IMG/VR virus record: IMGVR_UViG_3300030419_003768 | Span: 5,996-61,138 of that record | Strand: one strand, 5' to 3' | DNA from: a virus | Length of the DNA stretch: 55,143 bases | Shown here: one piece after another, positions 1 through 55,143 of the stretch | Numbering within the stretch: the first letter of the stretch is position 1 | How the letters are laid out: every line of letters begins with the position of its first letter | Program-made: the position numbers and the translations under genes | The notes under the pieces: generated by a model | Database searches by the model: none | Told to the model about the DNA's origin: nothing | Seen by the model: the letters and a program-made list of their open reading frames with translations, nothing else

Positions 1-3000
1 TCTATTGCAGATACCGAAGTAAAGAAACGTGGTTTAATCAAGGCATTTAATGAGTCATTAAACAACTCTGAAAACATATTAAGATACAGGGAAATTATAA
101 GAACTCTAGCAGAATCAGAGAATACAATAGAGTCACCAGTAAAAATAAGAGGACTAAGGAGAATCATATCTAACACTATAAGTGTGGCATCATCTCATAT
201 TAAACTACGAGGTATAGTTAGAACTATATCAGATACAATATCAATAGGATTGGCAGCCTTCCAAGGAGATGTATTCCAGTCAAATGTATTTGGTAGTGCA
301 TCATCAGAAGTAACCAAGGTATTAGGAAGAGTGAAGAATATTAACGAGTCTATATCTCTATCAGAAGCAAAGAATAGGGCTATGGGATTCGGAAAGACTA
401 TCAATGATACTGTAAGCATTTCAACTTCTGTTACACCACTTAGAGCATTAACAAGATTGGTATCAGAATCAATATCAATTCAAACATTTAGGCAAAGACT
501 TAGAGCAATAGCAAAGAGTGTTACAGATTCAGTGTCAATATCAACTACATCCAATACAATAAGAGGTAGGGTAAAGCGTGTAAATGAATCTGTTGAGGTA
601 ACAACAAAGAGAATATTCCAGTCTATATTCCAGTCAAACGTGTTCCAACAAGGTGCAGAGTATGTGAAATTAATGGGAAGAATAAGACTGGTAAACGAAA
701 CACAAAACGTGGTAGAAGGAAGAATAACTTTGATGAGTTTAAGAAGAGTATTTTCAGAGACAGTTCAGGCATCAGAAACTATAGTTAAACTAAGATCTAT
801 ATTAAGATTGATAACAGAGACAGAGAGAACACAAGAATCTCTTGTGAAGTTAATGTCAATGTTAAAGGTTGAAAATGAGTCAGTTTCTATCCAAACATTC
901 AGGGAAAAACTTAGAGTAATTAGAAGGGTTATTAATGAAACAGTACAGTATGCAGAACAGATTAACAAAGTACGAGGATTAAACAGAATAATAAATAACA
1001 CCATACAGTTATCTGTCTCATCATACACTGCAAGTGGTTTCATTAGATTACATACTGAAGCAGTTAATATTGCAGAAAACATAACAAGATTAAGAGGATT
1101 GTTTAGAGTCGTCAACAATACAGTACAATCTTCAGAGACATTAAGGAGGGCAGTAAGCAGAATATTCAGTGAATCTATAAGCATATCAGAGAATAAGGTA
1201 TTCTTAAGATCATTAATAAAACATGTAGTAGAGTCAATTTCAATACAAACATTCAGAGAGAAGTTACGTGCAGTTAGAAGGGTAATAAATGAGAGTGTCA
1301 ACTATGCAGAGACAGTTCCAAGACTTAGAGGATTGGGCAGAACCATTGATGAGACATTGAATATATCATTCTCATTCTCATGGACAAGAGAGTTACTTAG
1401 AAGTGTAGGCGAATCAGTTTCTATCCAAACATTCAGAGTACCTCCAAGAGTATTATTAAGAATAATAAATGAGACAATGAATATTGCAAGAACAAGATTG
1501 GGTACATTCCAGTCGAATGTATTCCAACAGAATGTATTCCAACAGGGATATGAAATTGCAATGGTAAGAGGATTGGGCAAGATTTACAATGAGAGCGTAA
1601 GTATATCAGAAGGATTTAGAAAAGCATTTAGTAAGGCATTTACAGAAACAGTCCGTATAAACGAAGCAACAAACTTTGCTAGAGAATTAATTAGACACTT
1701 GAATGAATCGGTATCAGTTCAAACATTCAGATTAAGAACAAGAGATCTAATCAAGTTGGTTGCAGAATCACTAGAAATTTCACATTCATTCATAAGACTA
1801 CAGGCAATAAGAAAGTTAGTAGCAGAGTCAATATCAGTACAAACATTCAGAGACAGATTAAGAGACATGTTACGAGTTGTATCAGAGTCTATAAGTATAT
1901 CTGATACAAGAGTTCCTAGAAGAGAATTAAGGAGACTAATTGCAGAGTCAATATCTGTTCAAACATTTAGAACAAGAGGAAGGATTTTAATAAGAATGAT
2001 AGATGAGACTGTCGGAATTTCAACAACAGTTAATACCATACGTGGTAGAATAAAACGTGTTGCAGAACAAATAAACGTAGGAGCACCAGTAATATTCCAG
2101 TCAATATACCAATCTAATGTATTCCAACAGGGTACTGAGTTTGTCAAATTAATGACAATGATAAGATTTAGAGATGAAACTCAAAGAGTGAACGAGTCGG
2201 TATTATCATACAAAGATATGTTGAGATATGTATCTGAAACAATACAGGCAAGTGAAGCGATAGTAAAACTAAGAGATATATTCAGAATAATAAACAATAC
2301 AGTACAAACAACCGAATCAATAATACGACTCAAGGTTATAATTAAATTAATTAATAATAGTGTAAGTGTAGCCGAGGGAATTGTGAGATGGAGAACATTA
2401 AGAAGAGTAATCAATAACACAGTAGAGGCTGCAGAATCCATCATAAGATTAAGAGTATTAACCAGATTGATTAACGAGTCGGTATCTATCCAAACATTCA
2501 GAGATAGACTTAGAGCAATAAGAAGAGTAATAGATGAGACAGTACAATATAGCGAATCATTGAGAATGAGTTGGACAAGATCATTTACAGATACAGTATC
2601 AGTGTCAGAAACACAAATACACCTAAGTACAATGTTGAGAAATATAGCAGAGACATTAAGTGTAGGAGAAACAAGAGTTAGAGTTAGAGGAATGTTGAGA
2701 GTTATCAACAACTCATTGAATATAAGTGAGTCTATCATAAGACTCAGAGGAATATTTAGAATAATAAACAACTCATTATCATTATCTGAGTCTATCATAA
2801 GATGGAGAGTATTAGGAAGAGTTATTGATGAGTCGGTATCAGTTCAAACATTCAGAGAAAAACTTAGAGTTATTAAGAGAATACTTAATGAGAGTGTAAG
2901 CATACCAGAGACAAGAATACGAATAAGAAACATATTGAGAAGAGTATCAGAGTCAGTCAATTATGCTGAAGTTATATTACCAGTTAGAGGATTATTCAGA

Positions 3001-3474
3001 GTTATCAATGACACCGTAAGAGTATCAGAATCAATAGGAAGATTGAGAGAGATATTCAGAGTTATCAATGAGTCATTATCAATACCTGAATTAATAAAGA
3101 ACTTCAAACATATCATACCAAAGGTTAATGAGTCAATCAGTGTGGCAACAACATTCGACACTGCTATGGGTAAGGTATATGTGATATTGGAAAACATATC
3201 TATCCAAACATTCAGAGAACCAATAAGAACATTATTGAGAGTTGTTACTGAATCAGTGAGTGTAGTAGAATCACTAGCAAAGAACCTACAGGATGGTGCT
3301 GTGAGAATCACAAGAAATATAAGAGTTAACTTGAGAGGAAGAGACGGTAAAGTGAGTAACAGAGCAAATAATGCAAGAACAAATATGAGAGACAAAGACG
3401 TAAACATTCATGACAGAAACAATAATAGTAAAAGTTATAAGCGTGGAGGCTCAGTAAAAGGTGAAGACAGATGA
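1..3474 (+). CDS. Giant repeat tail-fibre protein, 5' partial
   Basis: The frame is open from base 1, so the gene is cut by the window edge; the GTG at 184 is internal, because the same repeat already runs through bases 1-183. About 1,157 residues are visible. Most of the chain is a 20-residue (60-nt) repeat with consensus like RLRxIxRVINESVSIxEx, roughly fifty copies, many ending in the variant SIQTFR or SVQTFR. Four short islands with FQSNVFQ motifs interrupt it near 258-300, 610-655, 1500-1550 and 2092-2135. The last ~60 residues are basic and Asn-rich. Such regular beta-type repeats suit an elongated receptor-binding fibre (inference). If the window is circular this is the C-terminal part of the protein starting at 53872. 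Confidence 0.7.
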   Translation, partial: SIADTEVKKRGLIKAFNESLNNSENILRYREIIRTLAESENTIESPVKIRGLRRIISNTISVASSHIKLRGIVRTISDTISIGLAAFQGDVFQSNVFGSASSEVTKVLGRVKNINESISLSEAKNRAMGFGKTINDTVSISTSVTPLRALTRLVSESISIQTFRQRLRAIAKSVTDSVSISTTSNTIRGRVKRVNESVEVTTKRIFQSIFQSNVFQQGAEYVKLMGRIRLVNETQNVVEGRITLMSLRRVFSETVQASETIVKLRSILRLITETERTQESLVKLMSMLKVENESVSIQTFREKLRVIRRVINETVQYAEQINKVRGLNRIINNTIQLSVSSYTASGFIRLHTEAVNIAENITRLRGLFRVVNNTVQSSETLRRAVSRIFSESISISENKVFLRSLIKHVVESISIQTFREKLRAVRRVINESVNYAETVPRLRGLGRTIDETLNISFSFSWTRELLRSVGESVSIQTFRVPPRVLLRIINETMNIARTRLGTFQSNVFQQNVFQQGYEIAMVRGLGKIYNESVSISEGFRKAFSKAFTETVRINEATNFARELIRHLNESVSVQTFRLRTRDLIKLVAESLEISHSFIRLQAIRKLVAESISVQTFRDRLRDMLRVVSESISISDTRVPRRELRRLIAESISVQTFRTRGRILIRMIDETVGISTTVNTIRGRIKRVAEQINVGAPVIFQSIYQSNVFQQGTEFVKLMTMIRFRDETQRVNESVLSYKDMLRYVSETIQASEAIVKLRDIFRIINNTVQTTESIIRLKVIIKLINNSVSVAEGIVRWRTLRRVINNTVEAAESIIRLRVLTRLINESVSIQTFRDRLRAIRRVIDETVQYSESLRMSWTRSFTDTVSVSETQIHLSTMLRNIAETLSVGETRVRVRGMLRVINNSLNISESIIRLRGIFRIINNSLSLSESIIRWRVLGRVIDESVSVQTFREKLRVIKRILNESVSIPETRIRIRNILRRVSESVNYAEVILPVRGLFRVINDTVRVSESIGRLREIFRVINESLSIPELIKNFKHIIPKVNESISVATTFDTAMGKVYVILENISIQTFREPIRTLLRVVTESVSVVESLAKNLQDGAVRITRNIRVNLRGRDGKVSNRANNARTNMRDKDVNIHDRNNNSKSYKRGGSVKGEDR

Positions 3475-3824
3475 GCATGAATATGGTAGGAAGATCAACA
3501 TCATTTACAGTAAAGGCAGGAAGCACTGCTACATTACAAATAACAGTAAAAGATGCTAGTGGAACTGCAAAAAACCTATCTAATACAGTAACTTATAACA
3601 GTGGAAAATGGAAGGTTTGGAAACCAGATGGAACTTTACTTTTGGATGGAGCTATAACATTTACAGATAGAGCAAACGGTGTGGTATCATACACTCTAGG
3701 TGCTAGTGATGTAACTAATGCAAAGGCAGGAATATGGGAAGGAGAGATAGAACTTAGAGATTCTAGTAATGGAATATCAGAACAAACACAATCTTTTAAT
3801 TTCATTATTGAGGAGAGTTATTAG
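3471..3824 (+). CDS. Small Ig-like tail/fibre accessory protein
   Basis: 117 residues starting in an ATGA overlap with the giant fibre gene, so translation is probably coupled. The sequence is beta-rich and resembles the N-terminal Ig-like domain of phage baseplate or fibre proteins of the BppU type: an opening SFTVKAG strand, a central WKVWKPDGT stretch, and a closing FNFIIEE strand. There are no cysteines and no signal peptide. Position directly after the fibre supports a role in fibre attachment or capping; the exact role is inferred. Confidence 0.5.
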   Translation: MSMNMVGRSTSFTVKAGSTATLQITVKDASGTAKNLSNTVTYNSGKWKVWKPDGTLLLDGAITFTDRANGVVSYTLGASDVTNAKAGIWEGEIELRDSSNGISEQTQSFNFIIEESY

Positions 3825-3825
3825 A

Positions 3826-3951
3826 ATGACAGATATAAAAATAGTAGCAAGTGGAACATGCTCAGAATGTGAACACCCACAAAAAGATCATGAGGGAAAC
3901 ACAGTTTGTGATGTAGAAGGTTGCGAATGTACAAACATAGGAAGTTATTAG
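3826..3951 (+). CDS. Zinc-binding microprotein, 41 aa
   Basis: Starts at ATG 3826 after a GAGGAG Shine-Dalgarno-like sequence at the end of the previous gene. Cysteines are arranged CxxC...CxxxxCxC with a histidine between them, as in a small zinc ribbon. An upstream in-frame ATG (3769) lies inside the previous gene and is less likely. Function unknown. Confidence 0.55.
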   Translation: MTDIKIVASGTCSECEHPQKDHEGNTVCDVEGCECTNIGSY

Positions 3952-3954
3952 AAA

Positions 3955-3965
3955 GATATATATAG
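3955..3965 (+). promoter_or_regulatory. TATA-like promoter of the Cas4-like gene
   Basis: GATATATATAG centred about 26 nt before ATG 3986, the spacing expected for an archaeal leaderless transcript. Confidence 0.5.
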
Positions 3966-3985
3966 CGTATGATATAACATATATC

Positions 3986-4759
3986 ATGCTAAAATTAGAC
4001 GACATCAAATCTAAAGTGTACTTTGAGTTTAGAAGGGCTCAACAGGAAGCACTAAAGACAGAACGACTAGGTGTTATACACGTTTCTGACGTAATAAAAC
4101 CATGTATGAGAAATGTCATCTACAAGAAAATTTTACCAGATACAGGTGTTTCTACAGAAGATGTAAAATCACTTTACTTTGGTCAATTAGTTCACGGTGA
4201 TGGTAACTCTGACATAGCAAAAAACCCAGAACATCATGAGATGTTTTTGGCATATAACTATGTGAAAGATGAGCCACTCACAAGGGAAGAAGCATTGAAA
4301 ATAGACCCTGAAGACCCAGAACAATTAGATATTATCTATGGAAGTATAGATGATTTAATTCAGATTGGGGATAAATGGATTATCTGTGATAAGAAAACTA
4401 CAGGTTCTATAGACTATTTCAGTCGTGCTACTTCAAAACCAAGTGAAAGTCATGTAGATCAAATCAATAGATACAGGGTATTATTGAAGAAATGCTATGA
4501 CATCGATGCAGATTTTGGTTGTGTCCTTTATATATCCAACAGGGTTGAGAAGGAGACAAGAGACAAACCTATTCCTATAGCTTTCAAGTTAAAGCCTATA
4601 GAAGAAACACTAAAGGATATGGTAGAGAAGGCAAGAATTATCAAAGATTCTATGTCAAACGGTAATCTACCAGAGAGAACTAAATGCTTTTTGTGTGACG
4701 GAATGTGTCCATTCGCTTCTCTCTGTTTCCAAGACGAGAGGAAGAAATGGCAGGAATAA
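3986..4759 (+). CDS. Cas4/RecB-like PD-(D/E)XK nuclease with Fe-S cluster
   Basis: 257 residues with the layout of Cas4-type exonucleases: an early cysteine C40 in SDVIKPCMRN, a GQLVHG motif with H70, the metal-binding aspartate D122 in GSIDDL, the D135-x-K137 catalytic pair in CDKKTTG, and a C-terminal cysteine group C234, C237, C241, C247. In the family the cysteines hold a 4Fe-4S cluster and the enzyme resects DNA ends. Many archaeal viruses carry such a protein without CRISPR genes; none are seen here, so a role in recombination, genome-end processing or host DNA attack is more likely than spacer acquisition (inference). Confidence 0.8.
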   Translation: MLKLDDIKSKVYFEFRRAQQEALKTERLGVIHVSDVIKPCMRNVIYKKILPDTGVSTEDVKSLYFGQLVHGDGNSDIAKNPEHHEMFLAYNYVKDEPLTREEALKIDPEDPEQLDIIYGSIDDLIQIGDKWIICDKKTTGSIDYFSRATSKPSESHVDQINRYRVLLKKCYDIDADFGCVLYISNRVEKETRDKPIPIAFKLKPIEETLKDMVEKARIIKDSMSNGNLPERTKCFLCDGMCPFASLCFQDERKKWQE

Positions 4760-4863
4760 AATTTGTTTCACCAGAATGTGTGAGTCACAATCATGTGGAT
4801 TGCCCAGTAGTAAGACTGAGTTTGAGATGTGAATGTCTCTGTCATAAAATAAGAGGAGAGTAA
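4747..4863 (+). CDS. Cys/His-rich microprotein, 38 aa
   Basis: ATG 4747 overlaps the nuclease gene by 13 nt; the TAA (4861-4863) is followed at once by the next ATG. Residues include CxxHxHxxC and a closing CECLCH, a zinc-binding pattern. The CxCxCH ending recurs in the 36-aa protein at 30287-30397. Function unknown. Confidence 0.5.
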   Translation: MAGIKFVSPECVSHNHVDCPVVRLSLRCECLCHKIRGE

Positions 4864-5637
4864 ATGATAATATACTTCAACGGAAATAACAAAGCCCATA
4901 TGGAGGCTCTGCAAGACTGCAAAGTCAAGAATGTTGTATTATCATTTAAATACTCTTATGCAAATATTACAAAATTTAGAGATAAATTTGATAAGATTTT
5001 TGTTGTTGCAGGAACTAAAACAGAGCCAGAAAGATACTATGAATTATTGAAAAAACATAGAGAATTGTATGACTATGCTACACAGTTTGATGTCTTTTAC
5101 AAGATGGATGAAACTCTAAAACACTTAGAGAATGAAAGAAAGATGGGCATAGATTGGACACTGCCTGTTTTACAAGAGAATTATCTACACCATTTATCTA
5201 GACTTAAATTAGAACCTGACTCTTATGTTTGTTTAGGTGAGGTTAAAGGGAGACATGATACAGAAGACCAGATAAGAAAACTACCATCAAACATAAAGTT
5301 TCATGGGTTAGCAAAGGGAAGATACATGAATTACAATAGTCCTAACTTTTATTCTTTTGATACATCAGGTTGGATTTCTGCTGCAATGACAAAGAAATGT
5401 GAGGTATGGAATAACCGTTCTACTAACTTCATGTTCTTTGGTGAGAAAGGAAAGTCAATGATACCTATGTTAAACCACGCATGTGAAGTGCATAAAGAGT
5501 ATTTAGATATAGTAGGACTTAAAAAGCAGGATGTTATAGACGGAGATTATAATGCTTTATTAAAAATACCATTCGCTTTATTGTATTTACCTATGTGTAA
5601 ACAATTAGGAATACTAAAAGAAAACTTTAATCTTTAA
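4864..5637 (+). CDS. TGT/DpdA-like TIM-barrel protein
   Basis: 257 residues. The order of segments (a VVLSFKY strand, IFVVAGT, a LPVLQEN strand, YVCLGEVKGR, IKFHGLAKG, then FYSFDTSGW) follows that of phage proteins related to tRNA-guanine transglycosylase and the DNA 7-deazaguanine transglycosylase DpdA. The usual catalytic DSG(A/G) motif appears to be VAGT here, so base-exchange activity may be lost or altered. No queuosine-precursor genes (folE, queD, queE, queC) are visible in the window, so any substrate would come from the host. Called from pattern resemblance only; an unrelated TIM barrel is possible. Confidence 0.45.
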   Translation: MIIYFNGNNKAHMEALQDCKVKNVVLSFKYSYANITKFRDKFDKIFVVAGTKTEPERYYELLKKHRELYDYATQFDVFYKMDETLKHLENERKMGIDWTLPVLQENYLHHLSRLKLEPDSYVCLGEVKGRHDTEDQIRKLPSNIKFHGLAKGRYMNYNSPNFYSFDTSGWISAAMTKKCEVWNNRSTNFMFFGEKGKSMIPMLNHACEVHKEYLDIVGLKKQDVIDGDYNALLKIPFALLYLPMCKQLGILKENFNL

Positions 5638-5640
5638 ATA
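5632..5640 (+). promoter_or_regulatory. TATA-like promoter before the terminase genes
   Basis: CTTTAAATA about 28 nt before ATG 5665; this spacing is the reason for choosing that ATG over TTG 5644. Confidence 0.5.
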
Positions 5641-5664
5641 GTATTGTTTCACATAATGTTATAT

Positions 5665-6186
5665 ATGGCTGACGAGGAAATATTCAAGATAAAGCCACTT
5701 GACAAAAATGCTACAAAAGTTGTCGTAAATGGACAAAAAACAGTTTCTCCATTTAATTCTGCAAAGCATTTAAAAACTGCAAACATCCCTGCATTATGTG
5801 ACCAGTGTGTCTATAGGTCTATTGAAGACGGTGGCAATGGTAAATGTCCAAAGTATGAGAAGGGTGCTCTCTGTGCTATAAGAAAAGATTTTATTGAAAT
5901 GATAAATCAGTTAGACACAAGAGATCCTGAAGCAGTAAAAACCATGTTGGATATGTTAGCAAAACTCAGTTTTGAGAATGTACTCATGGCTCTCACAGAA
6001 TCAAAGTTTGATGGAAACATACCTGATAGAAATACAAAATCAGAGATTAACACATTACTTAAAATCATATCAACCATAGGTGAGATTTCAAATAAGATAG
6101 TGGTAAGTGAGGAAAAGAGATATGATAAGAAAGGAGATATTGAATCCATATTTAGACAGATTAAGGCACAGAAAACAGGTGATTAG
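5665..6186 (+). CDS. Putative terminase small subunit
   Basis: 173 residues directly upstream of the large terminase; the stop abuts its ATG. An N-terminal metal-binding segment (CDQC ... CPKYEKGALC) is followed by a helical C-terminal half rich in Leu/Ile/Lys, compatible with an oligomeric DNA-recognition subunit. Start chosen at ATG 5665 because a TTTAAATA box lies 28 nt upstream; in-frame TTG 5644 and ATG 5656 fall between box and start. The function rests on position, since small terminases diverge widely. Confidence 0.5.
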   Translation: MADEEIFKIKPLDKNATKVVVNGQKTVSPFNSAKHLKTANIPALCDQCVYRSIEDGGNGKCPKYEKGALCAIRKDFIEMINQLDTRDPEAVKTMLDMLAKLSFENVLMALTESKFDGNIPDRNTKSEINTLLKIISTIGEISNKIVVSEEKRYDKKGDIESIFRQIKAQKTGD

Positions 6187-7569
6187 ATGGGTCAACCAGA
6201 GAAAGCCATAGTCAAAGAGAGACAGAATTTTATGCAGAGTATAGTAAACTGTGTAAAATCACCTAGTAAATTCAGTGAGATATTTCTGAACCACAAATTA
6301 TTTGATTATAATCAAGAGTATGTTGATTGTATGGAGAGGTTTATAGTATATAGGTCAGGAAGACAGGTGGGTAAAACCATGTCAACTGCAGTTAAAACAG
6401 TACACTTTGCGTTCTTTGCACCATTGTTATCCGATACTGTCAAGAATGAATGTGTGATAGTTATCGCTGCACCTACACAAAATCAGGCTAGTATCATGTT
6501 TGATAGAATTAGAAGTTTGGTAATTAAGAATGAGTTTCTACAAGGATATGTTGTAAGAAATACACAAACAGAATTGTGGTTAAACTTCTTAGATAATTCT
6601 GGTATGAGTAAAATAATTACAAGGGCTACTGGAGAAACAGGTACAGGATTAAGAGGTTATTCGCCACATGTAATTATAGCTGACGAATGTTCTTTCATTA
6701 AGACAGATATACTTAGGGCTTTCTTACCTTCTGGTATGGCAACACAAGCAAAAGTTTGGCTTACATCTACTCCTTTCAGTAAGGCAGGATATTTCTATGA
6801 GGCATGTCAAAATGCACGACCTAAAAACCCAGAGGGAATGTGGAGAGAGTTTCATGTTAAATCAATACAGAACCCACTAATTAAACAAGACCCTACATTT
6901 ATTGAAGAGATTAAAAGATTAACAAGAGAAGAATATACACAAGAGGTAGAAGGAGAGTTCCTAGATATTGGTGATGCTCTCATACCAAACAGCTTGATAA
7001 CAGAAGCCATATCCGATGGAAGACCTAGAGGAAATGTAAGATATTATATGGGAGTTGACGTTGCAAGAACTGGTAGAGATGAGACAGTTTATACTGTGAT
7101 AAAAGTAGATGATGATGACGTTGTATTTGTAGAAAGTGTTGAAGCAGAAAGTCAATCTAATGTCGTAGAGGTGGCAGGAAAGATACAGGATATGGTAAGA
7201 GATTATAGAATAGAAACAGTATTCATAGATGAGACTGGATTAGGTGGTGGTCTTGTTGACTTATGCAGAGAGAGGAGAGTTCCTACAAGGGGTGTCATTT
7301 TCTCATTACAAGAGAAGGCAGATATGTATAAGAGTTTGAGATTATTATTTGAGAATCATAAGATAAAACTGAAACAGGTAAACAAATTAGTCTATCAATT
7401 ATCTTATCTAAGAAGAGAATATACTGAGACTGGACTCATGAAAATCAAATCAGATGAGCATGATGACTATCCTGATAGCCTTGTTTTAGCATGTAGAGCA
7501 GTATCAGCAGGAGAAGGATGGCATGTAGTTGATGTCGGAAAAGCTCTTGGTAAGGCTTTATTTGGTTAA
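6187..7569 (+). CDS. terL: Terminase large subunit (packaging ATPase/nuclease)
   Basis: 460 residues. The ATPase domain has Walker A SGRQVGKT at about 57-64 and Walker B VIIADE at 162-167. The RNase H-like nuclease domain begins with GVDVARTGRDE near 289, giving the first catalytic aspartate D291, with a further acidic motif FIDETGLGGG and a final DDYPDSL aspartate. Length is normal for the family. The enzyme pumps DNA into the prohead and cuts concatemers. It follows the putative small subunit with no gap. Confidence 0.95.
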   Translation: MGQPEKAIVKERQNFMQSIVNCVKSPSKFSEIFLNHKLFDYNQEYVDCMERFIVYRSGRQVGKTMSTAVKTVHFAFFAPLLSDTVKNECVIVIAAPTQNQASIMFDRIRSLVIKNEFLQGYVVRNTQTELWLNFLDNSGMSKIITRATGETGTGLRGYSPHVIIADECSFIKTDILRAFLPSGMATQAKVWLTSTPFSKAGYFYEACQNARPKNPEGMWREFHVKSIQNPLIKQDPTFIEEIKRLTREEYTQEVEGEFLDIGDALIPNSLITEAISDGRPRGNVRYYMGVDVARTGRDETVYTVIKVDDDDVVFVESVEAESQSNVVEVAGKIQDMVRDYRIETVFIDETGLGGGLVDLCRERRVPTRGVIFSLQEKADMYKSLRLLFENHKIKLKQVNKLVYQLSYLRREYTETGLMKIKSDEHDDYPDSLVLACRAVSAGEGWHVVDVGKALGKALFG

Positions 7570-7570
7570 A

Positions 7571-7579
7571 TTTAAATAT
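7571..7579 (+). promoter_or_regulatory. TATA-like promoter, TTTAAATAT
   Basis: TTTAAATAT centred 25 nt before ATG 7600; leaderless spacing. Confidence 0.5.
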
Positions 7580-7599
7580 CATTATTTCATTTCTTATAT

Positions 7600-8589
7600 A
7601 TGGTTGAGAGCGACAGCAAGCCAGTATCAGATGAAGAGATAGAAGATGAAACTGATATTGTTGATGCTAGAATAGAGAAGAAAAAACTCACAAGATTAGC
7701 AAATCCTAATGTTGATGGTGGTCAAACCAGAATAGATTCAAGACAACAATGGGGAGATAAATCAAAAGTTGGTCGTAGTCACGAGAAAGCAGAGAAAGAT
7801 TATAGAGATAAAGATGGAACTGGATATGGAGATTTAATGACTACGAATGTCATGCCATATAATGTAAATACTGACACGGAAACCTATGTTGGTAAGCCTG
7901 CAGAGAACAAAGATGAAGAAGATATGAAGGATGAAAGTCAAACTTATATACATGAAAGTAGCAAAAAAGGCATGGTTGATTTAAATAAATTGACACAAAC
8001 CAGAGTTGGAGATCACATAAGTTACTATCAGAATGGGGTTCAAGACAATGGTGTAGTAGCAAAAATGGCTAGTTCATATATAACAGTTTTAAAAGAAGAT
8101 GGAAGTTTCTCTGATGTTCACATCAATGACACATTTTTCGTAGATAATATCCTTGTAGATAAGACATGGGATGAGATGAACATGGAAGAAAAAACTGATT
8201 CACTTGTAAAAATTAAAGCATATTCACCAAGATATTTGACAAAGACTTGGGATCAATTACCAAAAGAATTGAGAGCAGTATTACAATCTGATCAAGAACA
8301 TGGTGCTTACGGAAATATAGGTGGAAGACCAAACGTAGGTATCTCAACAGATACTCCTATCGATGCTGATGATGAGTATGAAGGAAACTCACATGATGAA
8401 ATGCAGATAGATAATCAATTCCAACATGATGTAAAGTCACCAAAGACTGCAGAAAAAGCAGGAGAATTCACATATTCTGAGAAACCAGATTACAAGGTTA
8501 AAAATATAGGAGTTCCACAACAACATAATCTTAATAGTTGGGGTGTGAAGTACGATAAATATATAAAGGACAAGGAGGAGAAAGAGTAA
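7600..8589 (+). CDS. Unknown acidic protein, probably virion-associated
   Basis: 329 residues, hydrophilic and strongly acidic at both ends, with low-complexity N- and C-terminal thirds. The centre (about residues 125-190) alternates beta-like segments (VGDHISYYQNG, SYITVLKEDGS) and looks like a small SH3-type barrel followed by helices with two similar (T/K)TWDxxxxE segments. No catalytic motif seen. It sits between terminase and a very basic protein and shares a TAATG junction with it, so the pair may act together in packaging or head assembly (inference). Confidence 0.6.
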   Translation: MVESDSKPVSDEEIEDETDIVDARIEKKKLTRLANPNVDGGQTRIDSRQQWGDKSKVGRSHEKAEKDYRDKDGTGYGDLMTTNVMPYNVNTDTETYVGKPAENKDEEDMKDESQTYIHESSKKGMVDLNKLTQTRVGDHISYYQNGVQDNGVVAKMASSYITVLKEDGSFSDVHINDTFFVDNILVDKTWDEMNMEEKTDSLVKIKAYSPRYLTKTWDQLPKELRAVLQSDQEHGAYGNIGGRPNVGISTDTPIDADDEYEGNSHDEMQIDNQFQHDVKSPKTAEKAGEFTYSEKPDYKVKNIGVPQQHNLNSWGVKYDKYIKDKEEKE

Positions 8590-9203
8590 TGCCTAAAAGA
8601 ATAGTAGCAAGTAGAAAAAAGAGAACCAACACAGGTATGAAAAGAGGTCAAGTTTATACAGCTAATGATTTAAGAGGTATGGATGATAATAATTTTAGAG
8701 CAAATCAAGAAAGTTCAGCTAAATACACAAAATTAATGGGTTCAGGTAATAATATTTCTGCAACAAGAAGAGCAGGAAGAAGTGTTGGTGGAAGAAGTGG
8801 AAGAATGGGTGTCACTGCAGGAACAGATGCTTATGGTAGAAGAGCAGCATCAGTAGCATTACCAAAAGCAAAGAAGGAAAAGAAAACAAAGAAGGTTAAG
8901 AAAAAATCATTATCAGAAATTAAATCATTTTTAACTGGATTACAAGTATCATTGAAACATGGTGGACATGGAGAAGCTTCAACAGAAGCAAGAGTAGCAG
9001 GAACAAATGTTGATACAAAAATAAGACAAGATAAAAAACCAGATAAAATTAGAAGTCAACCAAAAGAAGTAAAGACAGGTAAACAATTTAATTTACATAC
9101 TAGAGTTGGAGATATAGCAACAAGAGGAGTACGCACTTCAGCATCAGAATTACCAACACTAGCAGGAGAACTATTAAAGTCCTTCAAAGCAAAGTGGAAC
9201 TAG
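8589..9203 (+). CDS. Unknown strongly basic protein
   Basis: 204 residues starting in a TAATG overlap with the preceding acidic protein. Rich in Lys/Arg, with a Gly/Arg/Ser-rich segment (about 55-80) and a lysine run near 95-115. No folded-domain motif recognised. The charge suggests nucleic-acid contact, for instance a packaged DNA-binding protein or a partner of the acidic upstream protein; this is inference only. Confidence 0.55.
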   Translation: MPKRIVASRKKRTNTGMKRGQVYTANDLRGMDDNNFRANQESSAKYTKLMGSGNNISATRRAGRSVGGRSGRMGVTAGTDAYGRRAASVALPKAKKEKKTKKVKKKSLSEIKSFLTGLQVSLKHGGHGEASTEARVAGTNVDTKIRQDKKPDKIRSQPKEVKTGKQFNLHTRVGDIATRGVRTSASELPTLAGELLKSFKAKWN

Positions 9204-9208
9204 AAACG

Positions 9209-9217
9209 TTTAAATAT
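9209..9217 (+). promoter_or_regulatory. TATA-like promoter, AAACGTTTAAATAT type
   Basis: TTTAAATAT centred 25 nt before ATG 9238, preceded by AAACG as at 13229 and 16967. Confidence 0.45.
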
Positions 9218-9237
9218 CTTACATATAAATATATTAT

Positions 9238-9357
9238 ATGAGAAAAGATGAACCTAAAAAATGTATAAATTGTGGTGCAACTTTACCATATAGATATAAG
9301 GGTCGTCAAAAAATATACTGTTCTGACTTGTGCAGAAAAAGTTATAAAAACCAATAG
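9238..9357 (+). CDS. Zinc-finger microprotein, 39 aa
   Basis: Basic 39-residue protein with CINCGATLP and CSDLC cysteine pairs, a single zinc-finger layout (CxxC-x15-CxxxC). It has its own TATA-like box, which supports a real gene. Possibly a transcription regulator; target unknown. Confidence 0.55.
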   Translation: MRKDEPKKCINCGATLPYRYKGRQKIYCSDLCRKSYKNQ

Positions 9358-9369
9358 TGTAGGGTAATC

Positions 9370-9726
9370 GTGAACATATTCATTGATGGAGGAACTAGGG
9401 GTTCTAGAATATGCTTGGTTGATGGAGATAAAACCATAGTACATGTGAGGAAAACAAAGACTGGTGACACACCTACAAATAATGAATTAGAATATCTTGC
9501 TTTAGAATACGCATTACAATATATCAAAAACAATCATAAAGGAAAGAGTATAAAGATATACTCTGACTCTAAACTTATAGTAAATCAGATGAATGGTGAT
9601 TGGCGTGTGACCACAGATTCATTGATACCACTTTACAATAAATGTAAAGCCAAGATGACAGATGATATAAAATTAAGATGGGTGTCTAGGAAATTTAATC
9701 TAGCTGGACACGTTCTTGAGGACTAG
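9370..9726 (+). CDS. rnhA: Ribonuclease HI-like protein
   Basis: 118 residues starting at GTG 9370. Type I RNase H motifs are visible: D6 in FIDGGTRGS, E41 in the NNELEYLAL helix, D66 in IYSDSKLIV, and a closing segment WVSRKFNLAGHVLE. It is shorter than typical RNases HI. The enzyme cuts RNA in RNA-DNA hybrids, such as replication primers. The 3' end overlaps the convergent gene at 9695-9937 by 32 nt. The GTG context (GTAATCGTG) recurs at 40691. Confidence 0.8.
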   Translation: MNIFIDGGTRGSRICLVDGDKTIVHVRKTKTGDTPTNNELEYLALEYALQYIKNNHKGKSIKIYSDSKLIVNQMNGDWRVTTDSLIPLYNKCKAKMTDDIKLRWVSRKFNLAGHVLED

Positions 9727-9937
9727 GCTTTCTAGGATAAGTTTCATGACCTTGATCATTAGCTTGATTACTTTGTGAGAATGACTCTAACATTCTATGG
9801 AATACTGCAGCATCACTCTCATACATATCACCATTCTTAGTCTTCTTTACATACTTTGCAAATTTTCTAAACATTTCTTTATCCTCCCATGTGACACAGA
9901 TTGTGGTATGTGAGTTTCCTGCTTTCCTTTTTGCCAT
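9695..9937 (-). CDS. Small putative ribbon-helix-helix DNA-binding protein
   Basis: 80 residues. A beta-strand-like TTICVTWED followed by two amphipathic helices (KEMFRKFAKYV, SDAAVFHRMLESF) matches the outline of a ribbon-helix-helix repressor; the C-terminal third is polar and Pro-rich. A TATA-like box (minus strand, about 9953-9967) lies before the ATG. Candidate regulator of the neighbouring genes; the domain call is tentative. Confidence 0.5.
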   Translation of the reverse strand: MAKRKAGNSHTTICVTWEDKEMFRKFAKYVKKTKNGDMYESDAAVFHRMLESFSQSNQANDQGHETYPRKPSPQERVQLD

Positions 9938-9972
9938 GATATTTCTAAGAATAGTTATTATATAAATCTTTC

Positions 9973-10803
9973 TTAACTACAGCCATTAGACTTTTTACCT
10001 TCGTTTATAAAGTAACAAGCATCAGGTAGCCAAGGTGGGTGTGGTTTTAAATATCCATCTTCTCCATATATTTGAACTAATTGAAACTTATCTGCTATAG
10101 TTATTTCAAATCTAATATCTTCATCCTCAAATGGAGATAGAGTTGGAACTAATGCTGACCTTTTATGGTCTTGTTTATCTCCCCAATAATGACCTAAGCC
10201 TAACCCATGTCCAAGTTCATGAAGAACTATATTATATACAGTGTTCAATGGAAGTTGTTTTTTCTCAAACACAAATTCAAATTGACCTTCACTATTTTCT
10301 TTCATACTACCTAAATCTATTACTATATTATTTCGTTCCTCTGCGTGTAGGAAAACTACGATGTAGGTAAACTTATGTTTACTGTCGGCAAAATCTATTC
10401 CAGTTAAACCTAGAGCCAAATCATCTGTTCTCTCATTCCATGCTTCAAACGTTAAGAATATAGTACAATGCCTGTAATCATCTGGTGTTTTATTCCAGTG
10501 TTCATGGTAAGGAACTGTTGAATGTGTGAACATTGTCCAATCTCCATCAGTAAACTCACTCATCTGTATTTGCCATTCAAGTATTGCACTCCAAGATTCA
10601 TACTCTACAGCCTTCCAATAATCCCAATCAACATGTGTTGGGTTAGGTTCAAACAAACAAACTTGTGGTCTAGCATCATGTCTAATACCCAAGTTTTCAT
10701 ATTTATCTCCTTCTTCATGTGTAAAACCAAACGCTTGAACACTTGTTACCATTAATAAACTAACTACTATTAGAGAAATTCCAAGTAATTTCAAACCTTC
10801 CAT
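9973..10803 (-). CDS. Secreted metzincin-type zinc metalloprotease
   Basis: 276 residues with an N-terminal signal peptide (hydrophobic residues 5-24, ending VQA). The zinc site HELGHGLGLGH at 195-205 is the full HExxHxxGxxH metzincin motif. The usual Met-turn should follow at SALVPTLSPF, but the methionine position is occupied by Leu or Val. Related matrixin-like proteases occur in thaumarchaea (recalled, not searched). Export suggests action on the cell surface, such as S-layer opening for release or removal of receptors (inference). It is transcribed away from 10839 from a shared intergenic region. Confidence 0.8.
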   Translation of the reverse strand: MEGLKLLGISLIVVSLLMVTSVQAFGFTHEEGDKYENLGIRHDARPQVCLFEPNPTHVDWDYWKAVEYESWSAILEWQIQMSEFTDGDWTMFTHSTVPYHEHWNKTPDDYRHCTIFLTFEAWNERTDDLALGLTGIDFADSKHKFTYIVVFLHAEERNNIVIDLGSMKENSEGQFEFVFEKKQLPLNTVYNIVLHELGHGLGLGHYWGDKQDHKRSALVPTLSPFEDEDIRFEITIADKFQLVQIYGEDGYLKPHPPWLPDACYFINEGKKSNGCS

Positions 10804-10838
10804 AAGATTTATATGAGAGACTATTATATATATTTAAC
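10804..10838. promoter_or_regulatory. Compact divergent promoter region
   Basis: 35 nt separate two divergent start codons. On the plus strand GATTTATATGA lies about 27 nt before ATG 10839; on the minus strand TTAAATATATATAA lies 20-33 nt before ATG 10803. Both genes can be leaderless, and the two preinitiation complexes would overlap. Confidence 0.5.
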
Positions 10839-11216
10839 ATGGGTTCTAAGATTAAAGCCAAGTACGACGGTAGTTGTAAAATCTGTGGTTCTGTTTGGAA
10901 TGTAGGGGATGATCTCTATTACCAGAAACAACCAAGAGCTACATGTTCTGAAGAAGAGTGTTTTAAACAACAAGGTGGAACTGTTAAAGAATATGTTGTC
11001 AGAAAAGATGATGTAATCATAACTAGAATACCAGAAATCGATGTTCAAGATTCAGTTAAACAAGTGGCTGACACACTGCAACAATATATTGTTGTAGCAC
11101 ATCATCTAACTAAATCACTATATCCTGAACTAGATATTAACACACATACTTTTGGACAGATACGTTCTAAAGTGATAGACCAATTACTATATTGTACTGA
11201 CATACAAAAACAGTGA
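10839..11216 (+). CDS. Zinc-ribbon protein of unknown function
   Basis: 125 residues. The N-terminal 45 residues hold CKICG and CSEEECF with a VGDDLYYQK stretch between them, a layout seen in archaeal zinc-binding proteins. The rest is helical without a recognised domain. First gene of the plus-strand early block. Confidence 0.55.
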   Translation: MGSKIKAKYDGSCKICGSVWNVGDDLYYQKQPRATCSEEECFKQQGGTVKEYVVRKDDVIITRIPEIDVQDSVKQVADTLQQYIVVAHHLTKSLYPELDINTHTFGQIRSKVIDQLLYCTDIQKQ

Positions 11217-11220
11217 TAAG

Positions 11221-11230
11221 GTTTATATTA
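11221..11230 (+). promoter_or_regulatory. TATA-like promoter, GTTTATATTA
   Basis: Centred 25 nt before ATG 11251; leaderless spacing. Confidence 0.5.
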
Positions 11231-11250
11231 CGGAATAGTATATGTAAATC

Positions 11251-11577
11251 ATGAACATTAGCAAAGTTCTTGAGCCTGAAGAGCGTGAAGATTCAACTCC
11301 TCTAAAAGCAGGAGATGAAATGACAATCCAAGGTTTCAAAATCAAGCATAATAGAAAGTTTGATGCTGACCTCGTTGAGATAAAAACAACTGAGGGCTTA
11401 CGTCATACTTATGCTAAGACCATTATCGGTCAGGGGAAAGCTGATGGTTGGTGGGCAGAGCAAGTTAAAAAATGCGTTGCCTTAGATGCCTCAGATGGTC
11501 TTGATGTGGTTGTTGTAGAACGTGAGTCTAATACAACTGGCAATAAAATGCTAGCTTTAGAAACACGTAAGGAATAA
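11251..11577 (+). CDS. Unknown 108-aa beta-rich protein
   Basis: Charged protein with a beta-rich core (AGDEMTIQGFKIKHN, ADLVEIKTTEG, GLDVVVVERE) and one WW pair; no known motif. It has its own TATA box and is followed by a T-rich terminator, so it forms a single-gene transcription unit. A small nucleic-acid-binding barrel is conceivable but not shown. Confidence 0.55.
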   Translation: MNISKVLEPEEREDSTPLKAGDEMTIQGFKIKHNRKFDADLVEIKTTEGLRHTYAKTIIGQGKADGWWAEQVKKCVALDASDGLDVVVVERESNTTGNKMLALETRKE

Positions 11578-11578
11578 C

Positions 11579-11600
11579 CATTCCTTTTTTTCTTTTTTAG
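11579..11600 (+). terminator. T-rich archaeal terminator
   Basis: Runs of seven and six T interrupted by one C directly after the stop codon of the 108-aa gene; archaeal-type oligo-T termination. Confidence 0.5.
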
Positions 11601-11635
11601 ACAACACTTATATTACTCTACATCTATACTATATT

Positions 11636-11845
11636 ATGGAACAATGCCAAACATGTTATAGGTCAAAAGATAAAATAGATACTTGCCTTTGGAATGGTAA
11701 GGTCATGTGTAATAAATGTGCAGGAAAATTATTAAAATATACATGGGGTGGAAAGAATCCAAAAGACTGTCCACATCCAAACTTCTTTTTTAAAGAATGG
11801 AAATTTTACTGTAGAACCTGTGGGAAATTAGAGAATGAACGCTAA
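11636..11845 (+). CDS. Zinc-binding small protein, 69 aa
   Basis: Contains CQTC, CNKC, a CPHP segment and CRTCG pairs, enough for two zinc sites. CTTATATTA lies 24 nt before the start. First member of a run of overlapping cysteine-rich genes up to 13234. Function unknown. Confidence 0.55.
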   Translation: MEQCQTCYRSKDKIDTCLWNGKVMCNKCAGKLLKYTWGGKNPKDCPHPNFFFKEWKFYCRTCGKLENER

Positions 11846-11948
11846 CGAAGAACATGAATACCCTCAATGTAGAATATGTAAAGACTTAATGCCTAAGGAT
11901 TGGGAATGGGATGAATGTGCTGCATGTATGGAGTGGTATCAACATTGA
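11835..11948 (+). CDS. Zinc-ribbon microprotein, 37 aa
   Basis: ATG 11835 overlaps the previous gene by 11 nt. Acidic protein with CRICKDLMP and CAACMEW pairs (CxxC-x12-CxxC), a minimal zinc ribbon. Overlaps the next gene by 4 nt. Confidence 0.5.
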   Translation: MNANEEHEYPQCRICKDLMPKDWEWDECAACMEWYQH

Positions 11949-12067
11949 CTTGTAAAGAAAAATGTGACAGGTGTGGTTGGAAAATGGAAGAGTTACAATC
12001 ATGTCATTTACGATGTCCTAATTGTGGTTCTCATCTTGATTGTTCTGATAAAGGGAGTGCATGGTAA
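11945..12067 (+). CDS. Zinc-ribbon microprotein, 40 aa, TTG start
   Basis: Starts at TTG 11945 inside a TTGA overlap with the previous stop. Pattern CDRCGW ... CHLRCPNCG ... C, a zinc ribbon. Its TAA forms a TAATG junction with the next gene. Confidence 0.45.
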   Translation: MTCKEKCDRCGWKMEELQSCHLRCPNCGSHLDCSDKGSAW

Positions 12068-12249
12068 TGAATATATGTAAAGGTGTTTGTCAATTAAAAT
12101 TAACAACAGCAAACTACACTAGAGGATGGAGATACCTAGGTGATGGGTGGAGAAAATGCAGTACTTGTATGATTTCAATAAAGACAGATGAGTTTAAATG
12201 TCCTTGTTGTAAAAGGAAATTAAGGGTTGGTTGTATAATTGCAAATTAA
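12067..12249 (+). CDS. Host-like CPCC zinc-ribbon protein, 60 aa
   Basis: Start taken at ATG 12067 (TAATG junction) rather than in-frame ATG 12061. Layout CxxxC near the N-terminus, CSTC in the middle, then CPCCKRKLR. The same layout occurs in the genes at 31502, 31829 and 40691. Small proteins of this design are common in thaumarchaeal genomes (recalled). Possibly a transcription-associated zinc ribbon. Confidence 0.55.
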   Translation: MNICKGVCQLKLTTANYTRGWRYLGDGWRKCSTCMISIKTDEFKCPCCKRKLRVGCIIAN

Positions 12250-12781
12250 TTTCACTACAGAAAACATTGACAGGAAGCAGTATGAGCAGTTGATATTATA
12301 TTATATCTATGAACACTATCATTACACAGATTTTAAAAGATTACAAGAGCAAGATAAATGGGTAATAAATATAAAAAGAACACAAGATTTTGATAAGGGA
12401 TTTTATCAAGGTGCTGCAAGAAAAGATGAATTAGATTACTCTATACCACATGGGGTTACAGGTCTTGGAGATATAACTTGTTACATATCTGATAATAAGA
12501 ACAGTATATATACAATGCAAAACATGAGTGTGATATGTCATGAGTTGGCACATATGATACTAATGATATACTACCCAGATAGAATAACTAAACAAAGACA
12601 TGATGATTTCTATGGTAAGGTGGGTGATAATAGAAAGTTCTTTTCATCAGAAGTACATGATAGAATAACAGAAGGAAAGACAAAGATATTTAGAAGGAAA
12701 ATATCTAGGTTTAAATCTATTAGTTTTATAGGTGTTGATATATCTGACGTAACAAATAGTAGGAGGAATATGACATGGTAA
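12239..12781 (+). CDS. Putative HExxH metallopeptidase-like protein
   Basis: 180 residues from TTG 12239, overlapping the previous gene by 11 nt. HELAH lies in an ICHELAHMILMIYY helix near residue 101, preceded by a beta-like segment, as in zincin peptidases; the HDDFYGKV segment about 20 residues later could give a third ligand. No signal peptide, so it would be intracellular, unlike the metzincin at 9973. Substrate unknown. Confidence 0.5.
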   Translation: MQINFTTENIDRKQYEQLILYYIYEHYHYTDFKRLQEQDKWVINIKRTQDFDKGFYQGAARKDELDYSIPHGVTGLGDITCYISDNKNSIYTMQNMSVICHELAHMILMIYYPDRITKQRHDDFYGKVGDNRKFFSSEVHDRITEGKTKIFRRKISRFKSISFIGVDISDVTNSRRNMTW

Positions 12782-12867
12782 AAATGGAGACACTTAGAGA
12801 CTTTGAAATGTATCAAATGTTTAAAGACGTAAAGAAAAAGAAAAAGAGGAAGAAGAATATTGGGTGA
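12775..12867 (+). CDS. Tiny Lys-rich protein, 30 aa
   Basis: ATG 12775 overlaps the upstream gene by 7 nt and its TGA overlaps the next gene by 8 nt. The C-terminal half is almost all lysine and arginine. Could be translated only for coupling. Confidence 0.3.
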   Translation: MVKMETLRDFEMYQMFKDVKKKKKRKKNIG

Positions 12868-13234
12868 TAAAACCTGTAATAAGTGTGGGTATAAAGGTCT
12901 TGGATGGGATATGGAATTCCACAAAAAGACTGGTAAGTGGAAACTAGATAATCATAGAAGACAAGATGGTAAATGGTGTAACAAACCTCCTGAATCAATC
13001 ATGCGTATGAGAAGAAAGCATGAGATTGATGCATGTCCTTATTGTTTTCACACAAGTAACTTTGGAATGTTCACAAAAGAATCAGGTGATTTAGAAAAAC
13101 ATATTAAAGCATATCATCCTAGCCAAGAAGTACTGACAGATTTAGATTATAAAATAATGCACGGTGGATTAGCAGGAGTTGATTTAAAATATTGGAAGTC
13201 CGATCCTCACCATTCTAAATACGAGAAACGTTAA
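12860..13234 (+). CDS. Two-zinc-finger protein
   Basis: 124 residues from TTG 12860. The N-terminal module has CNKCGYKGLGWD, a GKWKLDNH stretch and a later WC; a classical C2H2-like finger follows with CPYCFHTSN ... LEKHIKAYH. The combination suggests nucleic-acid binding. Last of the overlapping cysteine-rich genes. Confidence 0.55.
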   Translation: MGDKTCNKCGYKGLGWDMEFHKKTGKWKLDNHRRQDGKWCNKPPESIMRMRRKHEIDACPYCFHTSNFGMFTKESGDLEKHIKAYHPSQEVLTDLDYKIMHGGLAGVDLKYWKSDPHHSKYEKR

Positions 13235-13240
13235 TATAGG
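13229..13240 (+). promoter_or_regulatory. Promoter AAACGTTAATATAG, copy 1
   Basis: The box with its AAACG extension is the same as the one before radA; centre 25 nt before ATG 13260. Confidence 0.55.
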
Positions 13241-13259
13241 GGATAGTGTTATACAAATC

Positions 13260-14102
13260 ATGTCAAAATACAAATTAAAAGGAAGAAGTAAATCTTCAAA
13301 AACAATATTAAACTTAGCAGATATTCATGACGGAGCAACAACTTCTGTTTGTTCACCAGAACCATACATAAATGATTTGAATACAACATTTAGACCTAAC
13401 AAATTACAGAGAACTTTGTATGATATTTGGGAACAAGTACCTGACTCACTTTCAAAAAAGAAAACAGATTTGATAGTGATTAATGGTGAGCCTGTTGATG
13501 GAGCAAACAAGAAAGGTCTAGGTCAACAATCATGGACAACAAATCTATGGGATCAGGCTGAAGACTTTATGAAATTAATGAAAGTTCATGCCTATGATAA
13601 TATATTATTTACTAGAGGCTCTGGCTACCATGTTCAAATAGATGGTACAAATATAGAGGAGATTATAGCAAAACAAATGAACGCCTTGAAGTATAAAGCA
13701 TACGGTGGAGAAGGTGCTACAGATTACTATGCTTTCGTAGAAGCCTATGGCAAAATGTTTAACTTCACTCATCATGTAGGCTTTAACAAATGGGCAGCAT
13801 ATAGAACAACTGCATTAGCAAGAGAGATGGCAGGCATGGTATTTGAGAATAATAAATTACACAAGTCAGATGTTATAGTAAGAAGTCATGTTCATTATTT
13901 TGTACACGTAGAGTTTGTTAATACTCATGGTTGTACAACGCCTGCATGGAAATTTCCTGACGGACATCTTTTCCGTGGTGGAGTAGCAGGAACAACTCCT
14001 GATATTGGAGCAGTAGAATTTATCATTGAACCTAACGGTGAGATTATAGTAAAGAAACATATAACCGAAGTAGAATTAAAACCACTGGTGAGACATATTT
14101 AA
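13260..14102 (+). CDS. Calcineurin-like metallophosphoesterase
   Basis: 280 residues with the ordered family motifs: D21-x-H23 in LADIHDG, NGEPVDG at about 75-81, RGSGYH at 119-124 in the GN(H/D) position, HHVGF, and the closing SHVHYF motif. The second motif has Glu where Asp is usual (GD to GE). Members hydrolyse phosphodiesters, including nucleic-acid ends; a DNA-repair or cyclic-nucleotide role cannot be separated from sequence. Expressed from the same promoter type as radA, which suggests co-regulation. Confidence 0.75.
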   Translation: MSKYKLKGRSKSSKTILNLADIHDGATTSVCSPEPYINDLNTTFRPNKLQRTLYDIWEQVPDSLSKKKTDLIVINGEPVDGANKKGLGQQSWTTNLWDQAEDFMKLMKVHAYDNILFTRGSGYHVQIDGTNIEEIIAKQMNALKYKAYGGEGATDYYAFVEAYGKMFNFTHHVGFNKWAAYRTTALAREMAGMVFENNKLHKSDVIVRSHVHYFVHVEFVNTHGCTTPAWKFPDGHLFRGGVAGTTPDIGAVEFIIEPNGEIIVKKHITEVELKPLVRHI

Positions 14103-14197
14103 TGCCAAGTTATAGAGCATACTCAGGTGTTTTAGTGAGGTCAAGAGTTCACTATTTTGAGAAGGATGATGAAGAAGAAAGTAATTCTAACTCTTAG
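14102..14197 (+). CDS. Small protein, 31 aa
   Basis: TAATG junction with the phosphoesterase. The SRVHYFE segment resembles part of the upstream protein's SHVHYF end, probably by chance. Acidic Ser/Asn-rich tail. Overlaps the next gene. Weak call. Confidence 0.3.
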   Translation: MPSYRAYSGVLVRSRVHYFEKDDEEESNSNS

Positions 14198-14435
14198 TGA
14201 CAAAGATGCTGAGATTTGGGAGTCAAAAACTACCAAACAATTAATCGTAGAGAACCTACCAAAAGGTAAGCCAACTATATGCTCCCTTGTAGCAAAGTCA
14301 TTAGGCAAGCATCCTAGAAGAGTCATGGATTGTTTGATGGAGTTACATGAAGAGGGATTCTTAGAGATGAGAGAAGGTAAGGTAGAGACAAAGCAGGGTA
14401 GAACTGTCGCCAAGATTTTCACCAGAGTAAAATAA
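14166..14435 (+). CDS. Winged-helix DNA-binding protein
   Basis: 89 residues. A helix-turn-helix-like stretch (TICSLVAKSLGKHPRRVMDCLMEL) is followed by a wing-like GFLEMREGKVETKQGRTVAKI hairpin. Start taken at ATG 14166 after AGAAGG; ATG 14169 and TTG 14157 are alternatives. Likely transcription regulator, placed just before the replication genes. Confidence 0.6.
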   Translation: MMKKKVILTLSDKDAEIWESKTTKQLIVENLPKGKPTICSLVAKSLGKHPRRVMDCLMELHEEGFLEMREGKVETKQGRTVAKIFTRVK

Positions 14436-14462
14436 TATATCTCTGTTATATTTCTTCAATGC

Positions 14463-14475
14463 AAAATTATAAATA
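14463..14475 (+). promoter_or_regulatory. TATA-like promoter, AATTATAAATAGG
   Basis: Centred about 27 nt before ATG 14497. Confidence 0.45.
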
Positions 14476-14496
14476 GGGTATTGAATAATACCTTCT

Positions 14497-14625
14497 ATGT
14501 TCGTTGAGATATATGTAGAAGGATTAAAAGACCCTTTTCTATTACCAGTCGGAAAGTTATCGAGTGTAGGTAAACAACTAGAAGCTCGAGGTAAAAAATG
14601 GAAGTACGGTAAGACCTACTCCTAA
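14497..14625 (+). CDS. Small protein, 42 aa
   Basis: Basic protein with a beta-like start (MFVEIYVEG). It has its own TATA-like box and a T-run after the stop, so it behaves as a single-gene unit. Function unknown. Confidence 0.5.
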   Translation: MFVEIYVEGLKDPFLLPVGKLSSVGKQLEARGKKWKYGKTYS

Positions 14626-14628
14626 TCA

Positions 14629-14638
14629 TTTTTTTTTC
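14629..14638 (+). terminator. Oligo-T terminator
   Basis: Run of T right after the 42-aa gene and before the promoter of the MCM unit. Confidence 0.45.
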
Positions 14639-14644
14639 AACAAC

Positions 14645-14654
14645 ATTTATATTA
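14645..14654 (+). promoter_or_regulatory. TATA-like promoter of the MCM operon
   Basis: ATTTATATTA centred 26 nt before ATG 14675. Confidence 0.5.
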
Positions 14655-14674
14655 TTCAATGTTCTAGTAATTAC

Positions 14675-14992
14675 ATGAATTTTAACGCAGGAATTAAATC
14701 AATATCAATAAGCAAGGAAGCCAAGAAAGTATTTGAGGAGCTTGATTCTATAAGACCAAAACATATATCGTTTAGTTTAATGTTAGCTATAGCAGCAGAT
14801 GAATATGTCAAACAACATAACAAAGGTCTAGTAAAACTAGATGATTTTAATGAGGATGACAGAGTAACAGTACCAAAGTTCTTTTCAGATATGAATACAT
14901 GGATTAATTATGTCACTGGAATAGATGATAAAGATAAGAGTGACATCAAGGAAAGATTACTACAACTTCAGAACCTAATGGATAGAGTATAA
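14675..14992 (+). CDS. Unknown 105-aa helical protein, MCM partner candidate
   Basis: Begins with a beta-like ISISKEAKKVFEEL segment that could be ribbon-helix-helix-like, then helices. It shares a TAATG junction with mcm, so translation is coupled. A loader or regulator of MCM is a reasonable guess from position only. Confidence 0.5.
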   Translation: MNFNAGIKSISISKEAKKVFEELDSIRPKHISFSLMLAIAADEYVKQHNKGLVKLDDFNEDDRVTVPKFFSDMNTWINYVTGIDDKDKSDIKERLLQLQNLMDRV

Positions 14993-16962
14993 TGCAGTTC
15001 ACAGAGTCTCATATAGTATCACATCTAAAAGATATATTCAGTTCATCAAAATATAATGATATAATATCACGACTAAGACCAGAGAGCACATTCACATTGA
15101 ATGTAATGGAAGATGATTTGTACACATTCTTTACTGATTCAAAAGAAGAGTTTAAAGAACATGTAAAATCTGCCATCTTTTCTATGAAGGAGGAGCAGTA
15201 TGGTAGTGGTGTTGATGTGAGATATGATTTTAGAAATTTAAAAATTAACTTAGTATCAAATCATGTAATAAAAATGCACGATTTAAATGCAAAGAATCAT
15301 GAGAGAAATATTGTAACTTTTGATTGTGAAATAATAGCAGTTGAAAGAGAGAAATCATATGTTAAACAAGCAACAGGAATATGTCCTCAATGTTTCAAAG
15401 AGATGGATATAAAATCTGATTATGATAGAGATATAACAAAAACAATATGCCCAAACCTTACATGTAAAAATCAGAAGGTAAATATAGACACAAAGAATTT
15501 AGTTACAGATAACATACAGTATGTATATCTACAAGAGTTATTATCTGATGCAAAGAATAACTCACCAATAATTATGAGGGCAGTGACAACAGATGAGTTA
15601 TCAGGTACGTTATTTGTAGGACAGAAGAAAAGAATATCTGGTATGTATAAATCAGTGATAGGAAAGGATAAGAACAAAGACAACATAAACGAGATAACAA
15701 TAGAGGTTTTTGCAGCTAAGGATTTGGAGAAAAAAAATGATGTGTGTTTAACTTCTGAGGAAATACAAGAGTTAGTAAAGGAATCAAAACGAGATGGCTT
15801 TATGGATGATGTGGTAGGTAGTTTTGCACCATTGATTATAGGATATAAGGATATAAAATTCTCAATCTTACTAATGTTAGCAGGAGGATATTCCAAAGTA
15901 AAACGTGGAGATATAAACGTACTGTTAGTTGGCGATCCGTCACTTGCAAAGTCAGAATTATTAAAAGAGTGTTCAAAGGTATCATCAAAATCTATGTACA
16001 CATCTGGCAGAGGAGCCAGTGCTGCAGGACTTACAATAGGTCTAGTCAAGATGGACAACGGAAGTCAAGTAGCACAAGCAGGAGTACTACCATTATGTAA
16101 TGAAGGACATGCTTGCATAGATGAGTTTGATAAAATGAATCCTAATGATAGAAGTGCAATGCACGAAGGTATGGAACAACAAACTGTCAGCATAGCAAAG
16201 GCAGGATTTAGAATGACACTTCCTGCAAAGACTAGCATACTTGCTGCAGCAAACCCAAAATATGGAAAGTATGATACAGAGATGTCACTAATAGATAACA
16301 TAGATATACCAGTACCTCTCGTCTCTAGATTCGATTTGATATGGTTAATCAGAGATAAGGTTGACAAATCTCAAGACATAATAAAAGCAGAGCACGTTTT
16401 AGAAACCTTCACAGGTGAGGACATGTCAAACAAGGTATTCCTAGACAGAAACAAACTTACCTCATACATTAACTTTGTAAAAGAAATTAAACCTACCATA
16501 AGTGATGAAGCAAAGTCAAAACTATCAGAAATTTACCAAAAAATGAGGTCACTTTCTGCAAGTAATGAATCACTTGCCGTGGGTGTTAGACAACTGGAAG
16601 CGTTAGCAAGGTTATCAACTGCACACGCAAAGATGTTGTTCAAGAACGAGGTTGACGTAACAGATGTCACTGTTGTAGAAGGACTCTTGAAGAGTATGTA
16701 TGAATCACTCGGAGTAAAAATGGACAGTGGTTTTACACAGGCTACACTAGTCTTGGGAAAGAAAGAAACAAAAGAACAAACTGCAACAAGAGTATGGAAA
16801 GAATGTGAGAATGAAAGAAAGTCAGTAAAGTATAGCGATTTTATTAAAAAATTATCAGAGACAGGACTGTATGATGAGTCATCTGCGAAATCATTATTCG
16901 CACAATGGGAAATGAAGTGCTTGATAAAACTAAATGGTGATGGAAGATACCAAAAAATATAG
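14992..16962 (+). CDS. mcm: MCM replicative helicase
   Basis: 656 residues. The N-terminal half carries a zinc ribbon (CPQC at 131-134 and CPNLTC about 20 residues later). The AAA+ core has the MCM-type Walker A GDPSLAKSE starting at 314, Walker B ACIDEFDK with D377-E378, sensor 1 AAANPKYG, and arginine finger SRFD. The C-terminal ~80 residues resemble the archaeal MCM winged helix. It unwinds DNA at the fork as a hexamer. With no viral polymerase visible, it presumably recruits the host replisome to viral DNA. Confidence 0.95.
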   Translation: MQFTESHIVSHLKDIFSSSKYNDIISRLRPESTFTLNVMEDDLYTFFTDSKEEFKEHVKSAIFSMKEEQYGSGVDVRYDFRNLKINLVSNHVIKMHDLNAKNHERNIVTFDCEIIAVEREKSYVKQATGICPQCFKEMDIKSDYDRDITKTICPNLTCKNQKVNIDTKNLVTDNIQYVYLQELLSDAKNNSPIIMRAVTTDELSGTLFVGQKKRISGMYKSVIGKDKNKDNINEITIEVFAAKDLEKKNDVCLTSEEIQELVKESKRDGFMDDVVGSFAPLIIGYKDIKFSILLMLAGGYSKVKRGDINVLLVGDPSLAKSELLKECSKVSSKSMYTSGRGASAAGLTIGLVKMDNGSQVAQAGVLPLCNEGHACIDEFDKMNPNDRSAMHEGMEQQTVSIAKAGFRMTLPAKTSILAAANPKYGKYDTEMSLIDNIDIPVPLVSRFDLIWLIRDKVDKSQDIIKAEHVLETFTGEDMSNKVFLDRNKLTSYINFVKEIKPTISDEAKSKLSEIYQKMRSLSASNESLAVGVRQLEALARLSTAHAKMLFKNEVDVTDVTVVEGLLKSMYESLGVKMDSGFTQATLVLGKKETKEQTATRVWKECENERKSVKYSDFIKKLSETGLYDESSAKSLFAQWEMKCLIKLNGDGRYQKI

Positions 16963-16970
16963 ATGCAAAC

Positions 16971-16980
16971 GTTAATATAG
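16971..16980 (+). promoter_or_regulatory. Promoter AAACGTTAATATAG, copy 2 (radA)
   Basis: GTTAATATAG centred 26 nt before ATG 17001, with the same AAACG extension as at 13229. Confidence 0.55.
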
Positions 16981-17000
16981 AGGAAGATGTTAAGGATAAC

Positions 17001-18023
17001 ATGAGCGAAGAAGTTACTATGATTGGTGAAGAATTAATTGAAGATGTTGAAGAGAAGAAAGAAGAGCCTGTTGATTTAACAGTTGATCAACTAGATGGTG
17101 TCGGTGCTGTAACAAAAAAGAAATTAGAATCATTTGGTATTAAAAACATTATAGATATAGCAGTGAGAGGTGCTAAAGAGGTACAAGAAATCACTGGTGT
17201 TGATAAAACAAAGGCAAACGCTTGGGTATTTAATTCACAAAAACTATTAGAAGATAATAATATGATTAGAAAATCTGACATGACAGTAACAGAACTTATG
17301 AAATATCAAGAGAGCCAAGAAAGATTATCCACAAAATGTGATGATGTAGATAGTCTATTCAACGGTGGACTTGTAGCAGAATCAGTTTACGAAGTCTATG
17401 GAGAATTTGGTTGTGGTAAAACACAATTCTGTTTGTCATTAGCAGCAGAAACAATAGCCAAAGGCAGTGATGTGGTTTGGATTGACTGTGAAGATACATT
17501 CAAACCTAGAAGACTTGCAGAAATCATGGTTAACAGAGAATTATGTACTGAAGAAGAGTCACTTGAAAAATTAGACAAAGTAAAATACTTTTACACTCCA
17601 AACTCAGAACAACTGATGGGGACAGTTGATTCATTATCTGATTTAATGCTAGAGAGAAGACCAAAACTAGTCATACTTGACGGTGCTATCGGACAGTTCC
17701 GTGAAGAATATCTAGGAAGAGGTACTCTAGCAGAAAGACAAAATCAAATTGCAAGATTGATGACACATCTTAAAAACATATCGTTTTACTTCAGATGTGT
17801 AGTGGTTTTCACAAATCAAGTACAAAGTGACCCTGCAATAATGTTTGGAGATCCAGTAAAACCTATCGGTGGTAACATTGTAGCTCATGCTTCAACTTAC
17901 AGAGTTTACTTTAAGAAATCTGGTAAGAAGAGGATAGCAAGGATGATAGATAGTCCTGAACATGAGATGAAAGATGCAAGTTATACATTAACTATAAAAG
18001 GAATAGAAGACGTAGAAGATTAA
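17001..18023 (+). CDS. radA: RadA-like recombinase
   Basis: 340 residues. An acidic leader precedes a helix-hairpin-helix domain (LDGVGAVTKKKLESFGI and a second EITGVDKTKA hairpin), as in archaeal RadA. The ATPase core has Walker A GEFGCGKT at 134-141 and Walker B LVILDG at 223-228, with the GNIVAHAST segment typical of RecA-family strand-exchange proteins near the C-terminus. It drives homologous pairing, used in repair, replication restart and concatemer formation. TAATG junction with the nuclease-like gene downstream. Confidence 0.92.
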   Translation: MSEEVTMIGEELIEDVEEKKEEPVDLTVDQLDGVGAVTKKKLESFGIKNIIDIAVRGAKEVQEITGVDKTKANAWVFNSQKLLEDNNMIRKSDMTVTELMKYQESQERLSTKCDDVDSLFNGGLVAESVYEVYGEFGCGKTQFCLSLAAETIAKGSDVVWIDCEDTFKPRRLAEIMVNRELCTEEESLEKLDKVKYFYTPNSEQLMGTVDSLSDLMLERRPKLVILDGAIGQFREEYLGRGTLAERQNQIARLMTHLKNISFYFRCVVVFTNQVQSDPAIMFGDPVKPIGGNIVAHASTYRVYFKKSGKKRIARMIDSPEHEMKDASYTLTIKGIEDVED

Positions 18024-18364
18024 TGAATCCTCGTCAAAGGATGAGATACTCTAATCGAAAAGCTGTAATGTGGTTATTAAAAAATGGATATGATGAAATC
18101 TGGTTGAAACCACATGGAAGGAGACAGGACTTAGTATATACTAGGGGAGAATGGTATAGAGCACTAGATTTATGGAATCTTTTTGATGGAATATGTTTTG
18201 ATAAGGATTATAACATTGTTATGCTGCAGATAAAGACTAACGCATGGGCTAAGGCAAAACCTCTTGAGGACTTTGCAAAAGAACACAAAAATATTACTGT
18301 TTTATCAATCAATGTTAAAGGTGAAAAAAATAAGTGGACTGTGTTTTCTAGAGAATACAAATAA
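18023..18364 (+). CDS. Putative PD-(D/E)XK nuclease, resolvase candidate
   Basis: 113 residues, translationally coupled to radA (TAATG). D55 in FDGICFD and Q69-I70-K71 in VMLQIKTN give the D...QxK signature of small endonuclease-fold proteins (Holliday-junction resolvases, VRR-type nucleases). Basic N-terminus. Coupling to radA favours branched-DNA cleavage, but the family is not certain. Confidence 0.55.
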   Translation: MNPRQRMRYSNRKAVMWLLKNGYDEIWLKPHGRRQDLVYTRGEWYRALDLWNLFDGICFDKDYNIVMLQIKTNAWAKAKPLEDFAKEHKNITVLSINVKGEKNKWTVFSREYK

Positions 18365-18371
18365 CTTATAT
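18363..18371 (+). promoter_or_regulatory. TATA-like box ACTTATATG
   Basis: About 28 nt before ATG 18394; this decides the start of the next gene. Confidence 0.4.
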
Positions 18372-18393
18372 GTGGCATTGTTTTAACTACTTT

Positions 18394-18792
18394 ATGCGTT
18401 TTGAAAATGGTAACATAATAGGAAATGGAGAAGATACTGCATTAGAATTATTAGCACAGTTATTTCCTCAAAAAAGCATAAAAAGACAGGTAAAACTGTC
18501 AGAACTTCTCAAAAAAGACTGGGCAGATGACCTAAGTGAGCGACAAAAAAAAGAGACTATTGATTTAGTTGTATATACAAATCCTGTGATTGTAGTCAGG
18601 GTACAAGACCCACATCATAATGGAATCATCACTGCAGAAAGAGATTTGGTACAAAGAAAGACTTTAGAGTGGAATAATATCAAAGTCGTGGACTTGAGAA
18701 ATTATGACTGTATAAATATCATGAAAGAGGAAAATAACAGGGAAGCAATGAGAGAACTGCTAGAAGCCTTCAAATATGAAGGTATTACTTAG
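18394..18792 (+). CDS. Putative PD-(D/E)XK nuclease-like protein
   Basis: 132 residues from ATG 18394; in-frame ATG 18370 is the alternative, but it lies inside the TATA-like box. A D57 in ETIDLVVY and the strand IVVRVQD near 66-72 suggest a restriction-endonuclease core, though the usual lysine is missing. A later LEWNNIKVVDLR is typical of end strands in such folds. May be a degenerate or structural member. Confidence 0.45.
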   Translation: MRFENGNIIGNGEDTALELLAQLFPQKSIKRQVKLSELLKKDWADDLSERQKKETIDLVVYTNPVIVVRVQDPHHNGIITAERDLVQRKTLEWNNIKVVDLRNYDCINIMKEENNREAMRELLEAFKYEGIT

Positions 18793-18932
18793 CATATTTT
18801 AGTCATTGCCAGAGGAAGTTGTCGGCACGTTCTAGAAACCTCTTCCACCTCTGTTTCAAGTGTAAATGATGCACTAACGACATAATATAATATGATAATA
18901 CTACCTAATATAAACCAAGCTAATTTTCTCAT
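18789..18932 (-). CDS. Small single-pass membrane or secreted protein, 47 aa
   Basis: Begins MRK and a hydrophobic stretch of about 20 residues, followed by an acidic segment and two cysteines. ATGA overlap with the membrane protein upstream on the same strand. It ends 4 nt inside the convergent gene. With its partner it is a candidate lysis or membrane-modifying pair (inference). Confidence 0.5.
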   Translation of the reverse strand: MRKLAWFILGSIIILYYVVSASFTLETEVEEVSRTCRQLPLAMTKIC

Positions 18933-19174
18933 GCTTTTTTTCTAATTCTAGAGTAAATAAGCATTGCTATATTTATCATAGGTATTATTTCTATCAAGTC
19001 CACACCATATAGGAAGAAATCCAGTATTGGATTAACTCTAGAAATCATACCCATTTCTAGGTATAAATCCATATTCCATACCATGTGTGGAATTTGTATA
19101 TATATGATTATGGCTGTTACGAGGAGGCTCTCAGTAGTGTGCCTCTCATACCATGCCCAAAAACTACCCCACAT
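18929..19174 (-). CDS. Two-helix membrane protein, holin-like candidate
   Basis: 81 residues with two hydrophobic segments (about 17-36 and 47-72) and a basic RIRKKA end, the outline of a small holin. Forms a two-gene unit with the 47-aa membrane protein. No archaeal holin family was recognised, so the role is inferred from topology. Confidence 0.5.
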   Translation of the reverse strand: MWGSFWAWYERHTTESLLVTAIIIYIQIPHMVWNMDLYLEMGMISRVNPILDFFLYGVDLIEIIPMINIAMLIYSRIRKKA

Positions 19175-19227
19175 AATTAGAAAACTTTATTTGGATTATT
19201 AAATGTATCTAAAATAAGGTAAAACTA

Positions 19228-19452
19228 ATGGACTTAAAGACATGTGGATGTGATGAGAGAGGTATTTTCTACCCAGATAGTGGGAGAATAATAATATACC
19301 TAAATAATCATGAAAATTTGGAGGATATTTTGGGTACAATAACCCATGAATTAGTCCATAAATGTATTCATGATTTTGATGAGACTTTAGATGATGACCA
19401 AGAGGAAAAAGTTATTTATAATATGGCTTGGGCAACAGAATCAATAGTGTGA
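19228..19452 (+). CDS. Mini-zincin protein with HELVH motif
   Basis: 74 residues. ITHELVHKCIHDF gives the HExxH zinc motif and EEKVIYNM about 20 residues on could supply a glutamate ligand, as in ImmA/SprT-like peptidases, but the protein is very short. Isolated plus-strand gene between minus-strand units; its end overlaps the cyclotransferase-like gene by 12 nt. Confidence 0.5.
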   Translation: MDLKTCGCDERGIFYPDSGRIIIYLNNHENLEDILGTITHELVHKCIHDFDETLDDDQEEKVIYNMAWATESIV

Positions 19453-19743
19453 GTCCATATAGGTTTCACATTCATGACCATTCATTGTTTTCACCTTAAT
19501 TCTTCGATAAAACTTTGTTTCATATGTATCAAGTCTCTTTAAATCCTTTTCAGTGACTTCAAAGACCTTACCTTTCGCAATTTCATCTTTATCTCGGTAA
19601 ACAGAAGGAAAAGAGGTTAGAAAAGAGTGCGTATCGACTCGAAAGCCACGCACACTGTCTTCTTCTCCCTCTATTTGTTTATTGAGTACTCTTTCTCGTA
19701 CAGTGTCGTCTAATAACGAACCATACACAAAAAGCTTACTCAT
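19441..19743 (-). CDS. Gamma-glutamylcyclotransferase (AIG2)-like protein
   Basis: 100 residues. The family hallmarks are an N-terminal FVYGSL loop (6-11), a GxxxxV(E/T) strand in AKGKVFEV, and a catalytic-type glutamate in the DTYETKFYRR segment. The family cleaves gamma-glutamyl amines or removes isopeptide-linked groups. Amidoligases and class II amidotransferases, both encoded at 26484-28623, are known genomic partners of AIG2-like proteins. Confidence 0.75.
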   Translation of the reverse strand: MSKLFVYGSLLDDTVRERVLNKQIEGEEDSVRGFRVDTHSFLTSFPSVYRDKDEIAKGKVFEVTEKDLKRLDTYETKFYRRIKVKTMNGHECETYMDSHY

Positions 19744-19846
19744 TTGAGTGCACTAACTCCTTAACTGCATCTGTGCATTGATTACACAAGTCTAATTGAT
19801 CATATTTCTTAGTTTCTTTGTCATTAAGACAAATATGGCATAACAT
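19736..19846 (-). CDS. Zinc-ribbon microprotein, 36 aa
   Basis: CHIC and CNQC pairs separated by 15 residues. Overlaps the start of the cyclotransferase gene by 8 nt. A TTTAATAAT box about 27 nt before the ATG starts this two-gene unit. Confidence 0.5.
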   Translation of the reverse strand: MLCHICLNDKETKKYDQLDLCNQCTDAVKELVHSNE

Positions 19847-19884
19847 GAATTTTTTAGAAAAAAACCATTATTAAATTCTTCTCT

Positions 19885-19912
19885 AAAAAAACCTTTTTTC
19901 TGGGTTTTTGTT
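19885..19912 (-). terminator. Hairpin plus oligo-T terminator
   Basis: On the minus strand AAAAACC, a short A-rich loop, then GGTTTTTTT: a hairpin ending in T. It closes the AAA+/VWA operon. Confidence 0.5.
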
Positions 19913-19924
19913 GTGTACAACCCA

Positions 19925-20104
19925 TCAGCGTAAGTATAACGTTGCATCCCTACTAAAGTCATTGTCTCTTTCAAGTATAAGTTTGTTTTTCTTGGAAAAC
20001 TTGAAACAGGTTGGGCAAATTTGCCACTTCCAACCATTCTTCCAAGCCCTGTCTCTTTTACTATGTATGTGTGTTGCTGTCTTTAGACATCTCTTGCATC
20101 TCAT
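19925..20104 (-). CDS. Zinc-ribbon protein, 59 aa
   Basis: ATGA overlap with the VWA gene. CKRC near the N-terminus and CPTC at 30-33 form a zinc ribbon; the protein is basic. This frame is preferred over an overlapping 81-aa frame (19792-20037), which lacks motifs and crosses the terminator. Confidence 0.55.
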   Translation of the reverse strand: MRCKRCLKTATHIHSKRDRAWKNGWKWQICPTCFKFSKKNKLILERDNDFSRDATLYLR

Positions 20105-21855
20105 TTTAGACTATGTATTATCTCCCTTTTCAGTTTGCCCATGATAAACGAAGATACCTCACTGAATCTATTACATCTCACATATGTTTTGAACATCTGT
20201 GTAAAGTAAGAGTCAGGAGTTCCATGTCCAACACCTACGATTGTTATGTTTGGACATTGTTTGAGTGCTCGTTTGTGTGCCTTTATGACTTGTTTGTAAA
20301 CCATGTCTCGTCTCACTGCTGTACCATTCACTTTGTAATATGGAATACCATCCGTTACTACAATTAAGAGTTTTCTTCTACCTTTCATAGTTTTCAACTC
20401 TCTAACTCCTGCATCCAATCCAAAGTGTGTTGGTGTGAATCCTCCACGTTGAAGTGGGAGATATTTCAAATCATCAAAGCTTTCGTACCTTCTTAATCTC
20501 ATATCTCCTTTACTGTCAGAAGACCATGTGATACATTTTATATCAACTTCAGGTATTCCTTCTGTGGACTTCCACAATGTTGCTACCATTTTTGCAACAA
20601 GTGAGTTTTGAACTCTCATACTACCAGAGCCATCTATACTTAACACAATAGATAACCCTTTACTTTTGCTGTCATCAATGAAGCAGTCGCCAAACGTTCC
20701 TTGTGTTTTTCCTGCAATATATTCTCCAACATCTATGTCATTTCCTGCTTCAGCAGTTCGCTCTTTGTTTCTGTCTTTGAACATATTTAGAAGTCTTGTT
20801 ACTTCTTTCACAGCATTACTGTCAATCTCAATCGATGTTGCTGCATTAGATTGTTTATCAAGTGGAACTTCTTTGTATCTTTTACTAAAGTTCTCATTAG
20901 AAGTATCAAACAAGTTCTCTTTAATATATCCTACTTGCTCATCTGCTTCTTCAGATAACTCTTCTAAAACTTCCTTGTAGTCTCTTGACTCAAATTCCTT
21001 TTGTAATTCGATTCCTTTATCAAGAGCTTCTTGTTTCTCATCAGGAGTGTAGTGTGGTTTTGGTTCTTTTCCTTGGTATGTTTGTTGTCTATTCTGAGCA
21101 ACAATTTGATTATCTCCTTTTCTTTCCTCGAACTTTGGACAGTCTTTTGGATTCTCAAGGTGTTCTATAACCTGTTTTGCTTTGTCTTCTAAAAATTCAT
21201 CCAAGTATGGTTTCATTTTCACTAAGACAGCTATTGTTCCATGAATTGAAGTTCCTTCAACATCATGTATTAATGGTGCGAGTGGAGAATACTTTGTCTT
21301 CTTAACCAAATCTTCTCGAAAGAATCTTTCAGCTAGTAATGCCATTGATGGATGGTCAACAAATTCCAATCTCTTTCCTAGTTTTTTTCTCACTCTAACA
21401 AAATCCTTAGCGTTACCCAAGTATATTTTTGCCCATAAAGATTCTATTCTTTGGTCTTCAACCACGTTCATTGCTTCATGGTATGTACGCAACGCTACAC
21501 TATACATTGTAGTCATTTTAGGAAACTTTTGTTTCATGATTATTGCCCAATCCTTTATCAATTCTTCTGCCACAGGGTCAAAGGAATTGAATAGTATGTG
21601 AGCAAGCTCATGGTTAATGGCAGTGTTACCATCAACACCTAATACTTTTGGTTTTGCTTTCGTAAGAACATACCCACTATTTGGACTATCTACTGTAGAT
21701 GAAGTAGCGACAACAGAGTTTTCCCCTGCTGCGTACTTTAATTGAATGGGTGCTCTAACGACTCTTGAAATAAGAGAAGTCTTTTTTCTGTCATATTCTT
21801 CCTCAGATATTCTATCATTGGATATATCTATGTCATCTCTATTTGGCACGTTCAT
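20101..21855 (-). CDS. VWA-domain protein, CobT-like
   Basis: 584 residues. The N-terminal third carries NHELAH at 81-86 and a VVEDQRIE segment, both typical of CobT/VWA proteins that sit beside AAA+ partners. A charged middle region follows. The C-terminal VWA domain has the full metal-ion-dependent adhesion site: DGSGS at 408-412, a threonine in GGFTPT near 474, and TDGIP at 502. With the AAA+ protein upstream (ATGA overlap) it forms a chaperone-type pair like cobaltochelatase CobS/CobT or MoxR/VWA. No cobalamin genes are nearby, so metal insertion or protein-complex remodelling are open options. Confidence 0.8.
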   Translation of the reverse strand: MNVPNRDDIDISNDRISEEEYDRKKTSLISRVVRAPIQLKYAAGENSVVATSSTVDSPNSGYVLTKAKPKVLGVDGNTAINHELAHILFNSFDPVAEELIKDWAIIMKQKFPKMTTMYSVALRTYHEAMNVVEDQRIESLWAKIYLGNAKDFVRVRKKLGKRLEFVDHPSMALLAERFFREDLVKKTKYSPLAPLIHDVEGTSIHGTIAVLVKMKPYLDEFLEDKAKQVIEHLENPKDCPKFEERKGDNQIVAQNRQQTYQGKEPKPHYTPDEKQEALDKGIELQKEFESRDYKEVLEELSEEADEQVGYIKENLFDTSNENFSKRYKEVPLDKQSNAATSIEIDSNAVKEVTRLLNMFKDRNKERTAEAGNDIDVGEYIAGKTQGTFGDCFIDDSKSKGLSIVLSIDGSGSMRVQNSLVAKMVATLWKSTEGIPEVDIKCITWSSDSKGDMRLRRYESFDDLKYLPLQRGGFTPTHFGLDAGVRELKTMKGRRKLLIVVTDGIPYYKVNGTAVRRDMVYKQVIKAHKRALKQCPNITIVGVGHGTPDSYFTQMFKTYVRCNRFSEVSSFIMGKLKREIIHSLK

Positions 21856-22778
21856 CTTATTTCAACTCCAAATATTTCTTTGATTTGTTTCGTAACCAAT
21901 TCTCTTTGGTATGAATCACCAAACTTTGAAACTACTGCGTTCTTTAAACTTCTTTCAAGTGGTTTCTTAAGTTCTGAATCTGACCACATTCTATAACATT
22001 CAGCGAACTGAGATAAATCTCTTGGAGATATAGAATACTCTACATCAGCGTTCTTTCTGAGGTTGTGAATGTTTTGTGTCAATGTCATCAATGGTTCAAT
22101 GATTTTCTCCTTATCAATGCCTGACCAATCAATGATTTTTGATAGGTCGTCACTGTTTGGATATTCCCATACTGCTCCAATGAATCTACTTCTTGCATCT
22201 TCTGTGATTGTGTTTACTCCTGCATAGTTGCTTGGATTAACTGTAGCAATTACAGATAGTTTGACACCTTCATCAAGTCGGTATATCTTACCGTTTGCAA
22301 CTATTGACCTACGGTCATCAGTTACAGAGTTAGTTGCTTTTTGCAATTCATGTATCATAGCATTAAACTCATCAAAGTATAATGCTCCTCGTCTAAAATG
22401 GTTTGCAACTAATATTGCTGTTGGTAATACTCCTAGTTGGAAATAACTTCCATTCTCATTTATTTGTGGTCTTCCAATCAAGTCACCAATTTTAGTTCCA
22501 TCGGAACAGTTCATTGGTATGATTGGTATGTTATGTTTCAAACAAATATTATGAACGGCTTGTGTTTTTCCCAATCCTTTATCACCTTCAATTAGATAGT
22601 TCTTTCCTTTCAGAATAACTTGTTCTAATTCATCATACTCATCACTCAGTTGAATATAATCTACTCCCCACTTGGTAGGTAGGTAGTTGTCATACTCAAT
22701 ATCTGCGACAGGTACTTTGAAAGTACGTGGTACTTCCGTTGTTGTAGAATCTACTGATTCTATTAATTTCTTTTCCAT
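21852..22778 (-). CDS. AAA+ ATPase, MoxR/CobS-like
   Basis: 308 residues with Walker A GDKGLGKT at 65-72, Walker B LYFDEF at 133-138, sensor asparagine in ATVNPSNY, and arginine finger region DARSRF. Length and motif style fit MoxR/CobS ATPases. It has an AGGAGG site before the ATG and overlaps the VWA gene by 4 nt. It probably remodels a target together with the VWA partner. Confidence 0.85.
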   Translation of the reverse strand: MEKKLIESVDSTTTEVPRTFKVPVADIEYDNYLPTKWGVDYIQLSDEYDELEQVILKGKNYLIEGDKGLGKTQAVHNICLKHNIPIIPMNCSDGTKIGDLIGRPQINENGSYFQLGVLPTAILVANHFRRGALYFDEFNAMIHELQKATNSVTDDRRSIVANGKIYRLDEGVKLSVIATVNPSNYAGVNTITEDARSRFIGAVWEYPNSDDLSKIIDWSGIDKEKIIEPLMTLTQNIHNLRKNADVEYSISPRDLSQFAECYRMWSDSELKKPLERSLKNAVVSKFGDSYQRELVTKQIKEIFGVEIR

Positions 22779-22817
22779 GTTTTCCTCCTGTTACATATTA
22801 AATACATAACTGTAATA

Positions 22818-23021
22818 TTAATCTTCATTCCATATCACCCTCGACAACATTATTTCTTCATGTATATCTTTGGCTATAGACATTATAGCTTCAGCAGGAA
22901 GTTTCCTACATCTATGTTTTATAGAATGGTCAAGTGCCTTCTCAAACTCTTGGTGGTTATCCAATGCCAATAGGTTAACACAAAAATGGACAATGAATTT
23001 CTCTCTATCTGAAAGACTCAC
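22818..23021 (-). CDS. Unknown small helical protein, 67 aa
   Basis: GTG start in a GTGA overlap with the upstream gene. Helical, acidic C-terminus, no motif. Part of the AAA+/VWA operon. Confidence 0.5.
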   Translation of the reverse strand: MSLSDREKFIVHFCVNLLALDNHQEFEKALDHSIKHRCRKLPAEAIMSIAKDIHEEIMLSRVIWNED

Positions 23022-23164
23022 CAGAATCCACTCCTTGAGAGACTTGACAATCCAAGTTCAGCTAGAAGTTTCTTTCCTTTTTTCTTCTCTCTTTCTCTGA
23101 ACTCTCTTTTCTTTTCAGGATTATCTCTACTGACATAATCCTTGTTTGTATATCTAGTACCCAT
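23018..23164 (-). CDS. Unknown basic protein, 48 aa
   Basis: Lys/Arg/Glu-rich helix with a hydrophobic end (LLAELGLSSL). Overlaps both neighbours (11 and 4 nt), consistent with a coupled operon gene. Confidence 0.45.
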   Translation of the reverse strand: MGTRYTNKDYVSRDNPEKKREFREREKKKGKKLLAELGLSSLSRSGFW

Positions 23165-23528
23165 TCTTTTCTACCTCCATTCTTCTATCAAAGCAGGCTT
23201 CACATTCATTATGATACCATACTTTAGTGTGGTCAATGTATCTGCTATGTGAATTCATAACCATACATATTTCAAAGCTAGAAGTTTCCTTATTACACTC
23301 AATACAATAGTGTGGTACTGGTGGTTTGTTTGGATATTCTGCCCATAAATCAGAATGTAATCTATGTTGCCTTAACAACTCTTCTAATCCCAAATGTTTT
23401 ATCTGAGTTTCAGTCATTCTATCTGGGGCTATCCACATATACTGCATGCGTTGTAACTCAAGTCGTAGTTTTCTACGTTGTCTTTCACTCAAGTCTTGTC
23501 TTTTTTCATTATTTCGTATCACTTTCAA
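23154..23528 (-). CDS. Zinc-finger protein, 124 aa
   Basis: Charged helical N-terminal half, then CIECNKE ... CMVM ... WYHNECEACFD, a zinc-binding cluster. Start uncertain: TTG 23528 lies 5 nt after GGAGG; GTG 23534 overlaps that site and GTG 23522 is further on. Function unknown. Confidence 0.5.
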   Translation of the reverse strand: MKVIRNNEKRQDLSERQRRKLRLELQRMQYMWIAPDRMTETQIKHLGLEELLRQHRLHSDLWAEYPNKPPVPHYCIECNKETSSFEICMVMNSHSRYIDHTKVWYHNECEACFDRRMEVEKNGY

Positions 23529-23739
23529 ATTCACCTCCTAGTTTTTTGACAGCTATTACGTGGTAACAGTTTAATGTAAACTGATACCCAGTACAATCAC
23601 ATTCATAATCGTCACCGTTCTTTACAACAGTATGTAATTTTGTTGGGTCAGAAGCAGATGGCATTATCCATGTGTTATCTTCTGTTAGTTGTACTTTATG
23701 CAGAATACTATCTGCTTTCTTTTCTTGTCTAAGAGACAT
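23509..23739 (-). CDS. SWIM zinc-finger protein
   Basis: 76 residues. CDCTGYQFTLNCYH matches the SWIM finger CxCx(n)CxH, a DNA- or protein-binding module. TAATG junction with the gene upstream and GAAGAGGAG before the start. Confidence 0.65.
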   Translation of the reverse strand: MSLRQEKKADSILHKVQLTEDNTWIMPSASDPTKLHTVVKNGDDYECDCTGYQFTLNCYHVIAVKKLGGEFESDTK

Positions 23740-23972
23740 TAGAATCCCAACTCCTCTTCAATTGCTTCAATTTCTTGTTGAAACTGTATAGGATTTACAG
23801 GACTAAACAATCTCTCGTTTTCTTTCACTGGTACAATTAACTTACGTTCAAGGAATACTTTTACACCTTCTTTTGTAAGTGTTACCTCGTGTCTTGTATC
23901 TGACCATGCTCGGTCTTCATTGGTTGGAGAAGTCCATACGACTATACCTCCAAAATCTTCTTTCAAACTCAT
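23739..23972 (-). CDS. Unknown 77-aa protein, operon leader
   Basis: First gene of the operon that runs down to 19925. Preceded by the strong Shine-Dalgarno AAAGGAGGTGAT. The EVTLTKEGVKVFLERKLI segment may be a small winged-helix piece, but this is uncertain. Confidence 0.5.
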   Translation of the reverse strand: MSLKEDFGGIVVWTSPTNEDRAWSDTRHEVTLTKEGVKVFLERKLIVPVKENERLFSPVNPIQFQQEIEAIEEELGF

Positions 23973-24066
23973 GGTATCACCTCCTTTGTGTCACAAGTTT
24001 CTAACATATAGTATATACGTGAACATCACATATATGTGTTAGCTAAAATATTAAACAGCGTTATAT
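23973..24066 (-). promoter_or_regulatory. Operon promoter with perfect palindrome
   Basis: The gap before the 23972 operon holds, on the minus strand, several TATA-like sequences (CGTATATACTATATG) and the 12-bp perfect palindrome CACATATATGTG at 24027-24038, a possible operator for a dimeric repressor. Confidence 0.45.
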
Positions 24067-24411
24067 TTATTTGAACTTTTCTTTGAACTCATCACTTAAA
24101 TAATTAGCAGGATTTTGTTCACTTCGTTCAAACACTTCCTTCTCAATGGTAAACATCTCCACTAATATTCTAGTGTATTCAGCACATGCTCTTGCATCGT
24201 AAACATGAAAGTGTCTTACTAGTACCTTTATTATTTGATGATGGTCTATATCTTCGTAGCCTTCTATCTTAAAGTCATCTAAGATATGTTGTTTGAATGT
24301 CTTTGATAATCCAAACATATCATCTACATCAGGGTTCTGCACTATCACTCCAATATCCTTCATTTCAAGTAATACTGTGTGAAATCTTTCTTCTCTTTGT
24401 TTTCTATTCAT
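24067..24411 (-). CDS. Unknown helical protein, 114 aa
   Basis: Acidic helical protein with a central HHQIIKVLVRHFHVYDARACAE-type segment; no catalytic motif. AAAGGAGG lies about 13 nt before the ATG. Last gene of a run of small overlapping minus-strand genes. Confidence 0.55.
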   Translation of the reverse strand: MNRKQREERFHTVLLEMKDIGVIVQNPDVDDMFGLSKTFKQHILDDFKIEGYEDIDHHQIIKVLVRHFHVYDARACAEYTRILVEMFTIEKEVFERSEQNPANYLSDEFKEKFK

Positions 24412-24595
24412 TATAATCTATTTCCTCCTTTCGTGTTGTGTACAACTTTCTTGGCATGAGTGGGTGTTGTTGTAGTATATCTTCATCAGGCGTTACCAAT
24501 ATCTTCTTATGTGTTCTACATATTAAATGTTGCTGCTTAATTCTGCAGTCACAATTTCTAACATGCCATACTAATTCTCTATCTGATACGTTCAT
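24404..24595 (-). CDS. Cys/His-rich protein, 63 aa
   Basis: HVRNCDC ... CRTHKK gives a possible zinc site. Start lies in the GGAGGAATCGAAATGA junction cassette, copy 1. Confidence 0.5.
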   Translation of the reverse strand: MNVSDRELVWHVRNCDCRIKQQHLICRTHKKILVTPDEDILQQHPLMPRKLYTTRKEEIDYNE

Positions 24596-24738
24596 TTCGA
24601 TTCCTCCATCATCCAGTCTTGGATTTCACGACAGATTTCACAAAATAAAACATTTGATGATAATGCCATTACACCTTTTCTTTTACAAGAAGAACATACC
24701 AATTCATTTAAAATTTCTTCTAATAAATCTTCAGTCAT
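24592..24738 (-). CDS. Zinc-ribbon microprotein, 48 aa
   Basis: CSSC and CEIC pairs; acidic helices on both sides. Ends EESK in copy 1 of the junction cassette and starts in copy 2. Confidence 0.55.
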   Translation of the reverse strand: MTEDLLEEILNELVCSSCKRKGVMALSSNVLFCEICREIQDWMMEESK

Positions 24739-24905
24739 TTCGATTCCTCCTCTACAAAATTCCCATCCTTTTGCATATCTAGTAAATCATTCATGATGTC
24801 ATATGAAGTATTTTCACATGACCACATATCACCTGTTTTGTGTGTTTCTTCCAACTGTTTCATATGTTTTTCAGTTAGAGTCACTGTGAATTTATACACT
24901 TTCAT
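24735..24905 (-). CDS. Unknown small protein, 56 aa
   Basis: A beta-strand start (VYKFTVTLTE) followed by a helix outlines a possible ribbon-helix-helix protein. Ends EESK in copy 2 of the cassette and starts in copy 3. Confidence 0.5.
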   Translation of the reverse strand: MKVYKFTVTLTEKHMKQLEETHKTGDMWSCENTSYDIMNDLLDMQKDGNFVEEESK

Positions 24906-25093
24906 TTCGATTCCTCCTTTGAATATTCAAAAGCTTTCTGTCTTAGATAGTGGTCATGACAGAATCTAATCTTCTCTATTCTTTCTTCATTTGTATCTTG
25001 CATTACTACCTTACACATAAAACTATGTACTGCTATTGAATCACAGTCAACTGCCATACACATCATGTGTTCTGTTGCCTTATCAGATTTCAT
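24902..25093 (-). CDS. Unknown Cys/His-containing protein, 63 aa
   Basis: Start at ATG 25093, placed 5 nt after GAGGTG; GTG 25102 is inside that site. Residues include C and H in MCMAVDCDS and RFCHDHY. Ends EESK in copy 3 of the cassette. Confidence 0.5.
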   Translation of the reverse strand: MKSDKATEHMMCMAVDCDSIAVHSFMCKVVMQDTNEERIEKIRFCHDHYLRQKAFEYSKEESK

Positions 25094-25433
25094 AAAATAC
25101 ACCTCTTATAGTTGTGTTCTTATCTACCTTTACTATGTCAACCATCTTGGCACAGTCTTCTCTTCTTCCATGTATCATTTTACATGTTCCATTTTCATAC
25201 GAACTGTTAATACTAACAGGATTTATAATTTCAATGCTTGAACATCTGAATTCCATATTGCCTATTCTTATGATTAGACGGTATGGTTGTAAAGCATTTT
25301 TATTATATCTTCTGCGTATCTCACCATCAGCTAAGAGTGCGTATGCAAGTATCTTCCATCCGTTATGTGCATCTCTTTTTCTAGGTGGGGATTTTACTGA
25401 AATCCCTCTTACACTATTCATTATGTCGCTCAT
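25083..25433 (-). CDS. Unknown 116-aa protein
   Basis: Beta-rich protein with a PYRLIIRIGNMEFRC core; ATGA overlap with the gene upstream. No motif recognised. Confidence 0.5.
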   Translation of the reverse strand: MSDIMNSVRGISVKSPPRKRDAHNGWKILAYALLADGEIRRRYNKNALQPYRLIIRIGNMEFRCSSIEIINPVSINSSYENGTCKMIHGRREDCAKMVDIVKVDKNTTIRGVFYEI

Positions 25434-25621
25434 ATCTCATTGTACTCCAGTGTTTTACTTTCTACCTTTGTCATTCCTACATACTTCCTGCCACAAACAT
25501 GTTCTGGCTCTTGTACGTCTATCTGATATATATCAAGTGCATGAATGAGAAAATTTAAAGTCTCTCTCACTTTTTCATCTCGATAATATCTTCTCTTCAA
25601 CCATTCGTTACGTTCAGTCAA
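25430..25621 (-). CDS. Unknown 63-aa protein, TTG start
   Basis: TTG start in a TTGA overlap with the upstream gene. Basic N-terminus, helical. No motif. Confidence 0.45.
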   Translation of the reverse strand: MTERNEWLKRRYYRDEKVRETLNFLIHALDIYQIDVQEPEHVCGRKYVGMTKVESKTLEYNEI

Positions 25622-25914
25622 TCTTCTTTAACCTCTTCATATTTATCGAATCGTGTTTTCCATTGTCTAGAGTATTGGATTAGTTTCAATAGATTTCCTC
25701 CAATATCTTTACCTTTCTTCTCTTGTAGTGCTACTAAGTTATCTAATTGATTAGATACATTGCAGGCTTCTCTGTGTGCCTGTATTGCAGGAACAGCACC
25801 ATCTCCTACTACTCCTTCTCCTAAGACCTTTGCTACTAGGTCTTGATATTTTTGACTAAAAGTGACATATTTTTTGCCATCATTTAGACATTCTACCCAT
25901 TGTTCTTGTTCCAT
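25618..25914 (-). CDS. Unknown helical protein, 98 aa
   Basis: Preceded by GGAGGTGAT, a strong Shine-Dalgarno site. Mostly helical with one Gly-rich loop (GEGVVGDGAV). No function assignable. Confidence 0.5.
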   Translation of the reverse strand: MEQEQWVECLNDGKKYVTFSQKYQDLVAKVLGEGVVGDGAVPAIQAHREACNVSNQLDNLVALQEKKGKDIGGNLLKLIQYSRQWKTRFDKYEEVKED

Positions 25915-25932
25915 ATTATCACCTCCTACAGT

Positions 25933-26088
25933 TTATGGAAAGTGCAACCACTTTACTTTACCTCGTATAATGTTTGCACTAGGTCGGTATAGTGAACCGT
26001 TGTGATGTTCTTGATGTCTTATCTTTCTCTGTTCGAGAAGAGAGTCATCATCATCAAACTCTTGTCCACATAGATTACATTTAATCAT
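25933..26088 (-). CDS. C2H2-like zinc-finger microprotein, 51 aa
   Basis: CNLCGQEF near the N-terminus and HQEHH near residue 26 make a single C2H2-type finger. A TATA-like run (TTTTTTATATTG) lies upstream. Confidence 0.55.
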   Translation of the reverse strand: MIKCNLCGQEFDDDDSLLEQRKIRHQEHHNGSLYRPSANIIRGKVKWLHFP

Positions 26089-26160
26089 CGTAATATTCAA
26101 TATAAAAAAAAGAATTAATTAATGCAGCAGTCGTGTACAGATTTTTGAGCATGAGTGTGG

Positions 26161-26499
26161 CTAGCACCCATACTTTTCTTTTAATGATAGATATAATTCT
26201 CTAATGTCTTGTCTTACTTCGTTGAATGTCTCATCATTTAACCTAAAGTATTTACTTACCTCAAGTAGTGAGCGACCACACTCAAGACATTCAAAGACAA
26301 ACTGAGAGTAGTTAGTATCTAAACCACCGTACCTCATTATCTTTGACATAGATAACCTACCAAAGTTGGAAGGGTTTCTCTTCACATCTTCCATCGTGAA
26401 GAAGCCAACCTCATCAGATAGTGCAAGGTATGGACAGCCACAAGACCATATCTTTTTATCTGCTCTCTCTAATGTATCGGCTATTAATAGATTGGACAT
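26161..26499 (-). CDS. Unknown zinc-binding protein, 112 aa
   Basis: CGCP near residue 20 and CLECGRS near 71 suggest one zinc site. Overlaps the amidotransferase gene by 16 nt, so the two are probably co-translated; GGGAGTG precedes the start. Confidence 0.5.
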   Translation of the reverse strand: MSNLLIADTLERADKKIWSCGCPYLALSDEVGFFTMEDVKRNPSNFGRLSMSKIMRYGGLDTNYSQFVFECLECGRSLLEVSKYFRLNDETFNEVRQDIRELYLSLKEKYGC

Positions 26500-27467
26500 T
26501 TGTTCACTCCCAAGGATTCTAATCCTTCTTTAACATACTCCATCTTTGATTCATCCATGTCGTCATACATATTATCTACGATACCTTCGTTAGCTAATTG
26601 CCTGAACTCACATTCAAGATGATTCTCTATATCCCAGATGTTTCCATCGAATCGTTGCATGAGAAGTATCATCTCATGATTGTTGACAACAAACTCATCT
26701 TGCATTTGAAATACTTTCGTTCTCTCAAACTCAGTCATTTCAATCAGATAGTTATTTAAATCCTCTTCAGAGTTAACCCACTCTTCATGAGTATCAAATT
26801 CTTTTGCTGATTTCATTGACACTGGTTTAATGTCATCTTCAAAGGTACAACCGTAATCATTACCAAAGAATGAAATACTTTTACCTTTGACAAAGTAATC
26901 ATTACTACATGTATTACCTTTATGTTTTACCCATCCACTACCATACTTAACAATACCTTTGTCAGTTAGTATTGCTATCTTGTTCCAACCATCAACTAGT
27001 TTAGCCATCTTCTTGTTGCCTAACTTGGCAGCAAGGATTGCCATGATACGTGAGTCAGAATACTCACCAGTTGGTAGGGTAAGACCAAACTTTTCTGCTA
27101 CATCGAAAGCAGTATCAAAAGCATCTGACCATGTTCCGTTGTGGAATAACAAATCACATTTCATTCTGTCACCTCTAAGATTGAGTGGGGATTTCTCCTT
27201 GACCTCAAAAGGATGACACAACCTTGGTATAACTTTACCAACACTGGCTATTCTGAAATGAATAATAGCAGTGCTAATACCTTTTGGTTTAAGGTCGTGC
27301 TCGATAATCTTATTCATCTTCTTAGCAGATATGCCCTTGACATAAGAGCGTGTGCCATTAGCATTAAGCCATGCAATAGCACCACCATCTGAGTTAAGAG
27401 ATTCAGCAGATTTGAGCGTGTCTTTTGTAGGGAATTTGCCTTTCTCTACAGTTATAATTACACACAT
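26484..27467 (-). CDS. Class II glutamine amidotransferase-like (Ntn hydrolase)
   Basis: 327 residues beginning MCVIIT: Cys2 would be the N-terminal nucleophile after methionine removal. Supporting motifs are N.DGGAIAW near 27, IIHFRIASVGK near 70, the CHPFEV segment, and LLFHNGTW near 108, all in the order of class II amidotransferases. The C-terminal ~120 residues are specific and unassigned. The family frees ammonia from glutamine for a partner synthetase; the amidoligase-like gene next door is the natural partner. Start has GGAGGTGAT. Confidence 0.75.
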   Translation of the reverse strand: MCVIITVEKGKFPTKDTLKSAESLNSDGGAIAWLNANGTRSYVKGISAKKMNKIIEHDLKPKGISTAIIHFRIASVGKVIPRLCHPFEVKEKSPLNLRGDRMKCDLLFHNGTWSDAFDTAFDVAEKFGLTLPTGEYSDSRIMAILAAKLGNKKMAKLVDGWNKIAILTDKGIVKYGSGWVKHKGNTCSNDYFVKGKSISFFGNDYGCTFEDDIKPVSMKSAKEFDTHEEWVNSEEDLNNYLIEMTEFERTKVFQMQDEFVVNNHEMILLMQRFDGNIWDIENHLECEFRQLANEGIVDNMYDDMDESKMEYVKEGLESLGVNKCPIY

Positions 27468-27498
27468 CTACACATCACCTCCTTGGTTTGTATTGTGT

Positions 27499-28623
27499 TT
27501 AGAATAATACTGATTCGTTGTGGTCAACGACAGTATTTTTATGTCGATTAATAAAATTGGTCACTACCTCATCAACAAACACAGCCCACTTCACATTCAA
27601 TTCATTCTTTTTAAATTCAGGTGCTAATCTTATCTCCATTGTGCTATGTTTTTGCCAACAATAGTTAACGAAACAGTAGCGTGAGTCAGGATAATGGTCG
27701 GTGTCTAGTACCTGTTCATAGAATCTGTAAGCCATCTTACAATAATGATTGTTGCCTTTCAGTCTCTCATATAATGCTGACCCTTTGTTTATCTTATTCT
27801 TTTCAGCCCATTTATATGTCTCTTTAACAAGATAAGTAGTGAATTCTTTTTCTGCCAACACACAATGATGTGCTAACAGTTTGGTTGAACGGTGCTCGTG
27901 ATGACCACATGAACTGTTAGTTTCATAAGGATGATTCTTTTCATTCCATTCAATCATATCTTTCTGTGTTCTAAGAACTGGGCTAACTAACTCACCATCA
28001 GTGCCCTCGCCACTAGAACATTCACAATAACAATCACACTCACGGCTACAGTAATGTGCTGAACCATTACCACTCGCACAATCAGTATAAAATCTATTAT
28101 TGACATCATCATCGCAACTTGAACAGAAGTAGTCACAGTATTCTCTGACAGAACCACCTGAATAACTTTCCATCTCTTCTACTAACTGTTCACATATTAC
28201 ATTGAAATAACTTTCACTATACCCATTCTCAATCCACTCTTGGTTTGCATAATCTATATCCCAATCATCTACTAATGCTTTACGCACTAATTGTTCTGGG
28301 GTATATTTATGACATCCCATTAGACATGAAACAGCAATATCATGTTCACAATTACAATTACCAAGAGATTCGTCACACCTATTACAGATTCGACAACCAT
28401 CACACTCACAATCTTCAGGATGACACTCACAGTAAGTGCAGCGTTCACACTCATCACACTCACAGTAATCGAAGCACTGACAATCATCTGGGTCGTGACC
28501 TCCTACAACCTCAACGCTTCCATCAGGTGTGAAGTATTGAGAGTCTCCATCGCAAGCACCTTCACGCTCACTACCTCTTCCTGCAATTATATCATCTGGT
28601 TTATTCTTTTTACGTTTGCTCAT
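27499..28623 (-). CDS. Amidoligase-like protein with Cys-rich N-terminus
   Basis: 374 residues. The C-terminal two thirds show the motifs of Amidoligase_2-type COOH-NH2 ligases: ELVSPVL at 211-217, NSSCGHHEH at 236-244, and TMEIR at 328-332. The family joins amines to carboxylates with ATP. The first ~100 residues hold about fifteen cysteines in CxC and CxxC spacing (48-93), a metal-binding extension I do not know from the family. The early GxExE strand motif is unclear, so the fold may be modified. Lies 31 nt from the amidotransferase start; GGAGGTTAGATT precedes its ATG. Confidence 0.6.
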   Translation of the reverse strand: MSKRKKNKPDDIIAGRGSEREGACDGDSQYFTPDGSVEVVGGHDPDDCQCFDYCECDECERCTYCECHPEDCECDGCRICNRCDESLGNCNCEHDIAVSCLMGCHKYTPEQLVRKALVDDWDIDYANQEWIENGYSESYFNVICEQLVEEMESYSGGSVREYCDYFCSSCDDDVNNRFYTDCASGNGSAHYCSRECDCYCECSSGEGTDGELVSPVLRTQKDMIEWNEKNHPYETNSSCGHHEHRSTKLLAHHCVLAEKEFTTYLVKETYKWAEKNKINKGSALYERLKGNNHYCKMAYRFYEQVLDTDHYPDSRYCFVNYCWQKHSTMEIRLAPEFKKNELNVKWAVFVDEVVTNFINRHKNTVVDHNESVLF

Positions 28624-28624
28624 T

Positions 28625-29230
28625 CTAATCTAACCTCCACTCTTGGTTTACATCAATTTCTTCCACCACTCCTGAAAACTCTTCAGGCTCTTTAAATAAA
28701 TCATTAAGACGAGTACCATCCTCATCCTGTTTAATGTTATCATACCATCTCTTCATGGATTTAATTGATTTTATAATATCTCTTTTATATGTGTTGAAGA
28801 ATGATGGTGGCATTGGGTGATTTACATAATATCGCTGACAACCAATACGTCTCATATTACGTGTGAATATATTATTAGTTGCAGCATGTGCTTCATTATC
28901 TTTACCATCAAATTCTAATTGCCATAAAATACTGGAACTACCCCAACCAAATGAATCTTGATTGCCTGTAGTATAACACATATCAATGACTGCCTTGACA
29001 GCAGGCGTGGCTATCAAGAATACATCGTATGCCTGTTCCTCTTTTTGAGGAGCGAATACAAATAACTCAAATCCTTCCTTCTTACGATGACGAGACAAAC
29101 CCATAGTTTGCCTAATACCATTTATATCTTTCATGGTAAATGTCTTGGTATTATCTCGATTTACATAACTATCAAGATAATCGTTATATAAACTGCGTGC
29201 GAGTAATCTGGGTACATGGTTTGAATACAT
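28625..29230 (-). CDS. Unknown 201-aa protein upstream of the amidoligase
   Basis: One nt from the amidoligase gene, so in the same operon. Features: FELFVFAPQK strand, Trp-rich WGSSSILWQLEFDG, a basic middle and an acidic C-terminus. No family recognised; it could be a third component or target of the ligase system. Confidence 0.55.
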   Translation of the reverse strand: MYSNHVPRLLARSLYNDYLDSYVNRDNTKTFTMKDINGIRQTMGLSRHRKKEGFELFVFAPQKEEQAYDVFLIATPAVKAVIDMCYTTGNQDSFGWGSSSILWQLEFDGKDNEAHAATNNIFTRNMRRIGCQRYYVNHPMPPSFFNTYKRDIIKSIKSMKRWYDNIKQDEDGTRLNDLFKEPEEFSGVVEEIDVNQEWRLD

Positions 29231-29245
29231 GATTAAAAAATAGGC

Positions 29246-29404
29246 TTACCTATCGGTAGCCTTGATGGGAAGATATTGGTTAGAAGCATCTAACCTACGG
29301 TTTGCATTATCATCACGAAGCACTGACCAATAGTCATGCTCGCAACGATATTTATACCACTGTGCATACCTCTTACAGTAGTCACAATCACATAAATTGT
29401 TCAT
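29246..29404 (-). CDS. Cys-rich microprotein, 52 aa
   Basis: N-terminal CDCDYC and a later RCEH could bind zinc. It leads the amidoligase operon. TATA-like boxes lie at about 29413-29422 and 29465-29475 on the minus strand. Confidence 0.45.
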   Translation of the reverse strand: MNNLCDCDYCKRYAQWYKYRCEHDYWSVLRDDNANRRLDASNQYLPIKATDR

Positions 29405-29508
29405 TCTAATGGTATATAAATGGTTAAATTGATTCGTAAGTGCTTAGCATACGCTGCTGCGACCTACGCTATATATACCTTTCGGTTAAAAAAGTTAATA
29501 CAATTAGC

Positions 29509-29566
29509 AAAAAAATAGGTAGGCGTGGCAGTTGGTCAAATTATAATTCCGATTTGCTACCACGCC
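29509..29566 (-). terminator. Stem plus T7 terminator
   Basis: GGCGTGG at 29522-29528 pairs with CCACGCC at 29560-29566; on the minus strand TTTTTTT follows the stem. Confidence 0.5.
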
Positions 29567-29848
29567 AGTTTTTGCAGTTTGATGACTGATAGTTATAGCG
29601 TTAGCCTTTCCTACCAGTCATGTCGTTAGTGCACCCTATAAATCATAATCGTGGCGTATTCACCCTTTCGGTGTGTTGTGCCTATTATCCACTATTACTC
29701 ATAGTTGCCACTCTCTAAAGTGACGACCCATTGTGTCTCGGCTATAGTTCACACTCATGGCGACCGTTAGAGCAGTCGCTATGCGTAATCGCTACGTGCC
29801 TCGATTCAAGGTCAGAAACACCAGTGGAGAACCACTCACTGTTTCTAC
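29509..29848 (-). ncRNA. Candidate ~340-nt structured noncoding RNA
   Basis: Minus strand. A TATA-like box (29866-29875) would start RNA near 29846. The 5' end folds into a nested hairpin (AGAAACA/TGTTTCT around AGTGG/CCACT, 29814-29846). Further hairpins: GCGAC/GTCGC (29760-29779), CACT/AGTG (29709-29722), and a GAAA-loop hairpin (29661-29675). The 3' end is a GGCGTGG/CCACGCC stem (29522-29566) followed by seven T (29509-29515). No RNase P, SRP or tRNA signature was found. Strand and ends are inferred. Confidence 0.5.
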
Positions 29849-29940
29849 CCTCCCTATACTGCCATGATATATAACACTTCATGCGTATTTCCACAGTGTA
29901 CCACGCCTGAGTTAGCGAGCCAAGTGCTCATGGAAAAAAA

Positions 29941-29973
29941 TTGAAAATTGAAAAAAGGGGGGCTACAAACCGA
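29941..29973 (-). terminator. Oligo-T tract
   Basis: On the minus strand CCCCCC is followed by seven T and two further T-rich runs separated by CAATT repeats; a plausible stop for transcripts entering from the 30163-30600 genes. Confidence 0.35.
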
Positions 29974-30162
29974 AAAAAATTAGATACAAATCAGATACAA
30001 GTGTTGAAAAACCAGTTACTAAACCAGAACCATAAACCATCTATACATTCTAACATGAACACACACTGCAAGTAGTATTCTTCTTATCCTTTATATATGT
30101 GTTGGAGGATAGACAGCCTAAGCATAGAGCGAAGGTTTTGCGAGGGCGATAAAAGAAGTTAA

Positions 30163-30300
30163 TTAATCTTCGCAACGTCTTATACATTCCTTAATTACCC
30201 TAACACGATACTCATTAGGATTCGGTTCTTTTTCTACACGTTCCAAGACTCTCTTAAAGTCCTTTAAATGTGCTTGCCGTTCTTTCTTATCTTCGTACAT
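30163..30300 (-). CDS. Unknown charged protein, 45 aa
   Basis: Single amphipathic helix rich in Lys, Arg and Glu with two C-terminal cysteines. Overlaps the previous gene by 14 nt. Confidence 0.45.
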   Translation of the reverse strand: MYEDKKERQAHLKDFKRVLERVEKEPNPNEYRVRVIKECIRRCED

Positions 30301-30397
30301 GAAAATCCTCAATATGACACAAACATCTACAGTGCTTATCGCATTTTGCGTTTACACACGAAGTGCACTTTATCCTAGTATTTGAAAAATGAATCAT
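30287..30397 (-). CDS. Cys-rich microprotein, 36 aa
   Basis: ATGA overlap with the 68-aa gene. CTSC, CDKHC and CRCLCH give six cysteines and two histidines in 20 residues; the CxCxCH ending matches the microprotein at 4747. Confidence 0.5.
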   Translation of the reverse strand: MIHFSNTRIKCTSCVNAKCDKHCRCLCHIEDFHVRR

Positions 30398-30600
30398 TGT
30401 ACATCACTCTGCTTCTTAAATTGGGTCATACTCTCCTTTGCCTTCTCCTTGTTTTCTGCAGTAACTCTCTCCTTGACTTCTGACATATAAGTCCCCTGCA
30501 CTCGAAATAAACATCTTGCCAGTCCATTCTTAGAATGTTCTCCTAATGTCTCCTGACATGCAATACATATAATCTTATCAATTTGCTTTGCACCTAACAT
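30394..30600 (-). CDS. Small zinc-binding protein, 68 aa
   Basis: CIACQETLGEH and a later RCLF provide a possible zinc site; the rest is a charged helix. TTTATATATAAC lies upstream at promoter distance. First of three overlapping genes. Confidence 0.5.
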   Translation of the reverse strand: MLGAKQIDKIICIACQETLGEHSKNGLARCLFRVQGTYMSEVKERVTAENKEKAKESMTQFKKQSDVQ

Positions 30601-30651
30601 GTTAAATAAAACATATAGTTATATATAAACTTATATAAAGAAAAAAATGGA

Positions 30652-31482
30652 TTACAAGCCTAGTGTATTAACCATGACTCGTAGTTGTTCCATTGCAACT
30701 GCATACCAACTATGTGCTAGTTGTTTCCATTCGTCACGCTCTTGTGTGACTTGTACCAAATCATTTTCAATGATTGCCAATTCGGAACGACTTTGTGTCA
30801 ACTCATTCTCAAGCGAACGCAACTCTGCGTTAGCAGATGTTGAATTTGCAATTAGAACTTGAACTTGTTGTTCCAACTCTAATGTCCTTAAATTGCTCAC
30901 GCTAGTGTTGTTTAGTTGTAGAGACAAGTTTTGCCCCCTTGTTTCGGCTTCGGCTAGTTTGACATGCAATTCCTCAATTTGGCTCTTTTGCAGTGCTATA
31001 GTTTCGAGAGAAGAGTTTAATGAATTTGTTACTTCGACTAGTTGTTGTTGAAACTCACTGTTTGAAATTTCTTCAACAAGTTCTACATTATATATAGGGT
31101 CTTGAACAACTTGAACTTGTGCCACAGGCTGTGGTTGTGGTTCTGGTTCAGGAGGAGCAACTATTGTTAAGACAGAGTACTCGTTTGTGTATCGGTCTTG
31201 TATATAGTATTCGCCTGCTTCGTAACATGTTGTGCCACAGTTTTGTGTTGGTAGTTGAACCACCAAAACCTCGCCTACGGCTACTACGCCCTCAAACCAA
31301 CCATGTGCAACAAAACTCATTTGTTTTTCACCGTCTAAGTTTGAGAAAGTAATATGTCCATCTTCCATAACTCTCAAGTTCTCGAATGGAAAGCTTGTTA
31401 CTTCTACACTACTTGGTTCTGCATAAGCCAGTGGACTTAAGCCGATTAAACCAATTAATGCAAGTATGTATTGAACTCTCAT
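30652..31482 (-). CDS. Secreted cupredoxin-fold protein with coiled-coil tail
   Basis: 276 residues. A signal peptide (hydrophobic 5-19, ending AYA) precedes a domain (about 25-108) whose strand pattern follows plastocyanin-like cupredoxins: SFPFENLRV, ITFSNLDG, an AHGWFEGVVAVGE loop, and EAGEYYIQDRY. The copper-binding Cys and His positions do not look conserved; a CGTTC pair may form a disulfide. A Pro/Glu/Gln linker (109-125) leads to a ~130-residue coiled coil. Probably displayed outside the membrane; superinfection exclusion, adhesion or lysis are all possible (inference). Confidence 0.6.
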   Translation of the reverse strand: MRVQYILALIGLIGLSPLAYAEPSSVEVTSFPFENLRVMEDGHITFSNLDGEKQMSFVAHGWFEGVVAVGEVLVVQLPTQNCGTTCYEAGEYYIQDRYTNEYSVLTIVAPPEPEPQPQPVAQVQVVQDPIYNVELVEEISNSEFQQQLVEVTNSLNSSLETIALQKSQIEELHVKLAEAETRGQNLSLQLNNTSVSNLRTLELEQQVQVLIANSTSANAELRSLENELTQSRSELAIIENDLVQVTQERDEWKQLAHSWYAVAMEQLRVMVNTLGL

Positions 31483-31501
31483 TACTTTATAGATGTATAT
31501 C

Positions 31502-31768
31502 TCACATATATATCTTTCTTGAGTTTGGAAATTGGAGTCTTCTTCTTCTTGTTTTGTTTCTTGCTGAGGCAGATGCTCTCATTCTAACTTGACCATTGCA
31601 ACAAGGACATGTTGGTCTTCCTTCTTTTTTCAAGTATATATCTTTAAGAAAATATACCTTACAATGCCTACAATAAGCATTTTTTTCATAAATATCCATG
31701 CCTTGAGAAAATCTTGTATCTCTAAGTAGATTTTCGCATTTACCTATGCAAACAGAGTTTGTTCCCAT
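31502..31768 (-). CDS. Host-like CPCC zinc-ribbon protein, 88 aa
   Basis: Layout CxxxC, CRHC, then CPCCNGQVR, with a basic tail of about 25 residues. Same family as 12067, 31829 and 40691. Divergent from 31829. Confidence 0.6.
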   Translation of the reverse strand: MGTNSVCIGKCENLLRDTRFSQGMDIYEKNAYCRHCKVYFLKDIYLKKEGRPTCPCCNGQVRMRASASARNKTRRRRLQFPNSRKIYM

Positions 31769-31800
31769 GATATTACTATACGATTCCGTAATATAAAGCT

Positions 31801-31809
31801 TTAAATTAC
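31801..31809 (+). promoter_or_regulatory. TATA-like promoter, TTAAATTAC
   Basis: About 24 nt before ATG 31829; decides that start over GTG 31817. Confidence 0.4.
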
Positions 31810-31828
31810 GTCAAGTGTGATATATGAC

Positions 31829-32026
31829 ATGCACGGTTGTAAAGGCGTTTGTAGTAGGATTGAAACCAAAAGACCATATGGTAATCCATATACAACGCAT
31901 GTTTTATGTAGAAGATGTAGTGCATGGTTAAAACGAACCGACTTGGTTAATATGAGATGTCCTTGTTGTAAGGGTATTACTAAACAGATGTCAAAAAGAA
32001 AGAGATTATCTAAGATTTTCCAGTAA
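31829..32026 (+). CDS. Host-like CPCC zinc-ribbon protein, 65 aa
   Basis: Start at ATG 31829, fitting the TATA spacing and the short leader before CKGVC seen in its relatives; GTG 31817 is the alternative. CRRC and CPCCKG complete the two zinc-ligand pairs; the C-terminus is basic. Overlaps the convergent membrane-protein gene by 21 nt. Confidence 0.6.
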   Translation: MHGCKGVCSRIETKRPYGNPYTTHVLCRRCSAWLKRTDLVNMRCPCCKGITKQMSKRKRLSKIFQ

Positions 32027-32167
32027 CTCTTTATCGTATCTTTTTTGTCTTTTGAATTCTATCAAGTGCCATTTCCAAGCAACTATCATTAACGGTATTC
32101 CTATTGGTGAGAATAATAGCGTAAATGTCAAAAATAAGCCTATAAAGAATATTACATATCGTAGCAT
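32006..32167 (-). CDS. Small membrane protein, 53 aa
   Basis: Hydrophobic residues 4-31, broken by a Pro-Ile-Gly-Ile-Pro turn that could make a hairpin, then a basic amphipathic tail. Topology is like that of small holin or membrane-anchor proteins. Function unknown. Confidence 0.5.
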   Translation of the reverse strand: MLRYVIFFIGLFLTFTLLFSPIGIPLMIVAWKWHLIEFKRQKRYDKELLENLR

Positions 32168-32191
32168 GTTTGTTTTTACCAATTCGCTAAT

Positions 32192-32277
32192 AAAAAGGTT
32201 GTGCGAATCTTAGGAGGTGAACAGTCCTAAGAGGGCTACCTAATAGTGACTAGATTCGCAAGAGTCTAGGTAATCCC
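32192..32277 (-). ncRNA. Candidate small structured RNA, possibly bistable
   Basis: Minus strand, with a TATA box GGTATATAAAG (32293-32303) giving a start near 32275 and T5 at 32192-32196. Stem A: TACCTA/TAGGTA (32237-32242 with 32267-32272), extended by GGG/CCC. Stem B: an 8-bp perfect TCTTAGGA/TCCTAAGA hairpin (32208-32232). The 9-nt TGCGAATCT (32202-32210) and AGATTCGCA (32252-32260) can pair instead, breaking both. Not tRNA-like. Confidence 0.5.
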
Positions 32278-32331
32278 TGACGGACTATTTGTCTTTATAT
32301 ACCTTATAATATAAATGTTTCTCAATGTTTA

Positions 32332-32517
32332 TTAATCATCTATGCCTTTTTCTACTCTGGTTTCATTAATTTTGTCTTCTGCTAGAAAAGATAGCTTCCA
32401 AAAGGTTCTTCTGTCTCCGTTTGGTAGTTCTGTAGGAGGTAATTTGGCAAAAGCCATTTCAAACCATTTTATGAGATTCTTATAGTCGTCAACCTCTAAT
32501 TCGACCATGCTATACAT
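32332..32517 (-). CDS. Unknown small protein, 61 aa
   Basis: Acidic N-terminus, then an aromatic RTFWKLSFLAE segment; in-frame ATG four codons later is an alternative start. CTTATAAG lies at promoter distance. No motif. Confidence 0.45.
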   Translation of the reverse strand: MYSMVELEVDDYKNLIKWFEMAFAKLPPTELPNGDRRTFWKLSFLAEDKINETRVEKGIDD

Positions 32518-32605
32518 TTAAATAGTCGTCTTATAAGGTTTACCTAGCTACTTCGCTACGGTAGTCCTCTCTTACGAGTATGCAATCGCTCACACCACTA
32601 GGCAA

Positions 32606-32620
32606 TAATATTTATATGGT
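32606..32620 (+). promoter_or_regulatory. TATA-like promoter, AATATTTATATGG
   Basis: Centred about 27 nt before ATG 32640. Confidence 0.45.
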
Positions 32621-32639
32621 TAGGTATTTATTTGTTGTT

Positions 32640-32786
32640 ATGGTTGAAAATGAACCAGAATATGAAATTGCAGAGGAAGTAGCCCCTGTAAAAAAGGAAA
32701 ATAAGGCAAAAAAGTCATGTTCATGCAGTGAAAACATAGGCAGAGACATATATTGTGGCTCTCATGGCGATCGTGACAAAATCTGA
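32640..32786 (+). CDS. Small Cys-containing protein, 48 aa
   Basis: Acidic N-terminal half, a Lys-rich hinge, then CSCSEN and CGSHGD. Start set by the TATA spacing; an in-frame ATG at 32580 would overlap the promoter. Confidence 0.45.
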   Translation: MVENEPEYEIAEEVAPVKKENKAKKSCSCSENIGRDIYCGSHGDRDKI

Positions 32787-32839
32787 CATATTCTGACAAC
32801 ACTCGACAAGTTTATTAGTGAGGGTTAATCACTCTTTAT

Positions 32840-34762
32840 ATGGGATTTACAGATACCTTAAAGGGTGTTTTTAGACTTTCTAACAAATCATATACTGAAA
32901 CTACAACTAGACCTAGTGTAGCACAGCCATATATGAGCACCGATACAGGTGCAAAACTACCAATTTTCCCATTTCCTCTCATTATGATTTATGAGTTAGC
33001 AGAGAATATTGATGCACTTAGAATTCCTATTGAGACTATTAACCGTGAAATGTTCAAAAATGGGTTTGAAATAGTTGAAAGATTCAAATACAAATGTAAT
33101 AATTGTTCAAAAGAGTTCCAATATGCTCCACAAATAGAAGTTGAAGGAGAAAGTAAAGAAGATGCAAAGAAAATACAATGTGATTCATGTCAAAGTTATG
33201 ATTTGAAAAGACCTATACCAGAACACAGAAAAACACTTGAAGTTTTAATGTCAAAACCAGTAAATGGAAACAATCAAACATTAGAAGATGTTACAAGACA
33301 ATTAGAACGTGATTTGGAAATTGCTGACAATGCTTACTTACTTTTACTAAAAAATTACTTTATTGATGACCTAACAGGTGAAATAGATGCAGAAAAAACC
33401 GAAATTAAAGAATTATTAAGAGTTGACCCTCCACAGGTTGCTATGATAGCAGATAGTGATGGTAGAATAGGTTATGATGATAAAAGACAGAAAATCTTTG
33501 TTTGTCCACGATTTGAACATAGAGATAAGAGATTATACACTGAAAGATGTGATAGATGTAACGCAAAGGCAATTAAAGCAATTATTGAAGTAAACTCCGT
33601 ATATTCAGTAGGTGTACCACACCCAAAACGTGTAATTTATGGTGAAGGTGAGGTTATTTGGAAAGCAGGAAAGTATAGACCTTCATTGATTTATGGTTAT
33701 TCTCCTATTTACGCTGTATGGTCAAAGGCTATGTCATTGTCTCATATGGATGAATATGTTCGTAAATACTTTGATAAAATGCGACCTCCAAGAGGTTTAT
33801 TGGTTATTGCATCAAGAAACTATGAAACGTTTAGAAAGTCATGGGATGCTTTAGAACAGAAAGCAATAGAAGACCCATACATGATACATCCACTTATGGT
33901 AGAATCCGACAAAGGTGGAAAGAACATGGCAAACTGGATAGACTTTACTGGTTCATTAGAAGAATTACAATTTATTGAAGTAAGAAAAGAATTAAGACAA
34001 ATTATTGGTGCAGTGTTTGGAGTATTGCCACTTTACTATGGAGAGATGGTAGGTGGATGGTCACAAGAAGGTTTACAAGTTACAATTACAAACAGAGCTG
34101 TTAAGTGGGGACAAGATGTTTTATTCAAATCATTCCTCAAAAAATTTGCAGAGATTATGGGAGTTGATGATTGGGATATTAAATTAGTACAAGGAGAAGA
34201 GAATGATAAACTAGCAGAATTACAAAGAGATGGTGTGGAAATACAAAATATGGCAATGTTACAACAGATGGGATTTGAAATAGAAAGAACACATACAGGA
34301 GACTTTAACGTATCAAAAGAAGCTAACTTAGATATGATGAATGAATCAATGGATAATAGTGGAATTAATGGTAGAGGAAGAAGTACTGCAGCACCAGTTG
34401 AAAATAGACAATCATTTTCAGGTATGCCTGCACAATCAAGACCTTCTGATATGGGAGGAATTGCACAGGGTTCACCAAGTACTGGAACAGGTACATCTCT
34501 ATCACAAAAGAATTACCCAGATGGAATTACACCAAGTAATTTCCAAGTTGTAAAAAACACATTACAAACTGCAGTTGATTATGGTTGGAAGAAAACAAAA
34601 ACAGTTGATGAGTTACGAAAATCAACAGGTATGACAGTTAGACAAGCAAGAGATGTTGTAAAGGCAGAATTTGAAGGCATGAGACAATGGGAAGAAGAAG
34701 AGCCTAAACAAATAAATAAGAGTAAAAAATACGTTAATGAGGAAGAAGAAGATGACGACTAG
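32840..34762 (+). CDS. Portal protein with inserted zinc ribbons
   Basis: 640 residues. The order of segments (an N-terminal IETINREMFKNGFEI, a middle YSPIYAVWSKAMSLSHMDEY, and GAVFGVLPLYYGE followed by a helical C-terminal stretch) is that of phage portals, the dodecameric DNA gate at the head vertex. Unusual are two zinc-ribbon-like insertions: C86/C89 with C114/C117, and C222 with C237/C240. The last ~140 residues are Gly/Ser/Gln-rich, then acidic. Starts the late gene block, with CTTTATATGGG just upstream. Confidence 0.85.
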   Translation: MGFTDTLKGVFRLSNKSYTETTTRPSVAQPYMSTDTGAKLPIFPFPLIMIYELAENIDALRIPIETINREMFKNGFEIVERFKYKCNNCSKEFQYAPQIEVEGESKEDAKKIQCDSCQSYDLKRPIPEHRKTLEVLMSKPVNGNNQTLEDVTRQLERDLEIADNAYLLLLKNYFIDDLTGEIDAEKTEIKELLRVDPPQVAMIADSDGRIGYDDKRQKIFVCPRFEHRDKRLYTERCDRCNAKAIKAIIEVNSVYSVGVPHPKRVIYGEGEVIWKAGKYRPSLIYGYSPIYAVWSKAMSLSHMDEYVRKYFDKMRPPRGLLVIASRNYETFRKSWDALEQKAIEDPYMIHPLMVESDKGGKNMANWIDFTGSLEELQFIEVRKELRQIIGAVFGVLPLYYGEMVGGWSQEGLQVTITNRAVKWGQDVLFKSFLKKFAEIMGVDDWDIKLVQGEENDKLAELQRDGVEIQNMAMLQQMGFEIERTHTGDFNVSKEANLDMMNESMDNSGINGRGRSTAAPVENRQSFSGMPAQSRPSDMGGIAQGSPSTGTGTSLSQKNYPDGITPSNFQVVKNTLQTAVDYGWKKTKTVDELRKSTGMTVRQARDVVKAEFEGMRQWEEEEPKQINKSKKYVNEEEEDDD

Positions 34763-34931
34763 AAAAAAGAAAAATGATAAAAAAGAACTGAAAAAAGAAA
34801 TGGATAAGATAGACTTTTCCATACAGAGAATAATTGCAGAAACAGAGACATTTAGAACTGAAGATACATTCATCGCTTTAGAGGAAACAATTATTAAGAT
34901 AAGAAACCTAAAAAGGGATAATGGCAACTAA
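34752..34931 (+). CDS. Small charged coiled-coil protein, 59 aa
   Basis: ATG 34752 overlaps the portal gene by 11 nt. Very Lys-rich N-terminus, then a helix with Leu/Ile spacing. Overlaps the next gene by 11 nt. Possible head-assembly factor. Confidence 0.5.
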   Translation: MTTRKKKNDKKELKKEMDKIDFSIQRIIAETETFRTEDTFIALEETIIKIRNLKRDNGN

Positions 34932-35364
34932 GTTAGATGTAAATACAGGTGGAACTGACCTAGGTAAAAAAATATGGGAAGTTCACCAGAAGAATGAAGA
35001 GACAAGAGTAAATAATTACAAGGAAGCAGTTTGTTTTGGTTGTTTAAAGAATGATGCTGCAGGAGCAGGAGTTTTTGATATTTGTGGTGACTGTGCAGGA
35101 AAGAGAGGTAGAGAACCACTATTAGTTTCAATAAAACCAGTTTATTATGGACTATGTTATTTTTGTGGAAAATACAAGTTTAATATGGAACAGATAAATG
35201 CAAGATTATGCAAAAGATGTCATGAAAAAGTTGCAAAGGTTATGAAAAATTATAATAAACAGGGAGGACAGTTTGGTGCTGACCCATTTTGGCAAAAACA
35301 AAGGAAAAAACACGGAAAAGATTGGAAAATCATATTTTCACAGGGATTGGGGAACTCTCGTTAG
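34921..35364 (+). CDS. Double zinc-ribbon protein near the portal
   Basis: 147 residues with CFGC/CGDC and CYFC/CKRC, two complete zinc ribbons, and a basic C-terminus. Co-translated with the portal-adjacent gene. Role unknown; could contact DNA at the vertex. Confidence 0.6.
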   Translation: MATKLDVNTGGTDLGKKIWEVHQKNEETRVNNYKEAVCFGCLKNDAAGAGVFDICGDCAGKRGREPLLVSIKPVYYGLCYFCGKYKFNMEQINARLCKRCHEKVAKVMKNYNKQGGQFGADPFWQKQRKKHGKDWKIIFSQGLGNSR

Positions 35365-35797
35365 TTTTTAGGATAAGATTAAGTCTATCTAGTTCATAAT
35401 CGTAATATCTATGGTTATAATCAATAATTTTGTTCTTATTTGGAATATTTGCATCTAAATGCCTGTCAACCTTCCAACTTAGCAAAGGTTTCCGTAAAAA
35501 TCGTGGAAAAAACTCTAAAACCATTTTTTTCTTGTTAAATTTGATTTTATCGAATAGAATGAGTTTTGTCTTATCTGTTTTGTATTCTTCAACTGTATTA
35601 TTTCTAAAATGAACTAAAGATTTTTGTAAACGAGGTCTTTCTTTCAAATCGTTTGTATTTGTTACAACCCAGAGTTTTTCATTTTCATGAACGTATAAAT
35701 CAGTAATATCTATTTTTCTTAGTGGTTCATCTAACCAACCTTTGTAAAAATGTTCAAATTCATCAATACTATCATATATGTATATTGACGATGCCAT
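35330..35797 (-). CDS. Unknown 155-aa protein on the opposite strand
   Basis: Aromatic- and Lys-rich; beta-like KLWVVTNTND and KLILFDKIKFNKKK segments. Overlaps the zinc-ribbon gene tail-to-tail by 35 nt. Shares a palindromic TATA box with 35844. No family recognised. Confidence 0.5.
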   Translation of the reverse strand: MASSIYIYDSIDEFEHFYKGWLDEPLRKIDITDLYVHENEKLWVVTNTNDLKERPRLQKSLVHFRNNTVEEYKTDKTKLILFDKIKFNKKKMVLEFFPRFLRKPLLSWKVDRHLDANIPNKNKIIDYNHRYYDYELDRLNLILKTNESSPIPVKI

Positions 35798-35815
35798 GTT
35801 AGAAGTAGGTAATAC

Positions 35816-35825
35816 TTATTAATAA
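35816..35825. promoter_or_regulatory. Shared palindromic TATA box TTATTAATAA
   Basis: A perfect 10-bp palindrome whose centre (35820.5) is exactly midway between the two divergent start codons (35797 minus, 35844 plus), each 23.5 nt away. Confidence 0.55.
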
Positions 35826-35843
35826 ACCCACTGAAATCTAATC

Positions 35844-36068
35844 ATGTTTAAACTGGGAAAGGGAAAAGCACCAAAAGATGGTAGATGTATGTGTGGTATG
35901 AAGGTTTACGAATATGAAAGAGGAGATTTACGAGTTAGTGTTTGTTATAAGTGTGGAAGGTTTAATGTTAATGCACACAGTGATGCTGAAGAACTAATGA
36001 CAATTCTTGCAGAAGACCCAGAGACTCTATTATATCTCATTGAATCTAGATACCTAGAACCCATCTAA
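35844..36068 (+). CDS. Zinc-ribbon protein, 74 aa
   Basis: CMCG and CYKCGRFN pairs make a zinc ribbon; the C-terminal half is an acidic helix. Divergent from the 155-aa gene. Confidence 0.55.
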   Translation: MFKLGKGKAPKDGRCMCGMKVYEYERGDLRVSVCYKCGRFNVNAHSDAEELMTILAEDPETLLYLIESRYLEPI

Positions 36069-36076
36069 TTTAAATA
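36066..36076 (+). promoter_or_regulatory. TATA-like promoter, AATTTAAATAG
   Basis: Centred 26-27 nt before ATG 36098. Confidence 0.45.
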
Positions 36077-36097
36077 GTTGAATAGTATAAAAACTCT

Positions 36098-36352
36098 ATG
36101 CTCGAAATAATAGACGACCTATTTTCAGAAATAGTTATAGGTTTAGTTATGGGAAGTGGTGGTGCATTATTAGCATATTTTAAGAAACTTTCCAATACAC
36201 AGAAAAACCTATGTTCGGAGATACAACAACTCCGAAAAGCCCTCATTATTTTAGCAACGGCATTAGATAGACAATCTAATAGGCTTCATGAAGAGGCAGA
36301 TTCAGATTTAGAAGACTTGGTAAGCAAGGTTTTAGATAAACCTTCCGAATAA
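36098..36352 (+). CDS. Membrane-anchored coiled-coil protein, 84 aa
   Basis: A short hydrophobic segment (about 11-28, glycine-rich) followed by a coiled coil and an acidic tail. Sits beside another membrane protein inside the head genes; the pair are possible lysis or entry proteins. Confidence 0.5.
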   Translation: MLEIIDDLFSEIVIGLVMGSGGALLAYFKKLSNTQKNLCSEIQQLRKALIILATALDRQSNRLHEEADSDLEDLVSKVLDKPSE

Positions 36353-36365
36353 ATCCTTCACAAAA

Positions 36366-36374
36366 GTTATATAG
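36366..36374 (+). promoter_or_regulatory. TATA-like promoter, GTTATATAG
   Basis: Centred 25 nt before ATG 36395. Confidence 0.45.
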
Positions 36375-36394
36375 TTCCTAAAAGTTGATGGTTC

Positions 36395-36652
36395 ATGGTA
36401 GATCCACTATTAGTAACTGTAGGTGCTGCTGTAATCGGTGCAGGATTGAATACCCTAAGAGGATATTTACACTCTGAAGAGCCATACTCAGCAAGAAAGC
36501 TAGCAGGAGGACTGATTGTTTCTACATTTGCAGCAATCGCAATCGCTCAAACGGTTGTAACTGAAGGTGTAGGTTTAGTCGGTCTAGGTTTAATCGGTTT
36601 AACCACTGGTTTTGCTGCTGACTTTGCAGTTTCAAAAGCAAAGAAAGAGTAA
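36395..36652 (+). CDS. Small membrane protein, holin-like candidate
   Basis: 85 residues with three hydrophobic, glycine-rich segments (about 4-20, 37-53, 59-78) and a KAKKE end. The topology resembles three-segment holins. No family match could be checked. Confidence 0.5.
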   Translation: MVDPLLVTVGAAVIGAGLNTLRGYLHSEEPYSARKLAGGLIVSTFAAIAIAQTVVTEGVGLVGLGLIGLTTGFAADFAVSKAKKE

Positions 36653-36734
36653 ATGGCTATGTTTTGGGCGAATAACCCAACCATCTTACCTTTTTTATCA
36701 TAATATTTATATGTTATTTCACTGGATTTTCTAT

Positions 36735-38735
36735 ATGTCAGATAAGGTTTATTTTAACTCTTTCGAGACAACCCTGAAGGCTATGTCACCAGTTAAATCT
36801 GATGAACGTTATTTTGAAGGTCTTTTAACAGTACAAATGAAAGATAAACAAGGAGAAATCACAATAGTTGACGAATTATACAAAGTTTTACCTGTATGGA
36901 TGGATAGAGGAGCACCAATTTCAGATACTCATTCTAACCGTATCATAGGAAAAGGAATTAATTTTGCAATGACAACAGCAGTAAACAAAGAAGGCGAATC
37001 ACTTCCTGCAATTAAGATTACTGGTAAAATATTCAAAAATTATGAACTAGATAATGTTATTTGGAATAAAATTAAAAATAAAGAGTATAAAGGACTATCA
37101 TTTGGTGGTGCAACCAGAACAAATAGAGTTCCAACCGTAATGAAAGACGGTTCAATAGCATATGCTCTTAAAGACTTGGAACATTATGAGGTAGCAGTTT
37201 GTAAAGATCCTGCAGTACCTATGGCATTAATCACTGATTTTAATCCTATTGCAAAAGCAGAACATAACGCAACTGACCGTGGAGACGGAAAAATGGTAAT
37301 TCAATGTACCAAAATGGGATGTTTTGTTACAAAAGAATTAGAACCAACTAAAGACTTTGAAAGAACTTCAAGAACACTTCACAATGTTGCAACTGATAAT
37401 GCAAACACAGTAAGAAGAGCAGGAAATAGACCAGTAAAAGAACAGAAAGTTTCACAAGACGGAGATACTACTGTAGTTCATAAACCTACAAGCAGAAAAT
37501 TTAAACCTAATCGTTCATTTAAAGATGATCAAGAGGAATTTCAAAACTATTATGATACTCAAAACGAAATATTACGAGCATTTTTTGAAGATGTTGAAAA
37601 AGCAGATTTAGGAAAATATGATACTTTCCAAGGTAAAGTTAATGCCTTAGTAAAAGAAGGTTATCCTGAAGAAAATGCAAAGAAAATTGTAGGTGCTTTC
37701 GTAAAAGGAGAAAAGAAGGCTTCTGAAGGTGGAAGTGTAGGAGATGGAACTCTAAGCACTGAAACTGATGGTGTAAGTAATGCAGTTCATAATAACAAGA
37801 AAATTATAAAAGGAAAATTTTGTCCTCATTGTGGAGAAATACCAGATAGTGGTGCAAAGATTTATCAACCAAATTCAGCAGCATCAGGAAAACATTGTGT
37901 AAGTTGTGGACAACACACACCTCCACATAAACAAGCAGAACAAAAAATTAGAAATGCAAAATTAACAAAACATCATTCAGAAGAGGAAGACGAAGAAGCA
38001 AGAGATCATTCTAACTCTGATGGAGATTCACATTCAATGTATAATCAAGATGTAGGTAAAAGTGAGTTACCTTCAGGTGGTGGTTATTTTGGTGGTATAA
38101 GAGAGAATATTGAAGGAACAATTAAACAAGGTGGGTTAAGAGAAGAGGAAACTAATGAAATAAGAAGAGATGCAGAAGATGAAAAAGAGAAAGAGAAAGA
38201 GGAAAAATCCTTAGAAAGAGCAGAAAAAGGAAGACATGGTGCAGATTTTTATCTCCCTAAAAGAGGAAATAAAGTAGAAGAAGACCCTGATAAAGTAGAA
38301 AAAGAATCATCTGTTCAAGATGGAAGACCTGATGTAAAGCCTATGAAACAGATAAAACAATCATTAACAGAAGCAATAAAAAGACAAGGTATGATTTTAG
38401 AAATAAATAAATTAAATTCTATTTTAAATAAATTCACAGTTACCGAGGTTGGAGAAACTCAAGGTGATGGAAAATGTGTAAACTGTGGTAGAGATCATAA
38501 AGCAGCAAACCAAAAATTAGAAGATGATTATAAAAAACGAACAGGTAATTCAAGTATGACACGAGCTCCTGCAGGAGGATGTCCAACTTGTGGAAGACAT
38601 GTTGGTTATACTGCTAGAAGATATGGTGGTGGTGATAAACAAGGTCACAGATTTCATGGAATGACTGGTAAAAGAATAAGAGATCCTTCTGCAGCAGATT
38701 ATGATCCTAATGTTCACGCTAGTAGTAAAGCCTAA
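36735..38735 (+). CDS. Prohead protease with zinc-ribbon tail
   Basis: 666 residues from ATG 36735, chosen because a TAATATTTATATG box lies 27 nt upstream; an open stretch back to 36612 overlaps the previous gene. The N-terminal ~180 residues show the HK97-type (S78) protease pattern: H66 in ISDTHSN and S122 in YKGLSFGG. The enzyme cleaves scaffold and capsid delta domains in the prohead. The long remainder is low-complexity and charged, with zinc-ribbon-like pairs CPHC/CVSC and CVNC/CPTC. The large extension may be a structural or scaffold-like fusion. Confidence 0.75.
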   Translation: MSDKVYFNSFETTLKAMSPVKSDERYFEGLLTVQMKDKQGEITIVDELYKVLPVWMDRGAPISDTHSNRIIGKGINFAMTTAVNKEGESLPAIKITGKIFKNYELDNVIWNKIKNKEYKGLSFGGATRTNRVPTVMKDGSIAYALKDLEHYEVAVCKDPAVPMALITDFNPIAKAEHNATDRGDGKMVIQCTKMGCFVTKELEPTKDFERTSRTLHNVATDNANTVRRAGNRPVKEQKVSQDGDTTVVHKPTSRKFKPNRSFKDDQEEFQNYYDTQNEILRAFFEDVEKADLGKYDTFQGKVNALVKEGYPEENAKKIVGAFVKGEKKASEGGSVGDGTLSTETDGVSNAVHNNKKIIKGKFCPHCGEIPDSGAKIYQPNSAASGKHCVSCGQHTPPHKQAEQKIRNAKLTKHHSEEEDEEARDHSNSDGDSHSMYNQDVGKSELPSGGGYFGGIRENIEGTIKQGGLREEETNEIRRDAEDEKEKEKEEKSLERAEKGRHGADFYLPKRGNKVEEDPDKVEKESSVQDGRPDVKPMKQIKQSLTEAIKRQGMILEINKLNSILNKFTVTEVGETQGDGKCVNCGRDHKAANQKLEDDYKKRTGNSSMTRAPAGGCPTCGRHVGYTARRYGGGDKQGHRFHGMTGKRIRDPSAADYDPNVHASSKA

Positions 38736-38793
38736 AACTATATAAATCTGGCATAATCTTTATATATGCACATATTTAAATATTTATAATAAC

Positions 38794-39402
38794 ATGACTC
38801 TAGAAGAACTCAAGAAGGAAGAGCACGAAGAACGTGAAGCAACCGAAGAGAAGAAAGAGGAAGAAAAAGAATCTAAAGAAGAATCTAGTTCAGAAGAAAC
38901 CAATAAATCTTTTGATCAAGCAATCTTGGAAACTTTAACAACTCTTACAGATCATGTAAAAGCACTTTCTGAATCTCAAGCAGATCTCGAAGAAAGAGTA
39001 CACAAAGCTCTAGAAGAGAAACCTGAGACACAGTTAGAACTTCAACCAGCTACTTCTGACTCAGAAGATATTGGTGCTGAAGTAACTGTACCAGATACTA
39101 TGCAATCTAATTCTATTCAAGCAGGATTAGATGACGATAAATCTGGTGAAGAAAAACCAGAATCAGATGATAAAGGTCTTTCAATGCAGGAAAAAGCAGA
39201 GAAAGTTAATTTTGACTTTACCACTGAAACACCAAGACCAAGTGCAGCAATCGAGAACGTAAACAAATCAGATTCAACATCTGAATTGAATATGATCTTG
39301 AAAGATGCCAGAGAAGGTGGATATGATGGTTTATCTAACGTCGCAAAAAAGATCATGAAAGGTGACTATTACACTCCTTCAGAAGAGGAGAGGTGGTTCT
39401 AA
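38794..39402 (+). CDS. Putative scaffolding protein
   Basis: 202 residues, highly acidic (Glu-rich first 40 residues), with a coiled coil at about 40-75 and a conserved-looking C-terminal AREGGYDGLSNVAKKIMKGDYYTP segment that could bind the capsid protein. It sits between protease and major capsid protein, the standard scaffold position, one nt before the capsid start. Confidence 0.6.
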   Translation: MTLEELKKEEHEEREATEEKKEEEKESKEESSSEETNKSFDQAILETLTTLTDHVKALSESQADLEERVHKALEEKPETQLELQPATSDSEDIGAEVTVPDTMQSNSIQAGLDDDKSGEEKPESDDKGLSMQEKAEKVNFDFTTETPRPSAAIENVNKSDSTSELNMILKDAREGGYDGLSNVAKKIMKGDYYTPSEEERWF

Positions 39403-39403
39403 A

Positions 39404-40627
39404 ATGGTACAAATCAAAACTATTGACGAACTAGAAGCACTCTACTACGGCTACAACCGTAACCTCATCAGAAAAGCTGATGCACCAGTTGTAACATCAA
39501 CCACAGGCGTTTTCAACGCAGTGTTTGGGGCTTACGCATGGGCTCAACTTAACTTAGAAGCCAACGCCTTTGGTATTTTACCAAAAGTACCTTGGGATAA
39601 ATCTGGTTGGAGGGCTATAACTGCAAAGCCAAGCTTAGCAGCAGGCTCAGGAAACCACGATACTCTAGGTGGTACTGTTGAGGGAGGAAACATTGCTGAT
39701 ACCGTAAAGCCAACTTTACAAGAGATTGAGATCAAACCAAAAACAGCTCAGTTGCCATTCAGTGCATCTGAAGTTATGGAATGGTTAGCAACTCACAGTA
39801 AAGATGACATTTGGGGAGGACTTGGTTCACTCCGTTTGTACATGGCTGTACAGCACAAAGAATTCCTAAACAGGATGCTTTTAGCAGATGTTGAAAGTGA
39901 AGCAGCAGGAGCAAGTGGTGATCACTCAGGTCATTACAGCTTTGAAACTCTAGACAGAATCATCAGCAGTGATGCTGAAGAAGATGCCCTAGGAGGTTCA
40001 CACAACGGTTATTATGACTGTTGGGCAGGCAGTGCAGCAATCGATAGAGATAGCTCCACTACATTTGACTCTACTGTTGAATCAGCTTCAGGTACTATCG
40101 GTACTAACGGTGTCCTAACTGACGATACTCTAAGAACTTTCTTACGAAAGATTAGAATCGCAGCAGGAAAAGATCCAAACGTTTTCCTAGGATCTCACGA
40201 GGTTTACTCAGAGATTCAAGGCTTATACATGCCAAGTGTCCGTATTCCAAATCCATACGGAGAGCAACTCGTACAAGTTGACGTTAACGGAATCCAAACA
40301 TTCAAAGGTACTGGTGTCGGAATTCACGTAGATTCAATTTACGGAATACCATTCATTCCATCAAAAGATGCTCCAAGCAACTCTAGCGACTCATCAGAGA
40401 TCGGTAGATTATTTGCACTGGACACCTCAGATGCAGAAGGATATGGTTATCCAAGAATCGGAATTCAAATCGCTATTCCTACAGAATACTATGAAGCAAC
40501 ACGCAGAACTCCTGCATATCCGTTCGTTAACAACGCTTTCGTTGAGAAAGGTGTTTACAGAACTATGGGAGAGACTGTATGTCGTCACTTCAAATCACAA
40601 GGAAAGATTAGAGATATTAAACTTTAG
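39404..40627 (+). CDS. Major capsid protein, HK97 fold
   Basis: 407 residues from ATG 39404, with GAGGAGAGGTGG upstream (an earlier in-frame start at 39362 lies inside the scaffold gene). The order (N-arm, EIEIKPKTAQLPFSASEVMEW, long spine-like helix, and C-terminal IPFIPSKDAP ... GYPRIGIQIAIPTEY strands) fits HK97-type capsid proteins. Codons ending in C are more frequent than in neighbouring genes, as expected for high expression. Builds the icosahedral shell. Confidence 0.8.
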   Translation: MVQIKTIDELEALYYGYNRNLIRKADAPVVTSTTGVFNAVFGAYAWAQLNLEANAFGILPKVPWDKSGWRAITAKPSLAAGSGNHDTLGGTVEGGNIADTVKPTLQEIEIKPKTAQLPFSASEVMEWLATHSKDDIWGGLGSLRLYMAVQHKEFLNRMLLADVESEAAGASGDHSGHYSFETLDRIISSDAEEDALGGSHNGYYDCWAGSAAIDRDSSTTFDSTVESASGTIGTNGVLTDDTLRTFLRKIRIAAGKDPNVFLGSHEVYSEIQGLYMPSVRIPNPYGEQLVQVDVNGIQTFKGTGVGIHVDSIYGIPFIPSKDAPSNSSDSSEIGRLFALDTSDAEGYGYPRIGIQIAIPTEYYEATRRTPAYPFVNNAFVEKGVYRTMGETVCRHFKSQGKIRDIKL

Positions 40628-40631
40628 TCAA

Positions 40632-40657
40632 ATCCAATCCCTTTTTCTTTTTTTTGA
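40632..40657 (+). terminator. T-rich terminator after the capsid gene
   Basis: CCCTTTTTC followed by nine T, right after the capsid stop codon. Confidence 0.5.
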
Positions 40658-40690
40658 TACCTTTATATTACCGAAAGGTATAGAGTAATC

Positions 40691-40915
40691 GTGGGAACAA
40701 AAGCATGCCAAGATAGATGTAAGTACTTTAAAGTAAAAATCCATCCAAAATTGGCTTATAAAAACAATAAATACTGTAAAATGTGTGGTGTTTTCATTCC
40801 TAATGAAAATATTGTTAGAATTAGTGGTCAAAGATGTCCATGTTGTAACAATAAATTAAGAATGGAACGTGCAAAGAGAAGCAGAAGAGTAGGCGTAAAA
40901 CGCATCAGTGCTTAA
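40691..40915 (+). CDS. Host-like CPCC zinc-ribbon protein, 74 aa
   Basis: GTG start in the context GTAATCGTG, as for the RNase H gene. CxxxC, CKMCG and CPCCNNKLRMER with a basic tail: the same family as 12067, 31502 and 31829. Lies just before amoC, between two terminators. Confidence 0.6.
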   Translation: MGTKACQDRCKYFKVKIHPKLAYKNNKYCKMCGVFIPNENIVRISGQRCPCCNNKLRMERAKRSRRVGVKRISA

Positions 40916-40967
40916 CATTAACGTTAATCATTGAGTTTTATTTATATACTCTTCGTGCCTGTTAAAA

Positions 40968-40978
40968 ATTTATATTCT
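40968..40978 (+). promoter_or_regulatory. TATA-like promoter of amoC
   Basis: AATTTATATTC centred 25 nt before ATG 40998. Confidence 0.5.
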
Positions 40979-40997
40979 CAAAAATCCATATATATTT

Positions 40998-41561
40998 ATG
41001 GCACAAATACCAGCTCTACTACCAAAAGAAGTAGAGATTCAAAGATTGAAGAAAATCTGGTTAGTAGTCATTGCTATGGGTTCTGTTGCAGCATCCGTAG
41101 AAGTTGACAACTTTGTAGATGGTTCTCTTCATCAAACATCCATAAGAGATAGTGCTTTCACTCCTGCTCACTGGTGGCTATATTCTCATTTTGTAGCTTT
41201 GCCTTTGGGATGGGGATTTGTTGCAATCTATGATAGGAAAGTTCCTATACTTAGAGGAAGAAACAACTCTATGAACACTGGTCTTAAGATGACAATACTA
41301 GGATATTTGGCTACAATGTTTACCATAGGAGTCAATGAAATGTGGCACTTTTGGTTTGTAGAAGAAATATTCGCAGTACCTAATCACTGGATGTTCAACA
41401 TGGGCGTTGTAGTAGCTTTCATGGGAGCATTAGCATATGTCGTAAGAGTATATGCTAGATTGGTTGAACTTGGTGCAGAATCACCATCTGATAACCCATA
41501 TGTTGCAGAAATGTATAAACAGGCTTTAGAAGGCAAACTCTACAGTAGATCCATACCTTAA
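40998..41561 (+). CDS. amoC: Ammonia monooxygenase subunit C (auxiliary metabolic gene)
   Basis: 187 residues, the full length of thaumarchaeal AmoC, and reading almost exactly like the Nitrosopumilus protein from MAQ to the LYSRSIP end (recalled, not aligned). Several membrane helices are evident, such as 20-33, 60-78, 95-112 and 133-150. N113, H117 and H130 have the 4- and 13-residue spacing of the PmoC Asp/His/His copper site, with Asn in place of Asp. AmoC is part of the membrane enzyme oxidising ammonia to hydroxylamine. No amoA or amoB is present, so the product must join host subunits. Viral amoC genes have been reported in marine thaumarchaeal viruses. Confidence 0.93.
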   Translation: MAQIPALLPKEVEIQRLKKIWLVVIAMGSVAASVEVDNFVDGSLHQTSIRDSAFTPAHWWLYSHFVALPLGWGFVAIYDRKVPILRGRNNSMNTGLKMTILGYLATMFTIGVNEMWHFWFVEEIFAVPNHWMFNMGVVVAFMGALAYVVRVYARLVELGAESPSDNPYVAEMYKQALEGKLYSRSIP

Positions 41562-41562
41562 T

Positions 41563-41604
41563 TAAGTTAGCTTAGCTAAGTTAGCTAAGTTTTCTTTTTT
41601 TTAT
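41563..41604 (+). terminator. Palindromic terminator after amoC
   Basis: TTAGCTTAGCTAAG repeats (CTTAGCTAAG is a perfect palindrome) followed by TTTTCTTTTTTTT; hairpin plus oligo-T. Confidence 0.6.
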
Positions 41605-41633
41605 CATTATTTAACTCTTAATTAAGCCCCTAT

Positions 41634-41647
41634 CTTTATATATAACC
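41634..41647 (+). promoter_or_regulatory. TATA-like promoter of the decoration gene
   Basis: CTTTATATATAACC centred 25 nt before TTG 41665, supporting that unusual start. Confidence 0.5.
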
Positions 41648-41664
41648 TTTAATCTTTTATATTA

Positions 41665-42057
41665 TTGGCAATCACAATCGCACAGAACTCAGATCATAAG
41701 AATCTGACAGGAAAAACACTTGCTGTTCAAGCAGAGTTGACATCAAAAATTAAGACTGCTATAGTAGATATTACTTATGGTGGCTCTGACAACTATGCAA
41801 CAAACGGTAATACAGTTGACCTATCTTTGGGTGGTAGAATTGATAATGTTATAGCATGTGAAATCTTGCATAGCAATAAAGGACTACTTTTGCAATATGC
41901 CCCTTCTGCTAACGGTGTAGCTAGCACAGGAAAATTAAAAGCCTATGGACAAAAACCAACAGATACCACAGGTACAGTTATTGCACTCGAAGAACTAGAC
42001 AATTCAGATACAGCAGTTAACAGCATGACTGTTAGATGTAAAGTAATCGGATTCTAG
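41665..42057 (+). CDS. Putative capsid decoration/structural protein
   Basis: 130 residues from TTG 41665, with no ATG nearby and a TATA box at leaderless distance. Beta-rich (AIVDITYGG, VDLSLGGRIDNVIACEI) and resembling small virion proteins found beside major capsid genes. Its own promoter and terminator suggest high expression. Confidence 0.5.
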   Translation: MAITIAQNSDHKNLTGKTLAVQAELTSKIKTAIVDITYGGSDNYATNGNTVDLSLGGRIDNVIACEILHSNKGLLLQYAPSANGVASTGKLKAYGQKPTDTTGTVIALEELDNSDTAVNSMTVRCKVIGF

Positions 42058-42065
42058 TAAGGTTA

Positions 42066-42085
42066 ATTACCCTTTCTTTTTTTAT
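42066..42085 (+). terminator. T-rich terminator
   Basis: CCCTTTC followed by a T7 run after the decoration gene. Confidence 0.45.
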
Positions 42086-42089
42086 TAAA

Positions 42090-42100
42090 GTTTATATATG
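42090..42100 (+). promoter_or_regulatory. TATA-like promoter, GTTTATATATG
   Basis: Centred 25 nt before ATG 42120. Confidence 0.45.
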
Positions 42101-42119
42101 ACTTGATATAACTTTAAGC

Positions 42120-42389
42120 ATGGTAGAATATAACCACAATGTAGTATCTTTTAATTCAGATACCACAATAAAAGGCGACCACGGAGTTATTGTAAACGTA
42201 TATGTTTCTAAAACAGGCTCAAGTGGATCAAAATGTGTGTTTAAGAATGGAACTACTTCATCAGGTGCAACAGAATTCACTATTTTTGCAGAATCACAAG
42301 GTACTTATGTTGGCATAAACAGAAGATTTGAAGAAGGTATATTCGCAGATATTACTGGTGATGCTGAATATACAGTGGTTTTTAAGTAG
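42120..42389 (+). CDS. Small beta-rich virion protein, 89 aa
   Basis: Beta-sandwich-like pattern (GVIVNVYVSKTG, TEFTIFAE, EYTVVFK) with one cysteine. Single-gene unit between decoration protein and connector; probably structural. Confidence 0.45.
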   Translation: MVEYNHNVVSFNSDTTIKGDHGVIVNVYVSKTGSSGSKCVFKNGTTSSGATEFTIFAESQGTYVGINRRFEEGIFADITGDAEYTVVFK

Positions 42390-42391
42390 CA

Positions 42392-42402
42392 AATTTAAAT
42401 AG
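42392..42402 (+). promoter_or_regulatory. TATA-like promoter, AATTTAAATAG
   Basis: Centred 27 nt before ATG 42424. Confidence 0.45.
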
Positions 42403-42423
42403 GAAGAATATCTTATAAAACAC

Positions 42424-43047
42424 ATGGGAACATATTGTACAGTAGCAGATGTATCAGATTTTTTACGTGTACCTATAACTGCAACGACCACTCCTAACAA
42501 GGCACAGGTCGAGAAGATAATTACACGGAAGGAAGATGAATTAGACCGAAGAATAGGTCATACTTTTGGCAGAAATAAAACATCAGAAGAAATTCATGAT
42601 TTACCATTATTATATACTTATGGATGGGGTACTCCACTATATTTGAAACACAGAAATTGTAGAGATTTAGATTATGATTCAGGAGATAGATTATCAGTTT
42701 GGTCAGGTGCAGGAGGACAATATGATGACATTCTGCAAGACTCTACAGATCAATGGTATGAGTTTGAACCTTTGTATGGAAGAATCTTCATGCGTGGTTA
42801 TATCTTTACAATACTTAGAAAAAATAGAATTAAAATTAAATACAGATACGGTGATGCAGATGTACCATCGGATGTTTCTGATGCTTGCATAAAATTAGTT
42901 GCAATAGATTTACTAAACTCTAGTTTTAGAATGGATATTTTACCAGTAGGTTCAAACGGTGCTGATCTCCAAATGTCAAAATCTGATTGGAGAGCAGATA
43001 TTGAGAACTGTATTGAGAATCGTCAAGAATTCTTCTTTATACCATAA
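42424..43047 (+). CDS. Head-tail connector (gp6-like)
   Basis: 207 residues. N-terminal helices with YCTVADVSDFLRV and an ITRKEDELDRRIG helix, then beta strands (IKIKYRYGD) and a C-terminal DACIKLVAIDLL helix: the layout of HK97 gp6-type adaptor proteins that ring the portal. Position after capsid genes and before the tail genes agrees. TAATG junction with the next gene. Confidence 0.65.
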   Translation: MGTYCTVADVSDFLRVPITATTTPNKAQVEKIITRKEDELDRRIGHTFGRNKTSEEIHDLPLLYTYGWGTPLYLKHRNCRDLDYDSGDRLSVWSGAGGQYDDILQDSTDQWYEFEPLYGRIFMRGYIFTILRKNRIKIKYRYGDADVPSDVSDACIKLVAIDLLNSSFRMDILPVGSNGADLQMSKSDWRADIENCIENRQEFFFIP

Positions 43048-44333
43048 TGGCAAATGGTGATTTTATTGACACAGGTGGTGTCAGTGGAAAAGCATATTCA
43101 AGAAGACCATACAAATCAGTTATACCTAAAGATGATATAGTGGTAGAAAAATTAAAGCAGAGAGATATACCAAAAAAACAAAAAGCATTATACACAAAAT
43201 ATGTACAAATCATGGTTAAAAAAATAAACAGGGAGATTTATGATAGATTTAAAAACACAGCAGGGATTGATTTTATTCCAATTTATTGTTATTATGATGC
43301 TAGAACAAAAACAATAAGGTGTAAGGTAAGAGATGATTTTATAAATTCATTTTTTAAAGTGGAGATTAGTTTTGCAGAATGGTTATCAAAGAAAAGAAGA
43401 TTCAAAAAAAGAAGAAAATTAGAGGCTTATCTAAATCCAAACACAGAAGGTAAACAAGGAAAAGATTTTTTTAGAAAATCACCACACCTTAAAGAAGACA
43501 AAAAAGAATATATTAAAGAAATGGAAGAACAAGGAAAGTTTCACGAATTTTCTAATCTTCCAAGAAAAGCTATTAATCGTCAAGGACAGTTCATAATGAA
43601 AGGTGTATCTCAATTTGAAACGAAAGGCAAAATAATGAAAACCAAAAAAGGTGATGTCTTTGAAGTATTTCAGGCTTTCAACAAACCAATAGACTCTAAA
43701 GCATTAAAGGAGTTATTTAATCCTGACAACGAAGATGTTTTGTGGGGAGGAGACTCTTTTGTTAGGTATGTTAAAACAAGAGGAGTATCTCCTAAAATAT
43801 ATAATAAAGTAATGAAAAAAGTTATGGAAAAAATGTGGGATGATTTCAGTCAAATAGACACAAGAGAATTAACAGAGTCAGGATTACAACAATATTCAAG
43901 TGATGCAAGAAGTGAACAACCTATAAAATTTCCAAATATAGAGAGAATAAAAGACTGGTTTTTGAAAGAAGGAATATATAATGTTGACAGAAGGGGAGAT
44001 GTTGCAAACCATTATTACACGATAGAAAGATTTAGAAATTTAAAATCAAACACTCAAAGAATGAACTTCATAGATAGAGCTGTATTTTTAATAGCAAACT
44101 CAATTTATATGAAAAACAGTGGAATTGAGCCATATACTAAGAAAGGAACTAAGAGAAAGTTTGCAGGAAAGAAAGCAGGAATAAAGACGGCACGGAGATA
44201 CAGAAAATTCTCAAAACAAAGAAAGAAATATTCAACTGAGAGAACTAAAAAGTATGACGAATGGAGACAGGATAATAGAAGAGATGCAGCAAATTTCAAG
44301 CGTTCAGATACGAGAAGGAGAAGACAATCTTAA
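43047..44333 (+). CDS. Unknown large basic morphogenesis protein
   Basis: 428 residues, very Lys/Arg-rich, especially the last ~60. A central region (about 60-110) has alternating strands (FIPIYCYYD, KTIRCKVRDDF). It occupies the place of head-closure and neck genes but is far longer than typical ones. No known family; possibly a fusion of a neck protein with a nucleic-acid-binding tail. Confidence 0.5.
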   Translation: MANGDFIDTGGVSGKAYSRRPYKSVIPKDDIVVEKLKQRDIPKKQKALYTKYVQIMVKKINREIYDRFKNTAGIDFIPIYCYYDARTKTIRCKVRDDFINSFFKVEISFAEWLSKKRRFKKRRKLEAYLNPNTEGKQGKDFFRKSPHLKEDKKEYIKEMEEQGKFHEFSNLPRKAINRQGQFIMKGVSQFETKGKIMKTKKGDVFEVFQAFNKPIDSKALKELFNPDNEDVLWGGDSFVRYVKTRGVSPKIYNKVMKKVMEKMWDDFSQIDTRELTESGLQQYSSDARSEQPIKFPNIERIKDWFLKEGIYNVDRRGDVANHYYTIERFRNLKSNTQRMNFIDRAVFLIANSIYMKNSGIEPYTKKGTKRKFAGKKAGIKTARRYRKFSKQRKKYSTERTKKYDEWRQDNRRDAANFKRSDTRRRRQS

Positions 44334-44358
44334 TAAAAGAGTATTTATATAAAATATC

Positions 44359-44772
44359 ATGGCATCTACAATGTACACCACAGCAGAAGACCTAAAGACT
44401 CTCTTAGAGGATAATTGGAGTCTTGGAACTACTCCTATAATAACATATGTTTGGGAAGAGAAGGCAACTGGATTTATGGATGACAGGCGTGACTTTATTC
44501 TCATTAATCCTACTAATGAAAACCCACAATATTTCAGTTTGTACGGTCAAGACTTCTTTCATGAGATTTATTGTACTATGGATATACACACATATCAGAA
44601 TATAGAGCATAATCAAAACATAGTGAATGAGGTATTCAGGATAATAAAAGAGAATATTAGAGGCACAAATTACGTTGATTTGATGTTAATGAACTCAAAT
44701 CACGATAATGACCTATATAGGAATATTTATAGACACTCAATCACATGTAGATTTAGGAAACTTAATCCATAA
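44359..44772 (+). CDS. Tail terminator (completion) protein
   Basis: 137 residues. A helix at the N-terminus (TAEDLKTLLEDNW), a strand PIITYVWEEK, and a central DFILINPTNENPQYF section with a C-terminal helix-strand pair match gpU/neck-terminator type proteins. Lies directly before the tail tube gene, the standard order. Confidence 0.6.
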   Translation: MASTMYTTAEDLKTLLEDNWSLGTTPIITYVWEEKATGFMDDRRDFILINPTNENPQYFSLYGQDFFHEIYCTMDIHTYQNIEHNQNIVNEVFRIIKENIRGTNYVDLMLMNSNHDNDLYRNIYRHSITCRFRKLNP

Positions 44773-44782
44773 TATTTATAAG
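44771..44782 (+). promoter_or_regulatory. TATA-like promoter of the tail tube gene
   Basis: AATATTTATAAG centred 26 nt before ATG 44803. Confidence 0.45.
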
Positions 44783-44802
44783 CAAAAACACTAAGTCTTT
44801 AT

Positions 44803-45813
44803 ATGGTACGCACAGGTGCACATGGCTATCTAAAGTATGACTTTGAAACAGGTTATGCCTCAGGAGGCACAGCAAACAAGAAATTTGGTCTTCAGGATAG
44901 ACTATCAAGCTTTACTACAACCAATAATAGAATAAATTTACCAGAACTTAATAGTAATCTTTTATCTGATTTTGCATATGGACAGCAAAATATATCAGCA
45001 TCAGTATCATTCGTTTTATCAAATCCTTGGATTTTTGGATCAGTTTTGGGAGCACCAACATCATCAACAGAATCAGGTTCATTGAAAAAACACCAATACC
45101 CTGCAACATCAGGATTACCAAAAACATCAAGAACTTTATTGATGGAGGTAGGATTTGATGGAGCATCTGCTGACTTGGTAAGAACAATAAAAGGTGGTTT
45201 AGTTAACTCACTTTCATTTAGTGCATCAGTAGGTGGACTTGTGGAAGGTACAGCAGATATGGCTTTTGGAGAAGAGACAGCACCAAGCACATCATTAGGA
45301 AGTGCACCAACAAAACCAACTCAAGAATTTCCTTATACTTTTGCACACGCAGAATTAAGATTCGGTGGAAACTTAGTTGCACAATGTCAAGAAGCAAGCA
45401 TTTCATTAGCACAGAACAGTGAATTACTTTATGGATTAAATTCTCATCATGCAGTTGATTCATACAAAAGAGTATTAGATATAACAGGTTCATTCAGAGC
45501 ATCATTCGTAGATAAAACATTGTTAGAAAAAGTATTAGAACAAATTAAAGCAGGAACAAGTTCAGGTACATACAGTGAAACCGTAGGTGGTTCACCAGAA
45601 TTTAGACTCATATTCAATAAAACCAACAGTATTGCAAGCAATGGTACTTTCACTCCAAGTGATGAATCAATAGAAATAACATTGACAGGTCTTTCTATCA
45701 CTGATTTAGGTATATCAGGATTTGAACCAGTAGAACCAATTTTTGAAGAAATTAACTGGCAAGCCAAAACAATTACAGTTAAAGCCTACAACACACAAGC
45801 AGCAGAAGAGTAA
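44803..45813 (+). CDS. Major tail (tube) protein
   Basis: 336 residues, beta-rich, Ser/Thr/Gly-rich, with pairs of strands typical of tube proteins (NISASVSFVLSNPW, NSLSFSASVGGLVEG, EASISLAQNSE, SIEITLTGLSI). Its place between terminator and frameshifted chaperone is diagnostic. Rings of this protein form the tail lumen. No sheath gene follows, so the tail is probably non-contractile. Confidence 0.75.
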   Translation: MVRTGAHGYLKYDFETGYASGGTANKKFGLQDRLSSFTTTNNRINLPELNSNLLSDFAYGQQNISASVSFVLSNPWIFGSVLGAPTSSTESGSLKKHQYPATSGLPKTSRTLLMEVGFDGASADLVRTIKGGLVNSLSFSASVGGLVEGTADMAFGEETAPSTSLGSAPTKPTQEFPYTFAHAELRFGGNLVAQCQEASISLAQNSELLYGLNSHHAVDSYKRVLDITGSFRASFVDKTLLEKVLEQIKAGTSSGTYSETVGGSPEFRLIFNKTNSIASNGTFTPSDESIEITLTGLSITDLGISGFEPVEPIFEEINWQAKTITVKAYNTQAAEE

Positions 45814-45844
45814 GATTTTTATATAATCTTCGGCTAGTATTCTT

Positions 45845-46243
45845 GTGGCAATCAAAACCTTTGAAATTGAATGGGAAGGAGCTACTCAAACTGTAGAGTT
45901 TGAAGATGATATAACTTTCGGAGAGTTAGAAAACATTCTGAATAAATGTTTGGACTTGACAGAAGTAAACAAGCCTAAAGTAAACATACCACTCTATAGG
46001 CAACTCATTTCAAGCACAGTTATTGTGAAAGCACCATTTCCTGTAAAGGATGTGACGGCAATTAGAAATCTTAAAGCCAGTGTAGCCAAAAAAGTCATGC
46101 AGGAGGTCATGAAGTCCTACCCTTTAATGAAATATATGGAAGAGTGGGTGGAGACGTTCGTTGGAGAGATAGACGAAATAGAAAACAATCTTCAATCTAC
46201 TACTTCTTCGCAAGGGAATTCGGTTGGACAAAAGACCAAGTAG
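45845..46243 (+). CDS. Tail assembly chaperone, gpG-like
   Basis: 132 residues from GTG 45845, with TTTTATATAATC 23 nt upstream. N-terminal FEIEWEGATQTVEFEDD is strand-rich; the rest is helical with a Ser/Gln tail. Position between tail tube and tape measure matches lambda gpG, which coats the tape measure during tail assembly. A -1 frameshift at 46120-46126 would extend it into the next frame. Confidence 0.7.
   Translation: MAIKTFEIEWEGATQTVEFEDDITFGELENILNKCLDLTEVNKPKVNIPLYRQLISSTVIVKAPFPVKDVTAIRNLKASVAKKVMQEVMKSYPLMKYMEEWVETFVGEIDEIENNLQSTTSSQGNSVGQKTK
46102..46126 (+). promoter_or_regulatory. Programmed -1 frameshift signal with SD-like stimulator
   Basis: The slippery heptamer CCCTTTA at 46120-46126 is in the exact X-XXY-YYZ register (codons CCT TTA slip to CCC TTT). 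GGAGGT at 46102-46107 lies about 12 nt upstream, like the internal Shine-Dalgarno that stimulates bacterial dnaX frameshifting. The -1 frame has no stop from 46075 to 46335. Confidence 0.75.
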
Positions 46244-46338
46244 ATTCACAGCCTTGTAGTTATTTAGATGACTTGATTTACGAGTATCGTGAAGAAGCCA
46301 GAAAGGAAAGAGCAAATTTAAATAGATTGAAGAAATAG
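46126..46338 (+). CDS. gpT-like extension of the tail chaperone (-1 frame)
   Basis: After slippage about 94 gpG-frame residues would continue into about 70 residues in the -1 frame, giving a ~164-residue gpGT-type fusion. The extension includes FFAREFGWTKDQV and a charged helix (YEYREEARKERANL), typical of the T part that binds tail tube subunits. An internal ATG at 46144 exists, but the overlap and slip site favour frameshifting. Confidence 0.7.
   Translation, partial: NEIYGRVGGDVRWRDRRNRKQSSIYYFFAREFGWTKDQVDSQPCSYLDDLIYEYREEARKERANLNRLKK
46314..46325 (+). promoter_or_regulatory. TATA-like promoter of the tape-measure gene
   Basis: AAATTTAAATAG centred 27 nt before ATG 46347, inside the end of the chaperone extension. 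Confidence 0.45.
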
Positions 46339-46346
46339 TGATATAT

Positions 46347-47774
46347 ATGGCTGACGAAGATGATATGGGTACACATGAGTGGATAACTGTAGGAATGGAT
46401 AAATTTTTCAAACATAAAGAGAAATTAGAGAATGAACATCATAATAAAATGATGCAAAGGTTACACGAACAAGATAAGTTAGTTCGTCAAAGAAGGCAAA
46501 TGGAAGTATTGACTAGAGTACCACAGATGGGTGGTGGTCTAGGATTGGGAATGGGTTTCTTACAAAACATTGTAAGTTCAAAAATGATGGGTTTTGAGAG
46601 ACTTAAAGAATTACAAAGTAAAGAAAAAACTGATATATTAACAAAAGAAGAAGCAGGAGAAAGAGATATGCTAGCAGGCAATAAAAGATCAAATTCATTA
46701 TTTCAAAAATTAGATAGAACTTTCGAGAAACATTTTGGAGGAAATTCTAAATGGAATAAATTCTTTGGTGGACAAGGAAAGGCTGCAGCATTAGGTATGG
46801 GTGCAGGAGTAGCAGCAGGAGGTATGATGCTAGGAAAGGCAATCATTGATTCATCTCCTATGTTCCAACAAATGTTGAAATTACTTAACTTTGGTATTAT
46901 GATGATATTAAGACCAATAGGTGACTTCTTTGGTTTCTTGTTAAGACCAATTATGATTATGTTACTTAGAAAGTTCATCATACCGTTCTATCAACAGTAT
47001 CTACCTATCATGCAAGAAATGGGTGATTACATAGGAAATATTATTGCACCTGTGTTGGAAAAGATTTTGCTTGGTGTTGGAGGTATATTGAAGATAATAT
47101 ATGGGTTATCTCCTCTCGCTTTAATAGCTGGTCATACACAAGAATATGTTCAAGGTGGACTTGCTGACCTTAAAGAAGCATTAGGTGGAACATTAGATGC
47201 TAATGTAACAACACCAGAGATAAGAGATATAGGAACTAAGGTATCTGATAAATTAGATTCAGTTGGACAAGCTATAGAGACAGGAAAATATTCTGCAACT
47301 GGAGCAGCATTAAACAGATTGGAAAACGCACCAGAGACTAGAGCATCTAACGTTGCAATGGATGCTTTAGCAACTAAAATAAGTGATTGGACAGTATTCA
47401 TGTCTAAACATTTAACAAAAGATGGATTAATGAAAGTGGGAAGATATACCACAGAAGCACATGCAGGATTGAAAGAAGGAAAGTTTTCATCTGTTGATGA
47501 AGCTATGGGATTCTTTGCACAATCAATGTTTAAAGGTGGAATTAATGCTTATGCAAAAGGTGGTATTATTAGTGAACCTGTGGTAGGAATTGGAAAGTCA
47601 GGACAAGGTTACTTATTAGGAGAAGCAGGAGCAGAGAGAGTAAGTCCTATTGGTGACACAGCAAACAATGTAACAATTAATATTTACGGTGGTGTAGATG
47701 AAGGAACTATTGGTGAATTTGAAAGAAAAGTTTTAGATGTACTTAATCGTTCTAACTCAAGGAGAGGAAACTAA
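46347..47774 (+). CDS. Tape measure protein
   Basis: 475 residues from ATG 46347 (GTG 46338 also in frame). Charged coiled-coil N-terminus, two hydrophobic regions (about 150-170 and 188-215) of the kind used to cross the host membrane, and the typical C-terminal pattern AYAKGGIISEPVVGIG ... LGEAGAERVSPIG. It sets tail length; at about 0.15 nm per residue the tail would be near 70 nm. Sits between chaperone and distal tail genes. Short for a tape measure, but complete. Confidence 0.8.
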   Translation: MADEDDMGTHEWITVGMDKFFKHKEKLENEHHNKMMQRLHEQDKLVRQRRQMEVLTRVPQMGGGLGLGMGFLQNIVSSKMMGFERLKELQSKEKTDILTKEEAGERDMLAGNKRSNSLFQKLDRTFEKHFGGNSKWNKFFGGQGKAAALGMGAGVAAGGMMLGKAIIDSSPMFQQMLKLLNFGIMMILRPIGDFFGFLLRPIMIMLLRKFIIPFYQQYLPIMQEMGDYIGNIIAPVLEKILLGVGGILKIIYGLSPLALIAGHTQEYVQGGLADLKEALGGTLDANVTTPEIRDIGTKVSDKLDSVGQAIETGKYSATGAALNRLENAPETRASNVAMDALATKISDWTVFMSKHLTKDGLMKVGRYTTEAHAGLKEGKFSSVDEAMGFFAQSMFKGGINAYAKGGIISEPVVGIGKSGQGYLLGEAGAERVSPIGDTANNVTINIYGGVDEGTIGEFERKVLDVLNRSNSRRGN

Positions 47775-48580
47775 TGGGAACAATTTACTTAAGAAGATAT
47801 GATAGAAGTGGGTCAAACAACTACATTTCATATTGGTATAAGATACCTATCTTTGATGATTTTAATATAGATTTTAATTCTCCTGTATCTCCTATGCCTT
47901 TACCAGAAGAGGATGATGAAGAACAAATACTTGTGAAAGTAGAAGGTAACTCTGCTACTGTTACAGTTAGTTGGTTAATTAAAGAAGAATCATCTAACAT
48001 GGGTGCAGCAAACACTCCAACTTTTTCATGGGGAACAAACATTAGAACTACATGGGAACAGGTGGCTTTCCTACAATCAAAGTTTGTACCAAAATCAGTT
48101 GATGATAATTTTGATATTTGTGTTGATGCAGATGATTCTGAAACAGGAATATTCACGGCTAACGCAGATTTTGACTTTAAGAAAGCAGGAACAATATCTA
48201 AGGTAAATTTCAGAATACCAAGTAATGAGCCTGCAACTGTTAGAGCATCACTAACATTTACTGTAGGAAATGTAGTTACTGCATACGCATTAGATGTAGC
48301 CTCTCCTCCTAAAGACTTTGCCGTGACATCAACAACATCAGGAAGAATGGATGCAAGTTGGTCAGCACCAAGAACAACAAATGGAAGTATTAAATATAAT
48401 TTATATTATACAAAGCGTGGAACTACAGTTAAATTTGATGAGCCTCTGATAAATGCAACATCTATTCAAATAACTGGTTTCACAACAGGAGATATTTGGG
48501 ATGTATATGTGAGAGCAATTAATACTACAGATAATAGTTTAGGAGAAAAATCACCTACGTTAGAGGTGACAATCGCTTGA
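47774..48580 (+). CDS. Distal tail protein with fibronectin type III domain
   Basis: 268 residues, TAATG junction with the tape measure. The N-terminal ~175 residues are beta-rich (IYLRRYDRSG ... RASLTFTVGN) and occupy the distal-tail (Dit-like) position. The C-terminal ~90 residues fit a fibronectin III domain: PPKDFAVTST, MDASWSAP, YNLYYTKRG, IWDVYVRAIN. Such domains often help surface binding. Confidence 0.65.
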   Translation: MGTIYLRRYDRSGSNNYISYWYKIPIFDDFNIDFNSPVSPMPLPEEDDEEQILVKVEGNSATVTVSWLIKEESSNMGAANTPTFSWGTNIRTTWEQVAFLQSKFVPKSVDDNFDICVDADDSETGIFTANADFDFKKAGTISKVNFRIPSNEPATVRASLTFTVGNVVTAYALDVASPPKDFAVTSTTSGRMDASWSAPRTTNGSIKYNLYYTKRGTTVKFDEPLINATSIQITGFTTGDIWDVYVRAINTTDNSLGEKSPTLEVTIA

Positions 48581-50751
48581 CCAAAAAGACTGCAAAACTT
48601 ATAATCCAAAAATCAAGCACAACTCATGAGGTAAAAATACTCAAGGCAGTTGTCAGAAAAGAAGGAAAAAGAACTGTAGATACAGCAGAATTCAAATTAT
48701 CTTCTTCGGTAGATGTCAATGAGAATGACCGAGTAAAATATATTCAAGATATAAATGACGTTACAAACTTAACTGCAGTATATAATTTTCAAGGAAATAC
48801 AAAAGATGAAGGTGGCTATGACTTAGACGGAGATGACAGTCATGATGGAGTAGTAAATCCTTCAAGTGATATAACAGTCAGTTCAAAAGATTTTGAAAAC
48901 ATATCATCAGTTTCTCCAAGATACTATATGAATTATGGGATAGTATATACTGGAACTAAAACAACCATATCAAATAATTCAAAATTTGATTTTTCAAAAC
49001 AATTTGATATTATCTGTAGTGGTTCAAGTAGAGTAGTTTCAGGAGGAAGCAGTGGTTCTGTAGGAGACAAAAAGATATTCTTTAGTAAGATGGATTCTTC
49101 AGGAAATGGTATAGAAGTAGGAATAATAAAAAATTCAGTGGGATTTGATGATTTTTGGACAGGTTATGCAAGGGTCAGATTCAATTCAACGGAAAGAGAA
49201 TACAAACAATCATGGTCATATAATTCATCAAACTCTGCAGTAGAAGGAAAACTAAAACAAGCTCATGTTCCTTTCACATTAAGGCTTTGGAGAGCAGAAG
49301 ATAATCTTTTAAGATTTTCTTTTAATAGTTATGAAGACGGTTCTTGGTATAATGGTTCTACATCACTAAACAGTAAGACTTTAGATACTACAAATTCATC
49401 TTCATCTGACACTCCTACACCTCCACATACTCTTGCAAATACTCAGGCTATATGGATAGGTGCAGGAAGAGATGGTTCAAATAATGCTACAAATACATGG
49501 GATGGTATAGCATTTCAGTTAAAAATATACACAGGAGGTTACTTAGATTATAATGACTCTGAATTATTACAAATGAGTGCATCAACTCCCACAACCATGA
49601 AGTTTAACGGTAAAGTATTTTCAATAAAAGACAACACTAAGAATAAAATTGTGAACTGTAAAGGAGACGGTGAAGTTATTTTGAATTATTCTTTCAATTC
49701 ATCACAATTTGATAACTCCACTCCTAACGATTCATCTTATGTGACAAGAGTTTCAGTAGATGGTACAAAGAAAAACATATACGCAGCAGGCTCTACAACA
49801 GATGATATTATGAAATCTTTAATAGCATTAGCAGATTCATCATTTTCTTTTGTTGTAGGAACAGGTGCAGGCACTCATACAATGGTGGGAAATTTAGTTG
49901 CAGAAGGCTCATTCTTAGCAAATGTGAAGACAATTTTGAACGGAATGTCAGATTCTTCTTTTTGGTCTAATGGTAGGAAGACATTCTTTTTAGAGAAATC
50001 TGCAGGAATAGCAACTGGAATAAAATATACAAGTAATCAAGGAGATGAGAGTAGAAGTGTTAGGATATTAGAAATGGGAAAATCTAATAACTATCTTGTT
50101 AACTCAGTGGAATTGATTGGGAGACAGTCAACAAAACATAGGTTTGAAAACGCAGGAACAGTATCAAACGGTACAGTTAAAACATTAAACTTTCATCCTG
50201 TAAATATGAGAATAACAGATGGTTCAGGAAATATTCTTATACAGGATTCAGATTACACTGTTAACTATGATGAGAGAAAAATAACATTCTCAGGCAGTAA
50301 ATCAGGTGTTGTTGTTGAATATGATTATGAAGACGTATCTTCTTCTTCAGATGTATATTATTTGGGTAACAATACATCATCAATTAATACATACGGTGAA
50401 CATTATAAGAGATTCTTTGTACCACAACTTACTCATAGAACAGATTTTCAAAGATTAGCGAATAAATTAGTATCATCTACAGAGGGTGACGGTGTAACTT
50501 CTGAGAGATACCAGATAGAATTACCATATCTAGCAAATAATATAAGAGAAAACCATAAGGTAAAAGTTATTAATAAGAAAACTGGTAGTTCAGGCACAGA
50601 TTTGGTAATAAAGCAGATAGAATGGCATTATCCTTCATCTAAAACCATCATTCAGGTAGGAGAAAACTTAATAGATGGCTTCGATTTAGAGCAGTCAGAT
50701 TCGTTAACTTTATCTAGTAGCATATCTTCCATTCAGAAGACCAAGACTTAA
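48577..50751 (+). CDS. Tail hub protein with LamG-like insertion
   Basis: 724 residues from TTG 48577 in a TTGA overlap. The N-terminal ~60 residues and the C-terminal half (FNGKVFSIKDN, VNSVELIGRQ, HKVKVINKKTG) resemble gpD/Tal-type hub proteins. Between about residues 65 and 335 lies a LamG/concanavalin-like jelly roll (AVYNFQGNTKDEGGYDLDG, FSFNSYEDGSWYNG, IWIGAGRDG, IAFQLKIYTGG), a probable sugar-binding insertion. The hub closes the tail tube and carries the fibres. Confidence 0.6.
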   Translation: MTKKTAKLIIQKSSTTHEVKILKAVVRKEGKRTVDTAEFKLSSSVDVNENDRVKYIQDINDVTNLTAVYNFQGNTKDEGGYDLDGDDSHDGVVNPSSDITVSSKDFENISSVSPRYYMNYGIVYTGTKTTISNNSKFDFSKQFDIICSGSSRVVSGGSSGSVGDKKIFFSKMDSSGNGIEVGIIKNSVGFDDFWTGYARVRFNSTEREYKQSWSYNSSNSAVEGKLKQAHVPFTLRLWRAEDNLLRFSFNSYEDGSWYNGSTSLNSKTLDTTNSSSSDTPTPPHTLANTQAIWIGAGRDGSNNATNTWDGIAFQLKIYTGGYLDYNDSELLQMSASTPTTMKFNGKVFSIKDNTKNKIVNCKGDGEVILNYSFNSSQFDNSTPNDSSYVTRVSVDGTKKNIYAAGSTTDDIMKSLIALADSSFSFVVGTGAGTHTMVGNLVAEGSFLANVKTILNGMSDSSFWSNGRKTFFLEKSAGIATGIKYTSNQGDESRSVRILEMGKSNNYLVNSVELIGRQSTKHRFENAGTVSNGTVKTLNFHPVNMRITDGSGNILIQDSDYTVNYDERKITFSGSKSGVVVEYDYEDVSSSSDVYYLGNNTSSINTYGEHYKRFFVPQLTHRTDFQRLANKLVSSTEGDGVTSERYQIELPYLANNIRENHKVKVINKKTGSSGTDLVIKQIEWHYPSSKTIIQVGENLIDGFDLEQSDSLTLSSSISSIQKTKT

Positions 50752-50756
50752 TAATA

Positions 50757-50767
50757 ATATTTAAATA
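50757..50767 (+). promoter_or_regulatory. TATA-like promoter of the fibre genes
   Basis: ATATTTAAATA centred 26 nt before ATG 50789. Confidence 0.45.
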
Positions 50768-50788
50768 CTACAACTAGATAAAAATAGC

Positions 50789-51388
50789 ATGATTACACTA
50801 GTAGAAGGCAATGGAAATACAGTCCCAGAAACCATTGATCCACAAAACAACATATGTGTAGTTTTAACAAAAACTGACGGTACTAAACACTGGTTCTATG
50901 GTAAAAACATCGTTACAAATGACGGTGATATTTACTATGCAAAAAGAGCTTGTGGCGAAACCCCTGCATCAAACGAAAACTTTGGAGCAGTAAGTGGTGG
51001 AGCAGGAGCAACTTGTATTCTACAAAACCCATCAAGTGCTGACACTGTAGCAAAAACTGATGCTTACGGTCAAGTTTCAAACCCAATCGTTACATCAGGT
51101 GCACAGAAAGATTGTACTTCTGGCTATCCAAAAACAAACGACTCTGAAACAGATAACACTGGAAGAGGAACTGACGTAGTAACATACAAGTTTTCATGGA
51201 CAACATCTCAAATTGACACCTCATCAGGAAATGCAATTACTGGTGGTTGTATTGTTGATAAAGCAGCAACATTAGGTGGCAGTGTTAAGATTTTAACACA
51301 CTGGAATTTCTCAAGTCCATCAAGTTTCCATAAAACAAGTACTGATACTTTGACACTTTACGTTAATCACACAATGAATGGAGTCTAA
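50789..51388 (+). CDS. Tail-associated structural protein, 199 aa
   Basis: Ser/Thr/Gly-rich, beta-rich protein with four cysteines in the second and third quarters and a closing TLTLYVNHTMNGV strand. C-ending codons are more frequent than in neighbours. Its own TATA box and place after the hub suggest a tail-tip or virion protein. Confidence 0.5.
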   Translation: MITLVEGNGNTVPETIDPQNNICVVLTKTDGTKHWFYGKNIVTNDGDIYYAKRACGETPASNENFGAVSGGAGATCILQNPSSADTVAKTDAYGQVSNPIVTSGAQKDCTSGYPKTNDSETDNTGRGTDVVTYKFSWTTSQIDTSSGNAITGGCIVDKAATLGGSVKILTHWNFSSPSSFHKTSTDTLTLYVNHTMNGV

Positions 51389-51390
51389 CC

Positions 51391-51552
51391 ATGACTAAAA
51401 GGATTACAATGGGAGGGGTATTCAACCTATTGGAAAAGTTGAATATGAAATTCCCAAATGGCAGAAGTGGACTGGATGACAAAATTCAATTTAACGAGAA
51501 AGTAAGTTTCAAACTCTCAAGTTCGGATGGTAGTGTTCTCCGAGGTAAGTGA
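51391..51552 (+). CDS. Small tail-region protein, 53 aa
   Basis: Starts 2 nt after the previous stop. Basic, with a short helix (GGVFNLLEKLNM) and a strand-rich end. It may be a fibre-joining peptide; function unknown. Confidence 0.5.
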   Translation: MTKRITMGGVFNLLEKLNMKFPNGRSGLDDKIQFNEKVSFKLSSSDGSVLRGK

Positions 51553-51557
51553 GTTAG

Positions 51558-52793
51558 ATGGCACGTAAAGCTATCTATAAGCACGCAACTCAGGTAGATA
51601 CATCTTCCTACCCAGATGATGGGTCAAGCCCTGTTGGTTCAAATGAATGGAACGAAGCTCCTGATGCACAAGGCATGTTGGGATTTTCTCCACAAACTTC
51701 CACAGTTACTATATCTAGTGGTACTTTAACAGTAACAGATTCAGTTACAGTTGCAGATGCAGAAGGTTCAGGAACATCAGATACAATAGATACAATAGCA
51801 ATTACAAACACAAATGAATATGATTTATTATACTTATTCTGTAAAACAGGAGAGACAATAACATTAACACATACTGGAAGTCCTTCTTCAAATGGACAGA
51901 TAGTTACAGTTAGTGGTGCTAATGAAACTCTTTCAGCAACAAAACCTTCAATACTTATCAGAAAAGGAAATTATTGGTATGGTTATGGGGGAGGTACAGT
52001 AAGCGATGGTTCTATCACAACAGCAAAATTAGCTGATGATGCAGTAACCTCAGCAAAGATAGGTGACAATGCAGTAAATGGTACACATATAGCCATGACT
52101 TCTGATGCAACTGGAGATATCCTATATTATAACGGTACTAATTATGTAAGACTGGCAAAGGGAAATGCCAACGAAGTCCTTCAAATGGGTGGAAGTAACA
52201 TACCAGAATGGGGAACTGTTCAAGCAACAGAAATTGCAGCAGGAGCAGTAGGCACATCAGAATTAGCAGCAGATGCAGTTGACGGTACAAAGATAGCTGA
52301 TGATGCAATTAACAGTGAACATTATACCGATGGAAGTATTGATACGGCACATATAGCTGATGATCAAGTTACACAAGCAAAGATAGCTGCAGGAGCAGTT
52401 GGTTCAACTGAATTAGCAGATGATGGTGTAACTTTGGCAAAAATGGCAGGATTGGCAAGAGGTAAGATTATTTATGGTGATTCAAGTGGAAACCCTGCAG
52501 CATTAACAATAGGTACTAACGGTCAAGCATTAAAATCTGATGGAACTGATCTAGTATGGGGATCAGCAGGAGGAGGAGCAACAGCTACACACGCATATAC
52601 CAATCAATCAAGCACAACTTATGCTGGTACAGGTTCCAGTGGAACAGGTATAGATGTTGACACAACAGTTTCCACAGAAGCTAGTGGAGCTGGTGAGAGA
52701 GAAATTTTCATTAAAAAAATAGATACTAATAACGAAGGTGTCTTTGCTATAATACACAAGAACGGAAAAGCTGTAGAAGTGCAGATTGCGTAG
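51558..52793 (+). CDS. Tail fibre protein with AKI/ADD repeats
   Basis: 411 residues. N-terminal strand-rich domain (about 1-150); then repeated 9-18-residue units of the type GSITTAKLADDAVTSAKIGD, TEIAAGAVGTSELAADAVD, common in phage fibres that form trimeric shafts; then a GKIIYGDSSGNPAALTIGTNGQ segment typical of fibre shafts and a C-terminal head ending VEVQIA. Likely part of the host-recognition apparatus. Confidence 0.75.
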   Translation: MARKAIYKHATQVDTSSYPDDGSSPVGSNEWNEAPDAQGMLGFSPQTSTVTISSGTLTVTDSVTVADAEGSGTSDTIDTIAITNTNEYDLLYLFCKTGETITLTHTGSPSSNGQIVTVSGANETLSATKPSILIRKGNYWYGYGGGTVSDGSITTAKLADDAVTSAKIGDNAVNGTHIAMTSDATGDILYYNGTNYVRLAKGNANEVLQMGGSNIPEWGTVQATEIAAGAVGTSELAADAVDGTKIADDAINSEHYTDGSIDTAHIADDQVTQAKIAAGAVGSTELADDGVTLAKMAGLARGKIIYGDSSGNPAALTIGTNGQALKSDGTDLVWGSAGGGATATHAYTNQSSTTYAGTGSSGTGIDVDTTVSTEASGAGEREIFIKKIDTNNEGVFAIIHKNGKAVEVQIA

Positions 52794-52802
52794 GGGATAT
52801 TC

Positions 52803-53870
52803 ATGGTAGAATATCTTGACGGTGGCAGAATCCAAGGAAGTTCTACATTAGTATCAAGTCCTCCAGCTACATCATGGAAAGAGTTGGGAAGAACTACATT
52901 AAGTTCAACATCAGATTCAATAACTGTTTCTAGTTTAGCAGATAAAGATAATATAATGATATTAACAAACTCATTTGCTAGTGGTAATATAACAGGAACT
53001 CTTAGATTAAACACAGACACAGGAAATAATTATGCTAGTAGATGGAGTGAAAATGGTGCTTCAGATGGATCACAAAACACAAATCCAAAGATGGTGTATG
53101 AAGTTTCAACCAATCGCACATCAGATAGATTTGGATATTCATTAATTAATAATTTATCATCACAAGAAAAATTATGTTTATCACACACAATGACAAATGG
53201 GTCAGGTACAGGAGCAGGAAACGCACCAGATAGGAGAGATGTTGTTAGTAAATGGGCTAATACATCAAACGCTATTAGTTCAGTAACATTATATAATACG
53301 GAATCAGGAGACTTTGCTTCAGGTTCAGAATTAGTCGTACTAGGTTGTGATAATGATGAAGCTGATTCAGGTACAAACTTTTGGCAAGAGTTAGCTAGTG
53401 TAGAATTATCATCTGATACAGATACATTCGATACAGGTACATTTACTGCTAAGAAATATCTGAAATATGAGATTTATACTACTTGTGCTTCAGGTGGTGG
53501 TGCAACACCAAACCTTAGATTTAATTCAGATACAGGTTCAAATTACTCATTTAGACATAATTCTAATTATGGTTCTGATGGTACATCAACAAACAAAAGT
53601 AGAATAATTGTTGGATATGGCGATACAGATGAAAGGTCATATATATCAGGATATATAATTAATAAATCAGATAAAGAAAAATTAGTTATTAATCATGCTA
53701 GCACCGATAGTGGTCATACAGGAGCTGGTAATGTACTTATAAGCAAAGAATCGGTAGGCAAATGGACTAATACAAGTTCACAGATTACATCACTTCAAAT
53801 TTATAATTCTGATTCTTCTATTGGAGACTTTTCCACAGGTTCTTACATAAAGGTGTACGGAGCAGATTAA
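52803..53870 (+). CDS. Tail fibre protein with two domain copies
   Basis: 355 residues made of two related ~165-residue domains: WKELGRTTLSS ... LVVLGCD and FWQELASVELSS ... IKVYGAD. Shared landmarks include TGNNYASRW / TGSNYSFRH, EKLCLSHT / EKLVINHA, GAGNAP / GAGNVL and KWANTS / KWTNTS. A third copy begins the next gene. Beta-sandwich, likely surface-binding. Confidence 0.65.
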   Translation: MVEYLDGGRIQGSSTLVSSPPATSWKELGRTTLSSTSDSITVSSLADKDNIMILTNSFASGNITGTLRLNTDTGNNYASRWSENGASDGSQNTNPKMVYEVSTNRTSDRFGYSLINNLSSQEKLCLSHTMTNGSGTGAGNAPDRRDVVSKWANTSNAISSVTLYNTESGDFASGSELVVLGCDNDEADSGTNFWQELASVELSSDTDTFDTGTFTAKKYLKYEIYTTCASGGGATPNLRFNSDTGSNYSFRHNSNYGSDGTSTNKSRIIVGYGDTDERSYISGYIINKSDKEKLVINHASTDSGHTGAGNVLISKESVGKWTNTSSQITSLQIYNSDSSIGDFSTGSYIKVYGAD

Positions 53871-53871
53871 A

Positions 53872-55143
53872 ATGGTAGGTACTTGGCAAAGATTAGCACA
53901 TGTAGAATTAAGTAGTGCTGGAACTACATTAGATAGTGGAACTTTTACAGCAAAGAAAAACTTGAAAGTTATAATATATGATAGTAATTCAGGAGCATAT
54001 AGAAATAAAATAAACTTTAATTCAGATTCAGGTTCTAATTATTCGATGAGGTATTCTCGTAGTGGTGCTACAGGTGCAACAGAAACCTCACAATCTAAAT
54101 TAAAAATGGGAGATTGGTCTTGGAATGGTGCTTCATATCATGTTTTAAATATTACAAATATTTCAGATGAAGAAAAATTAGTTATATCAGAAACAACAAA
54201 AGGTCAATCAGGTGCAAGTAATGCACCTAATAGAACAGAACTTGTAGGCAAGTGGGTAAACACCTCTGCACAAATTACATCAATACAAATAACTTCTGAA
54301 AATTCAGGTGGAGCTCAAAATATTGGTGCAGGTTCATATATAACCGTATTTGGTGCAAGTGGTGATGTAGTAACAGATGAAAAACAAACACTGGCAGAGG
54401 GAACAAGAACAGAAAATGCAACAGTAACATATTCAAATGATTTCAGTTCAGATAACATGGCAGATCAAGATTCATCTAAGATTGGTATTAGTAGTAATGT
54501 GTTAAATTACACTATTGGTCTTGATAATTCAAATGATGCTAGTTCATGGGATTTAGGTGCAACATTAAGTGATACTGCATGGGTGTGTAGATTTAAAATG
54601 ACTGTTTCATCATTAACTCAAAGTGATGGCACTTTTGTTCGAGGTGCTTTCGGTTTATCAAGTTTACCGTCAAGTTCTAACAGTCAACAAAGTCATGATT
54701 TTATTGGTTTACAAACACGTGTTTCCAACGTTTATGAAGAAAGACGATATTTAGATGCTGATGGTGGTGCAATAGATGGAGATGGTGATGGAACAATCGC
54801 TTATGGATTAGCAGCAAATCAAACAACATATGTGGAAATTATACGAACAGGTTCAACATCATACACTATTCAATTATTTTCAGATAGTGATTATAGTACA
54901 TCATTGGCAAATAAAGTCACAGGCACTTGTGGTTCACTTACAGGATTAAGATATTTCGGAGTTTGGAATGATTCAAGTGGAACATCATCAAATCAAATAT
55001 CTGGAACAATAGATGATGTGAAAATTTACAATGGTGTAACATCCTTTGTTACAACAGTATCAACAGCACCAAATGCAGGTACACGTTATGAAGAAACAGA
55101 TACAAGAAAAATTTACCGTAAAGTGACACCTACACAGGCTAGT
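53872..55143 (+). CDS. Tail fibre protein, 3' partial, with LamG-like domain
   Basis: Open from ATG 53872 to the window end (424 codons, no stop). Residues 1-165 are the third copy of the domain in the upstream gene (TWQRLAHVELSS, GSNYSMRY, KWVNTS). Then comes a LamG-like domain (VTYSNDFSSDN ... GTIDDVKIYNG). It ends with RYEETDTRKIYRK, a motif common in phage fibres. If the window is circular, the frame continues directly into the repeat protein at 1-3474, giving about 1,581 residues. Confidence 0.7.
   Translation, partial: MVGTWQRLAHVELSSAGTTLDSGTFTAKKNLKVIIYDSNSGAYRNKINFNSDSGSNYSMRYSRSGATGATETSQSKLKMGDWSWNGASYHVLNITNISDEEKLVISETTKGQSGASNAPNRTELVGKWVNTSAQITSIQITSENSGGAQNIGAGSYITVFGASGDVVTDEKQTLAEGTRTENATVTYSNDFSSDNMADQDSSKIGISSNVLNYTIGLDNSNDASSWDLGATLSDTAWVCRFKMTVSSLTQSDGTFVRGAFGLSSLPSSSNSQQSHDFIGLQTRVSNVYEERRYLDADGGAIDGDGDGTIAYGLAANQTTYVEIIRTGSTSYTIQLFSDSDYSTSLANKVTGTCGSLTGLRYFGVWNDSSGTSSNQISGTIDDVKIYNGVTSFVTTVSTAPNAGTRYEETDTRKIYRKVTPTQAS

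Follow-up and report, generated by a model that had tools for sequence, protein, structure and literature searches.

GOLLD is a large virus-encoded structured RNA with a conserved 3′ region and a less conserved 5′ region, and ROOL is a large structured RNA of phages and prophages; the function of either is unknown, and both form RNA-only cages (PMC12286853). The locus described here lies in a window of 55,143 nucleotides, the whole stretch of DNA that we analysed (IMG/VR record IMGVR_UViG_3300030419_003768, positions 5,996 to 61,138). Its marker genes (portal, large terminase, MCM helicase and amoC) show that it comes from a tailed archaeal virus; its amoC is 95-96% identical to that of Candidatus Nitrosopelagicus, and the phage records distantly related to its portal belong to haloarchaeal tailed viruses. 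Judged by its genes, the window is from a tailed virus of marine ammonia-oxidising archaea. It also encodes a 1096-aa protein (184-3474, plus strand) with many degenerate ESVSIQTFR-like repeats, perhaps a virion fibre.

The RNA predicted in this window resembles GOLLD in pattern only, in that a 3′ hairpin alone can be aligned across the window and three relatives (L003, L004 and L014) next to a variable 5′ region. It differs in length (340-750 nt, whereas GOLLD often exceeds 800), in its surroundings (GOLLD often lies near tRNA genes, whereas no tRNA is nearby here) and in its association with an archaeal virus, a TATA promoter and a different motif. Like ROOL, it is a large structured viral RNA, but it has no Rfam match and no tRNA island, and its sequence is unrelated. 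The pRNA of phi29 is another virus-encoded structural RNA of a tailed virus, but it has no sequence match to the window RNA. We know of no need for an RNA in large terminases of the Terminase_6 type, one of which the window virus has.

An earlier note, made from the letters of the window, had proposed a new large viral RNA in the style of ornate phage RNAs, fitting none of RNase P, SRP or tRNA. This view is borne out. A covariance search against Rfam gave no credible family match at either gathering or permissive thresholds, and neither Rfam nor ARAGORN found an RNase P RNA, SRP RNA, tRNA or tmRNA; ARAGORN detected no tRNA anywhere in the window. The RNA is thus in the style of GOLLD and ROOL without being a member of either, and its homologues covary. 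The Rfam models of GOLLD, ROOL and OLE matched nothing in the window or its relatives; for GOLLD, no match reached the gathering score in the window and six relatives, and none appeared at 29200-30400 of the window with E up to 10. A Tombus_3_IV match in L009 (21.7 bits, under the 33-bit cut-off) was taken as chance. A DNA search of INPHARED phages gave no match, inspection by eye found no kink-turn, C/D-box or RNase P core, and literature searches of incomplete coverage returned no comparable large structured RNA from archaeal viruses.

Limits, composition and predicted fold of the locus

The earlier note had picked out the locus as gene-free and GC-richer than its AT-rich genome. Both descriptions hold: the overlapping ORFs are chance ones of at most 50 aa, and the GC fraction is 0.45 as against about 0.34-0.35 for the genome, positions 29701-29850 being the highest-GC 150-nt piece among 550 sampled from the window. 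The RNA is present once in the whole record of 61,138 bases. When its folding was compared with that of shuffled sequence, the minus strand reached -112 kcal/mol against -84.5 +/- 4.5 for the shuffles, none of 100 being as good (z -6.06); the plus strand gave a z of -3.11. In a coarse scan of the whole window, with six shuffles per piece, a few coding stretches (19601 minus, 29201 minus and 27001 plus) had similar or stronger local fold scores. Fold energy by itself is therefore no proof of an RNA, and the comparative evidence decides. The strongest piece in that scan lay at 19560-19800 on the minus strand, within the coding sequence of a small gene (100 aa, 19441-19743 minus); the local fold there is very stable, with a z of -4.6.

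Table 1. Positions of the predicted RNA gene, its parts, its promoter region and the marker genes in the window (minus-strand features are numbered on the strand as given).
Feature	Position	Strand	Basis
Structured noncoding RNA gene (predicted)	29509..29848	minus	fold, no ORF, syntenic structured homologues, compensatory changes
RNA ends	5′ probably ~29848-29843; 3′ at U7, 29515-29509	minus	predicted
P1, 5′ hairpin (GAAACA...UGUUUC)	29814..29846, approximate	minus	MFE and centroid
P2, long irregular hairpin	29725..29813, approximate	minus	MFE and centroid
P3, hairpin (GUCACUUUAGAGAGUGGC)	29707..29724, approximate	minus	MFE and centroid
P4, hairpin, CACC-GAAA-GGGUG tip at 29673-29661	29640..29705, approximate	minus	MFE and centroid
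3′ hairpin, AUGACU-GGUAG / GAAAG (stem) UAUAA / CUAUC-AGUCAU	29582..29621	minus	covariation, model R1
Invariant internal loop	UAUAA 3′ strand 29593..29597; GAAAG 5′ strand 29610-29606	minus	alignment
Terminal hairpin GGCGUGGUAG...CUGCCACGCC then U7, terminator-like 3′ end	29509..29566	minus	sequence and fold
TATA box TTATATAT, RNA promoter (predicted)	29867..29874	minus	read directly; homologous loci
Upstream cis block: TTGTA repeats (29983-30002), T-run, CCATGAGCACTTGGCTCGC...GGTACACTGTGGAAAT	29885..30002	minus	nhmmer
Portal	32840-34762		
Large terminase, Terminase_6-type	6187-7569		
MCM helicase	14992-16962		
amoC	40998-41561		

The fold model of the minus strand contains six helices, in 5′ to 3′ order a 5′ hairpin, a long irregular one, a short one, a GAAA-tipped one, the 3′ hairpin with its large internal loop, and the terminal hairpin followed by U7. 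P1 to P4 of the window are unproven predictions from one sequence. Some details of the earlier note needed adjusting. The nested hairpin at one end is there, with a modelled stem of 10 bp rather than 12 (29566-29557/29531-29522, one G-U) and a nested 5-bp stem. Its two candidate GAAA loops fared differently: CACCGAAAGGGUG (29673-29661) is a real hairpin tip, whereas GGAAAG (29611-29606) is no loop tip and instead supplies a strand of the internal loop that is best conserved. The T7 behind the final stem (plus-strand A7, and U7 in the RNA) and the TATA box at the other end were both read directly from the letters. L003 and L004 have terminal stems of unrelated sequence, with T runs behind them, at the corresponding place. 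The usual spacing between TATA box and start in archaea is 22-27 nt, which would put the RNA start at the position given in Table 1, the same end that the earlier note had chosen.

The word GGCGTGG occurs four times in the window (29004, 29522, 29560 and 29901; expected count 0.4), each time within 0.9 kb around the RNA, and words similar to GGCGTGG/GTGCCTA turn up often where the DNA of relatives is noncoding.

Covariation among relatives at the same slot

Relatives were fetched with the portal protein, giving 80 viral loci, and by further scans. Eight distinct syntenic RNA genes of about 340-750 nt stand behind one conserved promoter block: those of the window, L003, L004, L014 (equal to L016 and L017), L022, L009, L019 (equal to L020 and L021) and L100 (equal to L101, L110 and L111). 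All eight segments are ORF-poor and GC-richer, and in other relatives the slot is taken by a protein gene, which can lie on either strand. For the six segments tested, the sense-strand z was -6.6, -3.7, -3.0, -2.5, -2.1 and -5.0, and the sense fold was stronger than the antisense fold in all except L004, where antisense was slightly better. The longest RNAs, in L019 (3220-3972, minus) and L100 (3331-3873), contain repeated self-complementary ACGTACGT stretches, which, if placed in loops, could pair copy to copy.

Five of the eight (the window, L003, L004, L014 and, as a weak match, the diverged L022) share the 3′ hairpin GGUAG-GAAA-(stem)-UAUAA-CURUC. UAUAA is identical in the first four, while the outer stem differs in each, reading GACU/AGUC, AUAC/GUAU, AGUA/UACU and CUC/GAG, respectively. 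In alignment A4, 97.2% of cells were paired against 77.2% in shuffled versions, 8 cells had changed on both sides against 2.4, with such two-sided changes in four of nine pairs, and the covariation score was 0.741 against 0.219. On all three measures none of 500 shuffles was as high, and slid versions collapsed. Compensatory changes in homologues, whose absence the earlier note had named as evidence against an RNA, are thus found in the outer stem of the 3′ hairpin. Moreover, the G-U pair at columns 6-36 is invariant and columns 7-35 alternate between U-A and U-G, so that the pairing is possible only in a minus-strand RNA; on the other strand these would be A-C mismatches.

The hairpin resembles the UAA/GAN internal-loop motif, its 3′ UAA facing a 5′ GAA beside a G-C pair. 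The likeness is by sequence alone, and the flanks GGUAG/CURUC are specific to the family of the window RNA.

A covariance model, R1, was built from the window, L003, L004 and L014. Over the 1.0 Mb searched, it matched only the RNA slot at E <1e-7 and recovered each of the six records, its own training sequences and the L014 copies included, with E values from 1e-8 to 1e-11. The diverged 3′ hairpin of L022 was found at the right place with 11.6 bits (E 0.015 for 491 nt). R1 with filters off detected no convincing 3′ motif in L009, L019 or L100, so the homology of these three rests on synteny and the tree. Among 2.9 M viral contigs, the sequence motif gave seven matches, five at the RNA slot and two (L085 and L087) within coding genes of unrelated phages, the latter taken as chance. 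An exact search for the 3′-end pattern gave no match, and a scan with the 201-aa neighbour protein yielded no relatives.

Between the window and its nearest relatives, nothing beyond the 3′ hairpin could be aligned; the L003/L004 alignment gave a z of +0.9, and the window, L003 and L004 were not alignable with one another outside the hairpin. Further covariation came from two other pairs. L014 and L022 are about 62% identical and alignable over much of their length, and their consensus fold has 49 pairs, 12 of them compensated and none broken, with a z against column shuffles of -2.2 over the whole length and -3.2 over the 3′ half alone; in one 5-bp stem most of the sequence has changed, while the GGACGANAGUGAAUGAA loop that it encloses is identical. 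A hairpin is also common to L019 and L100, whose 3′ alignment has three compensated pairs (z -4.9). Motif scans for both sub-families matched known contigs only.

That the fold is kept in the best-conserved part while almost all the sequence changes suggests a working RNA. As defined by these alignments, the RNA is the type of a new family, with the 3′ hairpin GGUAG-GAAA..UAUAA-CURUC, a covarying outer stem and an invariant inner loop.

Upstream block, descent and alternative readings

A TATA-like element occupies the corresponding place in nearly all homologous loci, ahead of RNA or protein genes. An nhmmer profile of about 110 nt from just upstream of the RNA found the upstream block in about 50 loci, and a later search added more; no other noncoding element around the RNA locus was seen to be so well conserved. 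One match, L169, was set aside as chance, in what by eye is an apparent Geobacillus-type phage. Since the block precedes the RNA in some loci and proteins in others, it is used by the RNA but lies outside it, and for the same reason we dropped the idea that it forms the 5′ part of the RNA. The block is probably a promoter/operator or an origin-like element. Its TTGTA repeats are spaced 11 or 22-23 bp apart, resembling iterons or operator sites. In several relatives, a block-related piece stands inverted near or downstream of the portal gene; related pieces occur in L004 (12826-12877), L029, L036, L039, L040 and L079. The block is possibly a replication origin or a master regulator site of these viruses. 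On the other side of the RNA, positions 29405-29500 hold another TATA-like site, behind it a short inverted repeat, and finally the TATA box that belongs to the next gene. Several carriers have this arrangement at the corresponding place (examined in L003, L004, L009, L014 and L022), which may represent an operator or a small RNA.

In the portal tree, the seven RNA carriers included (L100 was left out) fall on one side of a single branch with support 82/70, that is, moderate clade support. RNA presence takes one change on this tree as against 6.5 with shuffled labels, and the tree contains RNA-free sisters (L011, L015 and L037). A single gain followed by vertical descent would be the simplest reading. 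In these sisters (L011 4200-4930, minus), a protein gene lies directly behind the upstream block, and part of its protein resembles, by eye, the protein after the RNA in L019 and L100; the arrangement looks as though an insertion had brought the RNA gene in between the promoter and the protein gene.

The window and L004 are 92% identical over 195 nt of p52 and 74% identical over 149 nt of the block, and between these flanks little more than the 3′ hairpin is alignable. By this comparison the RNA is changing much faster than its surroundings. The RNA was absent, by model and by DNA search, from 250 genomes of the Nitrosopumilaceae, the host family, and as a positive control the model search does find it in viral records. 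The A1 profile likewise had no match in the 250 host-family genomes, and a portal search for proviruses in genome contigs found none.

Taken together, the conserved TATA block, strong fold, lack of ORFs, compensatory changes, restriction to one clade and absence from hosts argue for a real RNA gene, one that is virus-specific, fast-evolving and new to Rfam. We give a probability of about 0.8 to an independent gene whose product is a structured noncoding RNA acting in trans, transcribed by itself from the TATA box, ending at the terminal hairpin and U7, and accumulating in folded form; the part that the data support is a structured-RNA gene on the sense strand.

The best-surviving alternative would make the segment a long, structured leader at the 5′ end of the minus-strand operon that follows it (p52, p201 and p374), in the manner of a riboswitch or an attenuator. 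The p52 gene (29404-29246) does lie directly downstream on the same strand, and the hairpin and U7 at the end of the RNA are attenuator-like. Such a leader is nonetheless unlikely, because the gene after the RNA varies between viruses (52, 214, 64, 193 and 132 aa) and p52 in the window is preceded by a separate TATA box, ATTTATATA, which lies about 20 nt ahead of the ATG; several hundred nucleotides of hypervariable structure with no conserved ligand-like core are also unlike known leaders. Somewhat less probable again is an element acting as DNA, in which hairpins and block would form a replication origin or a packaging or recombination site and the fold would be incidental. The iteron-like repeats and the conservation of the block would suit it, but most relatives have the block without the RNA, which means that the block does not need the structured part, and both the stronger minus-strand folding in five of six segments and the strand-specific G-U and U-A/U-G pairs fit an RNA. 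Chance structure in a variable intergenic spacer, or the remnant of a lost gene, would explain why sequence is barely conserved between close relatives and why some coding stretches match the fold scores, but is highly improbable given compensatory changes in the 3′ hairpin, L014/L022 and L019/L100, raised GC without ORFs in eight of eight segments, and carriers that form a single clade.

Proposed role and meaning

As an independent RNA gene, the locus would be transcribed alone from its own TATA box into a transcript that ends at the terminal hairpin and U7, accumulates as a folded RNA and acts in trans, with a fast-changing multi-helix 5′ body joined to the 3′ hairpin. An invariant internal loop within a freely changing stem looks like a place where a protein or a tertiary partner docks: GAAAG/UAUAA between GGUAG/CURUC may dock a protein, another part of the RNA or, as in GOLLD and ROOL, another copy. 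The most likely use of the RNA would be as a scaffold or a decoy that acts on the machinery of the host during infection.

That the RNA has diverged so extremely while its flanks diverge slowly would suit a part in conflict with the host or between viruses; this is our leading guess, a weak and speculative one. A little more doubtful is the fuller proposal that these RNAs are the first family known from archaeal viruses of large, ornate RNAs that act in trans. The effector would then be an RNA rather than a protein, would block host defence or competing viruses and would have hyper-diversified under conflict, its 5′ body being swappable and its 3′ docking hairpin conserved.

Large structured viral RNAs such as GOLLD and ROOL have been described from bacterial phages, and here the carriers appear to be archaeal viruses. 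Their hosts would be ammonia-oxidising archaea, among the most abundant cells of the sea, whose amoC these viruses already carry. Why the RNA has been rewritten while its flanks are conserved is itself a testable question, and since the RNA gene was apparently gained once, the RNA-free sisters may serve as natural controls for the function of ornate viral RNAs.
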